DNA of 64,000 nt from assembly GCF_000519265.1 (NCBI RefSeq), contig NZ_KI912608.1:2327313-2391312 (forward strand). The letters run 5' to 3'. This stretch comes from Desulfonatronum lacustre DSM 10312. GTDB lineage: Bacteria > Desulfobacterota > Desulfovibrionia > Desulfovibrionales > Desulfonatronaceae. The notes beneath the pieces are model-generated. The model was given only the letters and a program-made list of their open reading frames with translations, was not told the DNA's origin and ran no database searches. This document shows, one piece after another, positions 1 through 64,000 of the stretch. The translations under genes and the position numbers were made by a program. Every line of letters starts with the position of its first letter. Positions within the stretch are counted from its first letter, which is position 1.

Positions 1-434
1 GTCATAGTAGCCGCCGCCGAAGCCCAGCCGGTATCCGTCGCGGTCAAAGGCCAGGGCCGGGACCAGCACGGCGTCCGCGTCGTGCGGAGCGCACTGGGTG
101 CAAACCCGGCGGTCCGGCTCAAGGATGTCGTAGCGGCCGGGCAGCAGTTCGTCTTTGGACCGAAATTCCAGGAAATCCATATCCCCGAAGCGTTCCGGGC
201 AACAGCAAGGGGCCAGGGTGCGGACACCCCGGCCCCAAAGTTCCTGGATCAGCGGCCACGTGTCCACTTCGCCCGGCAGGGGCAGATAGACCAGGACGGT
301 CCGCGCCCCGCCGAGTATCCGGGCCCACTCGGGCAGGCCGCGAACCCGGTGGAGAATCAGCTCGTGGACCGCCGGGGCCGCGGCCGACGCCTCGCGCCGG
401 GCCCGCAACCCGCGGCGCAACGCGGCCTTGTCCA

Positions 435-435
<1 letters not shown>
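1..435 (-). CDS. 5-formyltetrahydrofolate cyclo-ligase (3' end outside window)
   Basis: This enzyme converts 5-formyl-THF to 5,10-methenyl-THF with ATP, returning a storage folate to the one-carbon pool. The visible 145 residues begin MDKAALRRGLRARR, the basic N-terminus usual for the family, and end at the window edge in RLGFGGGYYD, the conserved glycine-rich substrate/ATP signature. The C-terminal quarter lies outside the window. The start codon shares one base with the ahcY stop (TAATG), so translation is probably coupled to ahcY. Both products serve methyl-group and one-carbon metabolism. The family assignment rests mainly on the glycine-rich motif and is firm. Confidence 0.88.
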
Positions 436-1742
<1,307 letters not shown>

Positions 1743-1916
1743 TGGTCGTACTCCTTTGCGCTTGACGAAAAAATGAAGATGAAACAAGGGGCGGGCCCCA
1801 TCGGGACCGTTTGAGCCTGGCCTGGCTTGATCGAGCTTGGACCGGATCGGGCGGGACGGTCGTGTTTGAAAAAAACGAGAAAAACCTATATCCCCCCACG
1901 GGTCAAGCGCGGGCAA

Positions 1917-1953
1917 GCAAAAAGGGGTCAACCCGTGTCCGGATTGACCCCTT
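1917..1953 (-). terminator. Rho-independent terminator after tRNA-His
   Basis: On the minus strand a 10-bp stem (AAGGGGTCAA with TTGACCCCTT, arms 1944-1953 and 1922-1931) runs into a T-rich tract. It lies directly downstream of tRNA-His and upstream of ahcY, so ahcY needs its own promoter between the two. Confidence 0.75.
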
Positions 1954-1961
1954 GAATTGCA

Positions 1962-2038
1962 TGGGGTGGATGACGCGACTTGAACGCGCGGCCGCCTGGG
2001 CCACAACCAGGTGCTCTACCTACTGAGCTACACCCACC
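1962..2038 (-). tRNA. tRNA-His (GTG)
   Basis: A full cloverleaf can be folded. The acceptor GTGGGTG pairs with CATCCAC, the anticodon loop reads TTGTGGC with anticodon GTG, and the T arm carries the GTTCAAG loop. The extra G at position -1 opposite discriminator C, diagnostic for tRNA-His, is present, and CCA is encoded. Confidence 0.95.
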
Positions 2039-2106
2039 GTGTAAGAGACAACTTTTAAGCGAAACATCGTCTTCTCGTCAAGGGGATGCGTCGTCACACC
2101 CAGGGC

Positions 2107-2304
2107 CATTTTGTTCTCTGCAAAATCTCTATAATTTCAGAGCGGTAGATTGCAGCATGTTCAAAGGGAACCCCCAGGGTGGGCCAGCAATCATCGGAAT
2201 CGAAATCGCTATCGAAATCGGAAAGTTACCAGAAATCGATTTCGATCACGATTTCGATTTCGATACCGATTCAGTGCGCCCGTAGTGCGAGAACAAATCT
2301 GTCC
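2107..2304. repeat. Dispersed ~200-bp element with hexamer hairpin, copy A
   Basis: This stretch and 49825-50031 are near-identical over their length. Each begins with about 85 bases of conserved non-repetitive sequence, from CATTTTG to GTGGGCCAGCA. A long imperfect hairpin follows, built from six-base units: the left arm (2193-2221) repeats ATCGAA and the right arm (2230-2268) repeats TCGATT, around the loop AAAGTTACCAG. A shared tail GCGCCCGTAG..GCG..GAACAA closes it. The element fills the gap between tRNA-His and murA and ends about 50 bases before the murA start. No coding function is supported. Confidence 0.85.
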
Positions 2305-2353
2305 TGTCGTCACACCCCATACCTTAACCATAAAGAATACTCCGGAGGATATT

Positions 2354-3607
2354 TTGGATAAACTGATCATCGAAGGGAACGTCCCCCTGCATGGGCGAAT
2401 ACGGATCAGTGGGTCGAAAAACGCGGCCCTGCCCATTTTACTGGCCTGCATCCTGGCCGAGGGCCCGATCCGCCTGCGCAACGTTCCCAAGCTCAAGGAC
2501 ATCGCCACGACCCTCCAACTGCTGCGCCTTCTGGGCTGCGAGGCAGAGCAGAACGGCGAGACCGTGGTCACCTGCGTGGGGGAGAATCTGATTCCCGAGG
2601 CTCCGTACGAATTGGTACGGACCATGCGTGCCTCGGTGCTCTGCCTGGGGCCGCTGCTGGCCCGGCTGGGCAAGGCCGTGGTAGCCCTGCCCGGCGGCTG
2701 CGCCATCGGCTCCCGACCAGTGGACCTGCACCTGCGCGGCCTGGAGCGAATGGGCGCCACCTTCGACCTGGAGGCCGGAAACATCATCGGCCGCTGCGAC
2801 CGGCTCAAGGGAGCGCACATTCATTTCGATTTCCCCACGGTGGGGGGTACGGAAAACCTGCTCATGGCCGCCAGCCTGGCCGAAGGCGAAACCATCCTGG
2901 AAAACGCGGCCCGGGAGCCCGAGGTGACCAATCTGGCCGATTTCCTGAACGCCTGCGGCGCGAAGATCCAGGGCCAAGGCACCAGCATCATCCGCGTCCA
3001 GGGGGTGGAACGGCTTACCGGTGCCGAATTCAGCGTCATGCCGGACCGGATCGAAGCCGGAACCTTCCTGGTGGCTGCGGTGATCACGGACGGAGAACTC
3101 TATCTGGAGAACTGCTCCATGGCCGACCTGGACGCCGTGGTCTACAAGCTGCGGGAAATGGGGGTCTGGCTCCAGGAAGGCAAGACCGGCGTCCTGGCCA
3201 AGCGCGGGGCCGATCTGGTGGGAGTGGACGTGATGACCCAGCCTTTTCCCGGCTTTCCCACGGACATGCAGGCCCAGATTATGACCCTAATGGGCTTGGC
3301 CGAGGGTTCGGGCACGATCAAGGAAACCATCTTCGAGAACCGTTTCATGCACGTTCAGGAATTGGTCCGGATGGGTGCGCGGATCAAGGTCTCCGGCCAG
3401 AACGCCCTGGTCCGGGGCGTGGACCACTACATCGGGGCCCCGGTCATGGCCTCGGACCTGCGGGCCAGCGCCTCCCTGGTCCTGGCCGGTCTCGCGGCCA
3501 AGGGCACCACGGAAGTCCGCCGGATCTATCACCTGGACCGAGGCTACGAGGATCTGGAAGCCAAACTGTCCCAGGTAGGGGCACGAATTCGTCGCGTGGC
3601 CCAGTAA
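2354..3607 (+). CDS. murA: UDP-N-acetylglucosamine 1-carboxyvinyltransferase
   Basis: MurA transfers enolpyruvate from PEP to UDP-GlcNAc, the first committed step of peptidoglycan synthesis, in the cytoplasm. The 417 residues match the usual family length. The fosfomycin-target cysteine sits at residue 116 in [13 protein letters not shown], and the N-terminal substrate segment [12 protein letters not shown] is intact. The start is a TTG at 2354 with CCGGAGGAT upstream, giving the family-typical LDKLIIEG beginning. In-frame ATG codons further upstream would translate the dispersed repeat and are rejected. Confidence 0.95.
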
Positions 3608-3675
3608 GCTTATCCCGCGCCCACGTTCGCAACGTCTTGACGTCGTGTTCCTCGGGCGTTAGGAAATCAGGTTCC

Positions 3676-3752
<77 letters not shown>

Positions 3753-3762
3753 TATTTTTCTT

Positions 3763-3796
3763 AAAAGCCACCGTCGTCACGACGGTGGCTTTTTTG
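3763..3796 (+). terminator. Terminator after tRNA-Arg
   Basis: A stem of about 14 bp (AAAAGCCACCGTCGT with ACGACGGTGGCTTTT) with almost no loop is followed by T6. It sits 11 bases after the tRNA 3' end. Confidence 0.85.
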
Positions 3797-3950
3797 CGGC
3801 GACTGCATCCCGGCCACAACGCACGGCTAGACATCTTGACCGTCCAAACGGTTTGCAAGTACCGATTCGGATCGACGCGCAAGCGGTTGGGGATGAAGCA
3901 TCCTTTCGCCGCCTGTCTCCAGACTCCATTCAAACCCATAAGGAGAGGCC

Positions 3951-4484
3951 ATGACCGCTTCCCCCATTTTCTCCGAAATTCCAAACTTTTATCGCATCAT
4001 TCCGCTGAAGCAACTCCGGAAAACCCCAGGAGTTTCCTTTGACAACGTGCCCATGGAATTCCTGCCCCGGATCGACGCCATCGACCGGGTGCTGCACGCT
4101 CGGAGCGCGGTTTCTCCCGGTCCGGTGGGAGAGGTGGCCCGGCCCTGGTACATGCATCTTTCTCAGGACGACAACCTGATCGTTTTGTACGGGACCCGGC
4201 ATGTGGACATATACATCCAGGATCATGGGATGCGCAGCTTCACCGTAACGCCGACCCAAATTCTGCAGGACGGCGCGGTGCTGTTCAACGGACCGGCCAT
4301 GCTGGTCTGGCCGCGTTTCGTGTTCCATCGGATCACCAGCGGCCCGGAAGGGTCGGCCTCGTTGAATTTCGCGGTGCATTACGAAGGGCTGGACATGCGC
4401 ACCAACTTCAACATCTACGATCTGGACACCGAGACCGGCGAACACCGCGTGATCCGCGAAGGCTTTCGCGATCAGAACAGTTGA
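3951..4484 (+). CDS. Conserved-looking protein of unknown function, possibly cupin-like
   Basis: The protein has 177 residues, no signal peptide and no membrane segment. AAGGAG lies six bases before the ATG, so the gene is well supported. The middle (residues about 60-150) alternates short beta-prone segments: WYMHLSQDDNLIVLYGTRH, then VDIYIQDH, a proline/glycine turn, and VFHRITSGPEGSASLNFAV. This resembles a cupin barrel with scattered His/Glu residues, but I cannot place a full metal-binding motif. It lies just upstream of the patatin gene (19-base gap) and may be co-transcribed with it. The function is not recognised. Confidence 0.75.
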   Translation: MTASPIFSEIPNFYRIIPLKQLRKTPGVSFDNVPMEFLPRIDAIDRVLHARSAVSPGPVGEVARPWYMHLSQDDNLIVLYGTRHVDIYIQDHGMRSFTVTPTQILQDGAVLFNGPAMLVWPRFVFHRITSGPEGSASLNFAVHYEGLDMRTNFNIYDLDTETGEHRVIREGFRDQNS

Positions 4485-4503
4485 TCCGAAAAGAGCGCGT
4501 TTC

Positions 4504-5385
4504 ATGACCGGAGACTCCGCTTCTTCCCCTCCGCGCACCCCACGCGCCCCATGCAATTTAGACGACCTGCGTTCCGCCGGACTGGGTCTGGTCTTGGGCG
4601 GAGGAGCAGCCCGAGGGTTCGCCCATATCGGATTTCTTCAGGAGCTGAGCCGGGCTGGGTTGCGTCCGGCTTGTCTCGCCGGTTCGAGCATCGGCGCGTT
4701 CATCGGCGCGGCCTACGCCGGCGGGGATTGGCCGCGCTTCGTGGACCGGGCCCTGACGTTGCAACGGCTGGACCTGCTGCGCATGATCGATCCCGTTTTG
4801 GCGAAGTGCGGGCTGATGGACGGGGACAAGGTTCTGGAATTTCTGGCCGGTTTCCTGCGCGTCAAGAACCTGGAGGAGTGCGATCCGCCACTGGCCGTCA
4901 ACGCCACGGACGCGACAACCGGCGAGGAAGTGGTCATCTCCTCCGGCCCGATCATCCCGGCCGTGCGGGCCAGCATCGCCCTGCCGGGCATGTTCACTCC
5001 GGGCAGGGTCGGAGACCGGCTCCTGCTGGACGGAGGGCTGATCAACCCTTTGCCGGTCAACATCTGCCGCGGGATGGGGGCCGAGGTGGTGGTGGCCGTG
5101 GACCTCAACGCCCATGTCCTCGAAACCGGAGGGTGCTCGGCCGATCTCGCCGCCGCGGGCCGCAAGCCCAGCCTGTTTTCCGTGCTGATTCACAGCATCT
5201 ACATCATGCAGCGGACCGTAAACCTGATGCGCCTGGAAAAAGAGCCGCCCGACTTCCTGATTCAGCCGGAACTCCGCGACTTCCGGTTGCTGGATTTTTT
5301 CAAGGGCCCGGCCTGTTCGAACGCCGGAGCCCGGGCGGCCCGCGCCTTTCTTCACGATTTGGAATGTCCTGTTCAGATCGGATGA
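4504..5385 (+). CDS. Patatin-like phospholipase (RssA/YchK type)
   Basis: This is a predicted serine acyl-hydrolase acting on lipid esters. The 293-residue protein shows the oxyanion loop GGGAARGFAHIG (33-44), the nucleophile elbow GSSIG with Ser62, and the catalytic aspartate in LLLDGGLINPLPVN. These are the three hallmarks of bacterial patatins. No export signal is seen, so a cytoplasmic or inner-face role is likely. It sits between the cupin-like unknown and mutL on one strand with short gaps. Its physiological substrate cannot be read from the sequence. Confidence 0.9.
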   Translation: MTGDSASSPPRTPRAPCNLDDLRSAGLGLVLGGGAARGFAHIGFLQELSRAGLRPACLAGSSIGAFIGAAYAGGDWPRFVDRALTLQRLDLLRMIDPVLAKCGLMDGDKVLEFLAGFLRVKNLEECDPPLAVNATDATTGEEVVISSGPIIPAVRASIALPGMFTPGRVGDRLLLDGGLINPLPVNICRGMGAEVVVAVDLNAHVLETGGCSADLAAAGRKPSLFSVLIHSIYIMQRTVNLMRLEKEPPDFLIQPELRDFRLLDFFKGPACSNAGARAARAFLHDLECPVQIG

Positions 5386-5427
5386 CCCCCGAGAACAAAG
5401 CGGACCAACCACGCGCCACACCGACAT

Positions 5428-7398
5428 ATGCCTGAATACAATCCGTCCATTCGTATCCTGCCCCCGGAACTGCAAAACCAGATCGCCGCCGGCGAAGTGG
5501 TGGAGCGTCCGGCCAGCGTGCTTAAGGAGCTTCTGGAAAACAGCCTGGATGCCGGCGCGACACGGATTCAGGTCGTGGTGGATCGCGGCGGTCAGGGATT
5601 GATCCAAGTCCAGGACGACGGGTTCGGCATCGCGCCGGACCAGTTGGAACTGGCCGTGACCCGGCACGCCACCAGCAAAATCCTGAGCAGCGAAGACCTG
5701 TTCTCCCTGCACAGCTTTGGATTTCGGGGCGAGGCCCTGCCCAGCATCGCTTCGGTCTCTCGCCTGCGTCTGACCTCCCTGGCCAGGGGGGACGAAACAG
5801 CCACATTCATCGACGTGGACGCCGGGCGCATCGTCGGCAACGGTCCGGCCGCCCTGCCCGAAGGTACCCGGGTGGAGGTCCGAGACCTGTTCGTCAACGT
5901 CCCGGCCAGACTGAAATTCCTCAAGACCACCACCACCGAGGGCAAGCGCTGTCAGGACATCTTTTGCCGGTTGGCCCTGGCCCATCTCGGGGTGCATTTC
6001 GACTATACGGTAGGTGGGCGGGCGGCGTTGAATTTGCCTCCCACGGGCGATCTTCGGCAGCGCCTGGCCGCGATTTGGCCGCCCGCGGTCACGGACAGCC
6101 TATTGGAAGTGGACCTGGTTCGCGACGGTCAGCGTCTGCGCGGAATGGTCGGTGCGCCGGGCACGGCCCAGGGCCAAGCGGACCGGATGCTGCTGTACGT
6201 CAACCAGCGTCCGGTGCAGGACAAGCTCCTGCTGCGCGCGGTCCGGGACGCCTACCAGGGGCGGCTGCTGTCACGGGAGTATCCCCAAACGGCCCTGTTC
6301 CTGGAGATTCCACCGGAAGAGGTGGACGTCAACGTCCACCCGGCCAAGTCCGAGGTCCGGTTCCGCGACCAGCAGGGAATTTTTTCCCTGGTCCGGGCCG
6401 CCGTGTCCCAGGCTCTGGAACGCTCCGAACCCAAAACCTTCTCCTTGGGCCCCGCCTCCACCGAGCCGCCTGAAGGAGGGAATTCCGCTGGCCGCCTCGC
6501 TGATGGTCTCGCGAGAGTCCAACACGACCCTTTCTCTCCAGGAAGACCACCCACCCAGGAAACCACCTATCCGGACGATCCGCGCCCGGGTAATCGTCCC
6601 AAGTTTTCCACCCTCCGCGAATACCAGCGACTTTTTCCCGCGGACTCCCGGCCTTCCTCAGTCCCGGTCGCGTCAGTGGAAACAGCGGGTGGCAACGGAG
6701 AAACGGCTGGTCCGTTTTTTCAGCCCGCCACCCCTGATCCGATCTCCAAAACACCAGACTCGACCGAATCCGCCCCGGGGGATGTTCACTATCTGGGGCA
6801 GGTGCTGAACACCTATCTGGTTCTGGCCACGGCCGAAGGCCTGCTGCTGGTGGACCAGCACGCGGCCCATGAGCGGGTTCTATTTCAGCGCTTGCGTCAT
6901 TCCGCCCGTCCTGTGCCCCGTGACCTGCTGGTCTCCCTGGAACTGTCCCTGCACCCGGCTCAGCAGGAATCTTTGGAACAGCTCTGGACGACCTTGCCGG
7001 AAATCGGGTTTCGCTTGGAGAATCCCCGGCCCGGCCTGCTGCTTGTTCGCGGTCTGCCCGAACATATGGCCACCGGCGCGGCCAAGGAATTCCTCCTGGA
7101 TCTGCTCAACGACCAGCCCGTTGACCTTGATTTAGGCCGCGACCAGGGCCAAGGACAAGAAGCGAATCTGAAGACGGAAGCGGCCCTCTCCCTTTCCCAA
7201 AAGCTGGAGCCGATCTGGCACCTGATGGCCTGCAAGAGCGCCATCACCGCCGGCCAAAAGCTGGATCGCTCAGAAGCGTTGCACCTCTTGGACGCCTGGC
7301 TGACTTGCCCGGACCGCTCTTTTTGCCCACATGGACGCCCCATTACGGTCCGTCTGGGGGCCAATGAACTGGAGAAGCTGTTCAAGCGCAAGGGGTAA
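5428..7398 (+). CDS. mutL: DNA mismatch repair protein MutL
   Basis: MutL links MutS mismatch recognition to strand incision. The N-terminal GHKL ATPase is complete (NQIAAGEVVERPASVLKEL and ENSLDAGA near residues 15-43, then FGFRGEALPSI). A proline-rich linker spans about 340-460. The C-terminal dimerisation domain carries DQHAAHE at 476-482, ACKSA around 601-605 and FCPHGRP at 632-638, the metal-binding set of endonuclease-active MutL. The last acid of the DQHA-x2-E-x4-E motif is Gln487 here. No mutS lies nearby. The start has no good Shine-Dalgarno, so the exact N-terminus is less sure than the call. Confidence 0.95.
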   Translation: MPEYNPSIRILPPELQNQIAAGEVVERPASVLKELLENSLDAGATRIQVVVDRGGQGLIQVQDDGFGIAPDQLELAVTRHATSKILSSEDLFSLHSFGFRGEALPSIASVSRLRLTSLARGDETATFIDVDAGRIVGNGPAALPEGTRVEVRDLFVNVPARLKFLKTTTTEGKRCQDIFCRLALAHLGVHFDYTVGGRAALNLPPTGDLRQRLAAIWPPAVTDSLLEVDLVRDGQRLRGMVGAPGTAQGQADRMLLYVNQRPVQDKLLLRAVRDAYQGRLLSREYPQTALFLEIPPEEVDVNVHPAKSEVRFRDQQGIFSLVRAAVSQALERSEPKTFSLGPASTEPPEGGNSAGRLADGLARVQHDPFSPGRPPTQETTYPDDPRPGNRPKFSTLREYQRLFPADSRPSSVPVASVETAGGNGETAGPFFQPATPDPISKTPDSTESAPGDVHYLGQVLNTYLVLATAEGLLLVDQHAAHERVLFQRLRHSARPVPRDLLVSLELSLHPAQQESLEQLWTTLPEIGFRLENPRPGLLLVRGLPEHMATGAAKEFLLDLLNDQPVDLDLGRDQGQGQEANLKTEAALSLSQKLEPIWHLMACKSAITAGQKLDRSEALHLLDAWLTCPDRSFCPHGRPITVRLGANELEKLFKRKG

Positions 7399-7423
7399 TA
7401 CCATTTCAAATTCAAAGCTTCTC

Positions 7424-7529
7424 TTTCGGTCTCGGTATCGGCATCGGAATCGGGGTCGAATTCGGATTGTTGGCGAACAAACAGTATCGATCTCGATCCC
7501 GACACCGACCCCGATAACTGTATTTTTTC
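7424..7529. repeat. Hexamer-unit hairpin element between mutL and rtcB
   Basis: The left arm (7426-7465) repeats TCGGNN units and the right arm (7491-7515) repeats complementary CCGANN/TCGATC units, giving an imperfect hairpin of the same design as the 2.1-kb element but different units. An inner ACAGTATCG...CGATAACTGT stem is followed by T6 (7523-7528), so the right half may also terminate mutL transcription. No flanking sequence is shared with the 200-bp element. Confidence 0.6.
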
Positions 7530-7564
7530 AAGCGAATAACGCATTGCCGAAGTAGAATCGGTAT

Positions 7565-8998
7565 ATGACAATGGACCTCAAGTCATTGACCCGAATTTCC
7601 CCCTGGGTGTGGGAGCTGCCGCGAAGCGGGCCGATGCGCGTTCCGGCCCGGATCGTCGGTGACCGCGCCCTGGTCGCGGACATGGACGAGACCGTGGCCC
7701 GGCAATTGGCCAACGTGGCCGCCCTGCCCGGCATTGTCGAGGCGGCCCTGGCCATGCCGGACGCCCACAGCGGGTTCGGGTTTCCCATCGGCGGCGTGGC
7801 GGCCTTTGACCCGGACCAGGACGGGGTGATCTGCATGGGGGGAGTGGGCTACGACATTGCCTGCGGGGTCCGGGTTCTGCATACGGGCATGCACCGGGAT
7901 GGGATCCAGCCGCACCTGGAGGCATTGCTGCATGCGTTGCAGCTTCTGGTCCCCGCCGGAGTGGGCCAGGGAGGCGACATGTCCCTCACGGCCCGTGAGC
8001 TGGACCGGGTGTTGACCCAGGGAGCCCGGTGGGCGGTGAGCCGGGGATACGGAGAACAAGGGGAGCTGGAGCGGCTGGAAGACGGAGGGACCATGCCCGG
8101 CGCGGACCCGGATCAGGTCTCCGTCGCTGCCCGCCAACGCGAAAAACGTCAGCTCGGCACCCTGGGCGCGGGGAATCACTACCTGGAAATCCAGGTCGTG
8201 GAGGAGGTCTTGGAACCGAACGCGGCTCAGGTCCTCGGCGTGGCCCCGGGCGATGTGCTGCTCTCCGTGCACTGCGGCTCCCGGGGGCTGGGGCACCAGA
8301 TCGGCACGGATTTTGTCCGTGTCCTGGGCCAGGCGGCCCGCAAGTACGGCATCCCCGTGCCGGAGAAAGAGCTGGTTTCCGCCCCGATCCGTTCCCCGGA
8401 AGGCGAACGCTATTTCTCGGCCATGGCCTGCGGCGCCAACTACGCCATGGCCAACCGCCAGATGATCGTCCACCTGATCCGGGACGCCTTTGCCCGGGTT
8501 CTTCCCCAGGCCGTCTTGCGCACGCTGCTCGAGATCAACCACAACACCTGCCGCAAGGAACGCCACCCGGTCCAGGCAGCCACGAAAAGCTTGTTCGTGC
8601 ACCGCAAGGGCGCCACCCGAGCCTTTGGCCCCGGCGATTCCCAAGTCCCGCCACCGTTTCAGACCATCGGCCAACCCGTGCTGGTGGGCGGAAGCATGGG
8701 CACGGCATCCTATATTCTGGTCGGTCGGGAAACCAGCCGGACCACCTTTGCCTCCACCTGCCACGGGGCGGGCCGGGCCCTGAGCCGGTCTCAGGCCCTG
8801 AAGCTGGCCAAAGGCCGGGACGTTCTGGACTCCCTGGCCTCCCAGGGCATCCTGATCCGGACCAACCACCTCAAGGGCCTGGCCGAAGAATCCCCCGCGG
8901 CCTACAAAGACATCCATCAGGTGGTCGAAGCCACGGCCCAGGCCGGCCTGACCGCCAAAGTCGCCCGCCTTGCTCCCCTGGCCTGCCTCAAGGGCTGA
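7565..8998 (+). CDS. rtcB: RNA-splicing ligase RtcB (3'-phosphate RNA ligase)
   Basis: RtcB joins RNA 2',3'-cyclic phosphate or 3'-phosphate ends to 5'-OH ends using GTP and Mn2+, in RNA repair. The 477-residue length is close to the long archaeal-type form. Metal-binding Cys100 lies in GVGYDIACGVR, with LGAGNHYLEIQ and HCGSRGLGHQIG supplying further ligands. The GSMGTASY segment surrounds the region before the guanylylated histidine in CHGAGRALSRS. No RtcA or archease gene is adjacent and no RtcR-type regulator is seen. A second ATG at 7571 is an alternative start; neither has a strong ribosome site. Confidence 0.95.
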   Translation: MTMDLKSLTRISPWVWELPRSGPMRVPARIVGDRALVADMDETVARQLANVAALPGIVEAALAMPDAHSGFGFPIGGVAAFDPDQDGVICMGGVGYDIACGVRVLHTGMHRDGIQPHLEALLHALQLLVPAGVGQGGDMSLTARELDRVLTQGARWAVSRGYGEQGELERLEDGGTMPGADPDQVSVAARQREKRQLGTLGAGNHYLEIQVVEEVLEPNAAQVLGVAPGDVLLSVHCGSRGLGHQIGTDFVRVLGQAARKYGIPVPEKELVSAPIRSPEGERYFSAMACGANYAMANRQMIVHLIRDAFARVLPQAVLRTLLEINHNTCRKERHPVQAATKSLFVHRKGATRAFGPGDSQVPPPFQTIGQPVLVGGSMGTASYILVGRETSRTTFASTCHGAGRALSRSQALKLAKGRDVLDSLASQGILIRTNHLKGLAEESPAAYKDIHQVVEATAQAGLTAKVARLAPLACLKG

Positions 8999-9079
8999 GG
9001 AATCCGTTTCGGTACAAGCTTTTTTTGTCACCGCTGATTGACAGTTCAAGGAAGTATGGCGTAAAGATACTTTCTTTGA

Positions 9080-9156
9080 CGGGATGTAGCGCAGACTGGG
9101 AGCGCACCTGAATGGGGTTCAGGGGGTCGGAGGTTCAAATCCTCTCATCCCGACCA
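9080..9156 (+). tRNA. tRNA-Pro (GGG)
   Basis: The acceptor CGGGATG pairs with CATCCCG, the anticodon arm CCTGA ATGGGGT TCAGG gives GGG, the T loop is GTTCAAATC, and CCA is encoded. It marks the left border of a small accessory patch (9.3-11.6 kb), but no duplicated tRNA 3' end was found to prove integration. Confidence 0.94.
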
Positions 9157-9164
9157 GAAATTTC

Positions 9165-9196
9165 AAAGGGTTACGGTGCAAACCGTAACCCTTTTT
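9165..9196 (+). terminator. Terminator after tRNA-Pro
   Basis: AAAGGGTTACGG pairs with CCGTAACCCTTT around a five-base loop and is followed by a T6 tract, nine bases after the tRNA. Confidence 0.85.
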
Positions 9197-9341
9197 TGCG
9201 TTAAATTCCTGCCACTTTTAGAGCTGGCTTACCAAATAGTACCCTGGTGGATGAGTTGACCTCTCTTTTCTTGCTCCTTAACACTTGTTTTTTGAAGGGA
9301 CTGTCAAAGGACTTTTTCAACACTCAAATAAGGAGCACTCC

Positions 9342-9890
9342 GTGCATGAAGTAAGCCTCGGCCAAAGTATTCAAGACTATCTCACCGGAGAAGAATTGGA
9401 ACTGACCACCTACGAAGACCTGCGCCAGGGATTGGCCCGGCTACTGGTGGAGGAAAAAGGCTACCCCAAGGCCAATCTGTCCCCCAGAGTTCCCATCCAG
9501 TTCCTGGTGGACGGCAACCCCTTTTCCCGCAATGTGGACATCCTCGTTCGCAACGAGCACGGCGATCCGGCCCTCGCTCTGCTCTTCTGCTCCGGCACCC
9601 CCGAGACCTACACGCGGGAAGCGGTGTACGCCGCCAGGCTGCTGCCCGAAGCTCCCGCCCCCCTGGTCATCGTCACGGACAGCAAGGACGCCAGACTCCT
9701 GAGCGCCGCCAGCGGCAAGGTCCTGGCCAGCGGCTTCACCGCCATTCCCTCCTGGGAGGAACTGCAAGACCTCCTCGCCCAGCACCCGGCCCCTCAACTG
9801 GACCCGACCCGCCTGGCCCGGGAACAGCGAGTCTTCTACATGTACAGCGGATTCCTGGAAGGGTGTTGCGGTCAGTCATGCCCTGCCTGA
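9342..9890 (+). CDS. Orphan protein with HsdR N-terminal (type I restriction) domain
   Basis: The 182-residue protein resembles the stand-alone HsdR_N-type nuclease-fold domain: an N-terminal helical YEDLRQGLARLLVEEKGY, then PRVPIQFLVDG, then RNVDILVRN. The GTG start at 9342 is chosen because AAGGAG precedes it; the longer ATG form from 9285 lacks one. Where active nucleases have E-x-K after the second strand, this protein reads ALLFCSG, so cleavage is unlikely. The tail is cysteine-rich (EGCCGQSC). No methylase or specificity subunit lies near, so a full restriction system is excluded. Its role is unknown. Confidence 0.75.
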   Translation: MHEVSLGQSIQDYLTGEELELTTYEDLRQGLARLLVEEKGYPKANLSPRVPIQFLVDGNPFSRNVDILVRNEHGDPALALLFCSGTPETYTREAVYAARLLPEAPAPLVIVTDSKDARLLSAASGKVLASGFTAIPSWEELQDLLAQHPAPQLDPTRLAREQRVFYMYSGFLEGCCGQSCPA

Positions 9891-9989
9891 GACGTCTTTG
9901 CGCCAGAGATCAAGGCCGGAGCAAGAGGCTGAAGACCAATTCACGTCGAATCCAACCAGAGCATGTCCCTTGGATGGGTTACGGGGCGA

Positions 9990-10424
9990 TCATGTCTTGT
10001 TTTGACCGACGAACGGATTGTGAACGAGTACTCCTTCAATGGATTGCCCGGCATTGAGATCTTCGCTGATGACGATATCGGCTCCGGACTTGGAAGCGGA
10101 AACGATGATCATGGCATCCCAGAACGAGAGGCTGTTTCTTTCTTGAACCTCGGATGCGCGGAGCACGTCCTGGACTTCCGGTGTCATGACTTCCCAAGCG
10201 CAGTAGTTTTCAATGAGGCCGCGAGCAATGGAAGGCGTCAAGGGCTGCGGGATTTTCCTGGTGATGTTGACATAGAACTCCTGCAAGACCTGGATACTGA
10301 GTACACCCTGTCCGGTATCCCAAAGTTCCGCTACAAGCGAGGCGGCCACGGCATGACGCCGCCCCGCGTCCAGGTCGTGGGCGTAGATCAGGATGTTGGT
10401 GTCCAGGAACCGCTTACCGGGCAT
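9990..10424 (-). CDS. PIN-domain toxin (VapC-like ribonuclease)
   Basis: PIN toxins cut RNA with a cluster of acidic residues. This 144-residue protein starts MPGKRFLDTNILIYAHD, with Asp8 as first catalytic acid. A central glutamate lies in LSIQVLQEFY, a further acid in SFWDAMIIVSA and the last in IVISEDLN, the full PIN set. The start overlaps the antitoxin gene by 11 bases, the arrangement expected of a type II toxin-antitoxin operon. The ATG at 10424 is preferred because AAGGGAAG precedes it and the fold begins there. Confidence 0.88.
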   Translation of the reverse strand: MPGKRFLDTNILIYAHDLDAGRRHAVAASLVAELWDTGQGVLSIQVLQEFYVNITRKIPQPLTPSIARGLIENYCAWEVMTPEVQDVLRASEVQERNSLSFWDAMIIVSASKSGADIVISEDLNAGQSIEGVLVHNPFVGQNKT

Positions 10425-10644
10425 GGAGATCTTCCCTTGAAGCAGGACGTCCGCCAAAATGGTAGCCTTGGCGCAGGGAGGCCAGCGCCCTGTTTTTGCA
10501 CTGTTCGTATTGCTTTTCCTGCTCCACGATTTCCCTGAGTTGGCTGCTGAGCATCCCGCTGATGGACATGGATTTCCGGGCGGCAAGGACTCTCAATTCA
10601 GACAACAGATCTTTTTCCAGGGCCAGCGTAATATTCTGTTTCAT
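10414..10644 (-). CDS. Ribbon-helix-helix antitoxin partner of the PIN toxin
   Basis: The small 76-residue basic/acidic protein begins MKQNITLALEKDLLSELRVL, a beta-strand followed by a helix typical of ribbon-helix-helix DNA binders. SMSISGMLSSQLREIVEQE forms the second helix. The C-terminal 30 residues, rich in Arg and Gln, are the likely toxin-wrapping tail. It is the first gene of the pair and should repress its own promoter. A longer in-frame form to 10725 has no ribosome site and would cover the candidate operator. Confidence 0.8.
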   Translation of the reverse strand: MKQNITLALEKDLLSELRVLAARKSMSISGMLSSQLREIVEQEKQYEQCKNRALASLRQGYHFGGRPASREDLHAR

Positions 10645-10658
10645 CAGCAACCCCCATT

Positions 10659-10696
10659 TTTCACGTAAATTCGTGCCACACGCATAACACGTGAAA
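10659..10696. promoter_or_regulatory. Candidate operator upstream of the toxin-antitoxin genes
   Basis: An inverted repeat TTTCACGT (10659-10666) and ACGTGAAA (10689-10696) lies 15 bases upstream of the antitoxin start. A smaller CGTG/CACG pair sits between the arms. Its position and symmetry fit autoregulation by a ribbon-helix-helix dimer. This is inference from symmetry only. Confidence 0.45.
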
Positions 10697-10734
10697 CAAT
10701 GAGAAGACAAGGCACGTCCTGACACTCATTAAAA

Positions 10735-10773
10735 ATAAGACCGGGGGCGGACTGATCGCTGATCATCCGCCCC
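10735..10773 (-). terminator. Probable terminator of the phospholipase C-like gene
   Basis: On the minus strand GGGGCGGA and TCCGCCCC (arms 10766-10773 and 10744-10751) form an 8-bp stem with a 14-base loop, followed by CCGGTCTTATTTTT. The T tract is offset, so this is a moderate call. Confidence 0.5.
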
Positions 10774-10848
10774 ATTTGGAGCGCGGGCTTTTTGGAAAGG
10801 CGGAAAAAGGCGACGGGCCTGAAGAAACGGAAGGAAAGGGACGGCCGA

Positions 10849-11550
10849 TCAGTGCTTGACGGCCATGGGATTTTCCTGGAGCACCAGGGATTTTTCGCCG
10901 TCTCGGAGCAGACTGATCATTCTGGCCAGGGAATTGTCATGAAGTTCGTGGATGTACTCCTGGTCCACCCGAATCTTGCGGCGGACGTTGAGCAGAGAGA
11001 GGAAGACGAGGCTTTTGTAGATTTTTCGGTTGGTTTTGAACGAAAAGATATAGCTGTCCAGGGAGCTTTCCAGAAAACGGTCGTTGCGCCGCTGCACGGC
11101 CCGGCTGAAGCTCACGGACTGCAACCAGTAGGCACGGTGAATCATGGCGTCGGCCTGCATCTCCAGCCAAGCATGGGACTGATCCTGCTGCTCTTCCACC
11201 AGAATCCCGTGGGCCACGGTATCGGCGGCCAAGTGACAGAGGTAGCCGTAGGCAAAGGCCTTTTCCGAGTCGTTCTGGGCCTGATCCAGAAACCGCTTCC
11301 CCGTAGTCCAGCTGTGCGGGCTCTTGTCCTCGGGCAGATAGCTCTTGCCCAAAATCATGTCCGCCATCAGATTTCCGTATAAAAAGTCTTGACGATATTT
11401 CGTCATGAGCCCAAATATTGCGCTTGGGATGATCGAGGCGTAGGCGAAGAGTTCGCTAGCCACGTAGATGTGGGTCAGTGGGCCCCAGGCCCAGGCCGTG
11501 GAAGGAACGACGAGCAGTCCGATAAGGACGAGCAGACATTTGATGAGCAT
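10849..11550 (-). CDS. Exported zinc-dependent phospholipase C-like protein
   Basis: The protein has 233 residues, with a signal peptide ending AWA before WGPLTHIYVA. In zinc phospholipases C the mature protein starts with a tryptophan that binds zinc, and the sequence fits this exactly. Further histidine/aspartate ligands occur in YLCHLAADTVAHG, a hallmark of the family (PF00882-like). The C-terminal half is basic and helical. The ATG at 11550 is chosen because it places the signal peptide at the N-terminus; the longer form adds 41 charged residues. A periplasmic phospholipid or phosphodiester substrate is inferred from the family. Confidence 0.75.
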   Translation of the reverse strand: MLIKCLLVLIGLLVVPSTAWAWGPLTHIYVASELFAYASIIPSAIFGLMTKYRQDFLYGNLMADMILGKSYLPEDKSPHSWTTGKRFLDQAQNDSEKAFAYGYLCHLAADTVAHGILVEEQQDQSHAWLEMQADAMIHRAYWLQSVSFSRAVQRRNDRFLESSLDSYIFSFKTNRKIYKSLVFLSLLNVRRKIRVDQEYIHELHDNSLARMISLLRDGEKSLVLQENPMAVKH

Positions 11551-11715
11551 GAAGATTCGGTTTCCTCTGAAGTTGAATCCGGGTTCTCTAGCCGAACCCG
11601 CCCGAGACCGCAAGACGCGATATTTTTTGCGCCCACTTTTTCTCGTGCAGCGCATCAAGTATACTCGTTTCATGCAAAGTCCAGGGTGTCGCCTGAACCA
11701 TTTTAAGTCAAAAAC

Positions 11716-11743
11716 TTGACAGAAAACATTTTCTTCCTATCTT
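11716..11743 (+). promoter_or_regulatory. Candidate promoter of the cbpA-cbpM-clpB cluster
   Basis: TTGACA (11716-11721) and TATCTT (11738-11743) are 16 bases apart, 58 bases before the cbpA start. The -35 matches both sigma-70 and the first half of a heat-shock CTTGAA-type element; the -10 fits sigma-70 better. No CIRCE inverted repeat was found. Confidence 0.5.
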
Positions 11744-11800
11744 GGGCATTCATTTCCACATCTTGCCACTTTGATTCTTGCGCAAGGAGAATAATCGACC

Positions 11801-12799
11801 ATGAGTGTTTCTTTCAAAGACTATTACCAACTTCTGGGCGTTTCCAAGACCGCGTCCCAGGACGAGCTTTCCAAGGCCTTCAAAAAAATGGCCCGGAAAT
11901 ATCATCCGGACCTGAATCCGGACAACGCCGATGCGGAGAAAAAATTCAAGGAACTCAACGAAGCCTATGAAGTGCTCAAGGATCCGGAGAAGAGAAAATT
12001 GTACGATTCCCTGGGCCCAAACTGGCAGCACGGCCAGAATTTCCAGCCGCCGCCGGGCTTCGATTCCAGCCGCTTCCGTTCGTACTCGTCAGGCGGTCCC
12101 TCTGGAGGTCCGCAATTCGAGGGCGGTTTCGGCGGGTTCAGCGACTTTTTCGAGACCATCTTCGGGGGCCAGTTTCGCGGAGAACAAAGCTATCAGGGCG
12201 ACCCCTTCGGTTCCGGCGGGTTCGGCCCCCGGCAGACCAAAGGTCGGGACGTGGAGGTCGGCATGGAGCTGCCCCTGGAGGACGCTTTTTCCGGCGGCGC
12301 CAGAGCCATTTCCTTTCAGGAGCAGGTGATCGGTCCGGACGGGATGCCGCGCATGGAAACCAAGTCCTTGCAGGTGAACATCCCGGCCGGAATCAAGAAC
12401 GGTTCCCGGATTCGGCTGGCCGGGCAAGGTTCGCCGGGAATGCGCGGCGGTCCCAATGGGGATCTGTATCTGAAGATCAAGATCGCCCCGCACCCCAAGT
12501 TCAAGCTGGAAGGCAACTCCATTGTCTACGACCTGCTCCTGGCGCCCTGGGAAGCAGCCCTGGGCAGCAAGGCCCGGGTTCCAACCCTGGCCGGGGCCGT
12601 GGAAATGAACATCCCCGCCGGGACCGGCAGCGGAAAAAAACTGCGCCTGCGCGGCAAGGGCCTGGGCAAGGGCGACCAGCAAGGCGACCAACTGATCCGC
12701 GTGATGATCACGGTCCCTGAAAAACCCAGCGACCAGGAGCGCGAATTGTGGGAGCAACTGGCCCGGACGTCCACGTTTCAGCCCCGACATGACGACTGA
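11801..12799 (+). CDS. cbpA: DnaJ-type co-chaperone, CbpA class
   Basis: It stimulates Hsp70 ATPase activity and binds unfolded clients. The J domain occupies residues 5-70 with the essential HPD at 35-37. A Gly/Phe-rich linker follows (about 75-145), and then the two C-terminal beta-barrel client domains. The cysteine zinc fingers of true DnaJ are absent, which defines the CbpA class. The downstream gene is its dedicated modulator CbpM. AAGGAG precedes the ATG. Confidence 0.93.
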   Translation: MSVSFKDYYQLLGVSKTASQDELSKAFKKMARKYHPDLNPDNADAEKKFKELNEAYEVLKDPEKRKLYDSLGPNWQHGQNFQPPPGFDSSRFRSYSSGGPSGGPQFEGGFGGFSDFFETIFGGQFRGEQSYQGDPFGSGGFGPRQTKGRDVEVGMELPLEDAFSGGARAISFQEQVIGPDGMPRMETKSLQVNIPAGIKNGSRIRLAGQGSPGMRGGPNGDLYLKIKIAPHPKFKLEGNSIVYDLLLAPWEAALGSKARVPTLAGAVEMNIPAGTGSGKKLRLRGKGLGKGDQQGDQLIRVMITVPEKPSDQERELWEQLARTSTFQPRHDD

Positions 12800-12823
12800 T
12801 CAGTTCACAGGGAGCAAAAATCC

Positions 12824-13141
12824 ATGGCACTAAGCATCAAAATACTGAACGAGGAACTGCCCGCGACATCGGAACTGGTGATTTGGTCCCGGTTCATTGA
12901 GTTGACCGGAATCCACCCGACCAGACTGGGCGAGCTGGTGGAACTGGGCTGGCTCTGCCCCAACAGGACCCAGGAGGACTGCTACCTGTTCCACCCCCGG
13001 GACGTGTACAAGGTCAGCAAGCTGGAGCGAATCTGCACCGACTTCGAACTTCCGGCCCTGGCCGGGACGATCATTATCGACCTGCTGGAACGCATTGAGG
13101 ACCTGGAACTGCAGGTCCGGGATCTACGCCGCTTGCTGTAG
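12824..13141 (+). CDS. cbpM: Chaperone modulator CbpM
   Basis: CbpM binds the J domain of CbpA and inhibits it. The 105-residue protein has the MerR-like N-terminal half (WSRFIELTGIHPTRLGELVE) and a C-terminal coiled-coil helix (LLERIEDLELQVRDLRRLL), as in known CbpM proteins. It begins 24 bases after cbpA and 66 bases before clpB, in one presumed operon. Confidence 0.88.
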   Translation: MALSIKILNEELPATSELVIWSRFIELTGIHPTRLGELVELGWLCPNRTQEDCYLFHPRDVYKVSKLERICTDFELPALAGTIIIDLLERIEDLELQVRDLRRLL

Positions 13142-13207
13142 CCCCCATGCCCCCATCAATCCCATAACTCCCATACGTTCCATTCCACCTCCAAGGAGGA
13201 CCCGCAT

Positions 13208-15814
13208 ATGGACATGAACAAATTCACCCAAAAATCCCAGGAAGCCCTGGCCGAAGCCCAAGCCGCGGCCATCCGTTTCGGACATCAGCAAATCGACGTG
13301 GAGCATCTGCTCCTGGCCCTGGTCAACCAGGAAAACGGCTTGGCGCCTCGCCTGTTGGATCGGGCCGGGGTCAAGCCGCAAAATTACGTGCAGGCCCTGG
13401 AAAGTGAGATCGGCAAGCTGCCCAAGATCAGCGGTCCCGGAGCCCAGCCCGGCCAGGTGGTGGTGACCCCGCGTCTGAACGGCGTCCTGCTCAAGTCCCA
13501 GGATCAGGCCAAGAAGATGCAGGACGAATACGTCAGCGTGGAGCACGTCCTGCTGGCCATCCTGGAGGAGCCCTCCTCCACGGCCGCCGGGCGGGTGAAC
13601 AAGCAGTTCAGCCTGACCCCGGACCGCATCCTGGCCGTGCTCACCGAAGTCCGCGGCAACCAGCGGGTCACCTCGGCCAATCCGGAAGACACCTACGAGG
13701 CCCTGCAGAAATACGGTCGCGACCTGGTGGAGGAGGCCCGCAAGGGCAAGCTGGACCCGGTCATCGGTCGGGACCAGGAAATCCGCCGCTGCATCCGGGT
13801 CCTGTCCCGGCGGACCAAGAACAACCCCGTTCTGGTGGGCGAGGCCGGGGTGGGCAAGACGGCCATCGTTGAGGGCCTGGCCCAGCGTATCCTGAAGCAG
13901 GACGTGCCCGAGGGCCTCAAGGACAAGACCGTCTTCTCCCTGGACATGGGCGCGCTCATAGCAGGGGCCAAGTACCGGGGCGAGTTCGAGGAACGGCTCA
14001 AGGCCGTGCTCAAGGAAGTCCAGCAGTCCGAGGGCCGGATTCTGCTGTTCATCGACGAAATCCACACCATTGTCGGCGCGGGCAAGGCCGAGGGGGCCAT
14101 GGACGCCGGCAACCTGCTCAAGCCCATGCTGGCCCGGGGCGAACTGCACTGCATCGGGGCCACCACCCTGGACGAATACCGCAAGCACATCGAGAAGGAC
14201 CCGGCCCTGGAGCGCCGCTTCCAGCCCGTGCTGGTGGAAGAGCCCAGCGTGGAAGACACCATCTCCATCCTGCGCGGCCTGCGGGAGCGCTTCGAGGTCC
14301 ACCACGGGGTGCGGATCAACGACAGCGCCATTGTCGAAGCCGCGGTGCTCTCTCACCGCTACATCACGGACCGCCAGCTCCCGGACAAGGCCATTGATCT
14401 GATCGACGAGGCCGGGGCCATGCTGCGCACGGAAATCGACTCCCTGCCCTCGGAGCTGGACGAGATCAACCGCAAGGTCCTGCAACTGGAGATCGAGCGC
14501 GAAGCCCTGAAGCGGGAGACGGACGAAAGCTCAAGGGACCGTCTGGAAAAGCTGGAAAAGGAACTGGCCGATCTCAAGGAATCTCAGGGTACTCTGCTGG
14601 CCCAGTGGGAAAAGGAAAAGCAGACCATCGACGAGCTGCGCAACGTCAAGGAAACGATTGAAAAGGTCCGCCTGGAAATCGAGGAGGCCGAACGGGCCTA
14701 TGATCTGAACCGGGTGGCTGAATTACGCTACGGCAAACTGGCCCAACTGGAAAAGATGCTCGCCGATCAGGACGACAAGATGACCGCGGATTCCGGCGGG
14801 GCGCGAATGGTCAAGGAAGAAGTCGGCCCCGACGACGTGGCCGAGATCGTCTCCCGCTGGACCGGGATTCCGGTTTCGCGGCTCCTGGAAGGGGAGCGGG
14901 AAAAGCTGCTCCGCCTGGGCGATACCCTGCACGAGCGGGTGGTGGGCCAGGACGAAGCGGTCACGGCCGTGGCCGACGCCGTGCTCCGGGCCCGGGCCGG
15001 GCTGAAGGACCCCAACCGGCCCATCGGCTCGTTCATCTTCCTCGGCCCCACCGGCGTGGGCAAGACCGAGCTGTGCAAGACCCTGGCCCAGGCCCTGTTC
15101 GACACCGAGGAGAACATGGTCCGCCTGGACATGTCCGAGTACATGGAAAAGCACACCGTGGCCCGACTGATCGGCGCGCCCCCCGGATACATCGGCTACG
15201 ACGAGGGCGGCCAGCTCACCGAGGCCGTGCGCCGCAAGCCCTACAGCGTGGTCCTCTTCGACGAGGTGGAAAAGGCCCACCAGGATGTGTTCAACGCCCT
15301 GCTGCAGATCCTGGACGACGGACGGCTGACCGACAGCCAGGGTCGGACCGTGGACTTCAAGAACACGATCATCATCATGACCTCCAACCTGGGCTCCCAG
15401 TACCTGCTGGAAGGCATCACCCCCGAGGGCGAGCTGCGGCCCGGCACACGGGAGCAGGTCATGGGCACCCTGCGCTCCCATTTCCGGCCCGAGTTCCTGA
15501 ACCGGGTGGACGAGGTGGTCCTGTTCAAGCCGCTGCTCCTGGAACAGATCAAGCAGATCATCGACCTGCTGCTCCAGGGGCTGCGCGGACGGTTGGCGGA
15601 CCGCAAGATCGAGCTGGAGATGGCCGACCAGGCCCGGGAATTCATCGCCCGGGAGGCCTACGACCCGATCTACGGGGCCCGCCCCTTGCGGCGCTATCTC
15701 CAGGCCCGGCTGGAAACCCCGCTGGCCAAGGCGATCATCTCCGGCAAGATTCTGGACGGCCAGAAGATTCGCATCGACGTGGGCGACGACGGGTTGGTGT
15801 TGAACAATGGGTGA
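13208..15814 (+). CDS. clpB: ATP-dependent disaggregase ClpB
   Basis: ClpB threads aggregated proteins through its hexameric ring together with Hsp70. The 868 residues match the family length. The protein has a double Clp N-domain (1-145), AAA1 with Walker A GEAGVGKT at 211-218, a coiled-coil M-domain (about 410-530, charged heptads), and AAA2 with GPTGVGKT from 613. The ClpP-docking IGF loop of ClpA/X is not seen. AAGGAGG precedes the start, and the ATG at 13214 is a possible alternative. Placement after cbpA-cbpM makes a protein-quality-control operon. Confidence 0.96.
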
Positions 15815-16943
15815 GGTGACGGGAAGAATTCAGAATTCAGGAGTCAGGAGTCAGGAGTCGGAAGGGGGGAGCCGGAAGGAGTGCGCAGCGCGGGAGTTTG
15901 AAGAGGGGCCGCGCTCGGTTCTGTGTCTGGACATCGGCAGCGGGACCCAGGATGTGTTGCTGCACATCCCCGGCGAGCAGCCGGAGAACTGCCCCAAGTT
16001 CGTGCTGCCCTCCCCGGCCCGGGTTGTGGCCGGTCGGATCGCGGCCCTGACCGCGGCCCGCCGGGCCGTCTGGCTCTACGGGGACAACATGGGCGGCGGC
16101 TTCTTCCGGACCGCCAAGGCCCATCTGGAGCAGGGTCTGCCCCTGGCCGCCCATCCGGAAGCGGCTTTTTCCCTGGGGGACAATCCGGATCGGGTCCGGG
16201 CCCTGGGCGTCGACCTGACCGAAACCTGCCCGCCCGGCCACGTCCCGTTGCACTTGGCCGACTTTGATCCAGGCTTCTGGCGGACTTTCCTGGCCGCCGC
16301 CGGGCTGGACTACCCGGACCTGATTTTAGCTGCGGCCCAGGATCACGGCTACCACCCGGATTCCAGCAATCGCGTCGGCCGGTTCCAACTCTGGCACGAC
16401 TTCCTGCTCCAGGCCCACGGCCGGCCCGAGGCCCTGGTTTTCGCCGACCCGCCCGTGCAGCTGACCCGTCTGCGCACCCTGAAAGCCCGCATTGGCGCCG
16501 GACTGGTGGCGGACACCGGCGCCGCCGCGGTGCTGGGCGCGCTCTTCGAGCCCGAGGTCCGAGAGCGTCAGCAAACTGAAGGCGTGTGCGTGATCAACGT
16601 GGGCAACAGCCATGTCCTGGGCTTTCTGCTTTTCCAGGATCAAATCCTCGGCGTCTACGAGCAGCACTCCAACCGGAGCCGGGATGACGTCCTGGCCGAC
16701 CTGGACCTGTTCCGCCACGGCCTGCTGACCCACCAACAGGTCATGGACCAGTTCGGCCACGGTTGCCTGACCCTGGACCTGCCGCCGGAAGCCGGAGCCT
16801 TCGCCCCCACCTACGTCCTCGGCCCCCGCCGCGCCCTGCTCCGGGACACCGGAGCCGTGTTCCTCGCCCCGGGCGGGGACATGATGCTGGCCGGGTGTTT
16901 CGGGTTGCTGCAAGGCTGGGAGTTCACGCGCCAGGGCCGCTGA
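15807..16943 (+). CDS. DUF1786 family protein (function unknown)
   Basis: From residue 37 the protein reads [20 protein letters not shown], an actin/ASKHA-like phosphate-binding start seen in the DUF1786 family. Later segments [17 protein letters not shown] and INVNGNSH-like [12 protein letters not shown] support that family. The first 35 residues are encoded by a heptamer repeat array and low-complexity DNA, and no ATG or GTG lies between the array and the domain. The ATG at 15807 overlaps the clpB stop by eight bases and has no ribosome site, so translation may depend on clpB. Its function is not known. Confidence 0.75.
15829..15862. repeat. Heptamer tandem repeat (CAGGAGT type)
   Basis: Two imperfect CAGAATT units and three CAGGAGT units follow each other directly after clpB. 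The array lies in frame inside the 5' end of the DUF1786 gene. It matches, in reverse complement, the TCTGACT array at 50037-50078. Confidence 0.75.
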
Positions 16944-17336
16944 TCAGGACAGAATCATCACCTTGCCCTGACTGGGTTCCAACACCCGCCCTACTCCATT
17001 GCCGCCGTTGAGCACCGCGGCGTCGTTCAGGCGCACGGCCGGACTGCCCTCGATCATCACCTTGGCGCTGCCCGTGCTGAACGAAGCCGGCCCCTTGACC
17101 TCCCCGGAAATCACTCCCCCGGCGACCCCTTGTTCATTCCCCGCGCTCGGCCCGCAGGACGAGTTCCGGTGCAGGGCCGGCATCCCGGCGACCAACAGCT
17201 TTTGGGCCTTGGGCTTTCCCTGGGCCGGGGACACGGTGTTGGCATAGACTTCCGGGGTGGTCCCGGCTGTAGAAGGCGTCCCACAAACATCCAAATCCCC
17301 GCCGATCCGACCGGCGTTGGTGGTTACGGCAAACAT
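16944..17336 (-). CDS. PAAR-like (DUF4150-type) protein
   Basis: Proteins of this group form the spike tip of contractile secretion machines and recruit effectors. The 130-residue protein shows the family pattern: VYANTVSPAQGKPKAQK, a conserved NSSCGPSAGNEQG segment, GGVISGEVKGPASF, and VMIEGSPAVRLNDAAVLNGG near the end. The start at 17336 has GGAG at the right distance. No effector domain is fused and no secretion sheath, tube or baseplate gene is in the window, so it is an orphan here. It converges with the DUF1786 gene, with no space between their stop codons. Confidence 0.75.
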   Translation of the reverse strand: MFAVTTNAGRIGGDLDVCGTPSTAGTTPEVYANTVSPAQGKPKAQKLLVAGMPALHRNSSCGPSAGNEQGVAGGVISGEVKGPASFSTGSAKVMIEGSPAVRLNDAAVLNGGNGVGRVLEPSQGKVMILS

Positions 17337-17481
17337 CAGCGCTCCGTGGTTATGAATTCCAGTGCAACAATGCAAAACTGACGCATCCTTCCGATTCGGT
17401 GCTCGGCCACGTTCAGCACGGGCGATGTCAAGGTGATGATTTTGCCCTGAACCGCGCAAGGTGATGAAAAAGGTGAGCCGA

Positions 17482-18246
17482 CTACAATGCCAACTCCAGC
17501 CCCACCGGACAATGATCCGACCCCAGGACCTCAGGTTCGATCCAAGCGCGGCGGACGTTGGGCTTGAGTTCCTCGGAGACGAAGAAGTAGTCGATACGCC
17601 ATCCGGCGTTGCGGCTTCGGGCGCCGAAACGGTAGGTCCACCATGTGTATTGGTCCGGCTGGTCGTTGAACATCCGAAAGGTGTCCACGTATCCGGCGGC
17701 GATGAAGGAATCGATCCAGGCCCGCTCGATGGGCAGAAAGCCGGAAGTCTCGGCATTGGCCTTGGGGTTTTTCAGGTCGATTTCCCGATGTGCGGTGTTG
17801 AAGTCCCCACAGACCACGATGGGTTTGGAGCGACGCAACTCCTGGACATGGTCCAGAAAGGCTTCGTAAAAGCCCAGCTTGTAGTCCAGCCGCTCCCGGC
17901 TCATCTGGCCGTTGGGGAAGTAGATGTTGAAATAATGAAACTCCGGAAAATCCAGCCGAAGCACCCGCCCTTCTCCGTGAAAGCGCTCATCGGGCAGTTC
18001 CTCGGCCACGGCCAGGGGCTCCCTTTTGCTGAAGCAGGCCACCCCGGAATAGCCTTTCCTGGTCCGACTGGGATTCCAATAGTCCAGATAACCGGAAACC
18101 CGCCGGTCCTCATCGGCGAGTTGATCCGGCGTGGCCTTGATCTCCTGCAGGCCCACCACGTCGGCGTCGGCCCGGCGGAACCATTCCCAATAGCCTTTGT
18201 TCAGCACGGCCCGAAAGCCGTTTACGTTCCATGAGTACAGTTTCAT
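17482..18246 (-). CDS. xthA: Exodeoxyribonuclease III
   Basis: This AP endonuclease and 3'-phosphatase acts in base excision repair. The 254 residues contain the family blocks MKLYSWNVNGFRA, LQEIKA, YSGVACFSK, NIYFPNGQ, VCGDFNTAHREIDL, RIDYFFVS and the catalytic GSDHCPVGL. It follows the phosphoesterase gene by nine bases on the same strand, so both are likely one transcript. Confidence 0.95.
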   Translation of the reverse strand: MKLYSWNVNGFRAVLNKGYWEWFRRADADVVGLQEIKATPDQLADEDRRVSGYLDYWNPSRTRKGYSGVACFSKREPLAVAEELPDERFHGEGRVLRLDFPEFHYFNIYFPNGQMSRERLDYKLGFYEAFLDHVQELRRSKPIVVCGDFNTAHREIDLKNPKANAETSGFLPIERAWIDSFIAAGYVDTFRMFNDQPDQYTWWTYRFGARSRNAGWRIDYFFVSEELKPNVRRAWIEPEVLGSDHCPVGLELAL

Positions 18247-18255
18247 GGTCCCTCG

Positions 18256-18939
18256 CTATAACCGCGCCTTGCCGGTCATCCGCAACTCGCCCCGCAGGCC
18301 GGACTCCGTCAACCGGATCAGGGCGTATCCGCCCCCGGCCAGGGGGCCGGGATTGATTACCTGGGTCTTGCCGATGCGATCCTCGGCCCGGGCTTCGTGG
18401 ATATGCCCGGTCAGGCAAACCTCCGGCTGAATCGTCTCAATGAAGGCGCGCACTGCTCTGCTGCCCACGGACGTCCTGCCGCCGACCTTGTCCGCGGCAG
18501 TGTTGAAGGGCGGATTGTGGGCCACCAGGAGCAGGTGCGGCAGGTCCTTGACCGGCTCATGGGCCTGGACCAGCCAAAGGCCCAATTGCTCGTCGGAGAC
18601 TTCACCCGGCGTACCGAAGGGCGTGGGGGTGGAGTAGCCCACGCCCATCAAGCCGACCCCGTTTCCCAGGTCCAGGCCGCGGGCATGGATGTTCATTCCC
18701 TGGAGATTCAGAAAATCCTCGACTTCCGGATAGTCCATGTTGCCGATCTGGGCGAAAATTCTGGGATTGATGCGCTGGATATCCCGAAGTATCCGCTCGG
18801 CGGCGTTCTTGCGGCCACGATTGGTCAGATCTCCGCTGACAAGGACCGCCGCGGCGTCGGCCAGTTCCGGGATCAGGCGAATGTTCGCGGTCTGTTCATG
18901 AATGTCGCCGAATCCGATCCAAAAAGGGAGTGTGCTCAC
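18256..18939 (-). CDS. Calcineurin-like metallophosphoesterase
   Basis: The 227-residue protein carries the metal-binding motifs in order: GDIHE, SGDLTNRG, GNMDYPE (in place of GNHD), LLVAHNPPF and GHIHEARAE. They define a di-metal phosphoesterase of the YfcE/ICC group. The start is GTG at 18939, with GGAGG nine bases upstream; a longer form lacks support. The substrate is unknown. Coupling to xthA might suggest nucleotide or DNA-end metabolism, which is inference only. Confidence 0.88.
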   Translation of the reverse strand: MSTLPFWIGFGDIHEQTANIRLIPELADAAAVLVSGDLTNRGRKNAAERILRDIQRINPRIFAQIGNMDYPEVEDFLNLQGMNIHARGLDLGNGVGLMGVGYSTPTPFGTPGEVSDEQLGLWLVQAHEPVKDLPHLLLVAHNPPFNTAADKVGGRTSVGSRAVRAFIETIQPEVCLTGHIHEARAEDRIGKTQVINPGPLAGGGYALIRLTESGLRGELRMTGKARL

Positions 18940-19134
18940 GGTCTTCCTCCGTGGGGGTGAAGAGTTGTGTCTCAAAGCATCGTGCATATTGATATCCTGT
19001 TTCCTTTTCGTTTTGAAGAGCGGATTCACGGCACGAGCCATCGACTTCTAACACCAACCTCTTCAGGTCTTGATGGTTCGAACCGGATTCCGTAATGGAC
19101 ACGGAACCATCACCCAAAACACGGGAGGAGAAAC

Positions 19135-19536
19135 ATGAGCGACAGGTTTACAACGAATGGAGCGTTCAGCTGGAGCGAGCTGCTGACCAGCGACGTGGAG
19201 GGAGCCAAGAAATTTTATGGGGATTTGCTTGGCTGGGAGATCGAGGACATGCCCATGGAAGGCATGGATTACACCGTGGTCAAGGCCGGAGGAGAGGAAG
19301 TGGGTGGGATCATGGCCATGCCGCCTCAGGCGCCGGAGGGCATGCCGCCGCACTGGGGGACCTACGTTACGGTAACGGACGTGGACGCCGTGGCCCGCAA
19401 AGCCCCGGAACTCGGAGGGCGGGTGCTCCTCCCGCCCACGGACATCCCCGGCGTTGGCCGGTTCAGCGTTATCCAAGATCCTCAAGGAGCGGTCCTGTCC
19501 GTAATCACTTATACATTCCAAGCTGTTGGCAAATGA
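19135..19536 (+). CDS. VOC (glyoxalase/bleomycin-resistance) family protein
   Basis: The 133-residue protein is a single vicinal-oxygen-chelate unit with the two beta-alpha-beta-beta-beta halves. The first starts FSWSELLTSDVEGAKKFYGD and the second THWGTYVTVTD-like HWGTYVTVTDVD, with a PTDIPGVGRFSVIQDPQGA closing strand. Such proteins are common and of varied function (27-kDa-antigen-like). GGAGG precedes the ATG. It stands alone between divergent and terminator-bounded neighbours. Confidence 0.88.
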   Translation: MSDRFTTNGAFSWSELLTSDVEGAKKFYGDLLGWEIEDMPMEGMDYTVVKAGGEEVGGIMAMPPQAPEGMPPHWGTYVTVTDVDAVARKAPELGGRVLLPPTDIPGVGRFSVIQDPQGAVLSVITYTFQAVGK

Positions 19537-19648
19537 TTTGCCAGTGAGTTGTCGGCGCGGGACACTTCGGCGGGAACGACTCCAGGTGGACGACTTGCCC
19601 TTGTGAAGATACTCCTCGCCGCCGACCGAACAGAAGGCAAGGCGTGAT

Positions 19649-19686
19649 TAAACGGCGCGATCTCCAAGGTCGTGCCGTTTTTTTAT
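19649..19686 (+). terminator. Terminator downstream of the VOC gene
   Basis: AAACGGCGCGA pairs with TCGTGCCGTTT (one G-T pair) and is followed by T7, 112 bases after the stop. Confidence 0.75.
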
Positions 19687-20031
19687 TTGGGATATGGTTG
19701 GGGTTGTCGTGCTCTCGTCGAATTTTCGATCATTCCCTCTTGACAGACCGCCGAATCACATGAAATAGAGCGCGGCTGTTTTTCAACACCATTCCATAAA
19801 GGTTTTGCATGTCCGTGTTTGTCGTTGAGAGTGGCGCAAGTGTAGGAGCGGCGTAGGCGTCGAGTTCCGGCTTTTCGGTACTTGATTTCCTTCGTCCGGT
19901 CCCGTCCATCCCCCGTCCCTGGAGCGCTCGGGCTGAGGTCCGTGCAGGCGTCCTCCGATTCGATCCGCCTCCTCGGCTGTTCGAAGGCGCGTCGCCTTAT
20001 CCAAACAACGACAAGACACAGGACAATTCCA
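19687..20031. other. Non-coding stretch before the RNHCP gene
   Basis: About 345 bases contain no ORF I can support. In-frame sequence upstream of the RNHCP start (from 19882) is arginine/serine-rich and has no ribosome site. No tRNA or known riboswitch was recognised. It should hold the promoter of the RNHCP-rsgA pair. Confidence 0.5.
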
Positions 20032-20439
20032 ATGCGAACCAGATCCGACATGCGCGGTCGGGGCGGCGCTTTGCCGTCTCCCAACGCCTTTCTTTGCGGT
20101 CACTGCAGCCGCACCGTGCCCGGGGAAGCTCCCGGCACCCAGCATCGAAATCATTGCCCCCACTGCCTCTGGAGTCTTCACGTCGACCTGCGTACCGGCG
20201 ACCGGAGAAGCGGCTGTCACGGACGAATGGAACCCGTCGGCGTTGCCGTGCGCTATGATGGCGACTGGGCCTTGTTGCATCGCTGCCAATCCTGCGGGTT
20301 GATCCGCATGAACCGCATCGCCGGCGACGACAACCCGCTGGCCCTGCTTTCCTTGGCCGTGCGTCCCTTGAGCAAGCCTCCGTTCCCCATGGACCAGTTG
20401 CCGCGACTGATACCCGGCACCGAGGAGGTGCGACCATGA
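20032..20439 (+). CDS. RNHCP-domain zinc-ribbon-like protein
   Basis: The family takes its name from the motif RNHCP, present here in HRNHCPHCLWSLHVD. Cysteine pairs CGHC, CPHC and CQSC, with a conserved LIRMNRIAGDDNP end, point to zinc-binding ribbons and perhaps RNA contact. The 135-residue form from the ATG at 20032 is chosen because the family starts just before the first CxxC; the ribosome site is weak (AGGA). Its stop overlaps the rsgA start (ATGA), which suggests linked roles in ribosome maturation. The biochemical function is unknown. Confidence 0.8.
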   Translation: MRTRSDMRGRGGALPSPNAFLCGHCSRTVPGEAPGTQHRNHCPHCLWSLHVDLRTGDRRSGCHGRMEPVGVAVRYDGDWALLHRCQSCGLIRMNRIAGDDNPLALLSLAVRPLSKPPFPMDQLPRLIPGTEEVRP

Positions 20440-21506
20440 ACCTCCATTCCTTGGGCTGGACCTCCAGCTTGACTGATGCCTTTGCTTCCAGACCGCGGCC
20501 CGGACTCGTTCCGGCGCGGGTCAGTCGGGAAGACCGGGGGGTGTACACCCTTTTGTACGAGCATGGACGCTTTCAGGCTGAAGTGAGCGGAAAACTCAGG
20601 CACCGAACCGCGGCCCGCGCCGATTATCCGGCCGTGGGCGATTGGGTGGTCACGGAACCGGGAGATGCATCCTCTCGGGGCGTGATCCACGAACTTCTGC
20701 CCAGAAGGTCGGCTTTTATCCGGCGCATGGTCGGCGGGCAAAGCCAGGGACAGGTGGTCGCGGCCAACGCAGACATCGCCTTTCTGGTCAGCGGGCTGGA
20801 CCGGGAATTCAATCCCCGACGCATCGAGCGTTATTTGACCTTGGCCTGGGAGTCCGGGGCCGATCCGGTCGTTCTTCTGAACAAGGCGGATCTTCACGCC
20901 CAGCCGGAACTGGCCCGGCTCCAAGCCGAAGCCATTGCACCGGGTGTTGCCGTGTTCTTGATCAGCGCCGCAACGGGAGGCGGCTTGCGTGACCTACTGA
21001 CGCTCCTCGGTCCTGGGCGGACCGGCGTGTTGCTGGGCTCCTCCGGAGTGGGCAAATCGTCGATCATCAACGCCCTCATCGGCCGGGAAGCCCGGAAGAC
21101 CTCAGTCGTGCGCGAGGCGGACGGCAGGGGCCGACACACGACCACGCACAGGCAACTCATGGTCCTGCCGACGGGTGCGATGCTCATCGACACGCCCGGC
21201 CTGCGGGAGATTCAACTTCTGGCCGATGAAAAAGCCCTGGACCGGTCCTTTGAGGACATCGACGAACTGGCGGCTTCATGCCGTTTCCGGGATTGCTCAC
21301 ATAACGGTGAGCCGGACTGCGCCGTGCAGCATGCTCTTGCGGAGGGATTGCTGGAAATGGATCGATACGAGAGCTGGCTGCGTCAATGCAAGGAAACCAG
21401 GTTTCATCAACGAGAGCAGGATGTCCTGCTGAGGATTCAGGAAAAGAAGCGCTGGAAAACCATCCAGAAGACGGTTCGGGAGGTATATCGATATAAAGGG
21501 AGATGA
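20436..21506 (+). CDS. rsgA: Small ribosomal subunit biogenesis GTPase RsgA
   Basis: RsgA is a circularly permuted GTPase that checks late 30S assembly. The N-terminal OB-fold is followed by the permuted G motifs: LLNKAD (G4), GSSGVGKSS (G1), TTTHRQL and DTPGLREI (G3). The zinc knuckle CRFRDCSHNGEPDC closes the domain. The 356-residue length is usual. GAGGAGG precedes the ATG, and a four-base overlap couples it to the RNHCP gene. Confidence 0.95.
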   Translation: MNLHSLGWTSSLTDAFASRPRPGLVPARVSREDRGVYTLLYEHGRFQAEVSGKLRHRTAARADYPAVGDWVVTEPGDASSRGVIHELLPRRSAFIRRMVGGQSQGQVVAANADIAFLVSGLDREFNPRRIERYLTLAWESGADPVVLLNKADLHAQPELARLQAEAIAPGVAVFLISAATGGGLRDLLTLLGPGRTGVLLGSSGVGKSSIINALIGREARKTSVVREADGRGRHTTTHRQLMVLPTGAMLIDTPGLREIQLLADEKALDRSFEDIDELAASCRFRDCSHNGEPDCAVQHALAEGLLEMDRYESWLRQCKETRFHQREQDVLLRIQEKKRWKTIQKTVREVYRYKGR

Positions 21507-21516
21507 TGAACGGATC

Positions 21517-21555
21517 AGCGTCTTGCCCCGGCGTTTTTCACCGGGGCAAGACGCT
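21517..21555. terminator. Strong hairpin between convergent rsgA and cls
   Basis: A perfect 15-bp stem AGCGTCTTGCCCCGG / CCGGGGCAAGACGCT encloses a nine-base loop. The last arm overlaps the cls stop codon. Neither strand has a T tract after the stem, so it may work as an mRNA-end stabiliser or with Rho, not as a classical terminator. Confidence 0.55.
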
Positions 21556-23008
21556 AAAGCAGATTGGACGCCAGGCGCATGGCCGAGTTGCGGAACACGG
21601 CGAGTCTGGAGAGGGAGCGCAGGCGGGCCGGGGTGTATTCCTCGCAGGACTCCAGGTCCTGCTCGAAGATGGCGTCGTGGCGTCGGGCCAGATCCTCGTT
21701 CAGGAACCAGACCATCAGCTCCTTGTGCAGTTCCAGGCTGCGCATGTCGATGTTCATGGTCCCGATGGCCAGCAGGTTGCCGTCGATGGTCATGGTCTTG
21801 GCGTGCAGGAAGCCTTGCATGTAGTAATAGATCCGGCCGCCGGCCTCCAGGAGCGGGCCGAAGTAGGTTTGGGCCGCGTACCAGGCGGTGCGTTTGTCCG
21901 GCAGGCCGGTCATCATCAGGCGAACGTCCACTCCGGCCAGGGCCGCGTTGACCATGGTTTCGTAGATCTGTTCGTCGGGCACGAAATAGGGCGACTGAAT
22001 CCAGATCCGCTTGCGGGCGTGGCCCATGGCCAGCACGTGAGCCCGGCGGGCGGTTTGCCACTTGTCCTCCACGCTGGTGGCCGTGATTTGGACCGGAACA
22101 CACGTTCCGGGCATGGGATACTGTTCCGGAAAGAAACGCGTTGAGAACAGGTTTTCCCGGCTGGCCTCGGACCAGCGCAAGGCGAAGAGCTTCTGGAGTT
22201 CGGCCACCGCCGGGCCGCAAAAGCGAACATGAGTGTCCCGCCAAGCCGGAAAGCGCCGGCCTCCGTCGATGTATTCCTGGCCGACGTTGATCCCGCCGGT
22301 GTATCCGCGTACTCCGTCAATGACCACGATCTTGCGGTGGTTGCGGTAATTGGCCCTGTTGAGCTGCCGGACATCGAAGCGGACCTTGGCCCCGGCCTTG
22401 GCCAGCCGGTTCAGTTCGGTCTTGCGGTAGGGCAGATTGCCGATGAAATCGTTGAGCATCCGCACTTCCACCCCGGCCCGCAGTCGCTCCAGGAGGATGG
22501 CGCACAGTTCCGCGGTCAGCCGATCCCGCTCCCAGATGAAATACTGGATATTGATGGTCTCCTTGGCCTGGGCCAGATCTTCCTTCAAAAGCGCGAACTT
22601 TTCCGCGCCGCTGGGCAGGATGCGCACGTCACAAGCCGGCAGGGGCGGGGTGAACTCGGTTTGCTCGATGAGCTGGACCAGCCGGGAGTAACCTCGTTCT
22701 TCGGCCCACTCCCGACCGGTTTCCGCCATGTCCGCGTGCCTGGCATGAACGGAGCGCATGGTCGGACCGGCCATGGCCCGGTGCCGTTCGTGCAATCCTC
22801 GCTGCTCGGCGAGCTTGCGCCAGTTGCGGCCGAAAAAATAGTACAGAGCCAAGCCCAAAAGAGGCAGAAAAGAGAGCAATACCAGCCAGGCCAGGGTTTT
22901 GGTCGGATCGCGCTGGTCATTGATCAGGACCACCAGAACCGTCAGCCAATACAAAAAAAAGGCAGCCCCGAGCAGAGCGGGCCAGTTCTCCATGAATTGC
23001 CATTCCAT
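21554..23008 (-). CDS. cls: Cardiolipin synthase (phospholipase D superfamily)
   Basis: It condenses phosphatidylglycerol to cardiolipin at the inner membrane. The 484 residues begin with two membrane segments (LLGAAFFLYWLTVLVVLI and LAWLVLLSFLPLLGLALYYF). Two HKD motifs follow: HRKIVVIDGVRGYTGG and HAKTMTIDGNLLAIGT, each with the following Gly/Asn-rich turn. The length and order match the ClsA type. The gene is divergent from the glutamine synthetase gene. Confidence 0.94.
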   Translation of the reverse strand: MEWQFMENWPALLGAAFFLYWLTVLVVLINDQRDPTKTLAWLVLLSFLPLLGLALYYFFGRNWRKLAEQRGLHERHRAMAGPTMRSVHARHADMAETGREWAEERGYSRLVQLIEQTEFTPPLPACDVRILPSGAEKFALLKEDLAQAKETINIQYFIWERDRLTAELCAILLERLRAGVEVRMLNDFIGNLPYRKTELNRLAKAGAKVRFDVRQLNRANYRNHRKIVVIDGVRGYTGGINVGQEYIDGGRRFPAWRDTHVRFCGPAVAELQKLFALRWSEASRENLFSTRFFPEQYPMPGTCVPVQITATSVEDKWQTARRAHVLAMGHARKRIWIQSPYFVPDEQIYETMVNAALAGVDVRLMMTGLPDKRTAWYAAQTYFGPLLEAGGRIYYYMQGFLHAKTMTIDGNLLAIGTMNIDMRSLELHKELMVWFLNEDLARRHDAIFEQDLESCEEYTPARLRSLSRLAVFRNSAMRLASNLL

Positions 23009-23183
23009 TCAGCACTCCGGGGTTCGAGAACTTAGGGACTCTGGGGGCAGGGCGTGGAGCATGAAATCAGCCGTGGGTTATTGAGAAACGAAGTTTTTTT
23101 CACTAGGTCTGGGATGCATCACAGGACACGGAGACATGGTTACTCCGTTATGTCATCGGTAACCCGAGATCAAGGAGGACGGC

Positions 23184-24545
23184 GTGCGGCAGGAAGATGA
23201 TGGAACGCGAACCGATTCGGAAACGGTTCCGGATTTGGCCCGAGAAACGACCGCGGCGTGGAAGGACGAGGAGGTGGAGTTCATTAAAATTTTTTTCACG
23301 GACCTGAACGGACGGCTTCGGACCTTGACCATCAATCCGGAGTTCATGGACCAGATCGTGGAAAAAGGTGTCGGCTTTGACGGCAGTTCCATTGCCGGAA
23401 TCACCACGGTGGACGACAGCGACCGACTGTTGCTCCCTGTACCGGAGAGTTACCGCGTACTGGAGTTCAACAGTGAGCGGATCGGCTTCTGTATCGCCCG
23501 GATACTGAATTTGATGGGCGGGCGGTCTCTCTCCGATCCGCGGGCCGTCCTGGAGCGGACCCTGGAGCGGGCCATGGACGAATTCGGCGTGCGCTTTCAG
23601 GTGGCTCCGGAGTACGAGTTCTTTCTCCTCAAAAGCGACGACTTCACCAAAAACATTCATTCGGACAAGGCAGGCTATTTCCACTCCGATCCCCACGACA
23701 AGGGCGGCTTCGTGCGCAACCAGATCATCCGCACCCTTAAGCGCTGCGGCATCCGCCATGAAAAGACCCATCACGAGGTCACGGCCTCCCAGCACGAGAT
23801 CAATCTGGAACACACGGACGCCCTGTCCGCCGCGGACAGGACCCTGCTCTTCAACTATGTCGCCGAACGGGTGGCCGCGGAAGAGGGCATGCACATGACG
23901 TTGATGCCCAAGCCCTTTGACGGCCAGAACCGCAGCGCTTTCCACCTGCATATCTCCATGTGGGATCAGAACGGAGTAAACCTGTTCCACGATGCCCAGG
24001 GCGAGCACCGGCTGAGCAGCCTTGCCCGGCAATTCATCTCCGGGATTCTGAAGTACGCCCGTCAGACGTCCATCATCATGGCTTCCACGTACAATTCCTA
24101 CAAAGCCTATGTGGCCGAACGCGAAGCGCCCATGGTCGTGGGCTGGGGGATCAAGAACCGCAGCTCCATGGTCCGCCTGCCCCACTGCGCCAGCCCGGAA
24201 AGCACCCGCCTGGAACTGCGTAGTCCGGACCCGTCGGGCAACGTGTATCTCCAGATGGCGACTTTGATCGAAATGGGGTTACAGGGGCTCCGGGAAGGGG
24301 CAGAGTGCGGACCGCCGGACGTGGGCAGCGTTTATCGTGGTCTTTGGGATTGCCGGGTATGGGACGAACGCTTTCTGCCCCGGAGCATGTACGAGGCCTT
24401 GGTGGAGGCGGAGCGCAGCGAATTCTTGCGCAACCTTCTGGGCGAGAGCATCTACAAGCACTATATGTGCTTGAAAATCGCCAGTTGGGAAGAGCACCGC
24501 ACCCACGTCACGCCGCGGGAGCTGGGGAATTACTTGAGCTGTTAA
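23184..24545 (+). CDS. Glutamine synthetase family protein (type I fold)
   Basis: It is a predicted ATP-dependent ligase joining ammonia to glutamate or a related acid. The 453-residue protein has the latch DGSSIAG (66-72), the metal/glutamate segment PEYEFFLL, the ammonia-site helix NRSAFHLHISMW (GSGMHxHxSLW in standard GlnA), and the arginine loop LELRSPDPSGN. The usual adenylylation segment KNLYDLPPE is missing; the equivalent region reads SVYRGLWDCRVW. The start is GTG with AAGGAGG. It may be a divergent GlnA or a glutamate-analogue ligase. glnB-amtB lie 6.5 kb away, not in the same operon. Confidence 0.8.
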   Translation: MRQEDDGTRTDSETVPDLARETTAAWKDEEVEFIKIFFTDLNGRLRTLTINPEFMDQIVEKGVGFDGSSIAGITTVDDSDRLLLPVPESYRVLEFNSERIGFCIARILNLMGGRSLSDPRAVLERTLERAMDEFGVRFQVAPEYEFFLLKSDDFTKNIHSDKAGYFHSDPHDKGGFVRNQIIRTLKRCGIRHEKTHHEVTASQHEINLEHTDALSAADRTLLFNYVAERVAAEEGMHMTLMPKPFDGQNRSAFHLHISMWDQNGVNLFHDAQGEHRLSSLARQFISGILKYARQTSIIMASTYNSYKAYVAEREAPMVVGWGIKNRSSMVRLPHCASPESTRLELRSPDPSGNVYLQMATLIEMGLQGLREGAECGPPDVGSVYRGLWDCRVWDERFLPRSMYEALVEAERSEFLRNLLGESIYKHYMCLKIASWEEHRTHVTPRELGNYLSC

Positions 24546-24549
24546 ACGA

Positions 24550-24593
24550 GAAAGCCAAGGGCCCGGAGGAAGCCTCCGGGCCCTTGGCCGGAA
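24550..24593. terminator. Bidirectional hairpin between glutamine synthetase gene and kamA
   Basis: CCAAGGGCCCGGAGG pairs with CCTCCGGGCCCTTGG around three bases. It separates convergent genes. T tracts are poor on both sides. Confidence 0.6.
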
Positions 24594-24611
24594 ACGGAAT
24601 GAGCGTAGTGG

Positions 24612-25685
24612 CTATTCCGGGATATTCGGCCACTGGGTGGTTTTGCCCTGGTAGTTGCGCAGGGTGTATTCCTTTTCGTCCTTCCCCTGAATGTAATAGT
24701 CGGGCATCAGCGGTATTTTGCCGATATTCGTGGCGATGACGTACATGGGCTGGGCCAGGCCGGTGGTGTGGCCGCGGATGGCGTCCCGGATCAGTTCAGC
24801 GCCTTTTTCCACCGGGGTTCGGAAGTGATCGATGCCCGGCGCGGGCTCGCAATAAAAGACGTAGTAAGGCCGGATACGCACGGTCAGCAACTTTTGATGC
24901 AGTTCGCGGAAAGTGGCCGGATCATCGTTGATCCCCTTGAGCAGCACCGCCTGGTTGCCCACATTCACCCCGCAGGTGAGCAGGTCGTAAACGGCCTGTG
25001 CGGTTTGCTCGGTGATTTCCTTGGGGTGGTTGCACTGGGTGTTGATCCAGATGGGCACCCGATGGCGGCCGGCGAGGACCTTCTTCAGCCCTTCGGTGAC
25101 CCGTTGCGGCAGGACGATGGGGGTCCGCGTTCCGAAGCGGATCATCTGCAAGTGCGGCATTTCGCGAAGCTTGCGGATCAAGTAGTCTAGTTTCTCATCT
25201 GAAAACAGGAAAGGATCTCCCCCGGTGATCAACACGTCCCGCACTTCCGGGTGCTCCCGAATCCACGTCAACCCCTCCTCGACGTCGAAGCGCAGTTGCA
25301 GGTCCCGGTCCACGACCAGCTCCTTGCGGAAGCAATGTCGGCAATAGATGGCACAGGCATCGGAAACGGTGAAAGCGACCCGATCCACGTATTGTCTGGC
25401 GATGCAGTCCGGCCGAACTTCCGAAGTGTCCCTGTTTTCCTTCCAGATCAAATAATTGGGAACGCCGTAAGTGTTCTCCCGTTCCTGGATGCTGGGTACC
25501 ACCTGTCTGCGGATCGGACAGTCGGGGTCGTCCCGGTCCATCAACGCGGCGAAGTAGGGGGTGGTTCCCCAGCGGGTCGGCATTTCCGTGATGGCCCGTT
25601 CTTCCCGATCCGTGACGGTGATGTAGTTCTTGAGTTTGTCCAACGTGTTGACGTGATTTCGCATCTGTTCCTGCCACAAATCCAT
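24612..25685 (-). CDS. KamA family radical SAM protein (lysine 2,3-aminomutase-like)
   Basis: Family members move an amino group between carbons 2 and 3 using a [4Fe-4S] cluster, SAM and PLP. The cluster motif is CAIYCRHC, followed by FRKE, and the SAM glycine motif is LITGGDPF. The PLP lysine region, PGGGGKIP in lysine 2,3-aminomutase, reads IATNIGKIPLMPDYY, keeping the Lys but not the glycines. The ATG at 25685 has GGAGG at good distance, giving 357 residues. No beta-lysine acetyltransferase gene is adjacent, so the osmolyte pathway is not proven and the substrate remains open (lysine, glutamate or arginine). Confidence 0.82.
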   Translation of the reverse strand: MDLWQEQMRNHVNTLDKLKNYITVTDREERAITEMPTRWGTTPYFAALMDRDDPDCPIRRQVVPSIQERENTYGVPNYLIWKENRDTSEVRPDCIARQYVDRVAFTVSDACAIYCRHCFRKELVVDRDLQLRFDVEEGLTWIREHPEVRDVLITGGDPFLFSDEKLDYLIRKLREMPHLQMIRFGTRTPIVLPQRVTEGLKKVLAGRHRVPIWINTQCNHPKEITEQTAQAVYDLLTCGVNVGNQAVLLKGINDDPATFRELHQKLLTVRIRPYYVFYCEPAPGIDHFRTPVEKGAELIRDAIRGHTTGLAQPMYVIATNIGKIPLMPDYYIQGKDEKEYTLRNYQGKTTQWPNIPE

Positions 25686-25944
25686 GATGAACCTCCGATC
25701 GATGCTCATTTTTCCGCGTACCCGGTCGCTGGAGCGTTCGGGTCCGGGATGCAAAGCCCTCGTTGTGCCGAAAAAACGATGCGGCATCAAGGGGTTTTCA
25801 TTTTTCGGTCAAAAGTCGGTCAAAAGCAGCTCAAAAAAGGACTGAAGCGCTCCGCTCGCCTCAGACTCACGCTCTCACCTGAAAAACGATCCTTCCTGGA
25901 TGAGAAAAGCGCTTGCGTGAGCAGAGTTGCTGGAAACGGCTTCA
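25686..25944. other. Leader region of the kamA-like gene
   Basis: About 260 non-coding bases carry a direct repeat CGGTCAAAAG x2 (25806-25826) and a small palindrome GATGCGGCATC (25775-25785). No lysine riboswitch or glycine riboswitch core was recognised. The repeat could be an operator, but only its presence is certain. Confidence 0.4.
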
Positions 25945-25987
25945 CAAAAAACGGGGGCAGAAGCTGTAGACAGCTTCTGCCCCCGTT
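25945..25987 (-). terminator. Terminator of the DraG-like gene
   Basis: On the minus strand GGGGGCAGAAGCTGT pairs with ACAGCTTCTGCCCCC around a tiny loop and is followed by GTTTTTT. It isolates the DraG-like gene from kamA. Confidence 0.88.
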
Positions 25988-26021
25988 GATTCCACGATGG
26001 AGGACGCGACGTTGACTGCTG

Positions 26022-27068
26022 CTAGGCGAGGACTCGGGCGTCGTCGGTCAGGTAGGTCATGAATCGAGTCGGAGGGGCCAGCAAACCGTCGATCCAACGC
26101 TCTGGCCAGGCCCGTTCTCCATGCATGGCCCCTAACAGGGCACCGAGCACGGCACCCCGGTAGCAGTTGTCGCCGCCAAGATTGGTGTTCACGATCAGGG
26201 CCTGCTCCGGATCATCCTGATATTTCCAAGCCAGATAAAACGCCAGCGGAAGGGATTGCTGGACGTAACAGGCCGTGCTGAAGACATTGAGGGCCACGTC
26301 CACATCGTCGCGATCCGCCAGGTCTTCAAAGGAATGGTCGGTGAAAAAGCGCGACTTCTCCGGAAGTTCCTGTTCCAGGGCTTGGCGGATGTCCATGCCG
26401 TCCAGAACGGATTGCAGGGTCAGGCTGAAAGCAGAGAAGGCGTCGCTCATGAGCGGGCCGGGGTGGGTCAATTCCAGGTGACGTTGGCCGAGCAGGAGGC
26501 CCCTGTTCGGCTGGTCGTGGAAGAAAAGCAGGATCGGAACCGGCAGACACAGTCCGCCGATGTGTTTCTCTTCCGGCGCGGCCGCCGTCATGCCTTTCCT
26601 GTGCAAGACCCAGGCCTTGAAAAACTCCCGGTGAGACTCTTCAATATAGGTATCGTGATGTTTGCCGGGGGTGGTCATGAACGCGACATATTTGGCGAGA
26701 TAGCGGTCAGGATCGTAGCCTTCGGACTCCAAGAGGTGCTCCATGAGCAACCGGCTCAGCTTGATGTTCAGGGTGTTTTCACCGGCCTGCAGGAATTGAT
26801 GATAATGTACGCCCCGTTCGCCCCAGAACATGGCTTGATTGTGCAGGATGTCCGCCTCCGGACCGGCCGGGCGGTAGCGGGAGCGCCAGAGAATGCTGTC
26901 CGGATGGGGGTTGCGGGGTTGCTGGTAGTCCCGGACGAGGCCGTAGTCCTTGTGCAAGGAAAGCCGATCATAATACCAGTGCACGGGCATGGCCAGGGCG
27001 TCCGCGATCAGAAATCCATAGAGCGCCCCGGAGAGGCGGGAGCTGATTTCCGGTGTATGTTTGAGCAT
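26022..27068 (-). CDS. ADP-ribosylglycohydrolase (DraG-like) family protein
   Basis: The 348-residue protein starts RLSGALYGFLIADALAMPVHW, the N-terminal helix and acidic site of the ARH/DraG fold. The C-terminal metal site, usually GGDTDT followed by an A/G-rich helix, reads NLGGDNCYRGAVLGALLGA. One aspartate and the threonine are therefore replaced, while the fold signature stays. It may remove ADP-ribose or a related group from a protein or small molecule. No nitrogenase or DraT gene is in the window. It is a single-gene unit with its own terminator. Confidence 0.8.
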   Translation of the reverse strand: MLKHTPEISSRLSGALYGFLIADALAMPVHWYYDRLSLHKDYGLVRDYQQPRNPHPDSILWRSRYRPAGPEADILHNQAMFWGERGVHYHQFLQAGENTLNIKLSRLLMEHLLESEGYDPDRYLAKYVAFMTTPGKHHDTYIEESHREFFKAWVLHRKGMTAAAPEEKHIGGLCLPVPILLFFHDQPNRGLLLGQRHLELTHPGPLMSDAFSAFSLTLQSVLDGMDIRQALEQELPEKSRFFTDHSFEDLADRDDVDVALNVFSTACYVQQSLPLAFYLAWKYQDDPEQALIVNTNLGGDNCYRGAVLGALLGAMHGERAWPERWIDGLLAPPTRFMTYLTDDARVLA

Positions 27069-27201
27069 GGCTGCGTCCTTGTTTGAAGGGTGACGGGCGA
27101 CTTCTTCCGTTCAGTAATAAGTCCTGATCAGCCATGGTCAATTGTCTATGGCGATTACGACGAACTTCCGAGTATCCTCTGAGGGGTTCCCTTCCTCCAA
27201 A

Positions 27202-27235
27202 CAAAAGCGGCCCGGCGGATATCCGCCGGGCCGCT
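27202..27235 (-). terminator. Terminator of the secDF operon
   Basis: A perfect 30-base palindrome centred on GGATATCC (27206-27235) is followed on the minus strand by TTTTG. It lies 43 bases after the secF stop. Confidence 0.85.
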
Positions 27236-27277
27236 CGCAAAAGCCAAGATGAAAGTCGATTTAATGTGTTTTTCCGG

Positions 27278-28363
27278 TCACACCGCGACGGTGTCGGTCG
27301 CCCGTTCGGCCTCCAGGTCCACGTCCGCGATCTTGGACAGGCCCAGCAGGATCGGGCTGGCGATGAAGATGGAGGAGAAGGTCCCCACGGCGATGCCGAT
27401 GAGCAGGGCCAGGGCGAAGTCGTGGATCACGCCGCCGCCCAGCAAGACCAGGCAGAGCACGACCATCAGGGTGGTTCCGGAGGTAAGGATGGTCCGGCTC
27501 AGAGTCTGATTGATGCTCAGGTTGATCACCTTGGGCAGGGTCATGTCCACCTTGTCGCGGATATTCTCCCGGATGCGATCGTAGACGATGATCGTATCGT
27601 TGAGGGAATAGCCGATGATGGTCAAAAAGGCGGCGATGATGGCCAGGTCCAGATCCTTGTTCAGCAGGGAAAACATTCCCAGGGTGATGAACACGTCGTG
27701 GACCAGGGCGACCACCGCTCCCAGGGCGTAGGAGAGCTTGAGCTTCCAGCACAGGCCGATGGTGATCAGTAGCGCAGCTACCACCAGCAGTTCCATGGGC
27801 AGGCCAAGCCAGCGCAGGGCCGCGATACCCCCGGTCAGGCCGGCGGCCATGATCACGGCTGGGAACCAGCGTTGTTCGAATCTGCCTGAGATGTAGATCG
27901 CTATCAGCAAAATGGCGTAGAACAGCGCTTCCATGGCCTGGGCGCGGAGATCAGCGCCAACTCGTGGGCCGACCATTTCCAGGCGCTGGATGTCGAATCC
28001 GACGCCAGCCAAATTCTGATCCAGACTGTTTTGGATATCCCGGCGGACCTCGTCGGAAACAAGATCCGAGGACGAGGTCCGCACGAGGAACTCATTGTCC
28101 TGGGCCGTGCCGAAGCGCTGTACCCCAAGACCGGGGAGGTCGGCATCCCGGAGGGCCTGCTGGACGCGGCTCAGCTCCACCGGTTGGTCGAACTTAATCT
28201 GAATGATCATGCCGCCGGAAAAGTCGATACCTAGTTGGGGCCCGCCCTTGACGACCAGGGAAAGGAGGCCGGCCAGAATCAGCAAGCCGGATATGAGGAA
28301 GGCCCCATACCGCATTTTCAAAAAGTTGATCCGGGTGTCCGGACGAATGATTTGCAGTCCCAT
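27278..28363 (-). CDS. secF: Protein translocase subunit SecF
   Basis: SecF works with SecD to pull exported proteins out of SecYEG using the ion gradient. The 361 residues carry the first membrane segment, then GIDFSGG (the family signature) and a short periplasmic domain. Five more membrane segments follow, with the conserved SLNDTIIVYDRIREN before the last two. The gene starts 15 bases after secD. It is longer than E. coli SecF but within range. Confidence 0.95.
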   Translation of the reverse strand: MGLQIIRPDTRINFLKMRYGAFLISGLLILAGLLSLVVKGGPQLGIDFSGGMIIQIKFDQPVELSRVQQALRDADLPGLGVQRFGTAQDNEFLVRTSSSDLVSDEVRRDIQNSLDQNLAGVGFDIQRLEMVGPRVGADLRAQAMEALFYAILLIAIYISGRFEQRWFPAVIMAAGLTGGIAALRWLGLPMELLVVAALLITIGLCWKLKLSYALGAVVALVHDVFITLGMFSLLNKDLDLAIIAAFLTIIGYSLNDTIIVYDRIRENIRDKVDMTLPKVINLSINQTLSRTILTSGTTLMVVLCLVLLGGGVIHDFALALLIGIAVGTFSSIFIASPILLGLSKIADVDLEAERATDTVAV

Positions 28364-28378
28364 GCTGTCACCTGTTCC

Positions 28379-29980
28379 TTATATGCTCAACGGCGTACCG
28401 GGCTTGCGCCATTTCAGCCAGAAATCGAAGAATATCCGCGAGACGAAAATCGCGGTGAACATGGACGCCAAAATACCCAGGGACAAGGTCACGGCAAAGC
28501 CCCGGATCGGCCCGGTGCCGAACTGATACAGGACGATGGCCGCGATGATGGTGGTGATGTTGGCGTCCAGAATGGCCTTCAGCGCACGGCTGTAGCCTTC
28601 GTCGATGGCAATGGCAGGGGTAAGACCGCGTCGTATTTCTTCCCGAATGCGCTCGAAGATCAGCACGTTGGCGTCCACGGCAATACCGATGGTCAGGATG
28701 ATGCCCGCGATGCCGGGCAGGGTCAGGGTGGCCCCGAAAGCCGCCAACCCGGCCATGACCAGCAAAATGTTCAAACACAGGACCGCGTTGGCTACGATTC
28801 CGGACATGCTGTAATAGACAAGCATGAAAACAAGGATCAGCGCCCCGCCGATCAGGGCCGCTTGCAGGCCGCGCTCAATGGATTCCCGACCCAGGGAGGG
28901 GCCTACGGTGCGCTCTTCCATGATGTGCACCGGGGCGGGCAGTGCCCCGGCCCGGAGCACCAGCGCCAGGTCAGTGGCTTCCTCGGTGGTGAAGCGCCCG
29001 GTAATGCTGGCCCGCCCTCCGGCGATGCGCTCCTGGATCACCGGCGCGGAATGGACGTTGCCGTCCAGGACGATGGCCAGCCGTCGGCCGGTGTTCTCTC
29101 CGGTGATCCGTTCGAACAGCCTGGATCCGCGCGCATTGAAGTTCAGCCCGACGTAAGCCTGGTTGAACTGATCGAAGCTGACCCGGGCATCGGTGATGAA
29201 TTCCCCGGTCATCAGGGTGTCCCGCTTGATGACGATGGGGGTTTGGGAAACCGAGCCGTCCGGGTTGCGGGTGTGCATGGAGGCCAGTTCCGCATCCGGG
29301 GGCAAAATGCCGCGCAAGGCGCGGTCGATGTCCGCCTGGTCGTCCACCAGCTTAAATTCCAGATGGGCGGTTTGTCCGATGATGGCCACGGCCCGTTCCG
29401 GATCCTGAAGGCCGGGCAGTTGAACCTGGATACGTCCGTCTGCTTGGCGGCGGATGTCCGGTTCGGCCACGCCGAACTGGTCGATGCGGTTACGGATGGT
29501 CTTGATGGCCTGCTCCACGAGCAGATCCTCGACATGGGCCCGGTATTGCTGGGTCATGCCCACGGCATAGCGAATCTGCCCCGCTTCCTGTGTTTCCTTG
29601 GAGAGGATCTGCAGGTTGTCGAAGCGGTTGCGGAGCATCCGCTCCAGGTCATCCTGTTGTGCGCCGCGGGCCAGCGTGAATTCCAGTTTCACGTCGTTCA
29701 CCACTTGCGGCCGGAGGATGAAAATGCCTTCATCCTGGGCCTCGGAGCGGATGTCCTGGCCGAATTGGGCCATGGTGTTGGCCACGCCCCTGGGAATGTC
29801 GACGCCCAACGTCAAATGCATCCCGCCCCGCAGGTCCAGACCGAGCCGGATCTCGCTTTCCGGCAGGACTTTCCCCAAGAACGTACCCTGGAGGTTGGTC
29901 AGGGCGGGCAAAGCATACAGGCCGCCCAACAAAAGGCCGATCACGGCCAGGACGATCCGTATTCGCAAGCTCATCTTCAT
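28379..29980 (-). CDS. secD: Protein translocase subunit SecD
   Basis: The 533-residue partner of SecF shows LGLDLRGGMHLTLGVD near the N-terminus, the large periplasmic P1 domain, the FQIPEA-like ligand region AYVGLNFNARG, and six membrane segments. VDANVLIFERIREE is the conserved motif of the transport domain. The operon order is yajC-secD-secF, as in most bacteria. Confidence 0.96.
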   Translation of the reverse strand: MKMSLRIRIVLAVIGLLLGGLYALPALTNLQGTFLGKVLPESEIRLGLDLRGGMHLTLGVDIPRGVANTMAQFGQDIRSEAQDEGIFILRPQVVNDVKLEFTLARGAQQDDLERMLRNRFDNLQILSKETQEAGQIRYAVGMTQQYRAHVEDLLVEQAIKTIRNRIDQFGVAEPDIRRQADGRIQVQLPGLQDPERAVAIIGQTAHLEFKLVDDQADIDRALRGILPPDAELASMHTRNPDGSVSQTPIVIKRDTLMTGEFITDARVSFDQFNQAYVGLNFNARGSRLFERITGENTGRRLAIVLDGNVHSAPVIQERIAGGRASITGRFTTEEATDLALVLRAGALPAPVHIMEERTVGPSLGRESIERGLQAALIGGALILVFMLVYYSMSGIVANAVLCLNILLVMAGLAAFGATLTLPGIAGIILTIGIAVDANVLIFERIREEIRRGLTPAIAIDEGYSRALKAILDANITTIIAAIVLYQFGTGPIRGFAVTLSLGILASMFTAIFVSRIFFDFWLKWRKPGTPLSI

Positions 29981-30095
29981 GGCTGTTCCTCAGAGTGGTT
30001 CCAAGCAGGCAGGCGAGCGTTCCCGGCGCGGAAAGCGCACGAAACCGGTCCGGCGCGTCGCCGCGGAGACGCTCTCTACGAGTTGTAGGGAAGTG

Positions 30096-30443
30096 TTATT
30101 TGGGGTCCCGACTGACCGGTTTGACGTCCGTCTCGGCGAGGCCGGCGATGTAGTTGCGGTTGGCCTGGATCTTGACGTTGTCGGCGATTTCAAGGGTCAG
30201 CATGTCGTCATTGATGGAGTGGATGCGTCCGTAAAGACCTCCGGCGGTCAGGACGCGGTCGCCTTTCTTGAGGTTGGTGAGGACTTCGCGGTGCTGCTTG
30301 GCTTTTTTCTGTTGGGGACGGATAAGCAGAAAGTAAAAGATCGCGAACATGACGATCAACGGAACGAACGCGGTGATCGGATTGCCCTGGGCTTCGGCCC
30401 CGGAGGTTCCCATGGCGTAGGCCAAGCTTGGTTCAAAAATCAT
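30096..30443 (-). CDS. yajC: Sec translocon accessory protein YajC
   Basis: The 115-residue protein has one membrane helix (FVPLIVMFAIFYFLLIRP) followed by the basic QQKKAKQHREVL, then a small beta domain beginning LKKGDRVLTAGGLYGRI. All are standard for YajC. A short N-terminal periplasmic tail contains AYAMGTSGAEAQG. It is the first gene of the secDF operon. Confidence 0.94.
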   Translation of the reverse strand: MIFEPSLAYAMGTSGAEAQGNPITAFVPLIVMFAIFYFLLIRPQQKKAKQHREVLTNLKKGDRVLTAGGLYGRIHSINDDMLTLEIADNVKIQANRNYIAGLAETDVKPVSRDPK

Positions 30444-30993
30444 CGTGCACTCCTTAAGGTTCTTGTGTGGATAAAATTCGCTTCCGTGTTTTCCAGCGAA
30501 GCTTTTTTTTCGCGCGTATCAGACGTTGATGTCGGACGTTGATATCAGTCGCTGAATTGGTCTGCCGCGTGCCTGAACGGGCAAATCCCTACATGACATC
30601 ATGGCGGATGTACAGGGCTTTTGTATCGCGTGGAAACACGGCACCTCCGAAGATGAGCGGACCGATCCTGAACGCGAGCGCGCTCCAGTGTTTTTTACTA
30701 CAATTATGTAAAGACATCTCGGCGTCTTTTTTCGTCACTCCGGGATGCGCTTGAGGAAATTTCTCGGGTTCGCGTCGCGTTTGCGATCCCAGAGCGCTTC
30801 ATCGAGACAAAAGGTTTTCAGGTACCATCCTTGATTTCCGCGACCCAAAGAGACAGGGGAAAATACAAAAACGTCATGCTGTGCCCCTGGATGGCCAAAA
30901 AAACATCTTTGAATTAACAAAAATGTTGCACACGGAACACGATCAATCGCGAGCGCAAAGAATATTTCATTATATTCCAGCAAAATAACATCC
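30444..30993. other. Long non-coding stretch between yajC and glnB
   Basis: About 550 bases, AT-richer than the genes, lie between divergent operons. No ORF or known RNA was recognised. It must hold the yajC promoter; the glnB side has a candidate sigma-54 site that starts at 30994. Confidence 0.5.
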
Positions 30994-31010
30994 TTGGTCC
31001 GCGCTTTGCT
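30994..31010 (+). promoter_or_regulatory. Candidate sigma-54 promoter of glnB-amtB
   Basis: TTGG (30994-30997) and TTGC (31006-31009) place the -24 GG and -12 GC ten bases apart, as required for RpoN promoters. It lies 107 bases before the glnB start. Nitrogen genes are classical sigma-54 targets. No clear NtrC site pair was identified. Confidence 0.55.
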
Positions 31011-31101
31011 TTGCTTCCGAACATGATGAATTCAGTGGCTGTTTACGGAGTTTGCTCTTTGCATGTGTCATGCGGTTTTTGTAAATCTTTATCATACGTA
31101 A

Positions 31102-31455
<354 letters not shown>

Positions 31456-31520
31456 TCAGTAGAAGCGGGAATCGATTCGTCGCTACGTAACGCTCTTTCT
31501 CAAAATGGAGGGAATATACC

Positions 31521-32780
31521 GTGGAAATGTTGCTTGAAGTCAGTTACGCTCTGGATACCTTCTATTTCCTGATGTCCGGGATGCTGGTCATGTGGATGGC
31601 CGCCGGGTTCACCATGCTGGAGTCCGGGCTGGTCCGCTCCAAAAACACCGTGGAAATCTTGACCAAAAATATCGGCCTCTACTCCATCGCCTGCATCATG
31701 TACATGCTTGTGGGCTACAACATCATGTATGGAGACTCTTCCAGTTCGATCATCCCCGGCTTGAGTTTTCTGGTTGGCGGAGACAATTCCGTCGCCGATG
31801 TCGTCGCTGGTGGCGAGGACGCCCCATACTATTCGAACATCGCCGACTTTTTCTTTCAGGTCGTCTTCGTGGCCACGGCCATGTCGATCATTTCCGGCGC
31901 CGTGGCCGAGCGGATGAAGCTCTGGTCGTTCTTCGTCTTCGCCGTGGTCCTGACGGGCTTCATCTATCCCATCCAGGGGTACTGGAGTTGGGGTGGTGGT
32001 TTTCTCGACGGGCTGGGATACTCGGATTACGCCGGATCAGGCATTGTGCATATGGCCGGTGCGAGCGCCGCCTTGGCCGCGGTCCTGCTGCTCGGGGCCC
32101 GTAAGGGGAAATACGGTCCGGACGGGCAGATCAACCCGATCCCCGGCGCGAACATGCCTTTGGCGACCTTGGGGACGTTCATCCTCTGGATGGGGTGGTT
32201 CGGGTTCAACGGCGGTTCCGAGTTGAAGGTGTCCGACGTGGAGTCGGCCAATGCCGTGGCCATGGTCTTCGCGAATACAAATTTGGCCGCCGCTGCTGGG
32301 GTCATCGCCGGACTCATCACTGCACGGGCGCTTTTCGGTAAAGCGGACCTGACCATGGGACTGAACGGAGCCCTGGCCGGTCTGGTGGCCATCACCGCGG
32401 GGCCGGACACGCCCTCCATGCTCCTGGCGACCATTATCGGCGCTGTCGGCGGCGTCATCGTCGTCTTCTCCATCGTCGCCTTGGACAAATTGCGCATCGA
32501 CGATCCGGTGGGCGCGATTTCCGTACACGGCGTGGTCGGCATCTGGGGGCTGCTCGCGGTGCTTCTGTCCAACGAGGACGCGACCCTGGTGGGCCAGTTG
32601 GCCGGCATCGTGTGCATCTTCGGGTTCGTTTTCGTCACCAGCTTGATCCTCTGGATGATCCTGAAGGCGACCATGGGGATCCGCGTGGACGAGGAAATGG
32701 AATATCAGGGCATGGACCTGGCCGAATGCGGTCTCGAAGCCTACCCGGAGTTCACCGGATCGGGGGGCTCCCGAAAGTAA
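31521..32780 (+). CDS. amtB: Ammonium transporter AmtB
   Basis: This channel conducts NH3/NH4+ across the inner membrane. The 419 residues form 11 membrane helices. The twin pore histidines lie in GIVHMAGASAALAAV and ISVHGVVGIWG, and the pore entrance motif is LGWFGFNGGS-like WMGWFGFNGG. The start is GTG with GGAGGG upstream, 65 bases after glnB. The C-terminal tail (DEEMEYQGMDLAECG) matches the PII-interacting tail. Confidence 0.95.
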   Translation: MEMLLEVSYALDTFYFLMSGMLVMWMAAGFTMLESGLVRSKNTVEILTKNIGLYSIACIMYMLVGYNIMYGDSSSSIIPGLSFLVGGDNSVADVVAGGEDAPYYSNIADFFFQVVFVATAMSIISGAVAERMKLWSFFVFAVVLTGFIYPIQGYWSWGGGFLDGLGYSDYAGSGIVHMAGASAALAAVLLLGARKGKYGPDGQINPIPGANMPLATLGTFILWMGWFGFNGGSELKVSDVESANAVAMVFANTNLAAAAGVIAGLITARALFGKADLTMGLNGALAGLVAITAGPDTPSMLLATIIGAVGGVIVVFSIVALDKLRIDDPVGAISVHGVVGIWGLLAVLLSNEDATLVGQLAGIVCIFGFVFVTSLILWMILKATMGIRVDEEMEYQGMDLAECGLEAYPEFTGSGGSRK

Positions 32781-32804
32781 CCTCCAAGCTTTTCAACCTC
32801 CTCG

Positions 32805-32845
32805 AAAAAACGGACGGGCGGCAAAGGTGCCGCCCGTCCGTTTTC
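32805..32845. terminator. Bidirectional terminator between amtB and the M48 protease gene
   Basis: A 16-bp stem AAAACGGACGGGCGGC / GCCGCCCGTCCGTTTT has A and T runs on both sides and so can stop both convergent genes. Confidence 0.88.
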
Positions 32846-32869
32846 TATTTTCAGTCCCCTCAAGGCGTC

Positions 32870-34354
32870 TTACAAAAACTCTTCACGTTCCTTGAACACC
32901 TCGCGAAGTTTGCTTAGTTCGGCTTCATCCCGGGTATGTGAATGCTCCTGAGCCCGCGTCAGATGAAACTGGTATTGCCGTTTGTCTCTGGAATAGAGAG
33001 CGGCATAGGCGAGATGGAGATGCGCGGAAAAAAGACGCCCTTCCTGTCCAAGGACTCTGCCCAACAAGGCATGAACCGCGGACTGCTCGGGAAGCTGAGC
33101 CAGGATGCGTTCCAAAAGAGGAATGGCTTCGGTGGGTTGGCCAAGGGCGATTCGCGCTCTGGCGTAATGATAGAGCGCCATTTGGTCCTTGGGGTTGCGC
33201 AGAACCGCATCCTGGAGGTGGCGAACCGCGACGTCGAAATCCCCCTGGCGCAGAAAAAAGTCACCTGCCTCCCGCAGGACCAGGGAGTCTCCGGAAGCAC
33301 AGGCCAAGGCCTGTTCAAAAGCGGATCGAGCTTCAAGGATTTGGTTGCCCCGATCCAGAGCAATGGCTTTTCCGAGGGTGTTCAGGCAGGGATCAAGCCT
33401 GTCCTCATGAAAAAAGGCCAAGGCTTTGTCCGGTTCCGTATAGCGGGCCATGACCAGCATCCGGGCCCGCTGGTAGGCGGTGTTGCGCTCCTGGCGGTTC
33501 CGGACTTCCGGGGGCATTCTGTCCACGCGATCCTTGAGATAGGAAATCCGCTCTTCAACTCCAGGGTGGGTGCTCAGATACAAAGGGAACGAGCCGCCGA
33601 GCCAGCGCAGCTTCCGGATGGTTTCAAAGGATTGGACCATGCCTTGTGGTGGAAATCCGGCGGCCACGAGATAGTTCATCCCAACCTGGTCGGCTTCCCT
33701 TTCATCCTCTCGACTGTAGGCGAGCATGGCACTGTGCCCAGCGGCCACCGACCCGTAAACCATGGCGGACTGGGCGTCTCCTCCCAGAAAAACTCCGGCC
33801 AGAATTCCGAGCAAGGACGCAAGATTGACGAGTTGGGCCTTTTCAATGCGGCTGGCGATGTGGCGTTGGGAAACGTGGGCCAGTTCGTGGGCCACGACCC
33901 CGGCGAACTCCGATTCATTGTCCAGGTGTTGCAAAAGGCCTGTATGGACGAAGATGTGGCCCCCGGGCCCGGCAAAGGCGTTGAGCGCACCATGCCGGAT
34001 CACCCCGACCTGAATGGGGAACGGCTGTGGCGGCATATGGACCCGTAACTGCTCCACGACGCTTTCGACATAGGTGAGGACTTCCGGATCCTCGACCAGG
34101 GGCATGCGGGACCTGATCAGAATGTTGAATTTACGGCCCAGTTCGATTTCATCGGAGATGGTAAACCGGCCCAGGGACAATTGGGCGGAAGCCGTTGGGG
34201 GCCGTATCGCGGAAAAGGCCAGCACCAGCAGGACGACGATTCCGAGGAATGCGACATAGATAGGCTCGAGCCGACGGATTGTTCTCGGAAACGGCCGAAT
34301 TGCCGGGCGTCGGGTTTGGGCCGATCGGAGTCGAGGGGAGAGCAACGGAGGCAT
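32870..34354 (-). CDS. M48 family metalloprotease with TPR repeats (BepA-like)
   Basis: It is a predicted periplasmic protease/chaperone for outer-membrane proteins. A signal-like hydrophobic helix (33-50) is followed by the mature start AQLSLGRF. The zinc site is HELAH at 156-160, with the third ligand Glu in SREDEREADQVG. The C-terminal 200 residues form helix pairs of TPR type (ALDRGNQILEARSAFEQALA and following). This domain order equals BepA/YfgC. The first 30 residues are very basic and the true start may be later. It lies 83 bases after rho on the same strand. Confidence 0.9.
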   Translation of the reverse strand: MPPLLSPRLRSAQTRRPAIRPFPRTIRRLEPIYVAFLGIVVLLVLAFSAIRPPTASAQLSLGRFTISDEIELGRKFNILIRSRMPLVEDPEVLTYVESVVEQLRVHMPPQPFPIQVGVIRHGALNAFAGPGGHIFVHTGLLQHLDNESEFAGVVAHELAHVSQRHIASRIEKAQLVNLASLLGILAGVFLGGDAQSAMVYGSVAAGHSAMLAYSREDEREADQVGMNYLVAAGFPPQGMVQSFETIRKLRWLGGSFPLYLSTHPGVEERISYLKDRVDRMPPEVRNRQERNTAYQRARMLVMARYTEPDKALAFFHEDRLDPCLNTLGKAIALDRGNQILEARSAFEQALACASGDSLVLREAGDFFLRQGDFDVAVRHLQDAVLRNPKDQMALYHYARARIALGQPTEAIPLLERILAQLPEQSAVHALLGRVLGQEGRLFSAHLHLAYAALYSRDKRQYQFHLTRAQEHSHTRDEAELSKLREVFKEREEFL

Positions 34355-34437
34355 CCTCCGAATATAGTCATGAAAAGGCAGCGTGCAAGACGACCGGCGT
34401 CGCCCTTGGCGATGTTTCGCCGGAACTTCGCTGAGGA

Positions 34438-35685
34438 CTATTTGTTCATCATGTCCAAAAACTCGCGGTTGCCTTTGCTGCCGCGCATCTTGCCCAGCAG
34501 AAAGTCCATGGAATCGTGGGTATTCATGGGAGAAAGCACCTTGCGCAAAATCCAGACGCGATTCAGGACGTCCTCGCTGAGCAGGAGTTCCTCCTTGCGG
34601 GTCCCGGAGCGGTTGATGTCGATGGCCGGAAACATGCGTTTGTCGGCCAGATGCCTGTCCAGATAGATCTCCATGTTACCGGTTCCCTTGAACTCCTCGA
34701 AGATGACCTCGTCCATGCGCGACCCGGTGTCGATCAATGCCGTGGCAATGATGCTCAGGCTTCCGCCTTGCTCAATGTTTCGCGCCGCGCCGAAAAATCG
34801 TTTCGGGCGCTGGAGGGCGTTGGCGTCCAGGCCGCCGGACAGGACGCGACCGGAAGAGGGGGTGACCGTGTTGTACGCGCGTCCCAGGCGGGTGATGCTG
34901 TCGAGGAGAATCACGACGTCGTACTTGCGCTCCACCAAGCGCTTGGCTTTTTCCAGAACCATTTCGGCAACCTGCACATGCCTGGTCGGGGGCTCGTCGA
35001 AGGTGGAGCTGACGACCTCCGCGTTGACGGTCCGCGCCATGTCCGTGACCTCTTCCGGACGTTCGTCGATCAACAGCACGATCAGGTAGATGTCCGGATG
35101 GTTGGTGCTGATGGAGTTGGCGATGGTTTGCAGCAGAACGGTTTTCCCGGTTCGCGGCGGCGCGACGATCAGTCCGCGTTGTCCCATGCCGATGGGCGTG
35201 AGCAGATCAATGATCCGCGAAGCGTAGTTTTCCTTGCCGTTTTCGATGACAAAGCGCTTGTCCGGGTAAATGGGAGTCAAGTTGTCGAACAGGACCAGTT
35301 GCTTGGACTTTTCCGGTGGGGCGAAGCCGATTTCCTTGACCTTGAGCAAGGCGAAATATCGCTCGCCGTCTTTGGGGGGGCGGATTTGTCCGGAGATGAC
35401 GTCGCCGGTACGCAAACCGAATCGTCGAATTTGGGATGGAGATATGTAGATGTCGTCCGGCCCGGGCATGTAGCTGTACATCTGCGAACGAAGAAAGCCG
35501 AACCCGTCGGGAAGAATCTCCAATACGCCTTCTCCGAATATGGAGCCGTTTTGTGATGAGCAGGCTTGCAGAAGCGCGAAAATAAGCTCCTGTTTCCGCA
35601 AGTTGCTCGGGTTCTCCACCTTGAACTGGTTCGCCAGTTCAGTCAACTCATACATGGACTTGGTTTTCAATTCGGACAAGTTCAT
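34438..35685 (-). CDS. rho: Transcription termination factor Rho
   Basis: Rho is a hexameric RNA helicase that ends transcription of untranslated RNA. The 415-residue form has the N-terminal helix bundle ([20 protein letters not shown]), the cold-shock-like RNA site (DGFGFLRS), Walker A PPRTGKT, Walker [11 protein letters not shown], and the R-loop/Q-loop [14 protein letters not shown]. The ATG at 35685 is chosen because AAGG precedes it and the family starts there. No insertion domain is present. A 675-base leader separates it from carD. Confidence 0.96.
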
Positions 35686-36360
35686 AATTCGTACCTTCGC
35701 TCTAATCTCCCGCAAGAAGTTTCAGTAAAACGGCATTGCTGATCTATTCAAAAGAAGAACAAAAATATGATTGGACATGGAATGAGTCATGTCGCAACAC
35801 GATTGAAGAACCGATGTTAAATCAAAACACCGGAAAAAAGAAATGGCCTAAAACAAGGAAGAGTGGTGTGTCGAAAATAGGCAACGTTATGTGATATGCA
35901 AAAAAGCGGATATGCTACGCTAGTATAGTAAGTCGTGTGAAATCGACGTTTGACGTCGCACGGCGTCCCGGAATATTGCGCCGGAGAAACTAAGTATGAA
36001 GATGGTCATGCGTGGATGGAAGATGGCCTTATATGGAAAAAGAAATTTTGACAAGCGGTCGGTGCAATAGAGAGAAGCGATGAGTCGAAATTTGCGTGGA
36101 TGGAATGGAATGAAAATGAAAAACCGAGACAGTTCGACACCAATGACGCGTTCTTTTTAACTTACCGAACAACAGCTCGATTTGGCAAGATTTTTTCGAA
36201 GCTCCAGCGAGGTGCTTTGCTTGGTGGAAGAAATCGCTGCTTTAGATTGTTGCTGATGATCAAGACCCGGCTCATGCCGGGATCAGGCCGGGAAATTTAA
36301 TCTTCGTGAGGAAAAACGGCCTTGGCCGTGAGTCGAGTCGAAGAGCAAGCCGACGAGGTC
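35686..36360. other. Long AT-rich leader between carD and rho
   Basis: About 675 bases of visibly lower GC than the neighbours contain no convincing ORF. Small inverted repeats occur (GACATG/CATGTC at 35777-35796; CGACG/CGTCG near 35944-35958). Long rho leaders serve autoregulation in other bacteria, so such a role is possible here. No promoter could be assigned firmly. Confidence 0.5.
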
Positions 36361-36903
36361 TCACTTTTCCTCCTGCTCCGGCTCGGTGCTTTGATCCTCT
36401 TCAGCGGGCTTGAGAATGTCTTCAAAAAAAGAATAGATTTTGGTGCGGATGTCGGCCGGAGTGCTGTCCAGACAAAAAGCCAGTTCCGTGGTAATTAAAT
36501 GCAAAGCTTGTTCCAGTAGGCGTCGCTCTCCGAAGGACAGCTCCTTGTCCTTGCCGATCAGGATCAGTTCCTTGAGGACATAGGCAACATCCCGGAGGTT
36601 TTCACTTTTTAGTTTTTCCGAGTATTCGCGGTATCTTCGGTTCCAGTTTTGACCCGTGTATCCGGTAAAGTCGGATCGGTCCCGGATATATCCCAACATA
36701 TCTTCGCCCTGCTCGCTGGTGCATAAGGCGCGAAGGCCGACGTTCACGGCGTTGTGCACGGGAACCATGACCATGACATTGTTGTTCAAGATACGAATAA
36801 TGTACAGGTTCGTCGGACAACCACCGATTTCCTGACTTTCGATTTTCTCGATTTTTCCAACACCTTGTGCCGGGTAAACTACCAAGTCGTTAACCGAGAA
36901 CAC
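36361..36903 (-). CDS. carD: CarD family transcription regulator
   Basis: CarD binds RNA polymerase beta through a Tudor-like N-terminal domain and stabilises open promoter complexes. The 180-residue form starts at GTG 36903, giving VFSVNDLVVYPAQGVGKIE, the family start, with AGGAG upstream. A longer ATG form adds 12 residues. The C-terminal helical domain (NWNRRYREYSEKLKSENLR) contains the conserved tryptophan and basic residues for DNA contact. An acidic tail follows. It lies between rho and pth. Confidence 0.92.
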   Translation of the reverse strand: MFSVNDLVVYPAQGVGKIEKIESQEIGGCPTNLYIIRILNNNVMVMVPVHNAVNVGLRALCTSEQGEDMLGYIRDRSDFTGYTGQNWNRRYREYSEKLKSENLRDVAYVLKELILIGKDKELSFGERRLLEQALHLITTELAFCLDSTPADIRTKIYSFFEDILKPAEEDQSTEPEQEEK

Positions 36904-36986
36904 GTTCACCACTCCTGATATGAGGTACTGATCGAGCATAATCCCCTAATGACTTTTTTCACAATATCCTGAAGTCGACGAAGAGT

Positions 36987-37643
36987 CTATAATTTTCTCT
37001 CATGAGAAATCAAAGGGGGGTCGGTCGGTTTGGCTCGAAGCTCGGCTTTCCGTTGACTGCCGTGTAATTCTTGCATTCCCGCGGCCAACCCGTTGGTGCA
37101 AAACATCGTGACCGCCGTGACCGCCGTGGCCAGTGTCCCGGAAAGGGCGGCCAGCCCTTCTCCGTGAAAGGGGCGCAAGACATAACCCGCCGGATCATGA
37201 CCGGACGGAGGACGGCCTATGCCGACGCGCAGCCTGGGGAAAGCGTTTGTTCCCAAGGATTGAACGATGGACAGTATCCCCTTGTGCCCGGCGGCGCCTC
37301 CTCCCATTTTGAAGCGCAGGACGCCGGGAGGGAGGTCAAGTTCATCATGAACCACGAGGATTTGCTCCGCGGGGATGCGGTACCATCGGGCCAGCGGTCC
37401 AACGGCGTCTCCGCTGCGATTCATGTAGGTCAAGGGTTTGACGGCCAACCAGGTTGAGCCGTTGCTCTCTCCTCGATGGAGTTCACACTTTCCCACTGGA
37501 GCCTTTACGGCTTGCCAAACGTTTGGAGAAGCGGAAAAAAGAGCATCCAGGGCCAAAAAACCCATGTTGTGCGGAGTGCGCTCGTATTCCGGGCCGGGAT
37601 TGCCCAGACCAACAATGAGCCCGCGAAAGCCTCGGCTTTGCAT
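36987..37643 (-). CDS. pth: Peptidyl-tRNA hydrolase
   Basis: Pth recycles peptidyl-tRNA released during translation. The 218 residues contain LIVGLGNPGPEYERTPHNMGF with the catalytic His, KPLTYMNRSG, VVHDELDLPPG with the Asp, and GGGAAGHKGILSI. The C-terminal 25 residues are an unremarkable extension. It follows rplY on the same strand, a common pairing in bacteria. Confidence 0.95.
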   Translation of the reverse strand: MQSRGFRGLIVGLGNPGPEYERTPHNMGFLALDALFSASPNVWQAVKAPVGKCELHRGESNGSTWLAVKPLTYMNRSGDAVGPLARWYRIPAEQILVVHDELDLPPGVLRFKMGGGAAGHKGILSIVQSLGTNAFPRLRVGIGRPPSGHDPAGYVLRPFHGEGLAALSGTLATAVTAVTMFCTNGLAAGMQELHGSQRKAELRAKPTDPPLISHERKL

Positions 37644-37771
37644 GTGGAGCTAAGGAAAAAGAAGAAAAGGAGTTCGAACGGCGTTACCCGGGGGTGCCGC
37701 GGAGCCATACGAAATTCGTACGCCGTGACGATGAATTGCCGGGAAAGCGGAGGGCGGCGACGCCCGGAGAG

Positions 37772-37823
37772 AAAAAATCTCCGCCTTGGCCAAAGGTTTA
37801 AGAAGTTCGGCCAAGGCGGGAGA
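37772..37823 (-). terminator. Terminator downstream of rplY
   Basis: TCTCCCGCCTTGGCC pairs with GGCCAAGGCGGAGA and is followed by T6 on the minus strand. It separates prs-rplY from pth, so pth must have its own promoter. Confidence 0.85.
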
Positions 37824-37826
37824 AGA

Positions 37827-38438
37827 TTACTCGCCCTTTTCCGCTTCCCCTTCCTCGGTCTCGGAATCGCCGGCCGAGGGGCTGACGACGCCGACCACCG
37901 CGAAGTTGTCTTCAAATACGAACTCCACGTTATCGGGGAGCTTCAGGTCCTGAACATGCACGTTGTGGTTGATTTCCAACGCCGTGACGTCGATGACGAT
38001 TTTCTTCGGAATGGACATAGGGAGACCGACGACCTCAAGTTCGTCCCGAAAAATTTCCAGCATGCCGCCGAGAACGACGCCTTTGGGCTTGCCGGTGACT
38101 TCAACGGGGATGTAGACATTGATCTTCTTGGTCAAGTCCACTCCGAAAAAATCGACATGGGTGATGGCACCCTTGACGGGATGGTACTGAATATCACGGA
38201 TGATCGCCGGATGTCGCTGGGCTTCACCGTCTTGTTTGATTTCCAGTTGAAAGACCTGCGAGAGCCCGACCTTGTTGTACAGTTTTTGAAGCGGTGTCCG
38301 CTCAGCGGAAAAAAGCACGTTCGCTCCTTGGGCATTGTAAAAAATGCCCGGGACAGAAGCCTTGTTGCGCAGCCTGCGACATTGCCCCGTACCGGTTTCA
38401 GAGCGGACATCGACGCTAAGGGTTGATTGATTGGACAT
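37827..38438 (-). CDS. rplY: Large ribosomal subunit protein bL25 (CTC form)
   Basis: It binds 5S rRNA. The 203-residue form has the N-terminal L25 domain (RSETGTGQCRRLRNKASVPG, then IRDIQYHPVKGAITHVDF) plus the C-terminal TL5/CTC beta domain (IPVEVTGKPKGV onward). An acidic Glu-rich tail ends it. It lies 25 bases downstream of prs. Confidence 0.95.
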   Translation of the reverse strand: MSNQSTLSVDVRSETGTGQCRRLRNKASVPGIFYNAQGANVLFSAERTPLQKLYNKVGLSQVFQLEIKQDGEAQRHPAIIRDIQYHPVKGAITHVDFFGVDLTKKINVYIPVEVTGKPKGVVLGGMLEIFRDELEVVGLPMSIPKKIVIDVTALEINHNVHVQDLKLPDNVEFVFEDNFAVVGVVSPSAGDSETEEGEAEKGE

Positions 38439-38463
38439 GCCTGTATCTCCTTAAGGGAATTGA

Positions 38464-39417
38464 TTAGACAAAGAGGACGCTGACCGAGGATTCGGTGTGG
38501 ATGTTGTGCACCGCCTTGGCCAGGATGCTGGCCACGGACAGCGCATGGATCTTGTCGCAGGCTAGGGCCTCGCTTTTCAAGGGAATCGTGTCCGTAACGT
38601 AAACTTGGTTGAAGGCCGAATCCTGCAAGCGCTTCACGGCGGGACCGGAAAGAACGCCATGCGTGGCGCAAGCCACGACGCTTTTTGCCCCCTTGTCCAT
38701 GAGCACTTTGGCTGCCTGGACCATGGTCCCGGCGGTGTCGATCATGTCGTCGAGCACCACCGCGACCTTGTTTTCCACGTCGCCGATGACGTTCATGGCT
38801 TCAGCCTGATTGGGGCAGACCCGGCGTTTATCGATGATGGCCAAGCTCGCGCAAAGGCGTTTGGCATAGGCCCGGGCACGCTCCGTACCGCCGGCATCGG
38901 GTGAAACGATAACCAAGTCTTCGGGAACGTCGGTCAATTTCTTGATATTGTCGAGCAGAATCGGGGCCGCGTAGAGATTGTCCACGGGAATGTTGAAAAA
39001 ACCCTGAATCTGTCCGGCATGAAGATCAATGGTCAACAGGCGATGCACACCGGCGACGGTCAGAAAGTCGGCCACGAGCTTCGCGCTGATAGGCGCACGG
39101 GGGACCACCTTGCGATCTTGCCGGGCGTAGCCGTAATACGGAATCACGGCGGTGACCCGCTTGGCACTGGCTCGCTTCAGAGCGTCCAGCACAAGGCACA
39201 GTTCCATCAGGTTGTAGTTGACGGGGGCACAGGTGGGCTGCACGACGAAGACATCGTCTCCGCGGACATTGTCGCCGATCTCGACGCGAATCTCTCCGTC
39301 GCTGAATGTTTCAACCAGGCAAGGCGTCAATCTGGTACCCAGGTGATCGCAGATGGCCTTGGCCAGGGGAGGGTTCGCGGAACCGGAGAGGATTTTCAGT
39401 TCGCCATGGAGAGCCAT
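38464..39417 (-). CDS. prs: Ribose-phosphate pyrophosphokinase
   Basis: Prs makes PRPP from ribose-5-phosphate and ATP, feeding nucleotide, His, Trp and NAD synthesis. The 317 residues contain [27 protein letters not shown], the metal site VDLHA-like [13 protein letters not shown], and the PRPP loop [13 protein letters not shown]. All class I features are present. It lies between tRNA-Gln and rplY. Confidence 0.96.
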
Positions 39418-39438
39418 GAAGAGATTCCTTGAATTAAA

Positions 39439-39513
39439 TGGCTGGGGTGGGAGGATTCGAACCTCCGAGTGCGGATTCCAAAGACCCGTGCCTTACCGCT
39501 TGGCGACACCCCA
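39439..39513 (-). tRNA. tRNA-Gln (TTG)
   Basis: The acceptor TGGGGTG pairs with CACCCCA, the anticodon arm CGGGT CTTTGGA ATCCG gives TTG, the T loop is GTTCGAATC, and CCA is encoded. It sits between ispE and prs in the same orientation, 21 bases from prs. Confidence 0.94.
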
Positions 39514-39540
39514 ATTGATCAATTTGCCGAGTTTCGAGGG

Positions 39541-40419
39541 CTAGAGAGGATAGACGTACGTAGGAATGTCCCACTCCCGGACGCGGCCGGCCGCTTTCTC
39601 CGCTTGGGCGGATGCGCGGAACACGGCGAACAAGCTTGCTCCACTTCCACTCATGACCGCGCCGCCGGCGCCGCAGGACAAAAGCATTTCTTTAACGAGC
39701 CGCAATCGTGGATGCGCCGCGAACACCGGCAACTCAAAGCTGTTGCGAAAGACGGAAATTGGCAAAGCGGGGAACATATCCTGAGCGATTTGCGGTGTCA
39801 AGGGAAAGGGGGGCGATGTTTTTTCCAGGCAAGTCTCGTCCCAGGCCTTGTAGGCCCAGGCTGTGGAAACATGGACCCGGGGGCAGGCCAATACCACGGT
39901 CAGCCCGTCAAAAGGAAGGCAAACCGGAGTCAAGCGATCGCCTCGTCCGGTGGCCCATGCCGGGCGGTTAAGCAAAAAAAACGGGACATCCGCTCCAAGA
40001 TTGCCCGCCAAGGAAATGAGGTCGGCGTCATTCAAGCGCAAAGCACCGGCTCTGTCGTTCAGGAATTTCAGGAAGGCCGCCGCGTCGCTGCTGCCGCCCC
40101 CGAGTCCGGCACCCATGGGGATGTCTTTTTGCAGGTGAACGTTCACGTCCGGTCGAAAACCCGTCGTTCTACCGAAATACTCATAGCACCTGGCGAGGAT
40201 GTTCTCTTCGTGAGGCACCGCATCCTCGGAGCAGGTCAGCGTCAGTCCGGTACCGGAGGCGCTGGGGGTGACGGTCAAAACGTCGTGCGGGGTCGGCAGC
40301 GGCAGGAACAGCGTCGCCAAGTCGTGGTATCCATCGTCTCGAAGCCCGAGGATTTCCAAAAAAATATTGACTTTGCAGCCCGCGAGCAGTTTCGTCGGCA
40401 AAAAATGAGGCGTGGACAT
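39541..40419 (-). CDS. ispE: 4-diphosphocytidyl-2-C-methyl-D-erythritol kinase
   Basis: IspE phosphorylates CDP-methylerythritol in the non-mevalonate isoprenoid pathway. It is a GHMP kinase with PMGAGLGGGSSDAAAF (the ATP loop), the N-terminal AGCKVNIFLEILGLRDDGYH and the C-terminal MSGSGASLFAVF. The usual Pro-Ala-Lys near the start is replaced by LLAGCKVN, keeping the Lys. ATG 40419 is the favoured start (292 residues); a GTG at 40455 is possible but abuts the upstream terminator. Neither has a good ribosome site. Confidence 0.92.
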   Translation of the reverse strand: MSTPHFLPTKLLAGCKVNIFLEILGLRDDGYHDLATLFLPLPTPHDVLTVTPSASGTGLTLTCSEDAVPHEENILARCYEYFGRTTGFRPDVNVHLQKDIPMGAGLGGGSSDAAAFLKFLNDRAGALRLNDADLISLAGNLGADVPFFLLNRPAWATGRGDRLTPVCLPFDGLTVVLACPRVHVSTAWAYKAWDETCLEKTSPPFPLTPQIAQDMFPALPISVFRNSFELPVFAAHPRLRLVKEMLLSCGAGGAVMSGSGASLFAVFRASAQAEKAAGRVREWDIPTYVYPL

Positions 40420-40457
40420 GATCGTTGCCGCATAGTCGATCCACGGAGAAATCACAA

Positions 40458-40493
40458 TAAAAAAGGGCGGCGTTTCGAAGCGCCGCCCTTTTG
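40458..40493 (-). terminator. Terminator of the degP-like gene
   Basis: AAAAGGGCGGCG pairs with CGCCGCCCTTTT, with a T-rich tail on the minus strand. It stands only 39 bases before the favoured ispE start. Confidence 0.88.
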
Positions 40494-40515
40494 AGGTTGC
40501 TTGAAGCGAGAGAGT

Positions 40516-41934
40516 CTATTCCAGGGGAATGGTCCGGAAGATGGTTTGGGCCTGTCGGCGGATAAGCAGCATGACCACGCCCTTTTCCGTGGCGTCTTCA
40601 CGCAGGACCCGTTGAAAGTCGTCTACGGAGTTGACGGGCTGTTGGTTGGCTTCCATGACGATGTCGCCGGCGCGAACATCGGCTCGGGCGGCTTCGGATT
40701 CGACCTCCACGGCGGTGACCAGCAGGCCTTGCGGACGGGTCATGCCCATGGCCCTGGCTTCACGCTCGTCGATGGGGCGCAAGGAGACCCCCAGGGATGT
40801 TTCCTGGTCCTCCGCCCTGGGGGACGGCGCACCGCGTTGGGCCAGACGCTCCGCATCCCTGGTGCCCAGGGTGACAGTAAAGGACTGCTTTTCGCCTTGG
40901 CGCATCACCTCGACCTTGACCGATTCACCGGGAGTCTGCTGGGCCACGACCCGCAAAAGAGAGCCGGAGTCCACCACCGCCTGTCCGTTGATGGAAACCA
41001 CCACGTCCCCGGAGCGCAGTCCCGCCTTGGCGGCGGGTTCGTCCGGGATCACCTCGGCGATCAATGCGCCTCGGGTGGACGTCAGCCCCAGGGCTCTGGC
41101 CGAGTTATCGTCTAGATCCTGAATGGTCACGCCCAACCATCCACGCTGAACCATCTTGTTTTCCTGCAACTGGGCGATGATTCCGCGGGCCATGGTGCTG
41201 GGGATGGCGAAGCCGATGCCCTGCCCCGAGGCGACGATGGCCGTGTTGATTCCGATCACCCGCCCCTGCATGTCCAGCAACGGACCGCCGCTGTTGCCGG
41301 GGTTGATGGAGGCGTCGGTCTGGATAAAGTCGTCGTAGGGACCGGAGCCGATGATTCGGCCCTTGGCGCTGACGATCCCGGCGGTCACCGTATGGGCCAA
41401 GCCGAAAGGGTTTCCGATGGCCACGACCCACTGACCGACCTTGGCCTGGTCCGAATCTCCGAACTCCAATACGGGCAAGGGCCGATCCGCCTCAATCTTC
41501 AGCAGGGCCAAGTCCGTTTCCGCGTCTCGTCCGACGACCTCGGCTTGGTAGGAGGTGTCGTTATCCAGCAAGTTGACAGTGATCTCCGAGGCGTCGCGGA
41601 TCACATGATTGTTGGTCACGATGAAGCCGTCTGCAGAGATGATGAAGCCGGAACCCAGCGACTGAGAACGCCTGGTCGGAGCCTGATCACCGAAAAACCT
41701 CTCGAATTGCTCAAAAAAATCATCAAAAGGTCCTCCGCGACGCTGAAACGGAGAGAAAAATTGTCGCAAACTGTCATCTCCGGAAACAATGCGCACGGAA
41801 CTGATGTTCACCACCGCCGGAGCTGATTTTTCGGCCAAGTCGGTGAATTCGGGGAGCCGGGCGTGAGCGAAGGTGACGCTCCATAGCAACAATAAGGCAA
41901 AAACCGATAGCAGCTTCTTAATGAAAGGTAGCAC
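40516..41934 (-). CDS. DegP/DegQ-like periplasmic serine protease
   Basis: It degrades or refolds damaged periplasmic proteins. The 472 residues start with a signal peptide (LLSVFALLLLWSVTFAHA). The trypsin-like domain has the triad: His in VTNNHVI, Asp in ETDLALL, Ser in GNSGGPL. The flexible LA loop is FFSPFQRRGGPFDDFFEQF. Two PDZ domains follow (about 270-360 and 380-470). GTG at 41934 with GAGGAGG nine bases upstream is the start. The gene has its own terminator. Confidence 0.94.
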   Translation of the reverse strand: MLPFIKKLLSVFALLLLWSVTFAHARLPEFTDLAEKSAPAVVNISSVRIVSGDDSLRQFFSPFQRRGGPFDDFFEQFERFFGDQAPTRRSQSLGSGFIISADGFIVTNNHVIRDASEITVNLLDNDTSYQAEVVGRDAETDLALLKIEADRPLPVLEFGDSDQAKVGQWVVAIGNPFGLAHTVTAGIVSAKGRIIGSGPYDDFIQTDASINPGNSGGPLLDMQGRVIGINTAIVASGQGIGFAIPSTMARGIIAQLQENKMVQRGWLGVTIQDLDDNSARALGLTSTRGALIAEVIPDEPAAKAGLRSGDVVVSINGQAVVDSGSLLRVVAQQTPGESVKVEVMRQGEKQSFTVTLGTRDAERLAQRGAPSPRAEDQETSLGVSLRPIDEREARAMGMTRPQGLLVTAVEVESEAARADVRAGDIVMEANQQPVNSVDDFQRVLREDATEKGVVMLLIRRQAQTIFRTIPLE

Positions 41935-42071
41935 GAATTATTCCTCCTCAGGTGAAATCATGGTTTATTATTGTATTACTGTGGGGTGGGTTCAGCCCGG
42001 AAGAACATGTAAAACTACATGCTACGGCAAAAAAAACAAAGTGCTTGATTCCAACAAATCCAACACGGGTA

Positions 42072-42731
42072 TCAATTTCTGGGTCCAACACTTGTGGATA
42101 CAGAAATTCCCCCTGCCGTGGCCCAAACCCTGGCACCTTGAGTAGAGTCTGCCAGAGTGAGAATGGTCTCCGCAATACCAGCGCTATTTGTCGTCACTCC
42201 TGTGAGACCAAGGTCGCCATTGTTTGTGCTGAAAAGAACATTTATTCCCGGTGCCGGGAATCCACGAGTGTCTGTGACCGTGGCCCGAATTCGCCAAGCT
42301 TGAGAGACCCCCCCACCAGACTGGCTAAAGGCCTCCAGTCGAATATCACCAATAACCACTCCATCGCCGACCTTGATGGTCGTCGTGGCCCGTGCGCCGC
42401 TGGCAAAGGAGGCCTCCACGATATCCGTGCCGCTTTTTGAACCAGCGTGAAAAATAGCTCGGGCTTGGTTGTTGGCGTCTAGTCGGTCGTTGACCACGTC
42501 CAAGTGGGAACCACTTTCATTGTGTCGAATCGTAAAGGTTACCTTTTCGCCGAGGGCGTCGCCGGTCACACTGTTCGTGGCCTCAGCGGTGAGGGTGGTC
42601 CTGCCGCCCACGGGGACATCCGCGGGATCTGAACTCAGTGTCACCGAAGTAACCGTGCTTCCTCCGCCGCAGGAAATCAGAAGCAGGGTGACGAAAACGA
42701 GAAAGTACGCGCGGAATGAACGTATAATCAT
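42072..42731 (-). CDS. Lipoprotein with bacterial Ig-like (Big) domains
   Basis: The 219-residue protein starts with a lipoprotein signal peptide whose lipobox LLISC precedes a GGG tether. Two Ig-like repeats follow (residues about 27-110 and 115-215). Both have the pattern V.LSSDPADVPVGGRTTLTAEATNS and TVTDTRGFPAPGINVLFSTNNGDL, typical of invasin/intimin-type Big_1 domains. It has no catalytic motif and could be a surface or periplasmic structural protein. It is transcribed away from the ligand-binding gene that starts 150 bases away. Confidence 0.75.
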   Translation of the reverse strand: MIIRSFRAYFLVFVTLLLISCGGGSTVTSVTLSSDPADVPVGGRTTLTAEATNSVTGDALGEKVTFTIRHNESGSHLDVVNDRLDANNQARAIFHAGSKSGTDIVEASFASGARATTTIKVGDGVVIGDIRLEAFSQSGGGVSQAWRIRATVTDTRGFPAPGINVLFSTNNGDLGLTGVTTNSAGIAETILTLADSTQGARVWATAGGISVSTSVGPRN

Positions 42732-42883
42732 GATCGTGCCTCTCGAAGGTTATTGTCAGACATATGGTGAATGGGTTACAGGGTTACTAAGTTAAGAGAA
42801 AATTTGCCCCGCGGCAAGCGACTCGCTCATTTTGCCAATTATATCGAGAGTGAATTGCCAACATCTTCAAGGAGATCATGTTC

Positions 42884-44125
42884 GTGAGAATTCACCATAT
42901 TCTTGTCATGGTTGCCGTGACCGGCCTTCTCCTCTCCTGTTCCCAAAGCGTCCATGACGACTCGCCCCTGAACGATGTTCCTGGTGTGAACGAATCGGAA
43001 ATTTTGATCGGCTCGTCGTTGGCGCTCAGCGGGCATGCCGGTTTTTTGGGAACACAGACCCTGAACGGGGCGTTGTCCTACATCAATCATGTCAACGAGC
43101 AGGGCGGGGTGCATGGACGCAAGATTCGGGTGATCGCCTATGATGACGGATATGATCCGCCAAGATGCCTTGCGAACACGCAGAAGCTGATCGTTGACGA
43201 CCAAGTTTTCGCGCTCTTCAGTTACGTCGGCACTCCGACCACTGTCAAGATTCTCCCATTGATCGAGCAAGCTCAAATACCCCTCCTGGGAATCTTCAGC
43301 GGGGCGAACGCGTTTCGGGAACCGTTCAATCGGAATATCGTAAATATTCGGGCCTCGTACTATCAAGAAACTCAGGAAGTCGTTCGCCATTTTGTCGAAG
43401 ACCTCGGCCTGACCAGGATCGCCGTATTTTATCAATATGACGCGTATGGTTTCGATGGATTGAAAGGAACCGAGCTGGCCCTGCGGGCGTATGATTTGGC
43501 GCCGGTGGCCAGGGGCAGTTACACCCGCGGCACCCAGGACATTGATGAGGGCTTGGAGGCCATCATGGAATCCCAGGCCGAGGCCGTGATCATGGTCGGA
43601 ACCTACGACGCCTGCGCGAAGTTCATCAAGCAGGCCCGTTCTCGCGGGTTCTCTCCACTATTTCACAACGTTTCGTTCGTGGGATCCGAGGAATTGGCCC
43701 GCATCCTGGGCAAGGACGGAGACGGGGTCATCATCTCTCAGGTGGTTCCTCCTCCGGACTCGCTGGAATCGCAAGCCTTGCTGTGGGGCGTGGTGGAGTA
43801 TCTGGAGCGGCACAAACGTGCCTTTCCGGAGGATCAGCCCAACCTTGTGGCCCTGGAAGGCTACATCAACGCCAAGGTCTTGGTGGAGGGGCTGCGACGG
43901 GCTGGACGCAACCTGAGCAGGGCGCGCTTCATCGACGCCATTCAATCCATCCAGAACTATTCCCTGGGCATCGCCAACACCCTGTCTTTCGGGCCGACGA
44001 ACCATCAAGGGTTGGAGCGGGTTTACTTCACGATCATCCAGAATGGACGGCTGGTGATCTTGACCGATTGGAACCGGCTCACGGCGGAAGTACGGCATGA
44101 TCCGTCGGCGACTTGTTCGGAATAG
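42884..44125 (+). CDS. Periplasmic ligand-binding lipoprotein (branched-chain amino acid type)
   Basis: The protein is a type I periplasmic binding protein of about 413 residues. The signal peptide ends in the lipobox LLLSC, anchoring it to a membrane. IGSSLALSGHAGFLG and NGALSYINHVNEQGGVHGRKI are the classical Leu/Ile/Val-binding signatures. GTG 42884 is preferred over ATG 42878 because AAGGAG is then nine bases away. No permease or ATPase gene accompanies it. It stands directly before a histidine kinase, so a sensory role (ligand reporting to the kinase) is more likely than uptake. That is inference. Confidence 0.85.
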   Translation: MRIHHILVMVAVTGLLLSCSQSVHDDSPLNDVPGVNESEILIGSSLALSGHAGFLGTQTLNGALSYINHVNEQGGVHGRKIRVIAYDDGYDPPRCLANTQKLIVDDQVFALFSYVGTPTTVKILPLIEQAQIPLLGIFSGANAFREPFNRNIVNIRASYYQETQEVVRHFVEDLGLTRIAVFYQYDAYGFDGLKGTELALRAYDLAPVARGSYTRGTQDIDEGLEAIMESQAEAVIMVGTYDACAKFIKQARSRGFSPLFHNVSFVGSEELARILGKDGDGVIISQVVPPPDSLESQALLWGVVEYLERHKRAFPEDQPNLVALEGYINAKVLVEGLRRAGRNLSRARFIDAIQSIQNYSLGIANTLSFGPTNHQGLERVYFTIIQNGRLVILTDWNRLTAEVRHDPSATCSE

Positions 44126-44130
44126 ACCCC

Positions 44131-46158
44131 ATGCCGGATACGAAACGGTTCGGATCGACCCCGAGGAGCATGATGAGTTCCTTGCGAGAAGCCAGCCTCA
44201 AGAACAAGATATTTTTCTCCACCCTGGCCATGGTGTTGGTCATCAGCGCGGCCATCGCCCTGTTGGCGAGGTGGATTCTGATCTCCAGCCTGGTCAATGA
44301 ACTGACCGGTCGCGGCATCGCCATCGCTCAAAGCATTGCGGACCAGGGCCGCGGCTACGTGTTGACCCGGGACCACCCGAATCTGGTCAGTCTGATCTTT
44401 GACGCGGCCCAACTCGGCGAGCGGCGGATGCTCGTGGAATACATCTTTATCCTGGACGATGAGCGAAACGTCCTGTCGCATACCTTCATCCGTCCGTTTC
44501 CGGAACCGTTGATTTCCGCCAACCCCATTCCAGCGGACAAGCAGTACAGCGTGACCAAGTTGATCATCGACGACGCCTCGGTCTACGACATCGCCGTGCC
44601 GATTTGGGAAGGCATCTACCCCATCGGCACCGTTCACGTCGGTTTGAAGCAAAAACACATCGACCAGTTAATCGGCAAGTTGCGCATTACATTCCTTGGC
44701 TTTATATGCGCAATTTTCCTTATTATTTTTCTTGTCAGCCATAAACTCTCCAAGTACGTGACCAGATCGTTGACCCAGTTGACCAAACTGGCCGACGAGA
44801 TCACCCGGGGCAACCTGGACATGAAACCCTTGGGACTGGAGGATGCGGACAAGGAGGAGCACTGTCCGGCCTACTACAACATGGACCTGCCCTGTTGGTA
44901 CGTGGACAAGACCCTGGGCCGGGTCAGCCCCGACTACACCCCGGAGAAACCCGCCTACTGCACGGATTGCGTGGTCAAAAAGAAAAAGTCCGGCGACGAG
45001 GTGGAACAGCTGGCGGATTCCTTCAAGCACATGGTTCGCAGCATCAAGCTCTACCGCAACCGAGTCCGGGAGTCCGAGGAAAAATACCGCTCCCTCTTCC
45101 GAAGCGGTCCGGCCCCGATTTTCGTGCTCAGCACCCGCACATTCCGAATTTTGGACGCCAACCCCAGCGCCTTGAGCACGTATGACTATTCCAAGGAGGA
45201 GATGCTGAAGACGTCGTTTCTGGAGCTGGCGCCGGAGTTCAAGAATCGGTTTACCGCCTATTTCCAGGACAATCCTGGCGCTGAAAGCTTCATCTATCCC
45301 AAGGCCATGCATTTCAAGAAAGGGGAAGTGCCCTTTTACGTGAACGTGGTGGCCTGCAAAACGCGCTACCTGGAACGCGACGCGATCATCGTATCCACCT
45401 CGGACATCACGGAAATGCTGGAAAAAGACGCCCAGTTGATCCAGGCCAGCAAAATGACCAGCCTGGGCCAGCTTTCCGCGGGGATCGCCCATGAACTGAA
45501 TCAACCGTTGAACATGATCAAGATGGGCAGCGAATTCCTGGACATGGCGGTGAATGAGCAAATGCCGCTTTCCAACGAAAGTTTGTGCGAAATCAGCAAT
45601 GAAATGAGCGCCCAAGTAGACCGGGCAACGGAGATCATCAATCATTTAAGGGAATTCGGCCGTAAGTCGGACTTCTCCAAGGAGCCCATCGACATCAACA
45701 AGCCGGTGCGCGGAGTGATGTCCATCATGGCCCATCAGTTGAGCCTGCAAAACATCGTTGTTACCCTCGACCTGGGCGAGAACCTTCCACCGGTGTCGGC
45801 TCATGTGAATCGTTTGGAACAGGTCTTGTTCAATCTGGTCACCAATGCCAGGGATGCGATTCAAAGCCGCTACAAGACCCTGGAAGAGGAAGGACGCCGG
45901 GAGATCGTGATCCGCTCCTTCCTGGATCAAGACCGGGTTTGTCTGACCGTGTCGGATACCGGGTGCGGAATGAGTCCGTCCGTGGCGGAAAAGATTTTCG
46001 ATCCGTTTTTCACTACAAAACAGACGGGGATGGGCATGGGGCTTGGGCTGTCCATTTCTTACGGCATCATCAAGGATTATGATGGGACTATCGACATTAA
46101 GAGTGAGGAGGGTGAAGGTACGACCTTCGTGCTTTCGTTTCCCGTTACTCAGGAATGA
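44131..46158 (+). CDS. Membrane histidine kinase with HAMP, four-Cys insert and PAS
   Basis: The domain order is two membrane helices (IFFSTLAMVLVISAAIALLA and ITFLGFICAIFLIIFLVSH) bracketing a periplasmic sensor of about 150 residues, HAMP, a cysteine insert (Cys245, 255, 277 and 280, with HCPAYYNMDLPCW and YCTDC), PAS (about 320-430), dimerisation helix with His454 in AGIAHELNQPLNM, and ATPase with NLVTNARDA and GMGMGLGLSISYG. The insert resembles the two-CW type metal or redox motif of other deltaproteobacterial sensors. The start is uncertain (TTG 44113, ATG 44131, 44170 or 44173). It is in the same operon as the binding protein and receiver-STAS gene. Confidence 0.9.
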   Translation: MPDTKRFGSTPRSMMSSLREASLKNKIFFSTLAMVLVISAAIALLARWILISSLVNELTGRGIAIAQSIADQGRGYVLTRDHPNLVSLIFDAAQLGERRMLVEYIFILDDERNVLSHTFIRPFPEPLISANPIPADKQYSVTKLIIDDASVYDIAVPIWEGIYPIGTVHVGLKQKHIDQLIGKLRITFLGFICAIFLIIFLVSHKLSKYVTRSLTQLTKLADEITRGNLDMKPLGLEDADKEEHCPAYYNMDLPCWYVDKTLGRVSPDYTPEKPAYCTDCVVKKKKSGDEVEQLADSFKHMVRSIKLYRNRVRESEEKYRSLFRSGPAPIFVLSTRTFRILDANPSALSTYDYSKEEMLKTSFLELAPEFKNRFTAYFQDNPGAESFIYPKAMHFKKGEVPFYVNVVACKTRYLERDAIIVSTSDITEMLEKDAQLIQASKMTSLGQLSAGIAHELNQPLNMIKMGSEFLDMAVNEQMPLSNESLCEISNEMSAQVDRATEIINHLREFGRKSDFSKEPIDINKPVRGVMSIMAHQLSLQNIVVTLDLGENLPPVSAHVNRLEQVLFNLVTNARDAIQSRYKTLEEEGRREIVIRSFLDQDRVCLTVSDTGCGMSPSVAEKIFDPFFTTKQTGMGMGLGLSISYGIIKDYDGTIDIKSEEGEGTTFVLSFPVTQE

Positions 46159-46172
46159 ATGGAGGCTGGCTG

Positions 46173-46901
46173 ATGCGCAAAATACTCGTTATCGACGATG
46201 AAAAGCCGACCCTGTCCATGTTTCGCCTGTTTTTGAACGCCTACGGATTTACGGTGTTCACCGCGGAGAACGGCGAGGATGGGTTGGTCGTTTTCCAAAA
46301 AGAGCAACCGTCCATCGTGATTACGGACATCAAAATGCCCGGGATGGACGGCCTGGAGGTCCTCAAGCGCATCAAGGAGATCAATCCCCTGGCTGAAGTG
46401 ATCATCATCACCGGACACGGGGACCTGGATCTGGCCATCCGTGCGCTGAACATGAACGCCACGGACTTCATCAACAAGCCGATTCAGAAAGCCGCCCTGG
46501 ACCAAGCCTTGCGACGCGCCGAGGAACGGCTGACCATGGCCGAAAACGAGGAAAGGGAGATTTCCTGGGTCCAGGAGGACGATATGGCCTGCATCGACAT
46601 CCGCGGCAACGTCAACGCCGCCTCCGAGCCGGTGCTATTGGAGGCTTACGGTCACATCTCGGCCTGGAACGTCCCCAAAATTCTTTTTCGCTTCAACGAG
46701 AACGCCTCGATCAACGGCGCCGGCATCGCCGTTCTGATCCAGCTCCTGACGGAGAGCAAGCAGCGCGGCCAATCCGTGATCCTCACCGGTCTGGCCGAGA
46801 ATTTTCGCAAGGTGTTCGAAATGGTCGGGGTGACCAAACTGGCCCGGATCGTTCAGGATGAAGCCGAGGCGCGCTCCGTGTTGAGCGGCATGCCGGCTTG
46901 A
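46173..46901 (+). CDS. Response regulator with receiver and STAS domains
   Basis: The N-terminal receiver (1-120) is complete: acids D8-D9, phospho-acceptor Asp52 in VITDIKMPGMDG, and Lys102 in FINKPI. The C-terminal half (about 130-240) is a STAS domain like anti-sigma-factor antagonists: DDMACIDIRGNVNAASEP, then ASINGAGIAVLIQLLTES. At the site that anti-sigma kinases phosphorylate (DSSG), it reads NGAG, so Ser phosphorylation is lost. No DNA-binding domain exists; output is probably by protein contact with a partner switch. ATG 46173 with GGAGG gives 242 residues, 14 bases after the kinase gene. Confidence 0.9.
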   Translation: MRKILVIDDEKPTLSMFRLFLNAYGFTVFTAENGEDGLVVFQKEQPSIVITDIKMPGMDGLEVLKRIKEINPLAEVIIITGHGDLDLAIRALNMNATDFINKPIQKAALDQALRRAEERLTMAENEEREISWVQEDDMACIDIRGNVNAASEPVLLEAYGHISAWNVPKILFRFNENASINGAGIAVLIQLLTESKQRGQSVILTGLAENFRKVFEMVGVTKLARIVQDEAEARSVLSGMPA

Positions 46902-46934
46902 AACCACTTTCACGTAATCGTCGGAGAAACAAAT

Positions 46935-47498
46935 ATGCGCGGATTTACAGGCAGATACTTGGTTCTGGTATGGTTGTCGCTGGCGTTGCTCGTCGGCCAG
47001 GCTTTCGCCGCAGGACCTCTGGGCGTCGGTGAACGACATCCGGAGATTTTGGCCTTTACGTTCCCCGCTCCGGAGGTCCCGGACCATCGAATTTACCTGA
47101 GCCTCGAGGAGGAACAGGACAGCTTGGCTTTGGCGGACATGGAGCGGGACCTCTTTCTGATTGAGATCGTCGGCGTTTACTGTCCTATCTGCCATAACCA
47201 GGCTCCGGACATCCTGCGCCTGTACCAACGAGTTCAGCGCGACGCGGAAATGGCGGGCAAGGTAGCCATGGTCGCCGTGGCCGTCGGAGCCACGCCGATG
47301 GAAATCGCGCACCTTCACCGGACATGGCGCTTTCCCTTTCCCATTCTTCAGGATGGGGACTATGCCTTGCACAAACTGATCGGTGAACCGGACACCCCGT
47401 ACACCTTTATCCTGGATCGTGACGGCTCCGTCCTCTACACTCACCTGGGCCGCACGGATATCGACAGTCTCTTCAATCGGCTCAAACAGTTACCCTGA
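46935..47498 (+). CDS. Exported thioredoxin-like protein (redoxin, TlpA/ResA type)
   Basis: The 187-residue protein has a signal peptide ending AFAA (about residue 26). The mature part has the thioredoxin fold with Cys83-Pro-Ile-Cys86 in VGVYCPICHNQAPDIL and the cis-proline segment PDTPYTFILDRDG. Such proteins reduce or oxidise periplasmic thiols. It lies between the receiver-STAS and rhodanese genes in one orientation with a gap of about 70 bases. A membrane partner could be the MauE-like protein encoded downstream. That link is inferred. Confidence 0.88.
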   Translation: MRGFTGRYLVLVWLSLALLVGQAFAAGPLGVGERHPEILAFTFPAPEVPDHRIYLSLEEEQDSLALADMERDLFLIEIVGVYCPICHNQAPDILRLYQRVQRDAEMAGKVAMVAVAVGATPMEIAHLHRTWRFPFPILQDGDYALHKLIGEPDTPYTFILDRDGSVLYTHLGRTDIDSLFNRLKQLP

Positions 47499-47570
47499 AT
47501 CTTGTTTTCCTGATTCCAGACCACCGATTTCCCCAGCGTCTCGCGCCGGGGATTCGGTCGAGGATACGAC

Positions 47571-49331
47571 ATGGATCAGCGCCGGGCTCCGAACCCCTCA
47601 GCGGGACCGCCTTTACAGCCCCCTGTAGAGGCTTCCAGAGAGTCATCCGGAGAGCGTCGTGCCTTTCATCTGGACGCCTTGTTCGAGACGGTCAGCGAAC
47701 TGAGTCGGTTGACCGACCCGAAGGAGGTCATGGAGACTTTCGTCCTGATGAGCATGGGGGCTCTGGGAACGGCTCAGGGCTTGCTCGTTGCCCAGGATCG
47801 CCGTTCAGGCCGGCAGCATCTCGTCTTGCGCGGACTGCCCGAGTCCGACAAGGAACGGCTGCCCGATGCAGTTCAGTCCGTATCCGCCAAAATCCACAAC
47901 GAAGGCGAGATGCTGTCCCGGCAGGTTCTGGTCGTGGTGATCAACGAGTCCCCCGAAAAGCCCGGTCTGCCCGAGCCGTTGCGCGTCGTGGTGGAGTGGT
48001 ACCTGGACGAGCATCGTTTCGGAGTCTTGGGCTATGGCCCCAAGGTCAACGGCTCGGCCTACGACCACCAGGATGAAGATTTCGTGCTGCAACTGGTCAC
48101 GGCCTTTATGGACGCCCTGGCCTCCGCAAGCGTGAATGAGACCATCCGCGGCCTGAACGAAGAACTGCAAGCGAGAAACACCGAGCTTCAGGGGGCGTTG
48201 CTGGCTTCCCAGGACATCCAGACCCGCCTGGATCGCCGTTACTTTCACTTCAAGTCCATCTGCGACACCACTCGGGAACTCAGCGGAAACCTCCACGCCA
48301 AGACCCTGCTCTCCTCATTTCTCCTGTCGGTCATGGGCACGTTCAGCGCCCAACAGGGGTTCATCGTGCTGTGGGATCGACGTGACAACCGGATCGAAAT
48401 CGTGACTCGAGGGTTCGGCGACGATACTTCTCCGGTCTTTGATGCCCAGCGCTTGGATGCCGTCTTCCGTTCCCTGCTGCATCCTCCGTTTGTCCCGGCC
48501 CAGGGAGAAAAGCACTATCAGGTGCTGACCCAAGACGAACTCCAGGCCTTGGAATTGGCCGAGACGTCGCAAGTCGGCGCCGCGTTCCTGTTGGATGACA
48601 ATTGGTATGGGCTCGCGGGAATCGGAAACAGTCTTGCCCGGTCCGAGGACGATCAAGGGGAGCGGGAATTGTTGCCCGCCCTGCTCCAGGGCTTTCTGGT
48701 CAGCCTGGGCAATGCCCTGGCCTTTGAAACCATCCAAAAACTGAACAGCGACCTGTTGCGCAAAAACGCCGAACTGCGCCAAACATTGGACGAACTGCAA
48801 CAAAGCCGCCAGACCATCAGCCTGCTGGAGGCGACCGCCAATCGCTTCAGCTCCTTGCTGCGCTCCGAAACCCTGCGCATTAAACGGGTAAGCCTGTTCG
48901 ATTGTCTGGCTTTGGCCTTGGTCAGTCTGGTCCTGGCCTTGGTCTTCAACGCCTCCAGTCCCGGCGGCATTTCGCTGTTGCCCGAAACCTGGGGTCAGCC
49001 TCGGCCCGATTATATCGACGTGGCCTGGGCCAAGCTCAAGCATGAGTCACAAGGCGCGCTGTTTTTAGACGCTCGGCCCACGGAGTTTTACAATCAGTCG
49101 CGTATCGTCGGCGCGGAGAATCTGCCTTTGAACCTGTTCGACTTCGTCTATTCCATGCGCTTCGCCATGCTGGATCCGGAAAAGGACGTTGTCGTCTACG
49201 GCCGCAACATCAGTAGAAGATATGACGAACAGGTGGCGGCCAAGCTCAAGGAGCGCGGCATGGTCAATGTGCGGGTCATGGAAGGTGGCCTGCGGCAATG
49301 GCAACGCAACGGGCTTCCGGTGGAGCCATGA
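47571..49331 (+). CDS. GAF-GAF-transmembrane-rhodanese protein
   Basis: The 586-residue protein starts with two GAF-like sensory domains (about 35-190 and 215-390), separated and followed by coiled-coil stretches (LNEELQARNTELQGALLAS; NSDLLRKNAELRQTLDELQ). One membrane helix (FDCLALALVSLVLALVF) then leads to a C-terminal rhodanese domain (about 485-586; ARPTEFYNQSRIVGAENLP). The active-site cysteine position reads VVVYGRNISRR, with Gly where Cys is expected. If the GAF domains are cytoplasmic, the rhodanese fold faces the periplasm. No kinase or output enzyme is present. Its role is probably scaffold/sensor. Confidence 0.82.
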   Translation: MDQRRAPNPSAGPPLQPPVEASRESSGERRAFHLDALFETVSELSRLTDPKEVMETFVLMSMGALGTAQGLLVAQDRRSGRQHLVLRGLPESDKERLPDAVQSVSAKIHNEGEMLSRQVLVVVINESPEKPGLPEPLRVVVEWYLDEHRFGVLGYGPKVNGSAYDHQDEDFVLQLVTAFMDALASASVNETIRGLNEELQARNTELQGALLASQDIQTRLDRRYFHFKSICDTTRELSGNLHAKTLLSSFLLSVMGTFSAQQGFIVLWDRRDNRIEIVTRGFGDDTSPVFDAQRLDAVFRSLLHPPFVPAQGEKHYQVLTQDELQALELAETSQVGAAFLLDDNWYGLAGIGNSLARSEDDQGERELLPALLQGFLVSLGNALAFETIQKLNSDLLRKNAELRQTLDELQQSRQTISLLEATANRFSSLLRSETLRIKRVSLFDCLALALVSLVLALVFNASSPGGISLLPETWGQPRPDYIDVAWAKLKHESQGALFLDARPTEFYNQSRIVGAENLPLNLFDFVYSMRFAMLDPEKDVVVYGRNISRRYDEQVAAKLKERGMVNVRVMEGGLRQWQRNGLPVEP

Positions 49332-49807
49332 CGAAAAATCCGCTGGTCAGACTACTGACCCATGAGTACGTGGCCCTGGCACTGCGATTGTATATCGGCG
49401 GGCTGTTCATCTACGCGAGCATGTACAAGATCAGCTATACCGCTGAATTCGCGGAAACCATCGCCAGCTATCAGTTGGTCCCCTACTGGGCGGTGAACGT
49501 GCTGTCCGTGTTCATGCCCTGGTTCGAACTGGTTTGCGGCGTCTTATTGATCATCGGTTTCCGGGCCAAATCCGCTGTGGTGCTGATCGGCGGAATGCTG
49601 GTCATGTTCACCATTGCCGTGGTGGTCAACCTGCTGCGCGATTCGCCCATCCCCTGTGGTTGCTTCAGCAGTGTCGAGGACCCGATATCCTGGTGGACGG
49701 TGGTCCGCGACCTGATCTGGGTGGCCATGACCGTCCACATCTACTACTTCGACAAGATTTTGCACCTGGAGAACCATTTCACCTCCAGGATTGAAAAAAT
49801 TGCCTGA
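49328..49807 (+). CDS. MauE/DoxX-like redox-associated membrane protein
   Basis: The 159-residue protein has four membrane helices. A conserved PCGCFSS motif (Cys110, Cys112) follows the third, as in MauE and related proteins that pass electrons to periplasmic thiol proteins. ATGA overlap joins it to the rhodanese gene, so the two are translated together. ATG 49328 is chosen because it gives this overlap and has GGAG upstream. It may recycle the redoxin encoded two genes upstream. Confidence 0.85.
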   Translation: MTKNPLVRLLTHEYVALALRLYIGGLFIYASMYKISYTAEFAETIASYQLVPYWAVNVLSVFMPWFELVCGVLLIIGFRAKSAVVLIGGMLVMFTIAVVVNLLRDSPIPCGCFSSVEDPISWWTVVRDLIWVAMTVHIYYFDKILHLENHFTSRIEKIA

Positions 49808-49824
49808 TCCAGGCACTTCAGCGA

Positions 49825-50031
49825 CATTTTGGGGATCATCCAAAATCTCGATAATTTCAGAGTGGCAGATTGCAGTATATTCAAGAGAAACCTCCAGTGT
49901 GGGCCAGCAGGCATCGAAATCGCTATCGAAATCGGAATCGAAATCGGAATCAGAAAGTTACCAGAAATCGATTTCGATCACGATTTCGATTTCGATTCAA
50001 AGCGCCCGTAGAGCGGGAACAATTCTGCCCA
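49825..50031. repeat. Dispersed ~200-bp element with hexamer hairpin, copy C
   Basis: This is the second copy of the element at 2107-2304, in the same orientation. It keeps the 5' unit (AAAATCTCGATAATTTCAGAG, with one or two differences) and GTGGGCCAGCA. Here the left arm has two more six-base units (GGAATCGAAATC repeated), so arm length varies by whole units. The right arm, loop AAAGTTACCAG and tail GCGCCCGTAGAGCG are nearly unchanged. It starts 17 bases after the MauE-like gene stop. Confidence 0.85.
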
Positions 50032-50036
50032 TCCCC

Positions 50037-50078
50037 CTGCCCTCTGACTTCTGACTTCTGACCTCTGACTTTTGTCTT
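50037..50078. repeat. Heptamer tandem repeat (TCTGACT type)
   Basis: Four near-perfect units of TCTGACT/TCTGACC follow the hairpin element and end at the ribosome site of the small lipoprotein gene. They are the reverse-complement class of the CAGGAGT array at 15829-15862. Confidence 0.75.
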
Positions 50079-50093
50079 CCGGCGAGGTGTTCC

Positions 50094-50411
50094 ATGCTCA
50101 GATTACTTTGTCTCGGTGTAACAAGCTTGGCTTTTTTCCTGATCACTGCCTGCTCCGACCCGTCGCACCTGGTGGGCAAGTATCAAAGCCCTTCCGAGGC
50201 GGAGCATTTTGTGTTGCTGGACTTGCAGCCCAATGGTCAGGGGACCTGGGAGACGAATTTCGACGTGGTATCGTTTCGCTGGAAGCAGCGCGGGGGTGAG
50301 ATTTGGCTGCATACCCGAACCGGAGGCGTGATCACCGGGGACATCGTGGAGGCGACCCGGCTAAAAGTTGACATTCCCGGCGTCGGGGTGATCGTGCTGG
50401 AGAGGCAATAA
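50094..50411 (+). CDS. Small lipoprotein of unknown function
   Basis: The 105-residue protein has a lipoprotein signal peptide with lipobox LITAC. The mature part, about 85 residues, is predicted beta-rich (GKYQSPSEAEHFVLLDLQ, GTWETNFDVVSFRWKQRGG). The size and pattern recall small lipocalin-like or META-like periplasmic lipoproteins, but no family is recognised. It is flanked by two hairpin repeats. A short terminator (TGGGATGCGTTCCCA plus T7, 50475-50496) lies within the second. Confidence 0.72.
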   Translation: MLRLLCLGVTSLAFFLITACSDPSHLVGKYQSPSEAEHFVLLDLQPNGQGTWETNFDVVSFRWKQRGGEIWLHTRTGGVITGDIVEATRLKVDIPGVGVIVLERQ

Positions 50412-50419
50412 AAAGCGTA

Positions 50420-50530
50420 ACTACTCAGCACCGAGTAGTGCCGTTGCCGGTGTCGGTATCGGGATCGAAAACGCTGGGATGCGTTCCCATTTTTTTCTGT
50501 TCCGACTTCGATACCGATACCGATTGCCGG
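50420..50530. repeat. Hexamer-unit hairpin element with embedded terminator
   Basis: The left arm (50447-50470) has TCGG/TATCGG units; the right arm (50504-50529) has CCGATA units that pair with it over about 20 bases. Inside lies a short hairpin with T7 (50475-50496), a likely terminator of the lipoprotein gene. A 7-bp hairpin ACTACTC/GAGTAGT precedes it at 50420-50439. The design matches the 7.4-kb element. Confidence 0.6.
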
Positions 50531-50564
50531 AGCAAGAGCGGACGCATAATGTGCTGAGCAGATA

Positions 50565-50600
50565 CTAAAAAAGCGACCGGGGCCCACGGGGCCCCGGTCA
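50565..50600 (-). terminator. Terminator of the formate dehydrogenase operon
   Basis: On the minus strand GACCGGGGCCCC pairs with GGGCCCCGGTC and is followed by GCTTTTTT. It lies 28 bases after the fdhB stop. Confidence 0.88.
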
Positions 50601-50627
50601 AGACGAAGGAGGGTGAGAGAAAAGAGA

Positions 50628-51353
50628 CTATCCGAAAATCCGTCTGGCCGGCGAGACTGCCTTGGCCAGAGCGGCTTTACGGCTGAGTACAGGGATGTCC
50701 GCGGATGCCACGGCATACCTGAAGTACTCCCGAGGATTGTCCTCGGTAAGGAAAATCACCCGGACGTCGTTGGGATCGGTCAGCGCGGCGTTGGGTTTGT
50801 ACTTCTTGACTTCTTCCAGCCGCTTTTTAGCGATTTCCAGGATTTCATCCGAATCCCCGAACTGCATGGTTCCGGTGGGACAGCTCAGCACACAGGCCGG
50901 GAGCAAACCGTTCTGAACCCGGTCGATGCACATGTCGCACTTGGTTTGGATTTTGGTTTCCTCACTCCAGCGAGGGATGTCGTACGGACAGGATTCCCTG
51001 ATCTGCTGGCCGTCCAGGTTCTTGGTCCGTTCCGTGAACAGGACCGCCCCGGTCTCCTGATCATGCAGAATGGCCTGATCGTCGTCATAGTCGCCGACCA
51101 TCTTGCAGGGTGGATAGACGCAGTGCCGGCACTGATCCGGAAAAAAGTACCACTGCTTGAACTTCTCACCGTCCATGGCCTCGGTCATTCGTACCAGCTT
51201 ATAGGTGATGAAGGACAGGTCCTTGGGGTTCTGAAACGAGCCCCAGTTTCTGGTTTCTTCCGCCGGGAGTTTCTTCCACTGCTTGCAGGCCACTTGGCAG
51301 CCCCGGCAGGCCGTGCACTTGGTCAGATCGACAAAGAAGCTTTTACCTTGCAT
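50628..51353 (-). CDS. fdhB: Formate dehydrogenase iron-sulfur (beta) subunit
   Basis: It carries electrons from the catalytic subunit. The 241 residues hold the cysteine clusters of a four [4Fe-4S]-type ferredoxin subunit: CTACRGCQVACKQW, CRHCVYPPC, a single CPYD, and CDMCIDRVQNGLLPACVLSC. No membrane helix is present, so it pairs with a soluble periplasmic catalytic subunit. AAGGAGG precedes the ATG. It starts 13 bases after fdhA. No gamma (cytochrome b) subunit or cytochrome c3 follows, and electrons probably go to the periplasmic cytochrome pool. Confidence 0.92.
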   Translation of the reverse strand: MQGKSFFVDLTKCTACRGCQVACKQWKKLPAEETRNWGSFQNPKDLSFITYKLVRMTEAMDGEKFKQWYFFPDQCRHCVYPPCKMVGDYDDDQAILHDQETGAVLFTERTKNLDGQQIRESCPYDIPRWSEETKIQTKCDMCIDRVQNGLLPACVLSCPTGTMQFGDSDEILEIAKKRLEEVKKYKPNAALTDPNDVRVIFLTEDNPREYFRYAVASADIPVLSRKAALAKAVSPARRIFG

Positions 51354-51366
51354 ATCGCACTCCTCC

Positions 51367-54300
51367 TTAGGCCTTGCGGATGTTGACCATGAATGTCTTG
51401 GTCTCGGGAATGAAGGTGTTCGGGTCGCCTACGGACGGCGTCAGCAGGTTGGCCGAATCGCCTCCATCACGAGGATGCACCCATCCGTAGTGCCATGTGG
51501 TGCCGACCATGTGAATGGTCTGGCCCATGGATTTTATCGGCTGTAGGCGAGGCGTGACGATGGCCACGGCTTCGATCTTGCCGCGCATGTTTTCCACGAT
51601 GACCTTGTCACCGCTTTCAATGCCGCGCAGCTTGCCCAGCTCGGGATCAATTTCCACGAAGTTCTGCGGCATGCATTCCAACAGCCAGGGCGTCCAGCGG
51701 GTCATGACCCCGGACTGCCAGTGTTCGGTGACCCGATAGGTCGTGCCCACGAAGGGATACCGCGGATCGCAAACCGCGCGTTTGATCGCTTCACCGGCGA
51801 ACTCCAGGGCCGTGGGATTGTGCAGACGGCTGGAGAAGGGATGCTCCTCAAAAGGACATTCCATGGCTTCGAAGTGCTCGGGGAAAGGACCGTCGGCCAT
51901 CCCCGGACCGAACAACCGGCCGTAGCCTTCCGCGGTCATGATGAAGGGATGCCGCTCGCTTGGTGCCCATCCTCCATCCGGCACATCGCCGACCCACTTG
52001 CTGCCGTCCCAGGCGATGACAGCCTTATGCGGCGCATAGGGCTTGCCTTGCGGATCGCAAGAGGCCCGGTTGTACACGATGCGGCGGTTCAGGGGCCAAG
52101 CCCAAGACCATGCCGGGAAGATGCCGATGTTGGCCTGCATTTCAGTCTGGGTCTTGTCGCGGCGGGCCATCATGTTGCCGGCTTCGGTGTAGCAACCGCT
52201 GTAGACCCAGTTGCCGCAGGCCGTAGAACCGTCGGCCTGGAGAGCGGTGAAGTTGGGCACCTGGGTTCCGGCCTTGTGGGTGGTGTCCCCAATCTTCACG
52301 TCCTTGACGAAGTAGCCGTTGAGCAGCTTGGCCACTCGATGCGGATCGAAATCGTGCGGGAACTTCTTGTCCGGATTGGTAACGCCAGCGGTGTTGAAGT
52401 TCATGATCGGATCCGGGAAAGCACCGCCTTCTTTTTCATACAGAGCGCGGACCCTGCGCACCAACTCCAGGGCCATGTCGCCATCCGGGATGCAATCGCC
52501 CATGGGCTTGGGACCGGCATAGCGCCACTGCACCCAGCGTCCGGAGTTGGAAATGGAGCCTTCCTTTTCGCACCAGACAGCCGGAGGCAAAACAAAGACC
52601 TCGGTCTTGACCTTGGCCGGGTCCATGTTCGGGCCTCTCCAGAAGGAGGCGGTTTCATTGTCGAACAGGTTGACCACTACCAGCCAGTCCAACTGGGCCA
52701 GAGCGTTTCTGGTCTTGTTGGAGTCCGCACCGCAGGCCGCCGGGTTCTGGCCCCAGGCAAAATAGCCTTTGAACTTGCCCTGAAGCATGTGGTCGAAGAG
52801 CACCAACCAGGAAGCGTTCTGGCCAGCGTCCAGCTTGGGCATGTAGTTATAGCTTTCGTTCGGGTCCTTGTCCGGATACATGGCCTTGAGCAGGCTGGCC
52901 ACGTACTTGGGTCTGTTCTGCCACCAGTTGGCGCTCTTGGGGTCGTTGGACACCGGAGTCGTGGCCTTCTGGTAGTCTTCGAAAGTGGCCATGGCAGCCC
53001 GGGGTGTGGGGTTATAGCCGGGAATAATGTGGAACAGCAGAGCCTGGTCAGTGGAACCCTGAACGTTGGACTCGCCGCGCAGGGCGTTCACCCCGCCACC
53101 GGCCATGCCCATGTTGCCCAACAGGAGCTGGATCATGGCCATGGTTCGGATGATCTGTGCGCCGGTGGTGTGCTGGGTCCAGCCCATGGCGTACATGATG
53201 GTCCCGGACTTGTCCGGAGCGCCGGTGGCCGCAAAGGTTTTGTACAGGGCCAGAAGCTGGTCCTGGGGTGTACCCGAGGTTTTTTCGATCCGGTCCAGAT
53301 CGTAGCGCTCGTAGTGCTTTTTCATCAACTGGAAGACGCAGTTGGGATCCTTCAGGCTGGGATCCTTTTTGGGGATTCCCTGCTCGTCCATCTGGAAGGT
53401 CCAGGTGGCCTTGTCGTAGGAAGCCGTCTCGGGATTGAAGCCGGTGAACAGGCCGTCCTCGAAACCGAAATCGGGATTCACCAGGAAGGCGGCGTTGGTA
53501 TAGTTGACGACGTAGTCCTTGAAGTACAGTTCGTTGTCGATGATGTACTTGATCATCCCACCCAGGATCGGGATGTCCGTTCCCGAACGCATGGTCACAT
53601 AGAGGTCGGACTTGGAGGAGGTCCTGTTGAAACGAGGATCCACGTTGACCAGGGTCGCGCCTTTTTCCTTGGCCTTCATGACCCATTTGAAAGAAACGGG
53701 ATGGTTTTCCGCCGGGTTGGCGCCCATCATCAAAATGCAATCACTGTTCATCAGGTCGATGTAGTGATTGGTCATCACACCGCGTCCGAACGACTCTCCC
53801 AGAGCCGCTACAGTGGCGCTGTGTCAGATCCGGGCTTGGTGTTCTATGTACACCAAGCCGAAGCAACGCATTAAGGAGGAGATGTACCAGCATTCCTCGT
53901 TGTCTAGAGCCGCTGAACCGGTATGGGCGATGCCGTCGGTGCGGTTGACCACTTGGCCTTGGGCGTTCTTGGCGACGAACGTGGCGTCACGGGCGTCCTT
54001 GACCTTGCGGGCGATCTGGTCCAGAGCCCAGTCCCAGGTCTTTTCCTCGAATTTGTCGGAGTTGGGAGCGCGGTAGAGAACCTTGGTCATCCTGTCGTTG
54101 TTTTCGACGAGCTGCCACAGGGAAGCACCCTTGGCGCACAAGGAGCCTTCGTTGATGGGATGGTCCGGGTCGCCTTCGATGTTTACGGCCCGGTCTTTGT
54201 AGGGACCGCTCTGGGCCGTATGCACGATCAGCCCACAGCCCACGGAACAGTAGCAACAGATTGAGGTTGTTTCCTTGGCCTCCTTCAACTGGAGCAATTG

Positions 54301-54405
54301 CGCCTTAGCCACGGTGGGCTTGAGGTCGAACCCCAAGCCACCGAAGGCCAGCGCCGAGCCGGCCACGGCTGAAAATTTAAGAAAATTCCTGCGGTTAATC
54401 TGCAT
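51367..54405 (-). CDS. fdhA: Formate dehydrogenase alpha subunit, selenocysteine-containing, Tat-exported
   Basis: It oxidises formate to CO2 at a molybdenum or tungsten bis-pterin site. The frame is open across an in-frame TGA at 53824-53826, read as selenocysteine 194 (ARI-U-HSATVAALG), as in FdnG/FdhA. The full product is 1012 residues. The N-terminus has a Tat signal (NRRNFLKFS) and a [4Fe-4S] motif CCYCSVGC. The rest is the molybdopterin oxidoreductase domain. Without Sec insertion, ordinary gene callers split the gene into 193- and 803-residue ORFs. AAGGAGG precedes the ATG. It is the first main gene of the fdhA-fdhB unit. Confidence 0.95.
53784..53826 (-). promoter_or_regulatory. Likely SECIS element after the selenocysteine UGA
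   Basis: The bases directly after the TGA read CACAGCGCCACTGTAGCGG, then CTCTGGGAGAG. They align with the E. coli fdnG hairpin (short stem, then a GU-containing apical loop) and can fold into a stem-loop. Bacterial SelB binds such loops within about 40 bases of the UGA. The exact fold is inferred by analogy. Confidence 0.6.
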
Positions 54406-54442
54406 ACGGCCTCCTTAGCCTAAAGACGGTTGATGAAAAAAC

Positions 54443-54670
54443 TCACTGACCGCGGATCTCTCGTGCCTGCATGACCAACAGATCGTATCCAGAGGCCCGG
54501 GGGATGCCCGTCTCGCGCTCGCTTCCCGGACGGCACCCAAGCCGGGTGCTCCGGAACGCCAAGAGCATGGCCTTCCGGACACGGCCCAGAATTTGGGTCG
54601 CGAACGGCCTGATCCGGAATCCCAGCCCGACGAAGGGAAGGTTTTCCGCAAAGGAAACAAGTTGGGACAT
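54443..54670 (-). CDS. Small unknown protein upstream of fdhA
   Basis: The 75-residue ORF begins MSQLVSFAENLPFVGLGF, with GGAG seven bases upstream, and ends 37 bases before fdhA. Residues are mixed hydrophobic and basic, with no membrane span and no motif. It may be a real first gene of the formate dehydrogenase operon or simply leader sequence. No homologous family is recognised. Confidence 0.4.
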   Translation of the reverse strand: MSQLVSFAENLPFVGLGFRIRPFATQILGRVRKAMLLAFRSTRLGCRPGSERETGIPRASGYDLLVMQAREIRGQ

Positions 54671-54756
54671 GGCGATCTCCATGAGGCTTTTTCTAGATTC
54701 GATCTGTTAGGTACCTCTTTGAAAGAAATCGCAAAAGCGGTCAATAAAAAAGCTGA

Positions 54757-55614
54757 TTACCCAAATTTTGGCACAAACCGGCAGAGCAGCCCAGCGGTTT
54801 CAGTGAAGATGTCCGCGTTGCGATGATTGTAGCGAAACTCCAGTTCCTTGACGTACAGGGGGAATTTTTCCGGAGAGAGGCCGCGGTAACGGCGGATCTT
54901 GTCCAGGAGGTAGGTGAGGAAGTCGGGGGAAGATCCGGGAGAGGGTGTTTGCGAAGGGAGGGTGAATTCCAGAAAACGGGGCGGAGGGGCTGTGGTGCAG
55001 AAGAGCAGGGCATGGTAGCGTTGGTACGGCGCGCTGAAGTAGGTCTTGCCCCAGTGCCCCAGTTCCAGACCGAAACTCTGGTGAAAGTGGAAGACCGTTT
55101 CAGGCCGCAGGCCGAGGACGAGGTCCACGAAGGCCACTCCGGAATGCTCAATGACCCCGAAAACCGGCGTGGAAAGCTTTGTGGATGGAACAACTCTCAG
55201 AACCCGACCGGAGGTGTTCAGCTCAATGCTCCGCTCCGGGCCGAAAAAATCCTTGGCGTCGATGGCGCTGGCCGCGATGGCGCAGCGGATGGTGGTCACG
55301 GCCTTGTACACCGTGTTATAGGCCAGATCCACCTCCTTGCTCATGGCCAGTACGGTCAGGTCCATTTCAAACAGCTTGATGATCCGTAGCCAATTCCGGC
55401 AGCTCAGGTCGCAGTTGTTGACCCAGCGTCCGCTGAAGTCATGGTAGGTGTAGGAACACTGAGCGCATCGGCGTCGGCGGTCGGTCAGAGGGTAGTTCTT
55501 ACGTTGCCTGCAGCGCGGGCAGAACCGCTGGTGGTTTTTCCAGCAAAATTTCAGCAGATAGCGACGAGCCGTGGATTCGCTTTTTATGTAGTGTTCATAG
55601 TCGATTAACCGCAT
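54757..55614 (-). CDS. IS1595-like transposase homologue, catalytic residues apparently lost
   Basis: The 285-residue protein has the N-terminal zinc ribbon (Cys32-x2-Cys35, Cys50-x2-Cys53) and helix-turn-helix (YNTVYKAVTTIRCAI) of the IS1595/ISXO2-like group. In active relatives the DDE site starts with VDE-TYFGG and continues VYTDGW/KY. Here the matching positions read SIELNTSG and KTYFSAPYQRY, without the two aspartates. The C-terminal ELEFRYNHR is kept. No terminal inverted repeats or target duplication could be found around it. It may be a decayed element or a domesticated protein. Confidence 0.75.
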   Translation of the reverse strand: MRLIDYEHYIKSESTARRYLLKFCWKNHQRFCPRCRQRKNYPLTDRRRRCAQCSYTYHDFSGRWVNNCDLSCRNWLRIIKLFEMDLTVLAMSKEVDLAYNTVYKAVTTIRCAIAASAIDAKDFFGPERSIELNTSGRVLRVVPSTKLSTPVFGVIEHSGVAFVDLVLGLRPETVFHFHQSFGLELGHWGKTYFSAPYQRYHALLFCTTAPPPRFLEFTLPSQTPSPGSSPDFLTYLLDKIRRYRGLSPEKFPLYVKELEFRYNHRNADIFTETAGLLCRFVPKFG

Positions 55615-55996
55615 GATGAGGCGACACCCGATAGTTCTGAGTCAAAGCAATATGTTTTGAAGGCGATTTGGCTTCTATCGTTTTTTTCTCCTTTGGGCCA
55701 TCCCCTTTTACCCGAAAAGCAGCCTCAGGTAGAGGGTTCGGCAAGCGGGTTCGAAAAGAACATCCAGAAGGGCGTCGTCGTGTGCTCTGGGGTAACACTT
55801 GGGTGATAATCAGGAAAATCAAATCCTTGGAGAATCGGCATCGCTCCCATGAATCAATAAGGAAGCGCTCCCCATCCTTGCCATTTATTTAACACTTTGG
55901 CAGAACCATAAAGACATGGCATTGAAGAAGCGGCGATTGTCGCCGATTTTTGCTTGAGGTTGTTGCACTTCACCCAATCCGCGGGAGGATATGACG
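55615..55996. other. Non-coding stretch between the transposase homologue and the UspA gene
   Basis: About 380 bases without a supported gene. Short ORFs on both strands lack ribosome sites. No inverted repeat matching the other side of the transposase gene was found. The UspA promoter should lie in the last 100 bases, but I cannot place it. Confidence 0.45.
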
Positions 55997-56461
55997 ATGG
56001 TGGACATGAAAAAAATTCTCTGCGCCATTGATTTTTCGGAAGTCAGCCCCATGGTTTCGGAGTACGCGCATTCCCTGGCCAAGGCCTTTGGAGCGGAGGT
56101 GATTCTGCTGTACTCGGCCCCGTCACTGAACCAGTACGTCAGCTTTCACGTCCCGCCCAACTCCATTGAAACGTTCGTCGGGGAAATCGTCTCCGGAGCG
56201 GAACAGAGCATGGAGTCCTTTATTTCGCAGTACCTGCCGGACGTCAACGTAACCGGGCGCGTGGTCAGCGGATATGCCGCGGAAGAGATCGTGAAATGCG
56301 CCGACGAGGAAAGCGTGGACATGATCGTCATGGGCACCCACGGTCGCAAGGGGATCGACCGGATACTCTTCGGCTCGGTGGCGGAGAAGGTCGTCAAAAG
56401 CGCCAACTGCCCCGTCCTGACCCTGCGGCCCTTCTGTCCCGTGGACTTCCCCGGGAAATGA
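55997..56461 (+). CDS. Universal stress protein (UspA family)
   Basis: The 154-residue protein has the Usp fold with an ATP-binding motif G-x2-G-x9-G-S: MGTHGRKGIDRILFGSVAEKV. The N-terminus MKKILCAIDFSEVS is family-typical. ATG 55997 is favoured because GGGAGG is then eight bases away. It stands between the transposase homologue and pilM and precedes pilM by 54 bases. It may be co-transcribed with the pilus genes, but no functional link is shown. Confidence 0.9.
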   Translation: MVDMKKILCAIDFSEVSPMVSEYAHSLAKAFGAEVILLYSAPSLNQYVSFHVPPNSIETFVGEIVSGAEQSMESFISQYLPDVNVTGRVVSGYAAEEIVKCADEESVDMIVMGTHGRKGIDRILFGSVAEKVVKSANCPVLTLRPFCPVDFPGK

Positions 56462-56515
56462 CCGCCTTGATTCCCAGGCTGATCATCGCCGACATCAGCG
56501 CACGGAGTTCCGCCA

Positions 56516-57574
56516 TTGGCTATTACCATTGAACTGCGTAAAAAAAGCCCCCCCCCTGGGGTAGACCTGGGCAGCGGCTGGATGAAGGTCGTCGCCCTGA
56601 GCTTGCGACGACGTAAGCCGATCTTGAACCGGATCGGCCGCATTCCCCTGGCCGTCGGCGACATGGACAAGGGCGAAAAGGCGGCTGACCGGCTGGCCGA
56701 GCTATGGCGGCATCTGGGCATCCGGGAGAAAGGCGTGATCTCGGCCATGACCGGACATGCCGTGATCGTCAAGAAGGTCAACGTGGCTTCCGAGGCCGCG
56801 GCGAACATGGAAAGTTTTCTGGCCAAGGAAGCCAAGCAGTACATCCCGTTCGACCTGCAGGACGTGTATATCGACCACCAAAACCTCGGTCCCGGAGTCA
56901 AGGAGGGGACGGTGGACGTGCTCTTAGTGGCCAGCAAGAAACGGGAAGTGGAGGACCGGTTGAGCATCCTGACCCGGGCCGGTCTGGAGGTCCGGGTGAT
57001 GGACGTGGACGCCTTCGCTCTGAACAACTGTTTTGAATTCAACTATCCGGAACTGATCGACCGTCCCCAGTACATTTTGGACATCGGCGGCCAACTAAGC
57101 GTGTTTTGCGTGGTCTGGAACAAGCAATTGGTCTTTCACCGCGAATTGAGTTTCGGTGGCCTTCAGCTGACCGACCGGCTGGCGAAATTGATGAACCGGT
57201 CCAGGGCGGAGTGCGAAAAATTGAAAATCAACGGCCCGGGCGACTTGCCGTCCACGGAACAGGCCGTGATCGTGGATGAACTGGAGGACGCGGTGGTCTC
57301 CTGGGCGGGCGAGGTGCGGCGCCTGATTGGATTTTATCTCGGTTCGGTACCGGAAGCCAAACCCGCTGAAACCCTGTATCTGTGCGGAGGAGGCAGTCTG
57401 TTGGCTGGGCTGCCCGGTCGGATGGGGCGAGAGTTGGAACTGGACGTTCGCCACCTCGACCCCTGGCGCAAGCTGGAGCCGGACCCGGCCCGGTTCGACG
57501 CGGCCTATCTACGTTCCGTGGGGCCGCAATACGCCGTGGCCGCCGGGCTGGCCCTGCGGGAGGCGGTCCCATGA
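56516..57574 (+). CDS. pilM: Type IV pilus assembly protein PilM
   Basis: PilM is the actin-like cytoplasmic ATPase of the inner-membrane alignment complex. The 352 residues begin GVDLGSGWMKVVAL (phosphate 1 motif) and carry ILDIGGQLSVFCVVW and LYLCGGGSLLAGLPG. TTG at 56516 with GGAG eight bases upstream is the start. The stop overlaps pilN by four bases (ATGA). Confidence 0.9.
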   Translation: MAITIELRKKSPPPGVDLGSGWMKVVALSLRRRKPILNRIGRIPLAVGDMDKGEKAADRLAELWRHLGIREKGVISAMTGHAVIVKKVNVASEAAANMESFLAKEAKQYIPFDLQDVYIDHQNLGPGVKEGTVDVLLVASKKREVEDRLSILTRAGLEVRVMDVDAFALNNCFEFNYPELIDRPQYILDIGGQLSVFCVVWNKQLVFHRELSFGGLQLTDRLAKLMNRSRAECEKLKINGPGDLPSTEQAVIVDELEDAVVSWAGEVRRLIGFYLGSVPEAKPAETLYLCGGGSLLAGLPGRMGRELELDVRHLDPWRKLEPDPARFDAAYLRSVGPQYAVAAGLALREAVP

Positions 57575-58155
57575 TCCGCATCAACCTCCTCCCCCCGGAA
57601 AAACGACCGCGGATTTCCACCCTGCGCCTGGACCTTGGCGCTTTGATACTGGCCTTCGTCCTCGTCGGGGGCGCGATTTTATTGACCCATCTATGGATCA
57701 GCTCCGAAGTCCGGGAACTGGAACGCGTTCATGAAGCCAGGGAAGCCGAAAACTTGGCCTTGATGGCCGAGGTGGCCCGGGTCCGGCGAATGGAGAACGA
57801 GCTGAAGTCCATTGAGTCAAAAATCCGAATCATCACGGATATCCGAAGTATCCAGACCCTGCCGGTACGCTATGTGGACGCATTGATTTCCCTGCTGCCG
57901 GAAGAGCGGATCTGGTTCGAGACCTTTCACCTGGAAAAGAACGGGGTTTTGCAACTGCGGGGCGTGGCCATGGACAACCAATCCTTTGCCGCCTATGTGG
58001 AAATACTCCGGACCTCGGCCTTTGTCCGCGGCGTGGTGACGGAGCGAACCTTGCGCCGGGAGGTGCAGGGCCTGTCGCTGGTGGAGTTTCATTTTCGGGT
58101 CTCCTTCGGTCCCCCACCGGCCGACTACTTCCTGGAGAGGGCCGAGCATGGATAG
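57571..58155 (+). CDS. pilN: Type IV pilus assembly protein PilN
   Basis: It starts with MIRINLLPPEKRP, the PilM-binding INLLP motif, followed by one membrane helix (LDLGALILAFVLVGGAILL) and a periplasmic coiled coil (ELERVHEAREAENLALMAEVA). The C-terminal fold pairs with PilO. The 194 residues and position match the family. It overlaps pilM by four bases and pilO by eight. Confidence 0.92.
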   Translation: MIRINLLPPEKRPRISTLRLDLGALILAFVLVGGAILLTHLWISSEVRELERVHEAREAENLALMAEVARVRRMENELKSIESKIRIITDIRSIQTLPVRYVDALISLLPEERIWFETFHLEKNGVLQLRGVAMDNQSFAAYVEILRTSAFVRGVVTERTLRREVQGLSLVEFHFRVSFGPPPADYFLERAEHG

Positions 58156-58789
58156 TCGCGCCGTGGTCAAGCGGCTGGAGAACCTGAACAAGCTGCATAA
58201 GCTGGCGATTCTCGTCGTTTTGATCGTCGTCGTTGTGGGCGGCTACGCATTTTTTTCGCTCATGCCCAATCTTGAGCGCAAGGCCATGCTGCAAGAGGAT
58301 ATCCGGAACCTGGAAACCTCCATCGCAGCCAATCGCCGACTGGCCGCCAGGCTGCCGGAATTGGAGGAGGAAATGGAGGCCCGGGAGTACGAGTTGCTCC
58401 TGGCCAAGATGCTGCTGCCCGAGGACGCCCAGGAACGTGAACGACTTTTGGCCGCCATTGAGCGGCTGGGCATGGATGTGGGGGTCGAGTTCATGCTCTT
58501 CCAGCCCGGCGACGAGGTTCAGCACGATTTCTATGCCTCCCGCGAGGTCCAGTTGCGGATGCGCGGCGAGTTCCATAACCTGATCACCTTTTTTGACCGC
58601 ATGGCCCGATTGGACCGACTGGTCAGTCTGGATCGCCTTCGTTTGCAGCCCACCGCCGCGGCCGGGACCGGCCCGGTCATCCTGAACGCCGAAAGCACCA
58701 TCCAGGTCTACCGGGCCCTGACCGAGCAGGAAATCAAGGCCGCGCAGGAACAGCAAAGCCAGCAGCAGCAAACCAGGCGGCGCAGATAG
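58148..58789 (+). CDS. pilO: Type IV pilus assembly protein PilO
   Basis: It has one membrane helix (LAILVVLIVVVVGGYAFF) after a short cytoplasmic tail, then a coiled coil and a ferredoxin-like periplasmic fold with the segment GEFHNLITFFDRMARLDRLV, typical of PilO. 213 residues. The C-terminus is glutamine-rich (QEQQSQQQQTRRRR), which is unusual but harmless-looking. It starts within the pilN stop. Confidence 0.9.
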   Translation: MDSRAVVKRLENLNKLHKLAILVVLIVVVVGGYAFFSLMPNLERKAMLQEDIRNLETSIAANRRLAARLPELEEEMEAREYELLLAKMLLPEDAQERERLLAAIERLGMDVGVEFMLFQPGDEVQHDFYASREVQLRMRGEFHNLITFFDRMARLDRLVSLDRLRLQPTAAAGTGPVILNAESTIQVYRALTEQEIKAAQEQQSQQQQTRRRR

Positions 58790-58815
58790 TCCGGCGCTCT
58801 TCGCCGAGGAATTCC

Positions 58816-59451
58816 ATGACGCCCACGCAGCAGGACGCATCCCGGATAAGCCGGCAAGCCGGTGCGCGGAGAAGATTTCCACGCAACCGGGTGGGCATTT
58901 TGTTCTTTTCCTCTGGACTGTTTCCGTGCTTTTTTCCGGCGCTGATGCTTTTTTTTCAGCTTGTTTCGCCACGCACCGGCTGGACGGTCGAAGAGGATGA
59001 CAACGGGGTGGAGGAGATGTTCATGGGCACCACCCTGGAACTTCCGGACTGGCTGCGTACCCCGGACGGCTACGTCTTCCGTCCGGAAGGCAAGCCGGAT
59101 CCGTTTCGCCCGTTCGTCCGCCCTGCCCCGCCGGAAGAGTCGTTTCGGGCCCAAGCTCCGGCCAGGGCGTTGACCCCGTTGGAACGCGTCGAGGCGACCC
59201 AGTTGCGGGTGATCGGCATTGTCTGGGCCGTGGATCGTCCCGACCAGGCTCTGGCCATGGTCGAAATGCCCGACGGCAAGGGATTCGTGCTCCGGCCCGG
59301 AGTGGGCGTGGGACGGTACGGCGGTAAAGTCCGCCGGATCACTGCCAACGAGGTGATCATCGAGGAACATGGCCTGGACATCGCCGGTCGCGAACAGGTC
59401 AGGGAAGTGATCCTCAAGCTGCATCCAAGCGAGGGAGATGATCATGGGTAG
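58816..59451 (+). CDS. pilP: Type IV pilus assembly protein PilP
   Basis: It links the inner-membrane complex to the secretin. The N-terminal 55 residues hold a hydrophobic stretch (ILFFSSGLFPCFFPALMLFF) with no clear lipobox. PDPFRPFVRPAP and LTPLERVEATQLRVIGIVW mark the conserved PilP beta domain. 211 residues. The 3' end overlaps pilQ. The start is not certain because the ribosome site is weak. Confidence 0.88.
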   Translation: MTPTQQDASRISRQAGARRRFPRNRVGILFFSSGLFPCFFPALMLFFQLVSPRTGWTVEEDDNGVEEMFMGTTLELPDWLRTPDGYVFRPEGKPDPFRPFVRPAPPEESFRAQAPARALTPLERVEATQLRVIGIVWAVDRPDQALAMVEMPDGKGFVLRPGVGVGRYGGKVRRITANEVIIEEHGLDIAGREQVREVILKLHPSEGDDHG

Positions 59452-61357
59452 CGCCCTGAAAGCGATAAAGATTCGAGCGAGAGGACGGCGGACGAACCGA
59501 CTACCGATCCTTTTTTGCGGCGCGATCATGTTCGTGCTGGTGACGGTTTATGGGGGCACTTCCATCGGTGCCGAGGCAATCGCCCCGGAACCCGTACCCG
59601 AGGAAAGAGTGTCGTCCGAAGCAAATGTGACGCAACCGGTCGAGGATTTCCTCGGAGAATCAAGGACGGTTGATTCACGGCCCGACATGCGCCAGGCGAC
59701 GTTTTTCCAGGCCGACGACGTCGTGGGCATCCGTCTGGAAGCGACCGGCGAACTGACGTGGCGATCCGTTTCAGCTCGTCCGGGCCAAATTCGGATACTG
59801 TTTCCCAGTGCCGTCATACCGGCGACGGCTGCCCGACTGCACCAGCTTCACGCCTTCGGACATCCGGTGAAAACAGGGTTGCTGCGGAATACGGCCAGCG
59901 GCGGGGAGTTGATATTGACCGCCACCGACCCGATAGTCATCGAGCCCGAGGAGGTGCCGGAAGGGCTGATCCTGCGTTTCGTGGACGCCCAGGCCCGAAC
60001 GGAAGATGCCAAGCTTTCCGCCATGCCGACGGTTCGTCCGGAGCCACGGGAGCATCCGGTCCAGGATGCGTTGGAAACGCGCTTTCCCGAGGAAGAAGCG
60101 CTGTTTCCGGGAATGCGCGAAGAGTACGTCGGGACGCCGATTTCCATTGATCTGCAAAACGCCGAAGTGGAGCACGTGCTGCGGCTCATCGGCGAGGTGG
60201 CCGGGTATAATCTGATCCTGGACGCCGGAGTCGGCGGTCGGATCTCCATGAAACTGGACAATGTGCCCTGGGATCAGGTCCTGGACCTCGTTCTTGTCCA
60301 GCGCAATCTGGGAATGGTGGTCCGGGGCAACATCCTGCGCATCAGCACGGCCCAGCAGTTGGAGAGCGAACGGGAACAACGCCGCCGCGCCCGGGAGTCC
60401 GCCATGCAGGCCCAGGAGACCATCGAACGCCTGGAACCGTTGCAGACGGCCTACATTCAGATCAATTACGCCACCGCGGCGGAGATGGACGCCAGGACGC
60501 GACCCTTTCTGAGCGACAGGGGCAGGCTCAGCTTTGACCCACGGACCAACACGCTCATCCTGACCGACTCTCCGTTGCGAATTCGGCAGATTCAGGGAAT
60601 CATCGACAGACTGGACCAGCCCGAACGACAAGTGATGATCGAGGCCAGGGTCGTTTATGCCTCGGACGAGTTTCAGCGCGCCATCGGACTCCGCTGGGGA
60701 GGCGGTATTGAAGGCGTCACGACGGAGTACTACCGAGGCGTCTATGGCGCGGCAGGCGGCGGAGTCCCGATCAACCAGGGCGGCGTCGGGCAGACCGGAT
60801 ACCTGGTCAATACGCCGATAGCCATGCCCCCCACGTTTGGAATCGGAGGCTTCATCTCCAAGCTCATGGGGCCGGATATGTTTACCCTGGACGTCCAGTT
60901 GCAGCTTGGAGAGCTGCAGGGCGAGTCCAGGACCGTCTCCAGCCCGCGCATCGTGACGTTGAACAACTCACGGGCGGTGATCAAGCAAGGCACGCGGGTG
61001 CGGGTCAACGTGCTTGACGACGCCGGCAATCCTCAGCCTGCTTTTGAAGACGCGGTTCTCGAACTGTCCGTCACGCCACAAATTACTCCCGACGACCAAC
61101 TCATTCTTGATCTTGTCGTCAAGGACGACGTGCCAATTGGGGAAAATATCGACACCAAATCCGCCGAGGCAAAGTTGATCGTCAACAACGGAGAGACAAT
61201 CGTCCTGGGGGGGGTGTTCAAGGCGGCCGAAGGCCAACGCGAGAACCGCGTGCCGGGGCTGGCGAACATTCCAGGGTTAGGGGTTCTTTTCAAAAGCAGG
61301 ATCACTGAAGAAAGAAAGGAAGAGCTGCTTATATTTATCCGGCCCAGTATCCTGTAA
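59444..61357 (+). CDS. pilQ: Type IV pilus secretin PilQ
   Basis: It forms the outer-membrane pore for the pilus. The signal region (20-45) is followed by an AMIN domain (about 75-180), the secretin/TonB short N-domain (ISIDLQNAEVEHVLRLIGEV) and NolW-type repeats. The C-terminal secretin barrel contains VSSPRIVTLNNSRAVIKQGT and EAKLIVNNGETIVLGGVF. ATG 59444 is chosen because GAGGGAG is then six bases away. 637 residues. It ends the pil block. Confidence 0.94.
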   Translation: MGSALKAIKIRARGRRTNRLPILFCGAIMFVLVTVYGGTSIGAEAIAPEPVPEERVSSEANVTQPVEDFLGESRTVDSRPDMRQATFFQADDVVGIRLEATGELTWRSVSARPGQIRILFPSAVIPATAARLHQLHAFGHPVKTGLLRNTASGGELILTATDPIVIEPEEVPEGLILRFVDAQARTEDAKLSAMPTVRPEPREHPVQDALETRFPEEEALFPGMREEYVGTPISIDLQNAEVEHVLRLIGEVAGYNLILDAGVGGRISMKLDNVPWDQVLDLVLVQRNLGMVVRGNILRISTAQQLESEREQRRRARESAMQAQETIERLEPLQTAYIQINYATAAEMDARTRPFLSDRGRLSFDPRTNTLILTDSPLRIRQIQGIIDRLDQPERQVMIEARVVYASDEFQRAIGLRWGGGIEGVTTEYYRGVYGAAGGGVPINQGGVGQTGYLVNTPIAMPPTFGIGGFISKLMGPDMFTLDVQLQLGELQGESRTVSSPRIVTLNNSRAVIKQGTRVRVNVLDDAGNPQPAFEDAVLELSVTPQITPDDQLILDLVVKDDVPIGENIDTKSAEAKLIVNNGETIVLGGVFKAAEGQRENRVPGLANIPGLGVLFKSRITEERKEELLIFIRPSIL

Positions 61358-61422
61358 AGCCACTGAAAGTGGCTGGGCCTCGTAGAGTGGAAAGCGTGCC
61401 TGACAAGTTCCGGTTCGCCTGT

Positions 61423-61468
61423 AGCCTTGGGTCTGGGGAGATGTGCTCTCCCTGGTCCCGAGGCTTTT
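61423..61468 (+). terminator. Probable terminator after pilQ
   Basis: AGCCTTGGG pairs with CCCGAGGCT (one wobble pair), with an inner GGGGAG/CTCTCC stem, followed by TTTTG. It separates the pil block from hisC. Confidence 0.55.
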
Positions 61469-61494
61469 GTCATCACCGATCGTGAGGATTCATC

Positions 61495-62607
61495 GTGCAA
61501 CAGCACCCCTTTCTCCGTCCTGAAATTCAAGGTTTCAGTCCCTACACTCCAGGGCTTTCCATTGATGAAATCCGTGAGCAATACGGTTTGCAGCGGGTGA
61601 TCAAGCTGGCCAGCAACGAGAATCCGCTGGGCGTTTCGCCGCTGGTTCAAAAGGCTTTGCAAGATCACGCCGACGGAGTGTTTCGGTATCCCCGGTCGGG
61701 CAGCCCGGAGTTGCGGGCGGCTTTGGCGGCGCATCTGGACGTGCCGGAGGAGTGGATCGTGGCCGGCAACGGTTCGGACGAGATCATCGACCTGTTGATC
61801 CGGGTCGCGGTCCGGCCGGGTCGTGATCACATCCTGATCTTCGAGCCCAGCTTCAGCATGTACCGCTTGCTGGCCAGGCTCAGCGGCGTGGAGATCCGCA
61901 CCGTTCCCCTGGGCGAGGAGTTTCATTTCCCCTGGGACAAGTTGTTGCACGCGGCGACCGAGCAAACCGCCCTGGTTTTCGTGACCACCCCGGACAATCC
62001 CACGGGGTACGCCCCCCCGGTTCAGGAACTGGAAACCCTCGCCCGCCGACTCCCGTCGCGGACGTTGCTGGTGGTGGACGAAGCCTACATGGATTTCGCC
62101 TCGCCCATGGACCAGTACTCCTTGCTGTCTCGGCTGCGCGATTTTCCCAACGTGGTCGTGCTGCGGACATTTTCCAAGCTCTACGGGCTGGCGGGGCTGC
62201 GGCTGGGATACGGGGTCATGCCGCCCTGGCTGGCGGATGCGTTGATCCGGGTCAAGCCGCCCTTCAGCGTGAACATCCTCGCGGAAAACGCCGGTCTGGC
62301 CGCCTTGCGCGACGTTCATTTCGTCCAGGCCTCCCTGGAATGCGTCCAGGCCGGAAGGGCCTGGCTGACGACGGAATTGACCCGGCTCGGTTGCCGCGTC
62401 TTTCCTTCGCAGGCCAATTTCCTGCTGTTCAAGCCAGGGCACGACGCTTTGTCCGCCTTGGACGTCTTCCAGAAACTCCTGGAGCAAGGGGTGATCATCC
62501 GGCCCCTGAAGAGTTACGGAATGGAGGAATATCTGCGGGTGACCGTTGGAACGGGAGAGGAGAATCGAATTTTCCTCCGGGAACTGGAGGCCGTGCTCCA
62601 TGGCTGA
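61495..62607 (+). CDS. hisC: Histidinol-phosphate aminotransferase
   Basis: This PLP enzyme makes histidinol phosphate in histidine synthesis. The 370 residues show KLASNENPLG, the PLP-contact AGNGSDEIIDLL, DNPTGYAPP, VVDEAYMDFA, the Schiff-base Lys228 in TFSKLYGLAGLRLGYG, and the Arg in RVTVGTGEEN. The start is GTG, with TGAGGA upstream. The stop lies inside cmk (eight-base overlap), a coupling seen in related genomes. Confidence 0.94.
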   Translation: MQQHPFLRPEIQGFSPYTPGLSIDEIREQYGLQRVIKLASNENPLGVSPLVQKALQDHADGVFRYPRSGSPELRAALAAHLDVPEEWIVAGNGSDEIIDLLIRVAVRPGRDHILIFEPSFSMYRLLARLSGVEIRTVPLGEEFHFPWDKLLHAATEQTALVFVTTPDNPTGYAPPVQELETLARRLPSRTLLVVDEAYMDFASPMDQYSLLSRLRDFPNVVVLRTFSKLYGLAGLRLGYGVMPPWLADALIRVKPPFSVNILAENAGLAALRDVHFVQASLECVQAGRAWLTTELTRLGCRVFPSQANFLLFKPGHDALSALDVFQKLLEQGVIIRPLKSYGMEEYLRVTVGTGEENRIFLRELEAVLHG

Positions 62608-63310
62608 ACATCATCCCGCGCGGACATCAAAAGATCTTCTTGAACAGCCTTTGGTCGTCACCCTGGACGGGCCGGCCGGATCGGGCAAGACCACCGTGGC
62701 CAGGATGGTCGCCGATGGGCTGGGCATTGCCTACCTGGACAGCGGAGCCATGTTTCGGGCTTTTGCCCTGCGCCTGGGAGCGCAAAGCTGGACCTGGAGC
62801 GAGGAGGTTCTGCGGGAACGCCTGGCCGGGTTGGAATTCACCCTGCGGGGACAAGGCGGTCAGGCCGCGCTATTCCTGAATGGAGAACCACTGGGCGAGG
62901 AAATCCGGCGCGAGGAGGTCGGGATGTGGGCCTCAAATCTGGCCAAGGTGGGCATGGTTCGGGAAATCCTCAAGCAGGCCCAGCAGCGCCTGGGAGCCGG
63001 AACCTCCCTGGTGGCCGAAGGCCGGGACATGGGCAGCGTGGTCTTCCCCCGGGCCCGGTACAAATTTTTTCTGGACGCGGCGCCCGAGGAGCGGGCCAGA
63101 CGGCGCTGGCTGCAACTCAAGGAGATGGGCGTCGAGGAGGACCTGGACGCCCTGATCGCCAATCTGCGCCACCGCGACGATCAGGACCGCAACCGATCCA
63201 TCGCTCCGCTCAAGCCCGCGGACGACGCCGTGATCATCGATACGGCGGGCTTGACTCCGGGGGAGGTCGGCGGCGTGGTCGTCGAAAAGGTGCTGCGCGA
63301 CTCGGGCTAA
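62600..63310 (+). CDS. cmk: Cytidylate kinase
   Basis: It phosphorylates CMP and dCMP. The 236 residues have the P-loop LDGPAGSGKTTVARM, LDSGAMFRAFALR, EGRDMGSVVFP and the CMP-site RRRWLQLKE region with DDQDRNRSIAPLKPADDAV. ATG 62600 lies within the hisC 3' end. The final four bases overlap the convergent small gene. Confidence 0.94.
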   Translation: MAEHHPARTSKDLLEQPLVVTLDGPAGSGKTTVARMVADGLGIAYLDSGAMFRAFALRLGAQSWTWSEEVLRERLAGLEFTLRGQGGQAALFLNGEPLGEEIRREEVGMWASNLAKVGMVREILKQAQQRLGAGTSLVAEGRDMGSVVFPRARYKFFLDAAPEERARRRWLQLKEMGVEEDLDALIANLRHRDDQDRNRSIAPLKPADDAVIIDTAGLTPGEVGGVVVEKVLRDSG

Positions 63311-63507
63311 TCCGCCCCGGTCTTATCCATCCGGTGATCCATGGCCTCGCTGAGGCGCTGGGCCACATCTTCGCGGCGCAGGTCGATCTTTTCCTGGACC
63401 CGGCACCGGAAGAGGACTTTTTTCAGATCCTTGGCGAGCTGTTCCAGTTCTTCCACGGACAGTTCAGCGCAGAGGCTGAGGATTTGGTCAATCTTGGCTT
63501 GGCTCAT
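63307..63507 (-). CDS. Small unknown protein downstream of mazG
   Basis: The 66-residue helical protein (IDQILSLCAELSVEELEQLAKDL) is rich in Leu, Glu and Lys, with a basic middle FRCRVQEKIDLRRED. It overlaps the mazG stop by 20 bases and cmk by four. Position and coupling support a real gene. No function is recognised. Confidence 0.65.
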   Translation of the reverse strand: MSQAKIDQILSLCAELSVEELEQLAKDLKKVLFRCRVQEKIDLRREDVAQRLSEAMDHRMDKTGAD

Positions 63508-64000
63508 GGCGTTGTTTCACCTCGTTCCACAGGGCGTTCCAGGAATCCAGGTCCAGCCCTTCCAGGTCGATCCCTTTGGTTTCGGCCAACTGGGCCAGCT
63601 TGTCGAAGCGGTTCAGGAATTTGCGGTTGGCCCGGTCCAGGGCTTCGTTGGCCTTTAGTCCATGCCGTCGTCCGTATTCCACCAGGGTGAAGAGGTAGTC
63701 CCCGTATTCGTCCAGGGCTTTTTCGGCTGAATTGCCGTCTTCGCCCTGGACGGTGTGCCATTCTTGCCATTCCTGGTTCAGTTGTTCCCGCACACCGTCC
63801 GTATCCGACCAGGTAAAGCCCAGCCGTGCGGCCTTGGAATTGATGCGGTAGGCCCGCAACAGGGGTGGCAGCGTCGACGGGATGCCTTCAAAAGGGCCGC
63901 GGTCGGCCTTTTCCTTCTTTTTTTCCTTTTCCCAGTTGGCCCAGAGGGCGTCCAGGTTCGCGAAAGAGGCGTCGGCAAAGACGTGGGGATGGCGTCGGAC
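63488..64000 (-). CDS. mazG: Nucleoside triphosphate pyrophosphohydrolase MazG (5' end outside window)
   Basis: MazG hydrolyses (d)NTPs to monophosphates and pyrophosphate. The visible 170 residues are the C-terminal half: RRHPHVFADAS, then NWEKEKKKEK and the C-terminal all-alpha domain with DEYGDYLFTLVEYGRR holding the EExxE-like acids, followed by ANRKFLNRFDKLAQLAE. The first half and start codon lie beyond base 64000. The motif set and C-terminal length fit the two-domain MazG. Confidence 0.9.
   Translation of the reverse strand, partial: VRRHPHVFADASFANLDALWANWEKEKKKEKADRGPFEGIPSTLPPLLRAYRINSKAARLGFTWSDTDGVREQLNQEWQEWHTVQGEDGNSAEKALDEYGDYLFTLVEYGRRHGLKANEALDRANRKFLNRFDKLAQLAETKGIDLEGLDLDSWNALWNEVKQRHEPSQD

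Follow-up and report, generated by a model that had tools for sequence, protein, structure and literature searches.

The seven genes A to G described here very probably constitute one conserved system that is genetically tied to FdhAB formate dehydrogenases of the disulfide-switch type. They lie in a 64,000-nucleotide stretch of DNA from Desulfonatronum lacustre DSM 10312 (the window), and the uninterrupted order A-B-C-D-E-F-G on one strand is found at 44 other loci (49 before the removal of five duplicates) with median domain-to-domain gaps of 0-35 nt, an arrangement that is not due to chance. As to its function, the locus may well encode a periplasmic thiol relay that a signal controls and that is dedicated to the selenocysteine-containing FdhAB, a reading that we hold at about an even chance.

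Gene content and conservation of the operon

An earlier note, made from the letters of the DNA, had described a cassette of six genes in one orientation. Open reading frames and domain matches agree with it that six genes are present, tightly packed on the + strand: A (42878..44125), a periplasmic-binding-protein lipoprotein presumed to be the ligand sensor; B (44131..46158), a histidine kinase; C (46173..46901), a receiver-STAS response regulator; D (46935..47498), an exported thioredoxin-fold redoxin; E (47571..49331), with two GAF domains, a coiled coil, a membrane helix and a pseudo-rhodanese; and F (49328..49807), a MauE/DoxX membrane protein. However, the unit is larger than was claimed, and a seventh gene, G (50094..50411, + strand), belongs to it; this gene for a small lipoprotein of 105 residues, assigned from neighbourhoods and predicted structure, follows F in nearly all relatives. 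The ATGA overlap that had been reported is real between E and F, with the F start at 49328, while the ATGA start at the B/C junction is probably not used because homologues of C begin at the position equivalent to 46173. F and G are 286 nt apart in the window, with short tandem repeats in the gap (ATCGAA, TCGATT and TCTGACT, at 49913-49997 and 50037-50079), and in relatives the median F-G domain distance is 0 nt. In a consensus scan of the window, the first hairpin on the + strand to carry a long T run, a terminator-like element, came 3' of G (50475..50489), and no sigma-70 promoter was found above chance. Convergent with the operon, and beginning 0.2 kb past G, are fdhB (50628..51353, - strand), identified by sequence as the gene for the iron-sulfur subunit of formate dehydrogenase, and fdhA (51367..54405, - strand), whose sequence and alignment indicate a selenocysteine enzyme with an in-frame TGA at 53824-53826.

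A is present in 123 of 199 Desulfovibrionales genomes. C adjoins A in 115 of these 123, with the order A-B-C throughout, and E adjoins C in 46/46 and A in 38/46. Homologues are thus strictly clustered rather than scattered, which supports the earlier proposal of a combined system in which periplasmic thiol proteins go with a STAS output. Named genomes were scanned with A, as no conserved stretch came out of aligning E, and the same arrangement was seen in Desulfobacterales, Syntrophobacteraceae, Desulfarculales and Desulfoferrobacter, so that A-B-C-D-E-F-G is seen in two deep lineages, Desulfovibrionales and Desulfobacterota. By its A gene the window, part of a genome of 3.76 Mb, is close to another Desulfonatronum locus (L101, 92% identity in A).

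The commonest reduced form of the cassette is A-B-C alone. C-D-E-F-G is also found as a unit of its own, together with a separate A-B-C that carries a second C (L068, L097), so that C acts as a hinge joining the sensor half to the E half. Each of these two loci holds two receiver-STAS paralogues, one with A-B and fdhAB and the other heading D-E-F-G; the paralogues represent a duplication that separated the system's two halves.

The sensor half

A Peripla_BP_6 match (E 8e-60) and a lipobox agree with A being a ligand-binding lipoprotein, and two of its cysteines are conserved, C97 in 37/37 homologues and C246 in 36/37. Among solved structures its closest relative is 4kv7 (E 1e-58), whose deposition names it a probable leucine/isoleucine/valine-binding protein. 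In the leucine-binding protein a glutamate (E226) binds the substrate ammonium, and the residue of A aligned at this position is Ser266, invariant in 19 homologues. Because the ammonium-binding glutamate is replaced by serine, A is unlikely to be a binder of branched-chain amino acids.

Domain matches (sCache_3_2, HAMP, PAS, HisKA, HATPase) give B the architecture sCache_3-HAMP-4Cys-PAS-HisKA-HATPase. The four-cysteine insert that had been noticed in the kinase consists of Cys 245, 255, 277 and 280 of the product from 44131 and is kept in 36/37 homologues. Its motif, C-x9-C-x21-C-x2-C, stands directly after HAMP and is possibly a metal or redox site.

The receiver-STAS assignment of C likewise holds, with matches to Response_reg and STAS. 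The phospho-acceptor Asp52 is kept in the homologue alignment, and by sequence the phosphotransfer residues are intact. The STAS loop, however, reads NGAG in nearly all homologues instead of DSSG; as a phosphorylatable Ser/Thr is absent from it, partner switching of the SpoIIAA/RsbV type was rejected for C. The genes for binding protein, kinase and regulator are adjacent and conserved together, as in a three-component system.

The pseudo-rhodanese protein and the thiol proteins

Pfam recognised no GAF domain in E. Despite this, the GAF-GAF-membrane-rhodanese architecture that had been read from the sequence is supported by a profile search (DevS GAF, E 0.0015), by an AlphaFold model and by Foldseek, which returned PDE5/6 GAF-GAF structures and phytochromes. 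The model consists of a GAF domain (residues 50-155), a helix, a second GAF domain (243-351), a long helix, a membrane helix (442-462) and a rhodanese fold (480-586), and its mean pLDDT of 82 with a pTM of 0.44 makes the domains reliable and their mutual arrangement not. The description of the last domain as a rhodanese stands for the fold and fails for the active site: Gly544, invariant in the family, occupies the position of the catalytic cysteine inside a conserved loop, VYG-R-x-x-S-R-x-Y-D, and in the homologue alignment E has no conserved cysteine. Sulfur transfer by E via the usual cysteine was rejected on account of this glycine, and on its residues the rhodanese is to be regarded as catalytically dead. 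The domain is presumably periplasmic, because positive residues precede the membrane helix.

The families proposed for the exported CxxC redoxin D and the MauE/DoxX protein F were both confirmed (Redoxin; PF07291, E 1e-27). The CPIC motif of D (C83 and C86) is invariant in 30/30, as is the C110-G-C112 motif of F, also in 30/30; the best NCBIfam match of D is ResA (E 4e-9). G is predicted to form a small lipocalin-like barrel (pLDDT 93), for which the Foldseek E-values were above 0.001. A G-like lipoprotein also stands alone upstream of fdhAB, without D-F beside it, in one genus (L223, L244).

Link to formate dehydrogenase and its disulfide switch

In at least 79 of 123 genomes no more than 12 kb separate A from fdhA, compared with about 2 of 123 expected by chance, as estimated from some 2.5 fdhA per 3.6 Mb genome; chance linkage was thus rejected. 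FdhA of the Sec type outnumbers the other type by 79 to 4 near A and by 38 to 20 elsewhere in the genomes with A. The fdhAB genes occur on either side and on either strand of the cassette, and the linkage recurs in Desulfobacterota.

In the window, C641, C670 and M198 of FdhA (numbered in the C-terminal ORF) align with C845, C872 and Met405 of the D. vulgaris enzyme, where C845 and C872 are the switch cysteines. According to two papers, the disulfide of D. vulgaris FdhAB is an allosteric redox switch: an enzyme that holds the disulfide is oxygen-stable and has almost no activity, and reduction makes it active (PMC11134731, PMC13397495). The 2026 review among them covers the switch and reductive activation and names the switch variant C872A, and in its accessible part the word 'thioredoxin' does not occur (PMC13397495).

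Among the genomes with A, 79 of 83 yielded an FdhA that carries the switch pair, versus 8 of 39 among those without A. Corrected for phylogeny at genus level only, the counts are 20:1 with A versus 5:8 without (p 5e-4, shared descent among genera ignored), and within one genus (g13) the switch FdhA is present in 9/9 genomes with A versus 0/2 without. Eight A-less genomes do have a switch FdhA; in two of them D and G immediately precede fdhAB, and in one G is present. At 46/61 A loci a CxxC redoxin is encoded within 13 kb of FdhA, compared with 3/40 loci where A is absent (p 7e-12, shared descent ignored). Among the A loci this is so for 43/52 switch FdhAs versus 3/9 non-switch ones (p 0.005, shared descent ignored); of the three redoxin-linked non-switch FdhAs, at least two share their locus with an adjacent switch copy (L092, L277). 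Some observations run counter to this association, however: the switch pair is present in FdhA without a nearby redoxin in 28 of the 40 non-A loci, nine A loci with a switch FdhA have no redoxin nearby, and six genomes, among the matches listed, have C-D-E-F-G apart from fdhAB.

Rearranged loci bear on which parts belong to the enzyme. In one genome (G092) the operon is split, with A-B-C-E at one locus (L065) and D-F-G beside fdhAB at another (L260). At L242 of another genome (G056) the order is D-G-fdhA-fdhB, after which comes a full DsbD (DsbD_TM, E 1e-45), and DsbD-like genes are also found near A in L111 and L130. Lineages that have no D-G carry a related exported redoxin directly after fdhB (L080, L174), after C (L266-L270) or between fdhAB and A (L261-L265). 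In the genus of L264, whose FdhA is nearly the same protein as the crystallised D. vulgaris enzyme, the order is fdhAB-redoxin-A-B-C.

These data weigh against the cassette being a general envelope-stress or redox sensor that is unrelated to formate dehydrogenase and merely inherited its neighbourhood by descent. Although 44 of 123 A genes, among the matches listed, have no fdhA within 12 kb, such a sensor would not account for fdhAB on varying sides and strands with a linkage that recurs in Desulfobacterota, for a split operon that regroups D-F-G with fdhAB, or for the presence of A tracking the switch FdhA between genera. We regard this explanation as very improbable.

The earlier note had treated the thiol proteins as a sensor input, and here the evidence points the other way: they look like an effector on formate dehydrogenase, because D-G or D-F-G occur beside fdhAB without the kinase. 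The same occurrence next to the enzyme without any sensor would also suit a maturation unit, in which D, F and G serve FdhAB or its cytochrome partner by disulfide isomerisation or heme-thiol reduction, as in MauD/MauE or ResA/CcmG, while A-B-C only set the expression of the block. The ResA match of D agrees with such a role, as do fdhD, a mobA-like gene and fdhE (named from sequence) beside D-G-fdhAB in L241 and L242. Against it, the redoxins are enriched at switch-pair FdhAs and not at formate dehydrogenases generally, as the counts above show for loci with and without A. We consider maturation rather unlikely.

A transposase-like gene upstream of fdhA

H (54757..55614, - strand) is a transposase-like gene of the IS1595 zinc-ribbon type and a candidate DNA-binding regulator. 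Its zinc ribbon matches with E 3e-10 and its DDE model weakly (E 0.09 over residues 241-262), D119, D164 and E257 are invariant in the homologue alignment, and no inverted pair that could represent IS1595-type terminal repeats flanks it in the window. H is probably a domesticated DNA-binding protein. A 17-nt inverted repeat between H and fdhA (54477-54708; 88% complementary, arms 198 nt apart) is a possible operator.

At 44 loci H immediately precedes fdhA and is read in the same direction. Across the 199 genomes, H and A are both present in 119, A only in 4, H only in 2 and neither in 74. In 34 genomes H is distant from both A and fdhA, or sits on a different contig, and is still present, so its co-occurrence with A is not just linkage. 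It had been stated that the cassette lacks a DNA-binding output; this is true of the operon itself, but in Desulfovibrionales H is a candidate for that output.

The distribution of H raises the possibility that the whole cassette is a transcriptional control, in which A, B and E sense ligand and thiol state, C passes the signal to H, and H sets fdhAB transcription, with the thiol proteins acting as inputs that do not touch the enzyme. Both the 119 shared genomes, with only 6 of 199 discordant, and the position of H at the 44 loci speak for this. On the other hand, a search run with no positive control did not find H in 12 Desulfobacterota genomes with A-B-C, several of which keep D-E-F-G, and D-G can stand beside fdhAB where there is no sensor at all. 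Overall, transcriptional control as the sole function seems unlikely.

Proposed mechanism and significance

The best mechanism, to which we would commit about half of our belief, has D, F and G working on the FdhA disulfide while A, B, C and E control them. A would report a periplasmic ligand, itself a guess, to the kinase B, which would phosphorylate C. The STAS domain of C might contact the cytoplasmic GAF domains of E, a contact that is again a guess, and E would relay its state across the membrane to the periplasmic pseudo-rhodanese. This domain would license F to feed electrons to the redoxin D, where the direction of electron flow is guessed as well, and D would reduce the allosteric FdhA disulfide (C845-C872 in D. 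vulgaris), so that the resting enzyme, protected from oxygen, becomes active. The lipoprotein G would dock the parts, and in Desulfovibrionales H would likely be a DNA-binding arm acting on fdhAB. The complete picture, a switch-dedicated activation system in which a ligand-sensing kinase and a STAS regulator control, by way of a membrane pseudo-rhodanese, an electron relay that resets the FdhA disulfide, with a domesticated transposase as the Desulfovibrionales DNA-binding arm, is offered tentatively, as a possibility that we regard as less likely than not.

A seven-gene operon of sulfate reducers that usually stands beside an oxygen-protected formate dehydrogenase is apparently undescribed. 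The earlier note knew of no described system with this combination, and our literature search, which covered few subscription papers, found no description of the cassette either; with the same scope, searches on STAS regulators in Desulfovibrio and on DVU0582-DVU0586 gave none. Among CO2-reducing biocatalysts FdhAB is a leading one, and the literature found does not say how the cell opens its oxygen-protecting disulfide. The locus provides named candidate genes for this step, including the arrangement in the D. vulgaris genus. If the proposal is true, it would show that a periplasmic metalloenzyme can be under post-translational thiol control gated by a signal, with a membrane pseudo-rhodanese acting as a transmitter.

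Comparison with known systems

Among the closest known systems is the disulfide switch of Nitratidesulfovibrio vulgaris FdhAB, with which the window FdhA shares both cysteines and the conserved Met; in their accessible parts, the papers on this switch name no partner protein or sensor, for which the cassette locus offers a candidate (PMC11134731, PMC13397495). The sensor half resembles the TorT/TorS/TorR three-component systems, which likewise combine a periplasmic binding protein, a histidine kinase and a response regulator. In contrast to these, the output of the cassette is a STAS domain without a DNA-binding domain, and its Cache sensor has a single domain. MauE and MauD are best known for the maturation of methylamine dehydrogenase, and the cassette shares with them a CxxC redoxin and a MauE-family membrane protein in one operon. 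However, it stands beside formate dehydrogenase, with a two-component system, a pseudo-rhodanese and a lipoprotein, and no mau or methylamine dehydrogenase genes were seen near it in the window, where its neighbours are fdhAB, or in the neighbourhoods of relatives. DsbD is a reductive conduit, and its relays with TlpA, CcmG or ResA likewise contain an exported thioredoxin-fold protein fed by a membrane thiol protein. The cassette differs from them in that a MauE protein replaces DsbD, in that it is tied by its genes to one enzyme, and in that it has a kinase and a regulator of its own.

Follow-up and report, generated by a model that had tools for sequence, protein, structure and literature searches.

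Serine-based partner switching and aspartate-based two-component signaling are usually studied as separate currencies. Described systems touch this locus on several sides. According to the openly accessible portions of the published reports, the HsbA-HsbD and SiaC-SiaD pairs of Pseudomonas aeruginosa are cases in which a STAS-type protein governs an effector other than a sigma factor (PMC5085249, PMC8457831). SiaC, a STAS-like protein, uses residues N67, T68, and S69 to contact the helical stalk of its cyclase partner SiaD, and it no longer binds once T68 is phosphorylated (PMC8457831), whereas in the HsbA-HsbD pair the phosphorylated STAS protein is the binding form (PMC5085249). Two-component input to partner switching is represented, in the accessible text, by the RsfR/HsbR receiver-PP2C regulators (PMC10950880, PMC5085249) and by TciR of Vogesella indigofera, in which a receiver served by a sensor kinase is fused to a partner-switching module (PMC12826045). 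A literature search confined to open PMC text found no paper describing a receiver-STAS protein.

Here we describe such a protein from Desulfonatronum lacustre DSM 10312, encoded in a stretch of 64,000 nucleotides (the window). A first-pass annotation, made from the letters of the window, had proposed that its STAS domain has lost the serine phosphosite and that control has passed from a serine kinase to aspartate phosphorylation. We compared the gene, its STAS relatives, and its neighborhood across genomes of the same order and phylum.

Results

The receiver-STAS protein and its phosphosite

The gene and its parts are as follows.

46173..46901, + strand: receiver-STAS response regulator (open reading frame of 242 amino acids; Pfam and AlphaFold model)
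46182..46511, + strand: receiver domain, residues 4-113 (Pfam Response_reg, E 3.5e-30; conservation)
46326-46328, + strand: predicted phospho-acceptor D52 of the receiver domain
46569..46871, + strand: STAS domain, residues 133-233 (Pfam STAS, E 4.8e-7; SpoIIAA/TM1442 alignment)
46713..46724, + strand: NGAG motif, residues 181-184, where DSSG is expected (family alignment)

The receiver active site is intact, as had been claimed: D8, D9, D52, T80, and K102 are all present in the window protein, and in the family alignment of 43 homologues D8, D9, and K102 occur in 43/43 and D52 and T80 in 42/43. The STAS part matches PF01740 with 30 bits against a Pfam cut-off of 22.6. An AlphaFold model of the 242-residue protein, built from the 43-sequence alignment, contains both the receiver and the STAS folds (mean pLDDT 88.0, pTM 0.77); Foldseek searches with this model matched receivers throughout and were uninformative for the STAS half. 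The 43 rows were assembled without L006, a duplicate of the window, and L060, a STAS-only piece, and the second receiver-STAS copies of three genomes (G008, G021, and G047) are placed outside these rows and inside the 89-row STAS table described below.

At residues 181-184 the 43 homologues read NGAG (39), SGAG (2), NGTG (1), or NGGG (1). The phosphosite position, G182, is glycine in all 43, and the phosphorylatable Ser/Thr that SpoIIAA/RsbV-type proteins carry at the DSSG site is absent. A STAS profile built from 34 of the 43 rows matches TM1442 (1sbo), SpoIIAA (1auz), and the anti-sigma-B antagonist in the PDB, and the family profile aligns to SpoIIAA and TM1442 through the site without a gap, so that G182 falls on the first serine of DSSG, which we take to be Ser58, the phosphosite of SpoIIAA. 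As judged from these alignments, the serine-less NGAG is a trait of the whole family and not an oddity of one gene, in agreement with the original reading of the window protein.

A near-invariant serine, Ser179 (41/43), does lie three residues N-terminal of G182, and a serine displaced by a few residues was the outcome that would have undone that reading. The gap-free alignment to SpoIIAA places Ser179 before the phosphosite, which rules out a serine hidden by an alignment shift; phosphorylation of Ser179 itself could be imagined in principle.

Four receiver-STAS proteins (L185, L187, L191, and L192) keep a serine at the site as NSAG, so its loss is not obligatory, and one of the four sits in the full operon (L211). 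Another member, L055/L151 of genome G052, has glutamate in place of D52, has no binding protein or kinase nearby, and retains NGAG.

Ancestry of the STAS domain and exchange of its kinase

Searching 395 genomes of the phylum with the STAS profile (E up to 1e-6) gave 141 places in 115 genomes, and the nearest receiver-less matches retain serine (NSGG, NSSG, and NSIG). A tree was computed from 73 STAS domains with the motif columns left out and L219 dropped; in it, the 52 receiver-STAS rows make up one side of a branch with support of 97/94, and the Ser-bearing STAS-only proteins fall outside it. One receiver change and three Ser/Gly changes are needed on this tree. Forcing the 48 Gly-bearing receiver-STAS proteins together was not rejected (p-AU 0.325), and both a single loss of serine and a single loss followed by later regains are thus compatible with the data.

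The residue at the site was set against the presence of a serine kinase gene by scanning 86 loci with profiles for the STAS family, the GAF domain, and RsbW-like kinases, which yielded 89 STAS rows, close relatives of each other among them; a gene counted as adjacent when it had the same orientation and lay no more than 1.5 kb away. RsbW-adjacent STAS proteins bear Ser/Thr in 25 of 25 cases (24 Ser, 1 Thr, and 0 Gly), and an RsbW-like kinase gene directly precedes the nearest STAS-only relatives. Receiver-STAS proteins bear Gly in 46/50 and Ser in 4/50, and within 1.5 kb the profile scan placed an RsbW-like gene beside 0 of these 50. The 14 rows with neither a receiver nor RsbW divide into 8 Ser, 5 Gly, and 1 Val, which means that glycine arises also in other kinase-less STAS proteins. 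Because the rows share descent, the contrast between Ser with RsbW and Gly with a receiver represents one evolutionary event and not 75 independent ones. Read in that way, the single clade, the Ser/Thr of all RsbW-adjacent proteins, and the sensor kinase gene that directly precedes receiver-STAS in 37 of 40 loci support the proposed passage from serine-kinase to aspartate control as an evolutionary rewiring.

The genome search for RsbW-like kinases that the first-pass annotation had suggested was productive in itself, with nine HATPase_c_2 matches over the Pfam cut-off, including one beside its own Ser-bearing STAS gene, plus HATPase-STAS fusions, but none of these proteins is linked to receiver-STAS. 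A stand-alone small HATPase that resembles RsbT is encoded at G000:C1:2642171-2642578, about 4 kb from a degenerate STAS-like gene.

The conserved gene cluster

Conservation of the cluster was assessed by tblastn of the window genes over 40 receiver-STAS loci (the window and 39 others). Around the receiver-STAS gene, which stands third, the genes are, in order:

42878..44125, + strand: periplasmic ligand-binding protein, Peripla_BP_6 (Pfam E 8.2e-60; present in 36/40 receiver-STAS loci)
44113..46158, + strand: sensor histidine kinase with sCache_3_2, HAMP, a four-Cys segment, PAS, HisKA, and HATPase_c (Pfam; start codon uncertain, TTG)
46935..47498, + strand: redoxin-family protein with a C-x2-C pair, C83 and C86 (Pfam Redoxin; both Cys in 28/28)
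47571..49331, + strand: candidate effector anchored by a membrane helix, with tandem GAF domains, long helices, and a Cys-less rhodanese (AlphaFold, Foldseek, Pfam Rhodanese)
49298..49807, + strand: MauE/DoxX-type integral membrane protein with a Cys pair, C120/C122 (Pfam MauE E 1e-27; Cys in 22/22)
50094..50411, + strand: small lipoprotein-like protein, last of the conserved cluster (conserved across loci; no Pfam match)

The binding protein is likely the input of the sensor kinase, and the redoxin-family protein is probably exported, to judge from its hydrophobic N terminus. No sigma factor gene is found in the cluster. Between HAMP and PAS, the kinase carries four cysteines (C251, C261, C283, and C286, spaced C-x9-C-x21-C-x2-C) that are invariant in 36/36 sequences and likely form a metal or redox site. 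In locus L062 (2324-4652) the kinase match is interrupted, and a 695-residue open frame is called between its halves. Two loci have a second, divergently oriented receiver-STAS paralogue adjoining the main cluster (L161 at about 5674 and L169 at about 13412; 45-49% identity, NGAG kept).

A selenocysteine-type formate dehydrogenase, fdhAB (50628-54405, - strand, with FdhA in two frames), adjoins the cluster, and formate dehydrogenase genes with at least 54% identity were found by tblastn within the stretch examined in 24 of the 40 receiver-STAS loci. In an alignment to 6sdr, the window FdhA retains the cysteine pair that aligns with the redox switch of D. vulgaris FdhAB, which we take to be C845 and C872 of that structure. 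The activity of the D. vulgaris enzyme, according to the accessible text, is governed by a disulfide redox switch (PMC11134731). An IS1595-type zinc-ribbon protein (54757-55614, - strand) lies beside fdhA or the cluster in 17/40 loci; its four zinc-ribbon cysteines are invariant (11/11), and it looks like a domesticated transposase.

A GAF-rhodanese protein as candidate effector

The GAF-rhodanese gene lies downstream of receiver-STAS in 28/40 loci. No Pfam GAF match was obtained for its 586-residue product. The AlphaFold model has two GAF-like domains with long helices as well as a rhodanese fold, and we read its helix at 443-462 as a membrane anchor; the best PDB matches of this model in Foldseek are tandem-GAF and phytochrome proteins. 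Within the rhodanese loop (residues 540-553), G544 and S548 are invariant in 29/29 sequences, and D552 is also invariant. On our assignment of the loop position, G544 occupies the place of the usual catalytic cysteine, and a comparison of 24 sequences showed no conserved cysteine. The protein would then be a pseudo-rhodanese carried on a tandem-GAF membrane anchor, devoid of the catalytic cysteine of active sulfurtransferases.

With a GAF profile built solely from window-type proteins (18 domains), 63 matches were obtained in 50 of the 395 phylum genomes, 45 of them lying outside receiver-STAS operons. A STAS-family gene stands directly upstream on the same strand of 21 of these 45 (chance, about 1.5e-4 per match), and a STAS gene directly precedes every one of the nine best-scoring outside matches. 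The order RsbW-STAS-GAF recurs in 20 loci, where the gene upstream of STAS encodes an RsbW-like HATPase, fused to an AAA domain in the three that were scanned. Among those scanned with Pfam, the STAS-linked GAF proteins carry HD-GYP-type HD (HD_5), HisKA, or guanylate-cyclase outputs. STAS and GAF scores are correlated over 20 cassettes (Spearman 0.76), as expected for co-inherited genes.

The alignment reaches into a helix preceding the GAF domain (start at or before profile position 20) in 21/21 STAS-linked proteins versus 4/24 others (p 4.9e-9), and we infer that this helix is a candidate docking site for STAS. The pattern LN..L...N..L occurs in the effector helices of most window-type GAF proteins and of two near relatives (L206 and L208); it is missing from the HD-GYP-type GAF proteins and was not relied on as a docking motif. 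One widespread form of the cassette (L242-L255 and L269) combines an RsbW-like kinase, a Ser/Thr STAS, and a GAF protein, with the kinase fused to AAA and the GAF protein bearing HD_5 in the three scanned, and is likely a partner switch that uses a serine kinase to control c-di-GMP turnover.

Co-occurrence of effector and receiver-STAS

The 61 genomes of the order divide into 29 with receiver-STAS, of which 23 contain the window-type GAF effector, and 32 without receiver-STAS, of which none does. The effector was not found anywhere in the remaining six receiver-STAS genomes (G012, G013, G017, G029, G052, and G053) and was also missing from three of nine genomes reached through other loci, so the GAF protein cannot be the sole target. 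We looked at whether loss of the partner is reflected in the STAS domain, with mixed results: in five of the six effector-less genomes, four of these five belonging to one family, the domain is more divergent than its receiver would lead one to expect, and three further effector-less loci have no excess STAS divergence. In G052, the absence of the GAF effector is accompanied by loss of D52 and of the kinase neighborhood. Either further targets exist in the effector-less genomes, or some of these systems are decaying.

Discussion

Our findings describe a family in which a two-component receiver has joined a STAS domain whose closest relatives are served by a serine kinase. On balance, the protein is probably a response regulator with a STAS docking output, descended from an RsbW-STAS-GAF cassette whose GAF partner was kept. 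Several other readings must be weighed against this one. The reading nearest to the first-pass annotation is that STAS is still an anti-sigma antagonist, binding an RsbW-like anti-sigma factor encoded elsewhere in the genome and gated by aspartate phosphorylation only. The likeness of its fold to SpoIIAA and the anti-sigma-B antagonist speaks for this, as does the presence of RsbW-like proteins in the genome, but the well-matched RsbW among them has its own adjoining Ser-bearing STAS, no RsbW gene lies within 1.5 kb of any of the 50 receiver-STAS genes, and the cluster is without a sigma factor. The anti-sigma-like partner that had been expected thus failed to appear; the conserved neighbor of receiver-STAS is the GAF-domain membrane protein of the same operon, not RsbW, and we consider an anti-sigma role quite improbable.

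It is also unlikely that the STAS domain acts on a target outside the cluster (another kinase, a cyclase, or the sensor kinase itself) while the GAF-rhodanese genes are simply co-transcribed. In several lineages the binding protein, kinase, and receiver-STAS do occur as a trio without the GAF effector, and NGAG persists there, as such a target would lead one to expect; yet none of the 61 genomes of the order has the effector in the absence of receiver-STAS, and the effector's GAF family is tied to STAS genes in unrelated cassettes. The lower conservation of STAS than of the receiver, seen in every row of the 43-row alignment that was compared, might instead mark the domain as a decayed, dimer-forming appendage beside a receiver that acts alone in the manner of CheY. 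That account can be given very little credence, in view of motif positions that are near-invariant across families in the receiver-STAS comparison and of the sole member with a decayed receiver (L055), which keeps NGAG.

The docking response regulator that we favor would work in the following way. The sensor kinase would be set by an extracellular ligand arriving through the periplasmic binding protein, possibly together with redox state, and would phosphorylate D52 of the receiver. Phosphorylation would alter the availability of the STAS domain; SiaC and HsbA respond to phosphorylation with opposite signs, and the sign in receiver-STAS is therefore not predictable from them. STAS would dock on the cytoplasmic GAF and helix part of the GAF-rhodanese protein, whose gene is the second one downstream; the SiaC-SiaD contact offers a structural precedent for such docking. 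The docked effector may then set a periplasmic module made up of the Cys-less rhodanese domain, the redoxin, the MauE-like protein, and the lipoprotein.

The history of such a system would begin with a STAS member of a cassette of RsbW-like kinase, STAS, and GAF effector. A receiver would have been fused to STAS, the serine kinase would have left the locus, the phosphoserine would have given way to glycine, and the GAF-effector partner would have been retained. The comparison documents the sequences, the folds, the gene order, the loss of serine together with the adjacent kinase, and the homology of STAS and GAF across both cassettes, and the simplest account of these appears to be that the STAS-GAF pair is old and its controlling kinase was exchanged.

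A more ambitious version adds that RsbW was replaced outright by the kinase and receiver-STAS, that glycine makes for an always docking-competent STAS gated by the receiver alone, and that the GAF partner relays the signal across the membrane to a thiol-redox module in the periplasm which, lying beside fdhAB in many genomes, could set the formate dehydrogenase disulfide switch. We offer this only tentatively and doubt that all of it will hold. Its last step is a guess from gene order, namely, that a two-component system with thiol-type output genes by fdhAB could control the FdhAB disulfide switch.

If the favored account is right, sulfate reducers present a natural case of signaling rewiring, in which a serine switch was swapped for an aspartate switch and the downstream target was apparently kept, with the receiver-STAS proteins that still bear serine as surviving intermediates. 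The comparison also furnishes a testable rule for STAS proteins: Ser/Thr where an RsbW kinase adjoins, absent in the receiver-STAS family. It suggests that GAF domains are the partners of STAS in a widespread cassette whose outputs can be exchanged, and it singles out a candidate system by which sulfate reducers could control the periplasmic redox proteins encoded near formate dehydrogenase.

Measured against the systems with which we began, the locus shares something with each. With the SpoIIAA/RsbV antagonists it has in common the STAS fold and an alignment that is gap-free around the phosphosite; it differs in having glycine for the phosphoserine, an N-terminal receiver, and no RsbW kinase or sigma factor at the locus. 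As in modules of the HsbA-HsbD and SiaC-SiaD type, a STAS gene lies near a signaling effector of a STAS-linked family. Control of HsbA and SiaC, as covered by the accessible text, works through phosphorylation of these STAS-type proteins on Ser/Thr, whereas here the STAS domain is fused to a receiver and the candidate effector combines tandem GAF domains, a membrane anchor, and a Cys-less rhodanese. In TciR, according to the accessible part of that report, the module fused to the receiver is an RsbW-like domain and not STAS (PMC12826045). RsfR and HsbR, again as far as the accessible text extends, alter the serine phosphorylation of a separate STAS protein, whereas in this family STAS itself is without the phosphosite. 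Open PMC text did not yield the combination of a receiver with a phosphosite-less STAS that takes over the GAF effector of an RsbW cassette. The parts of the system belong to known kinds, and what appears to be new is their combination.
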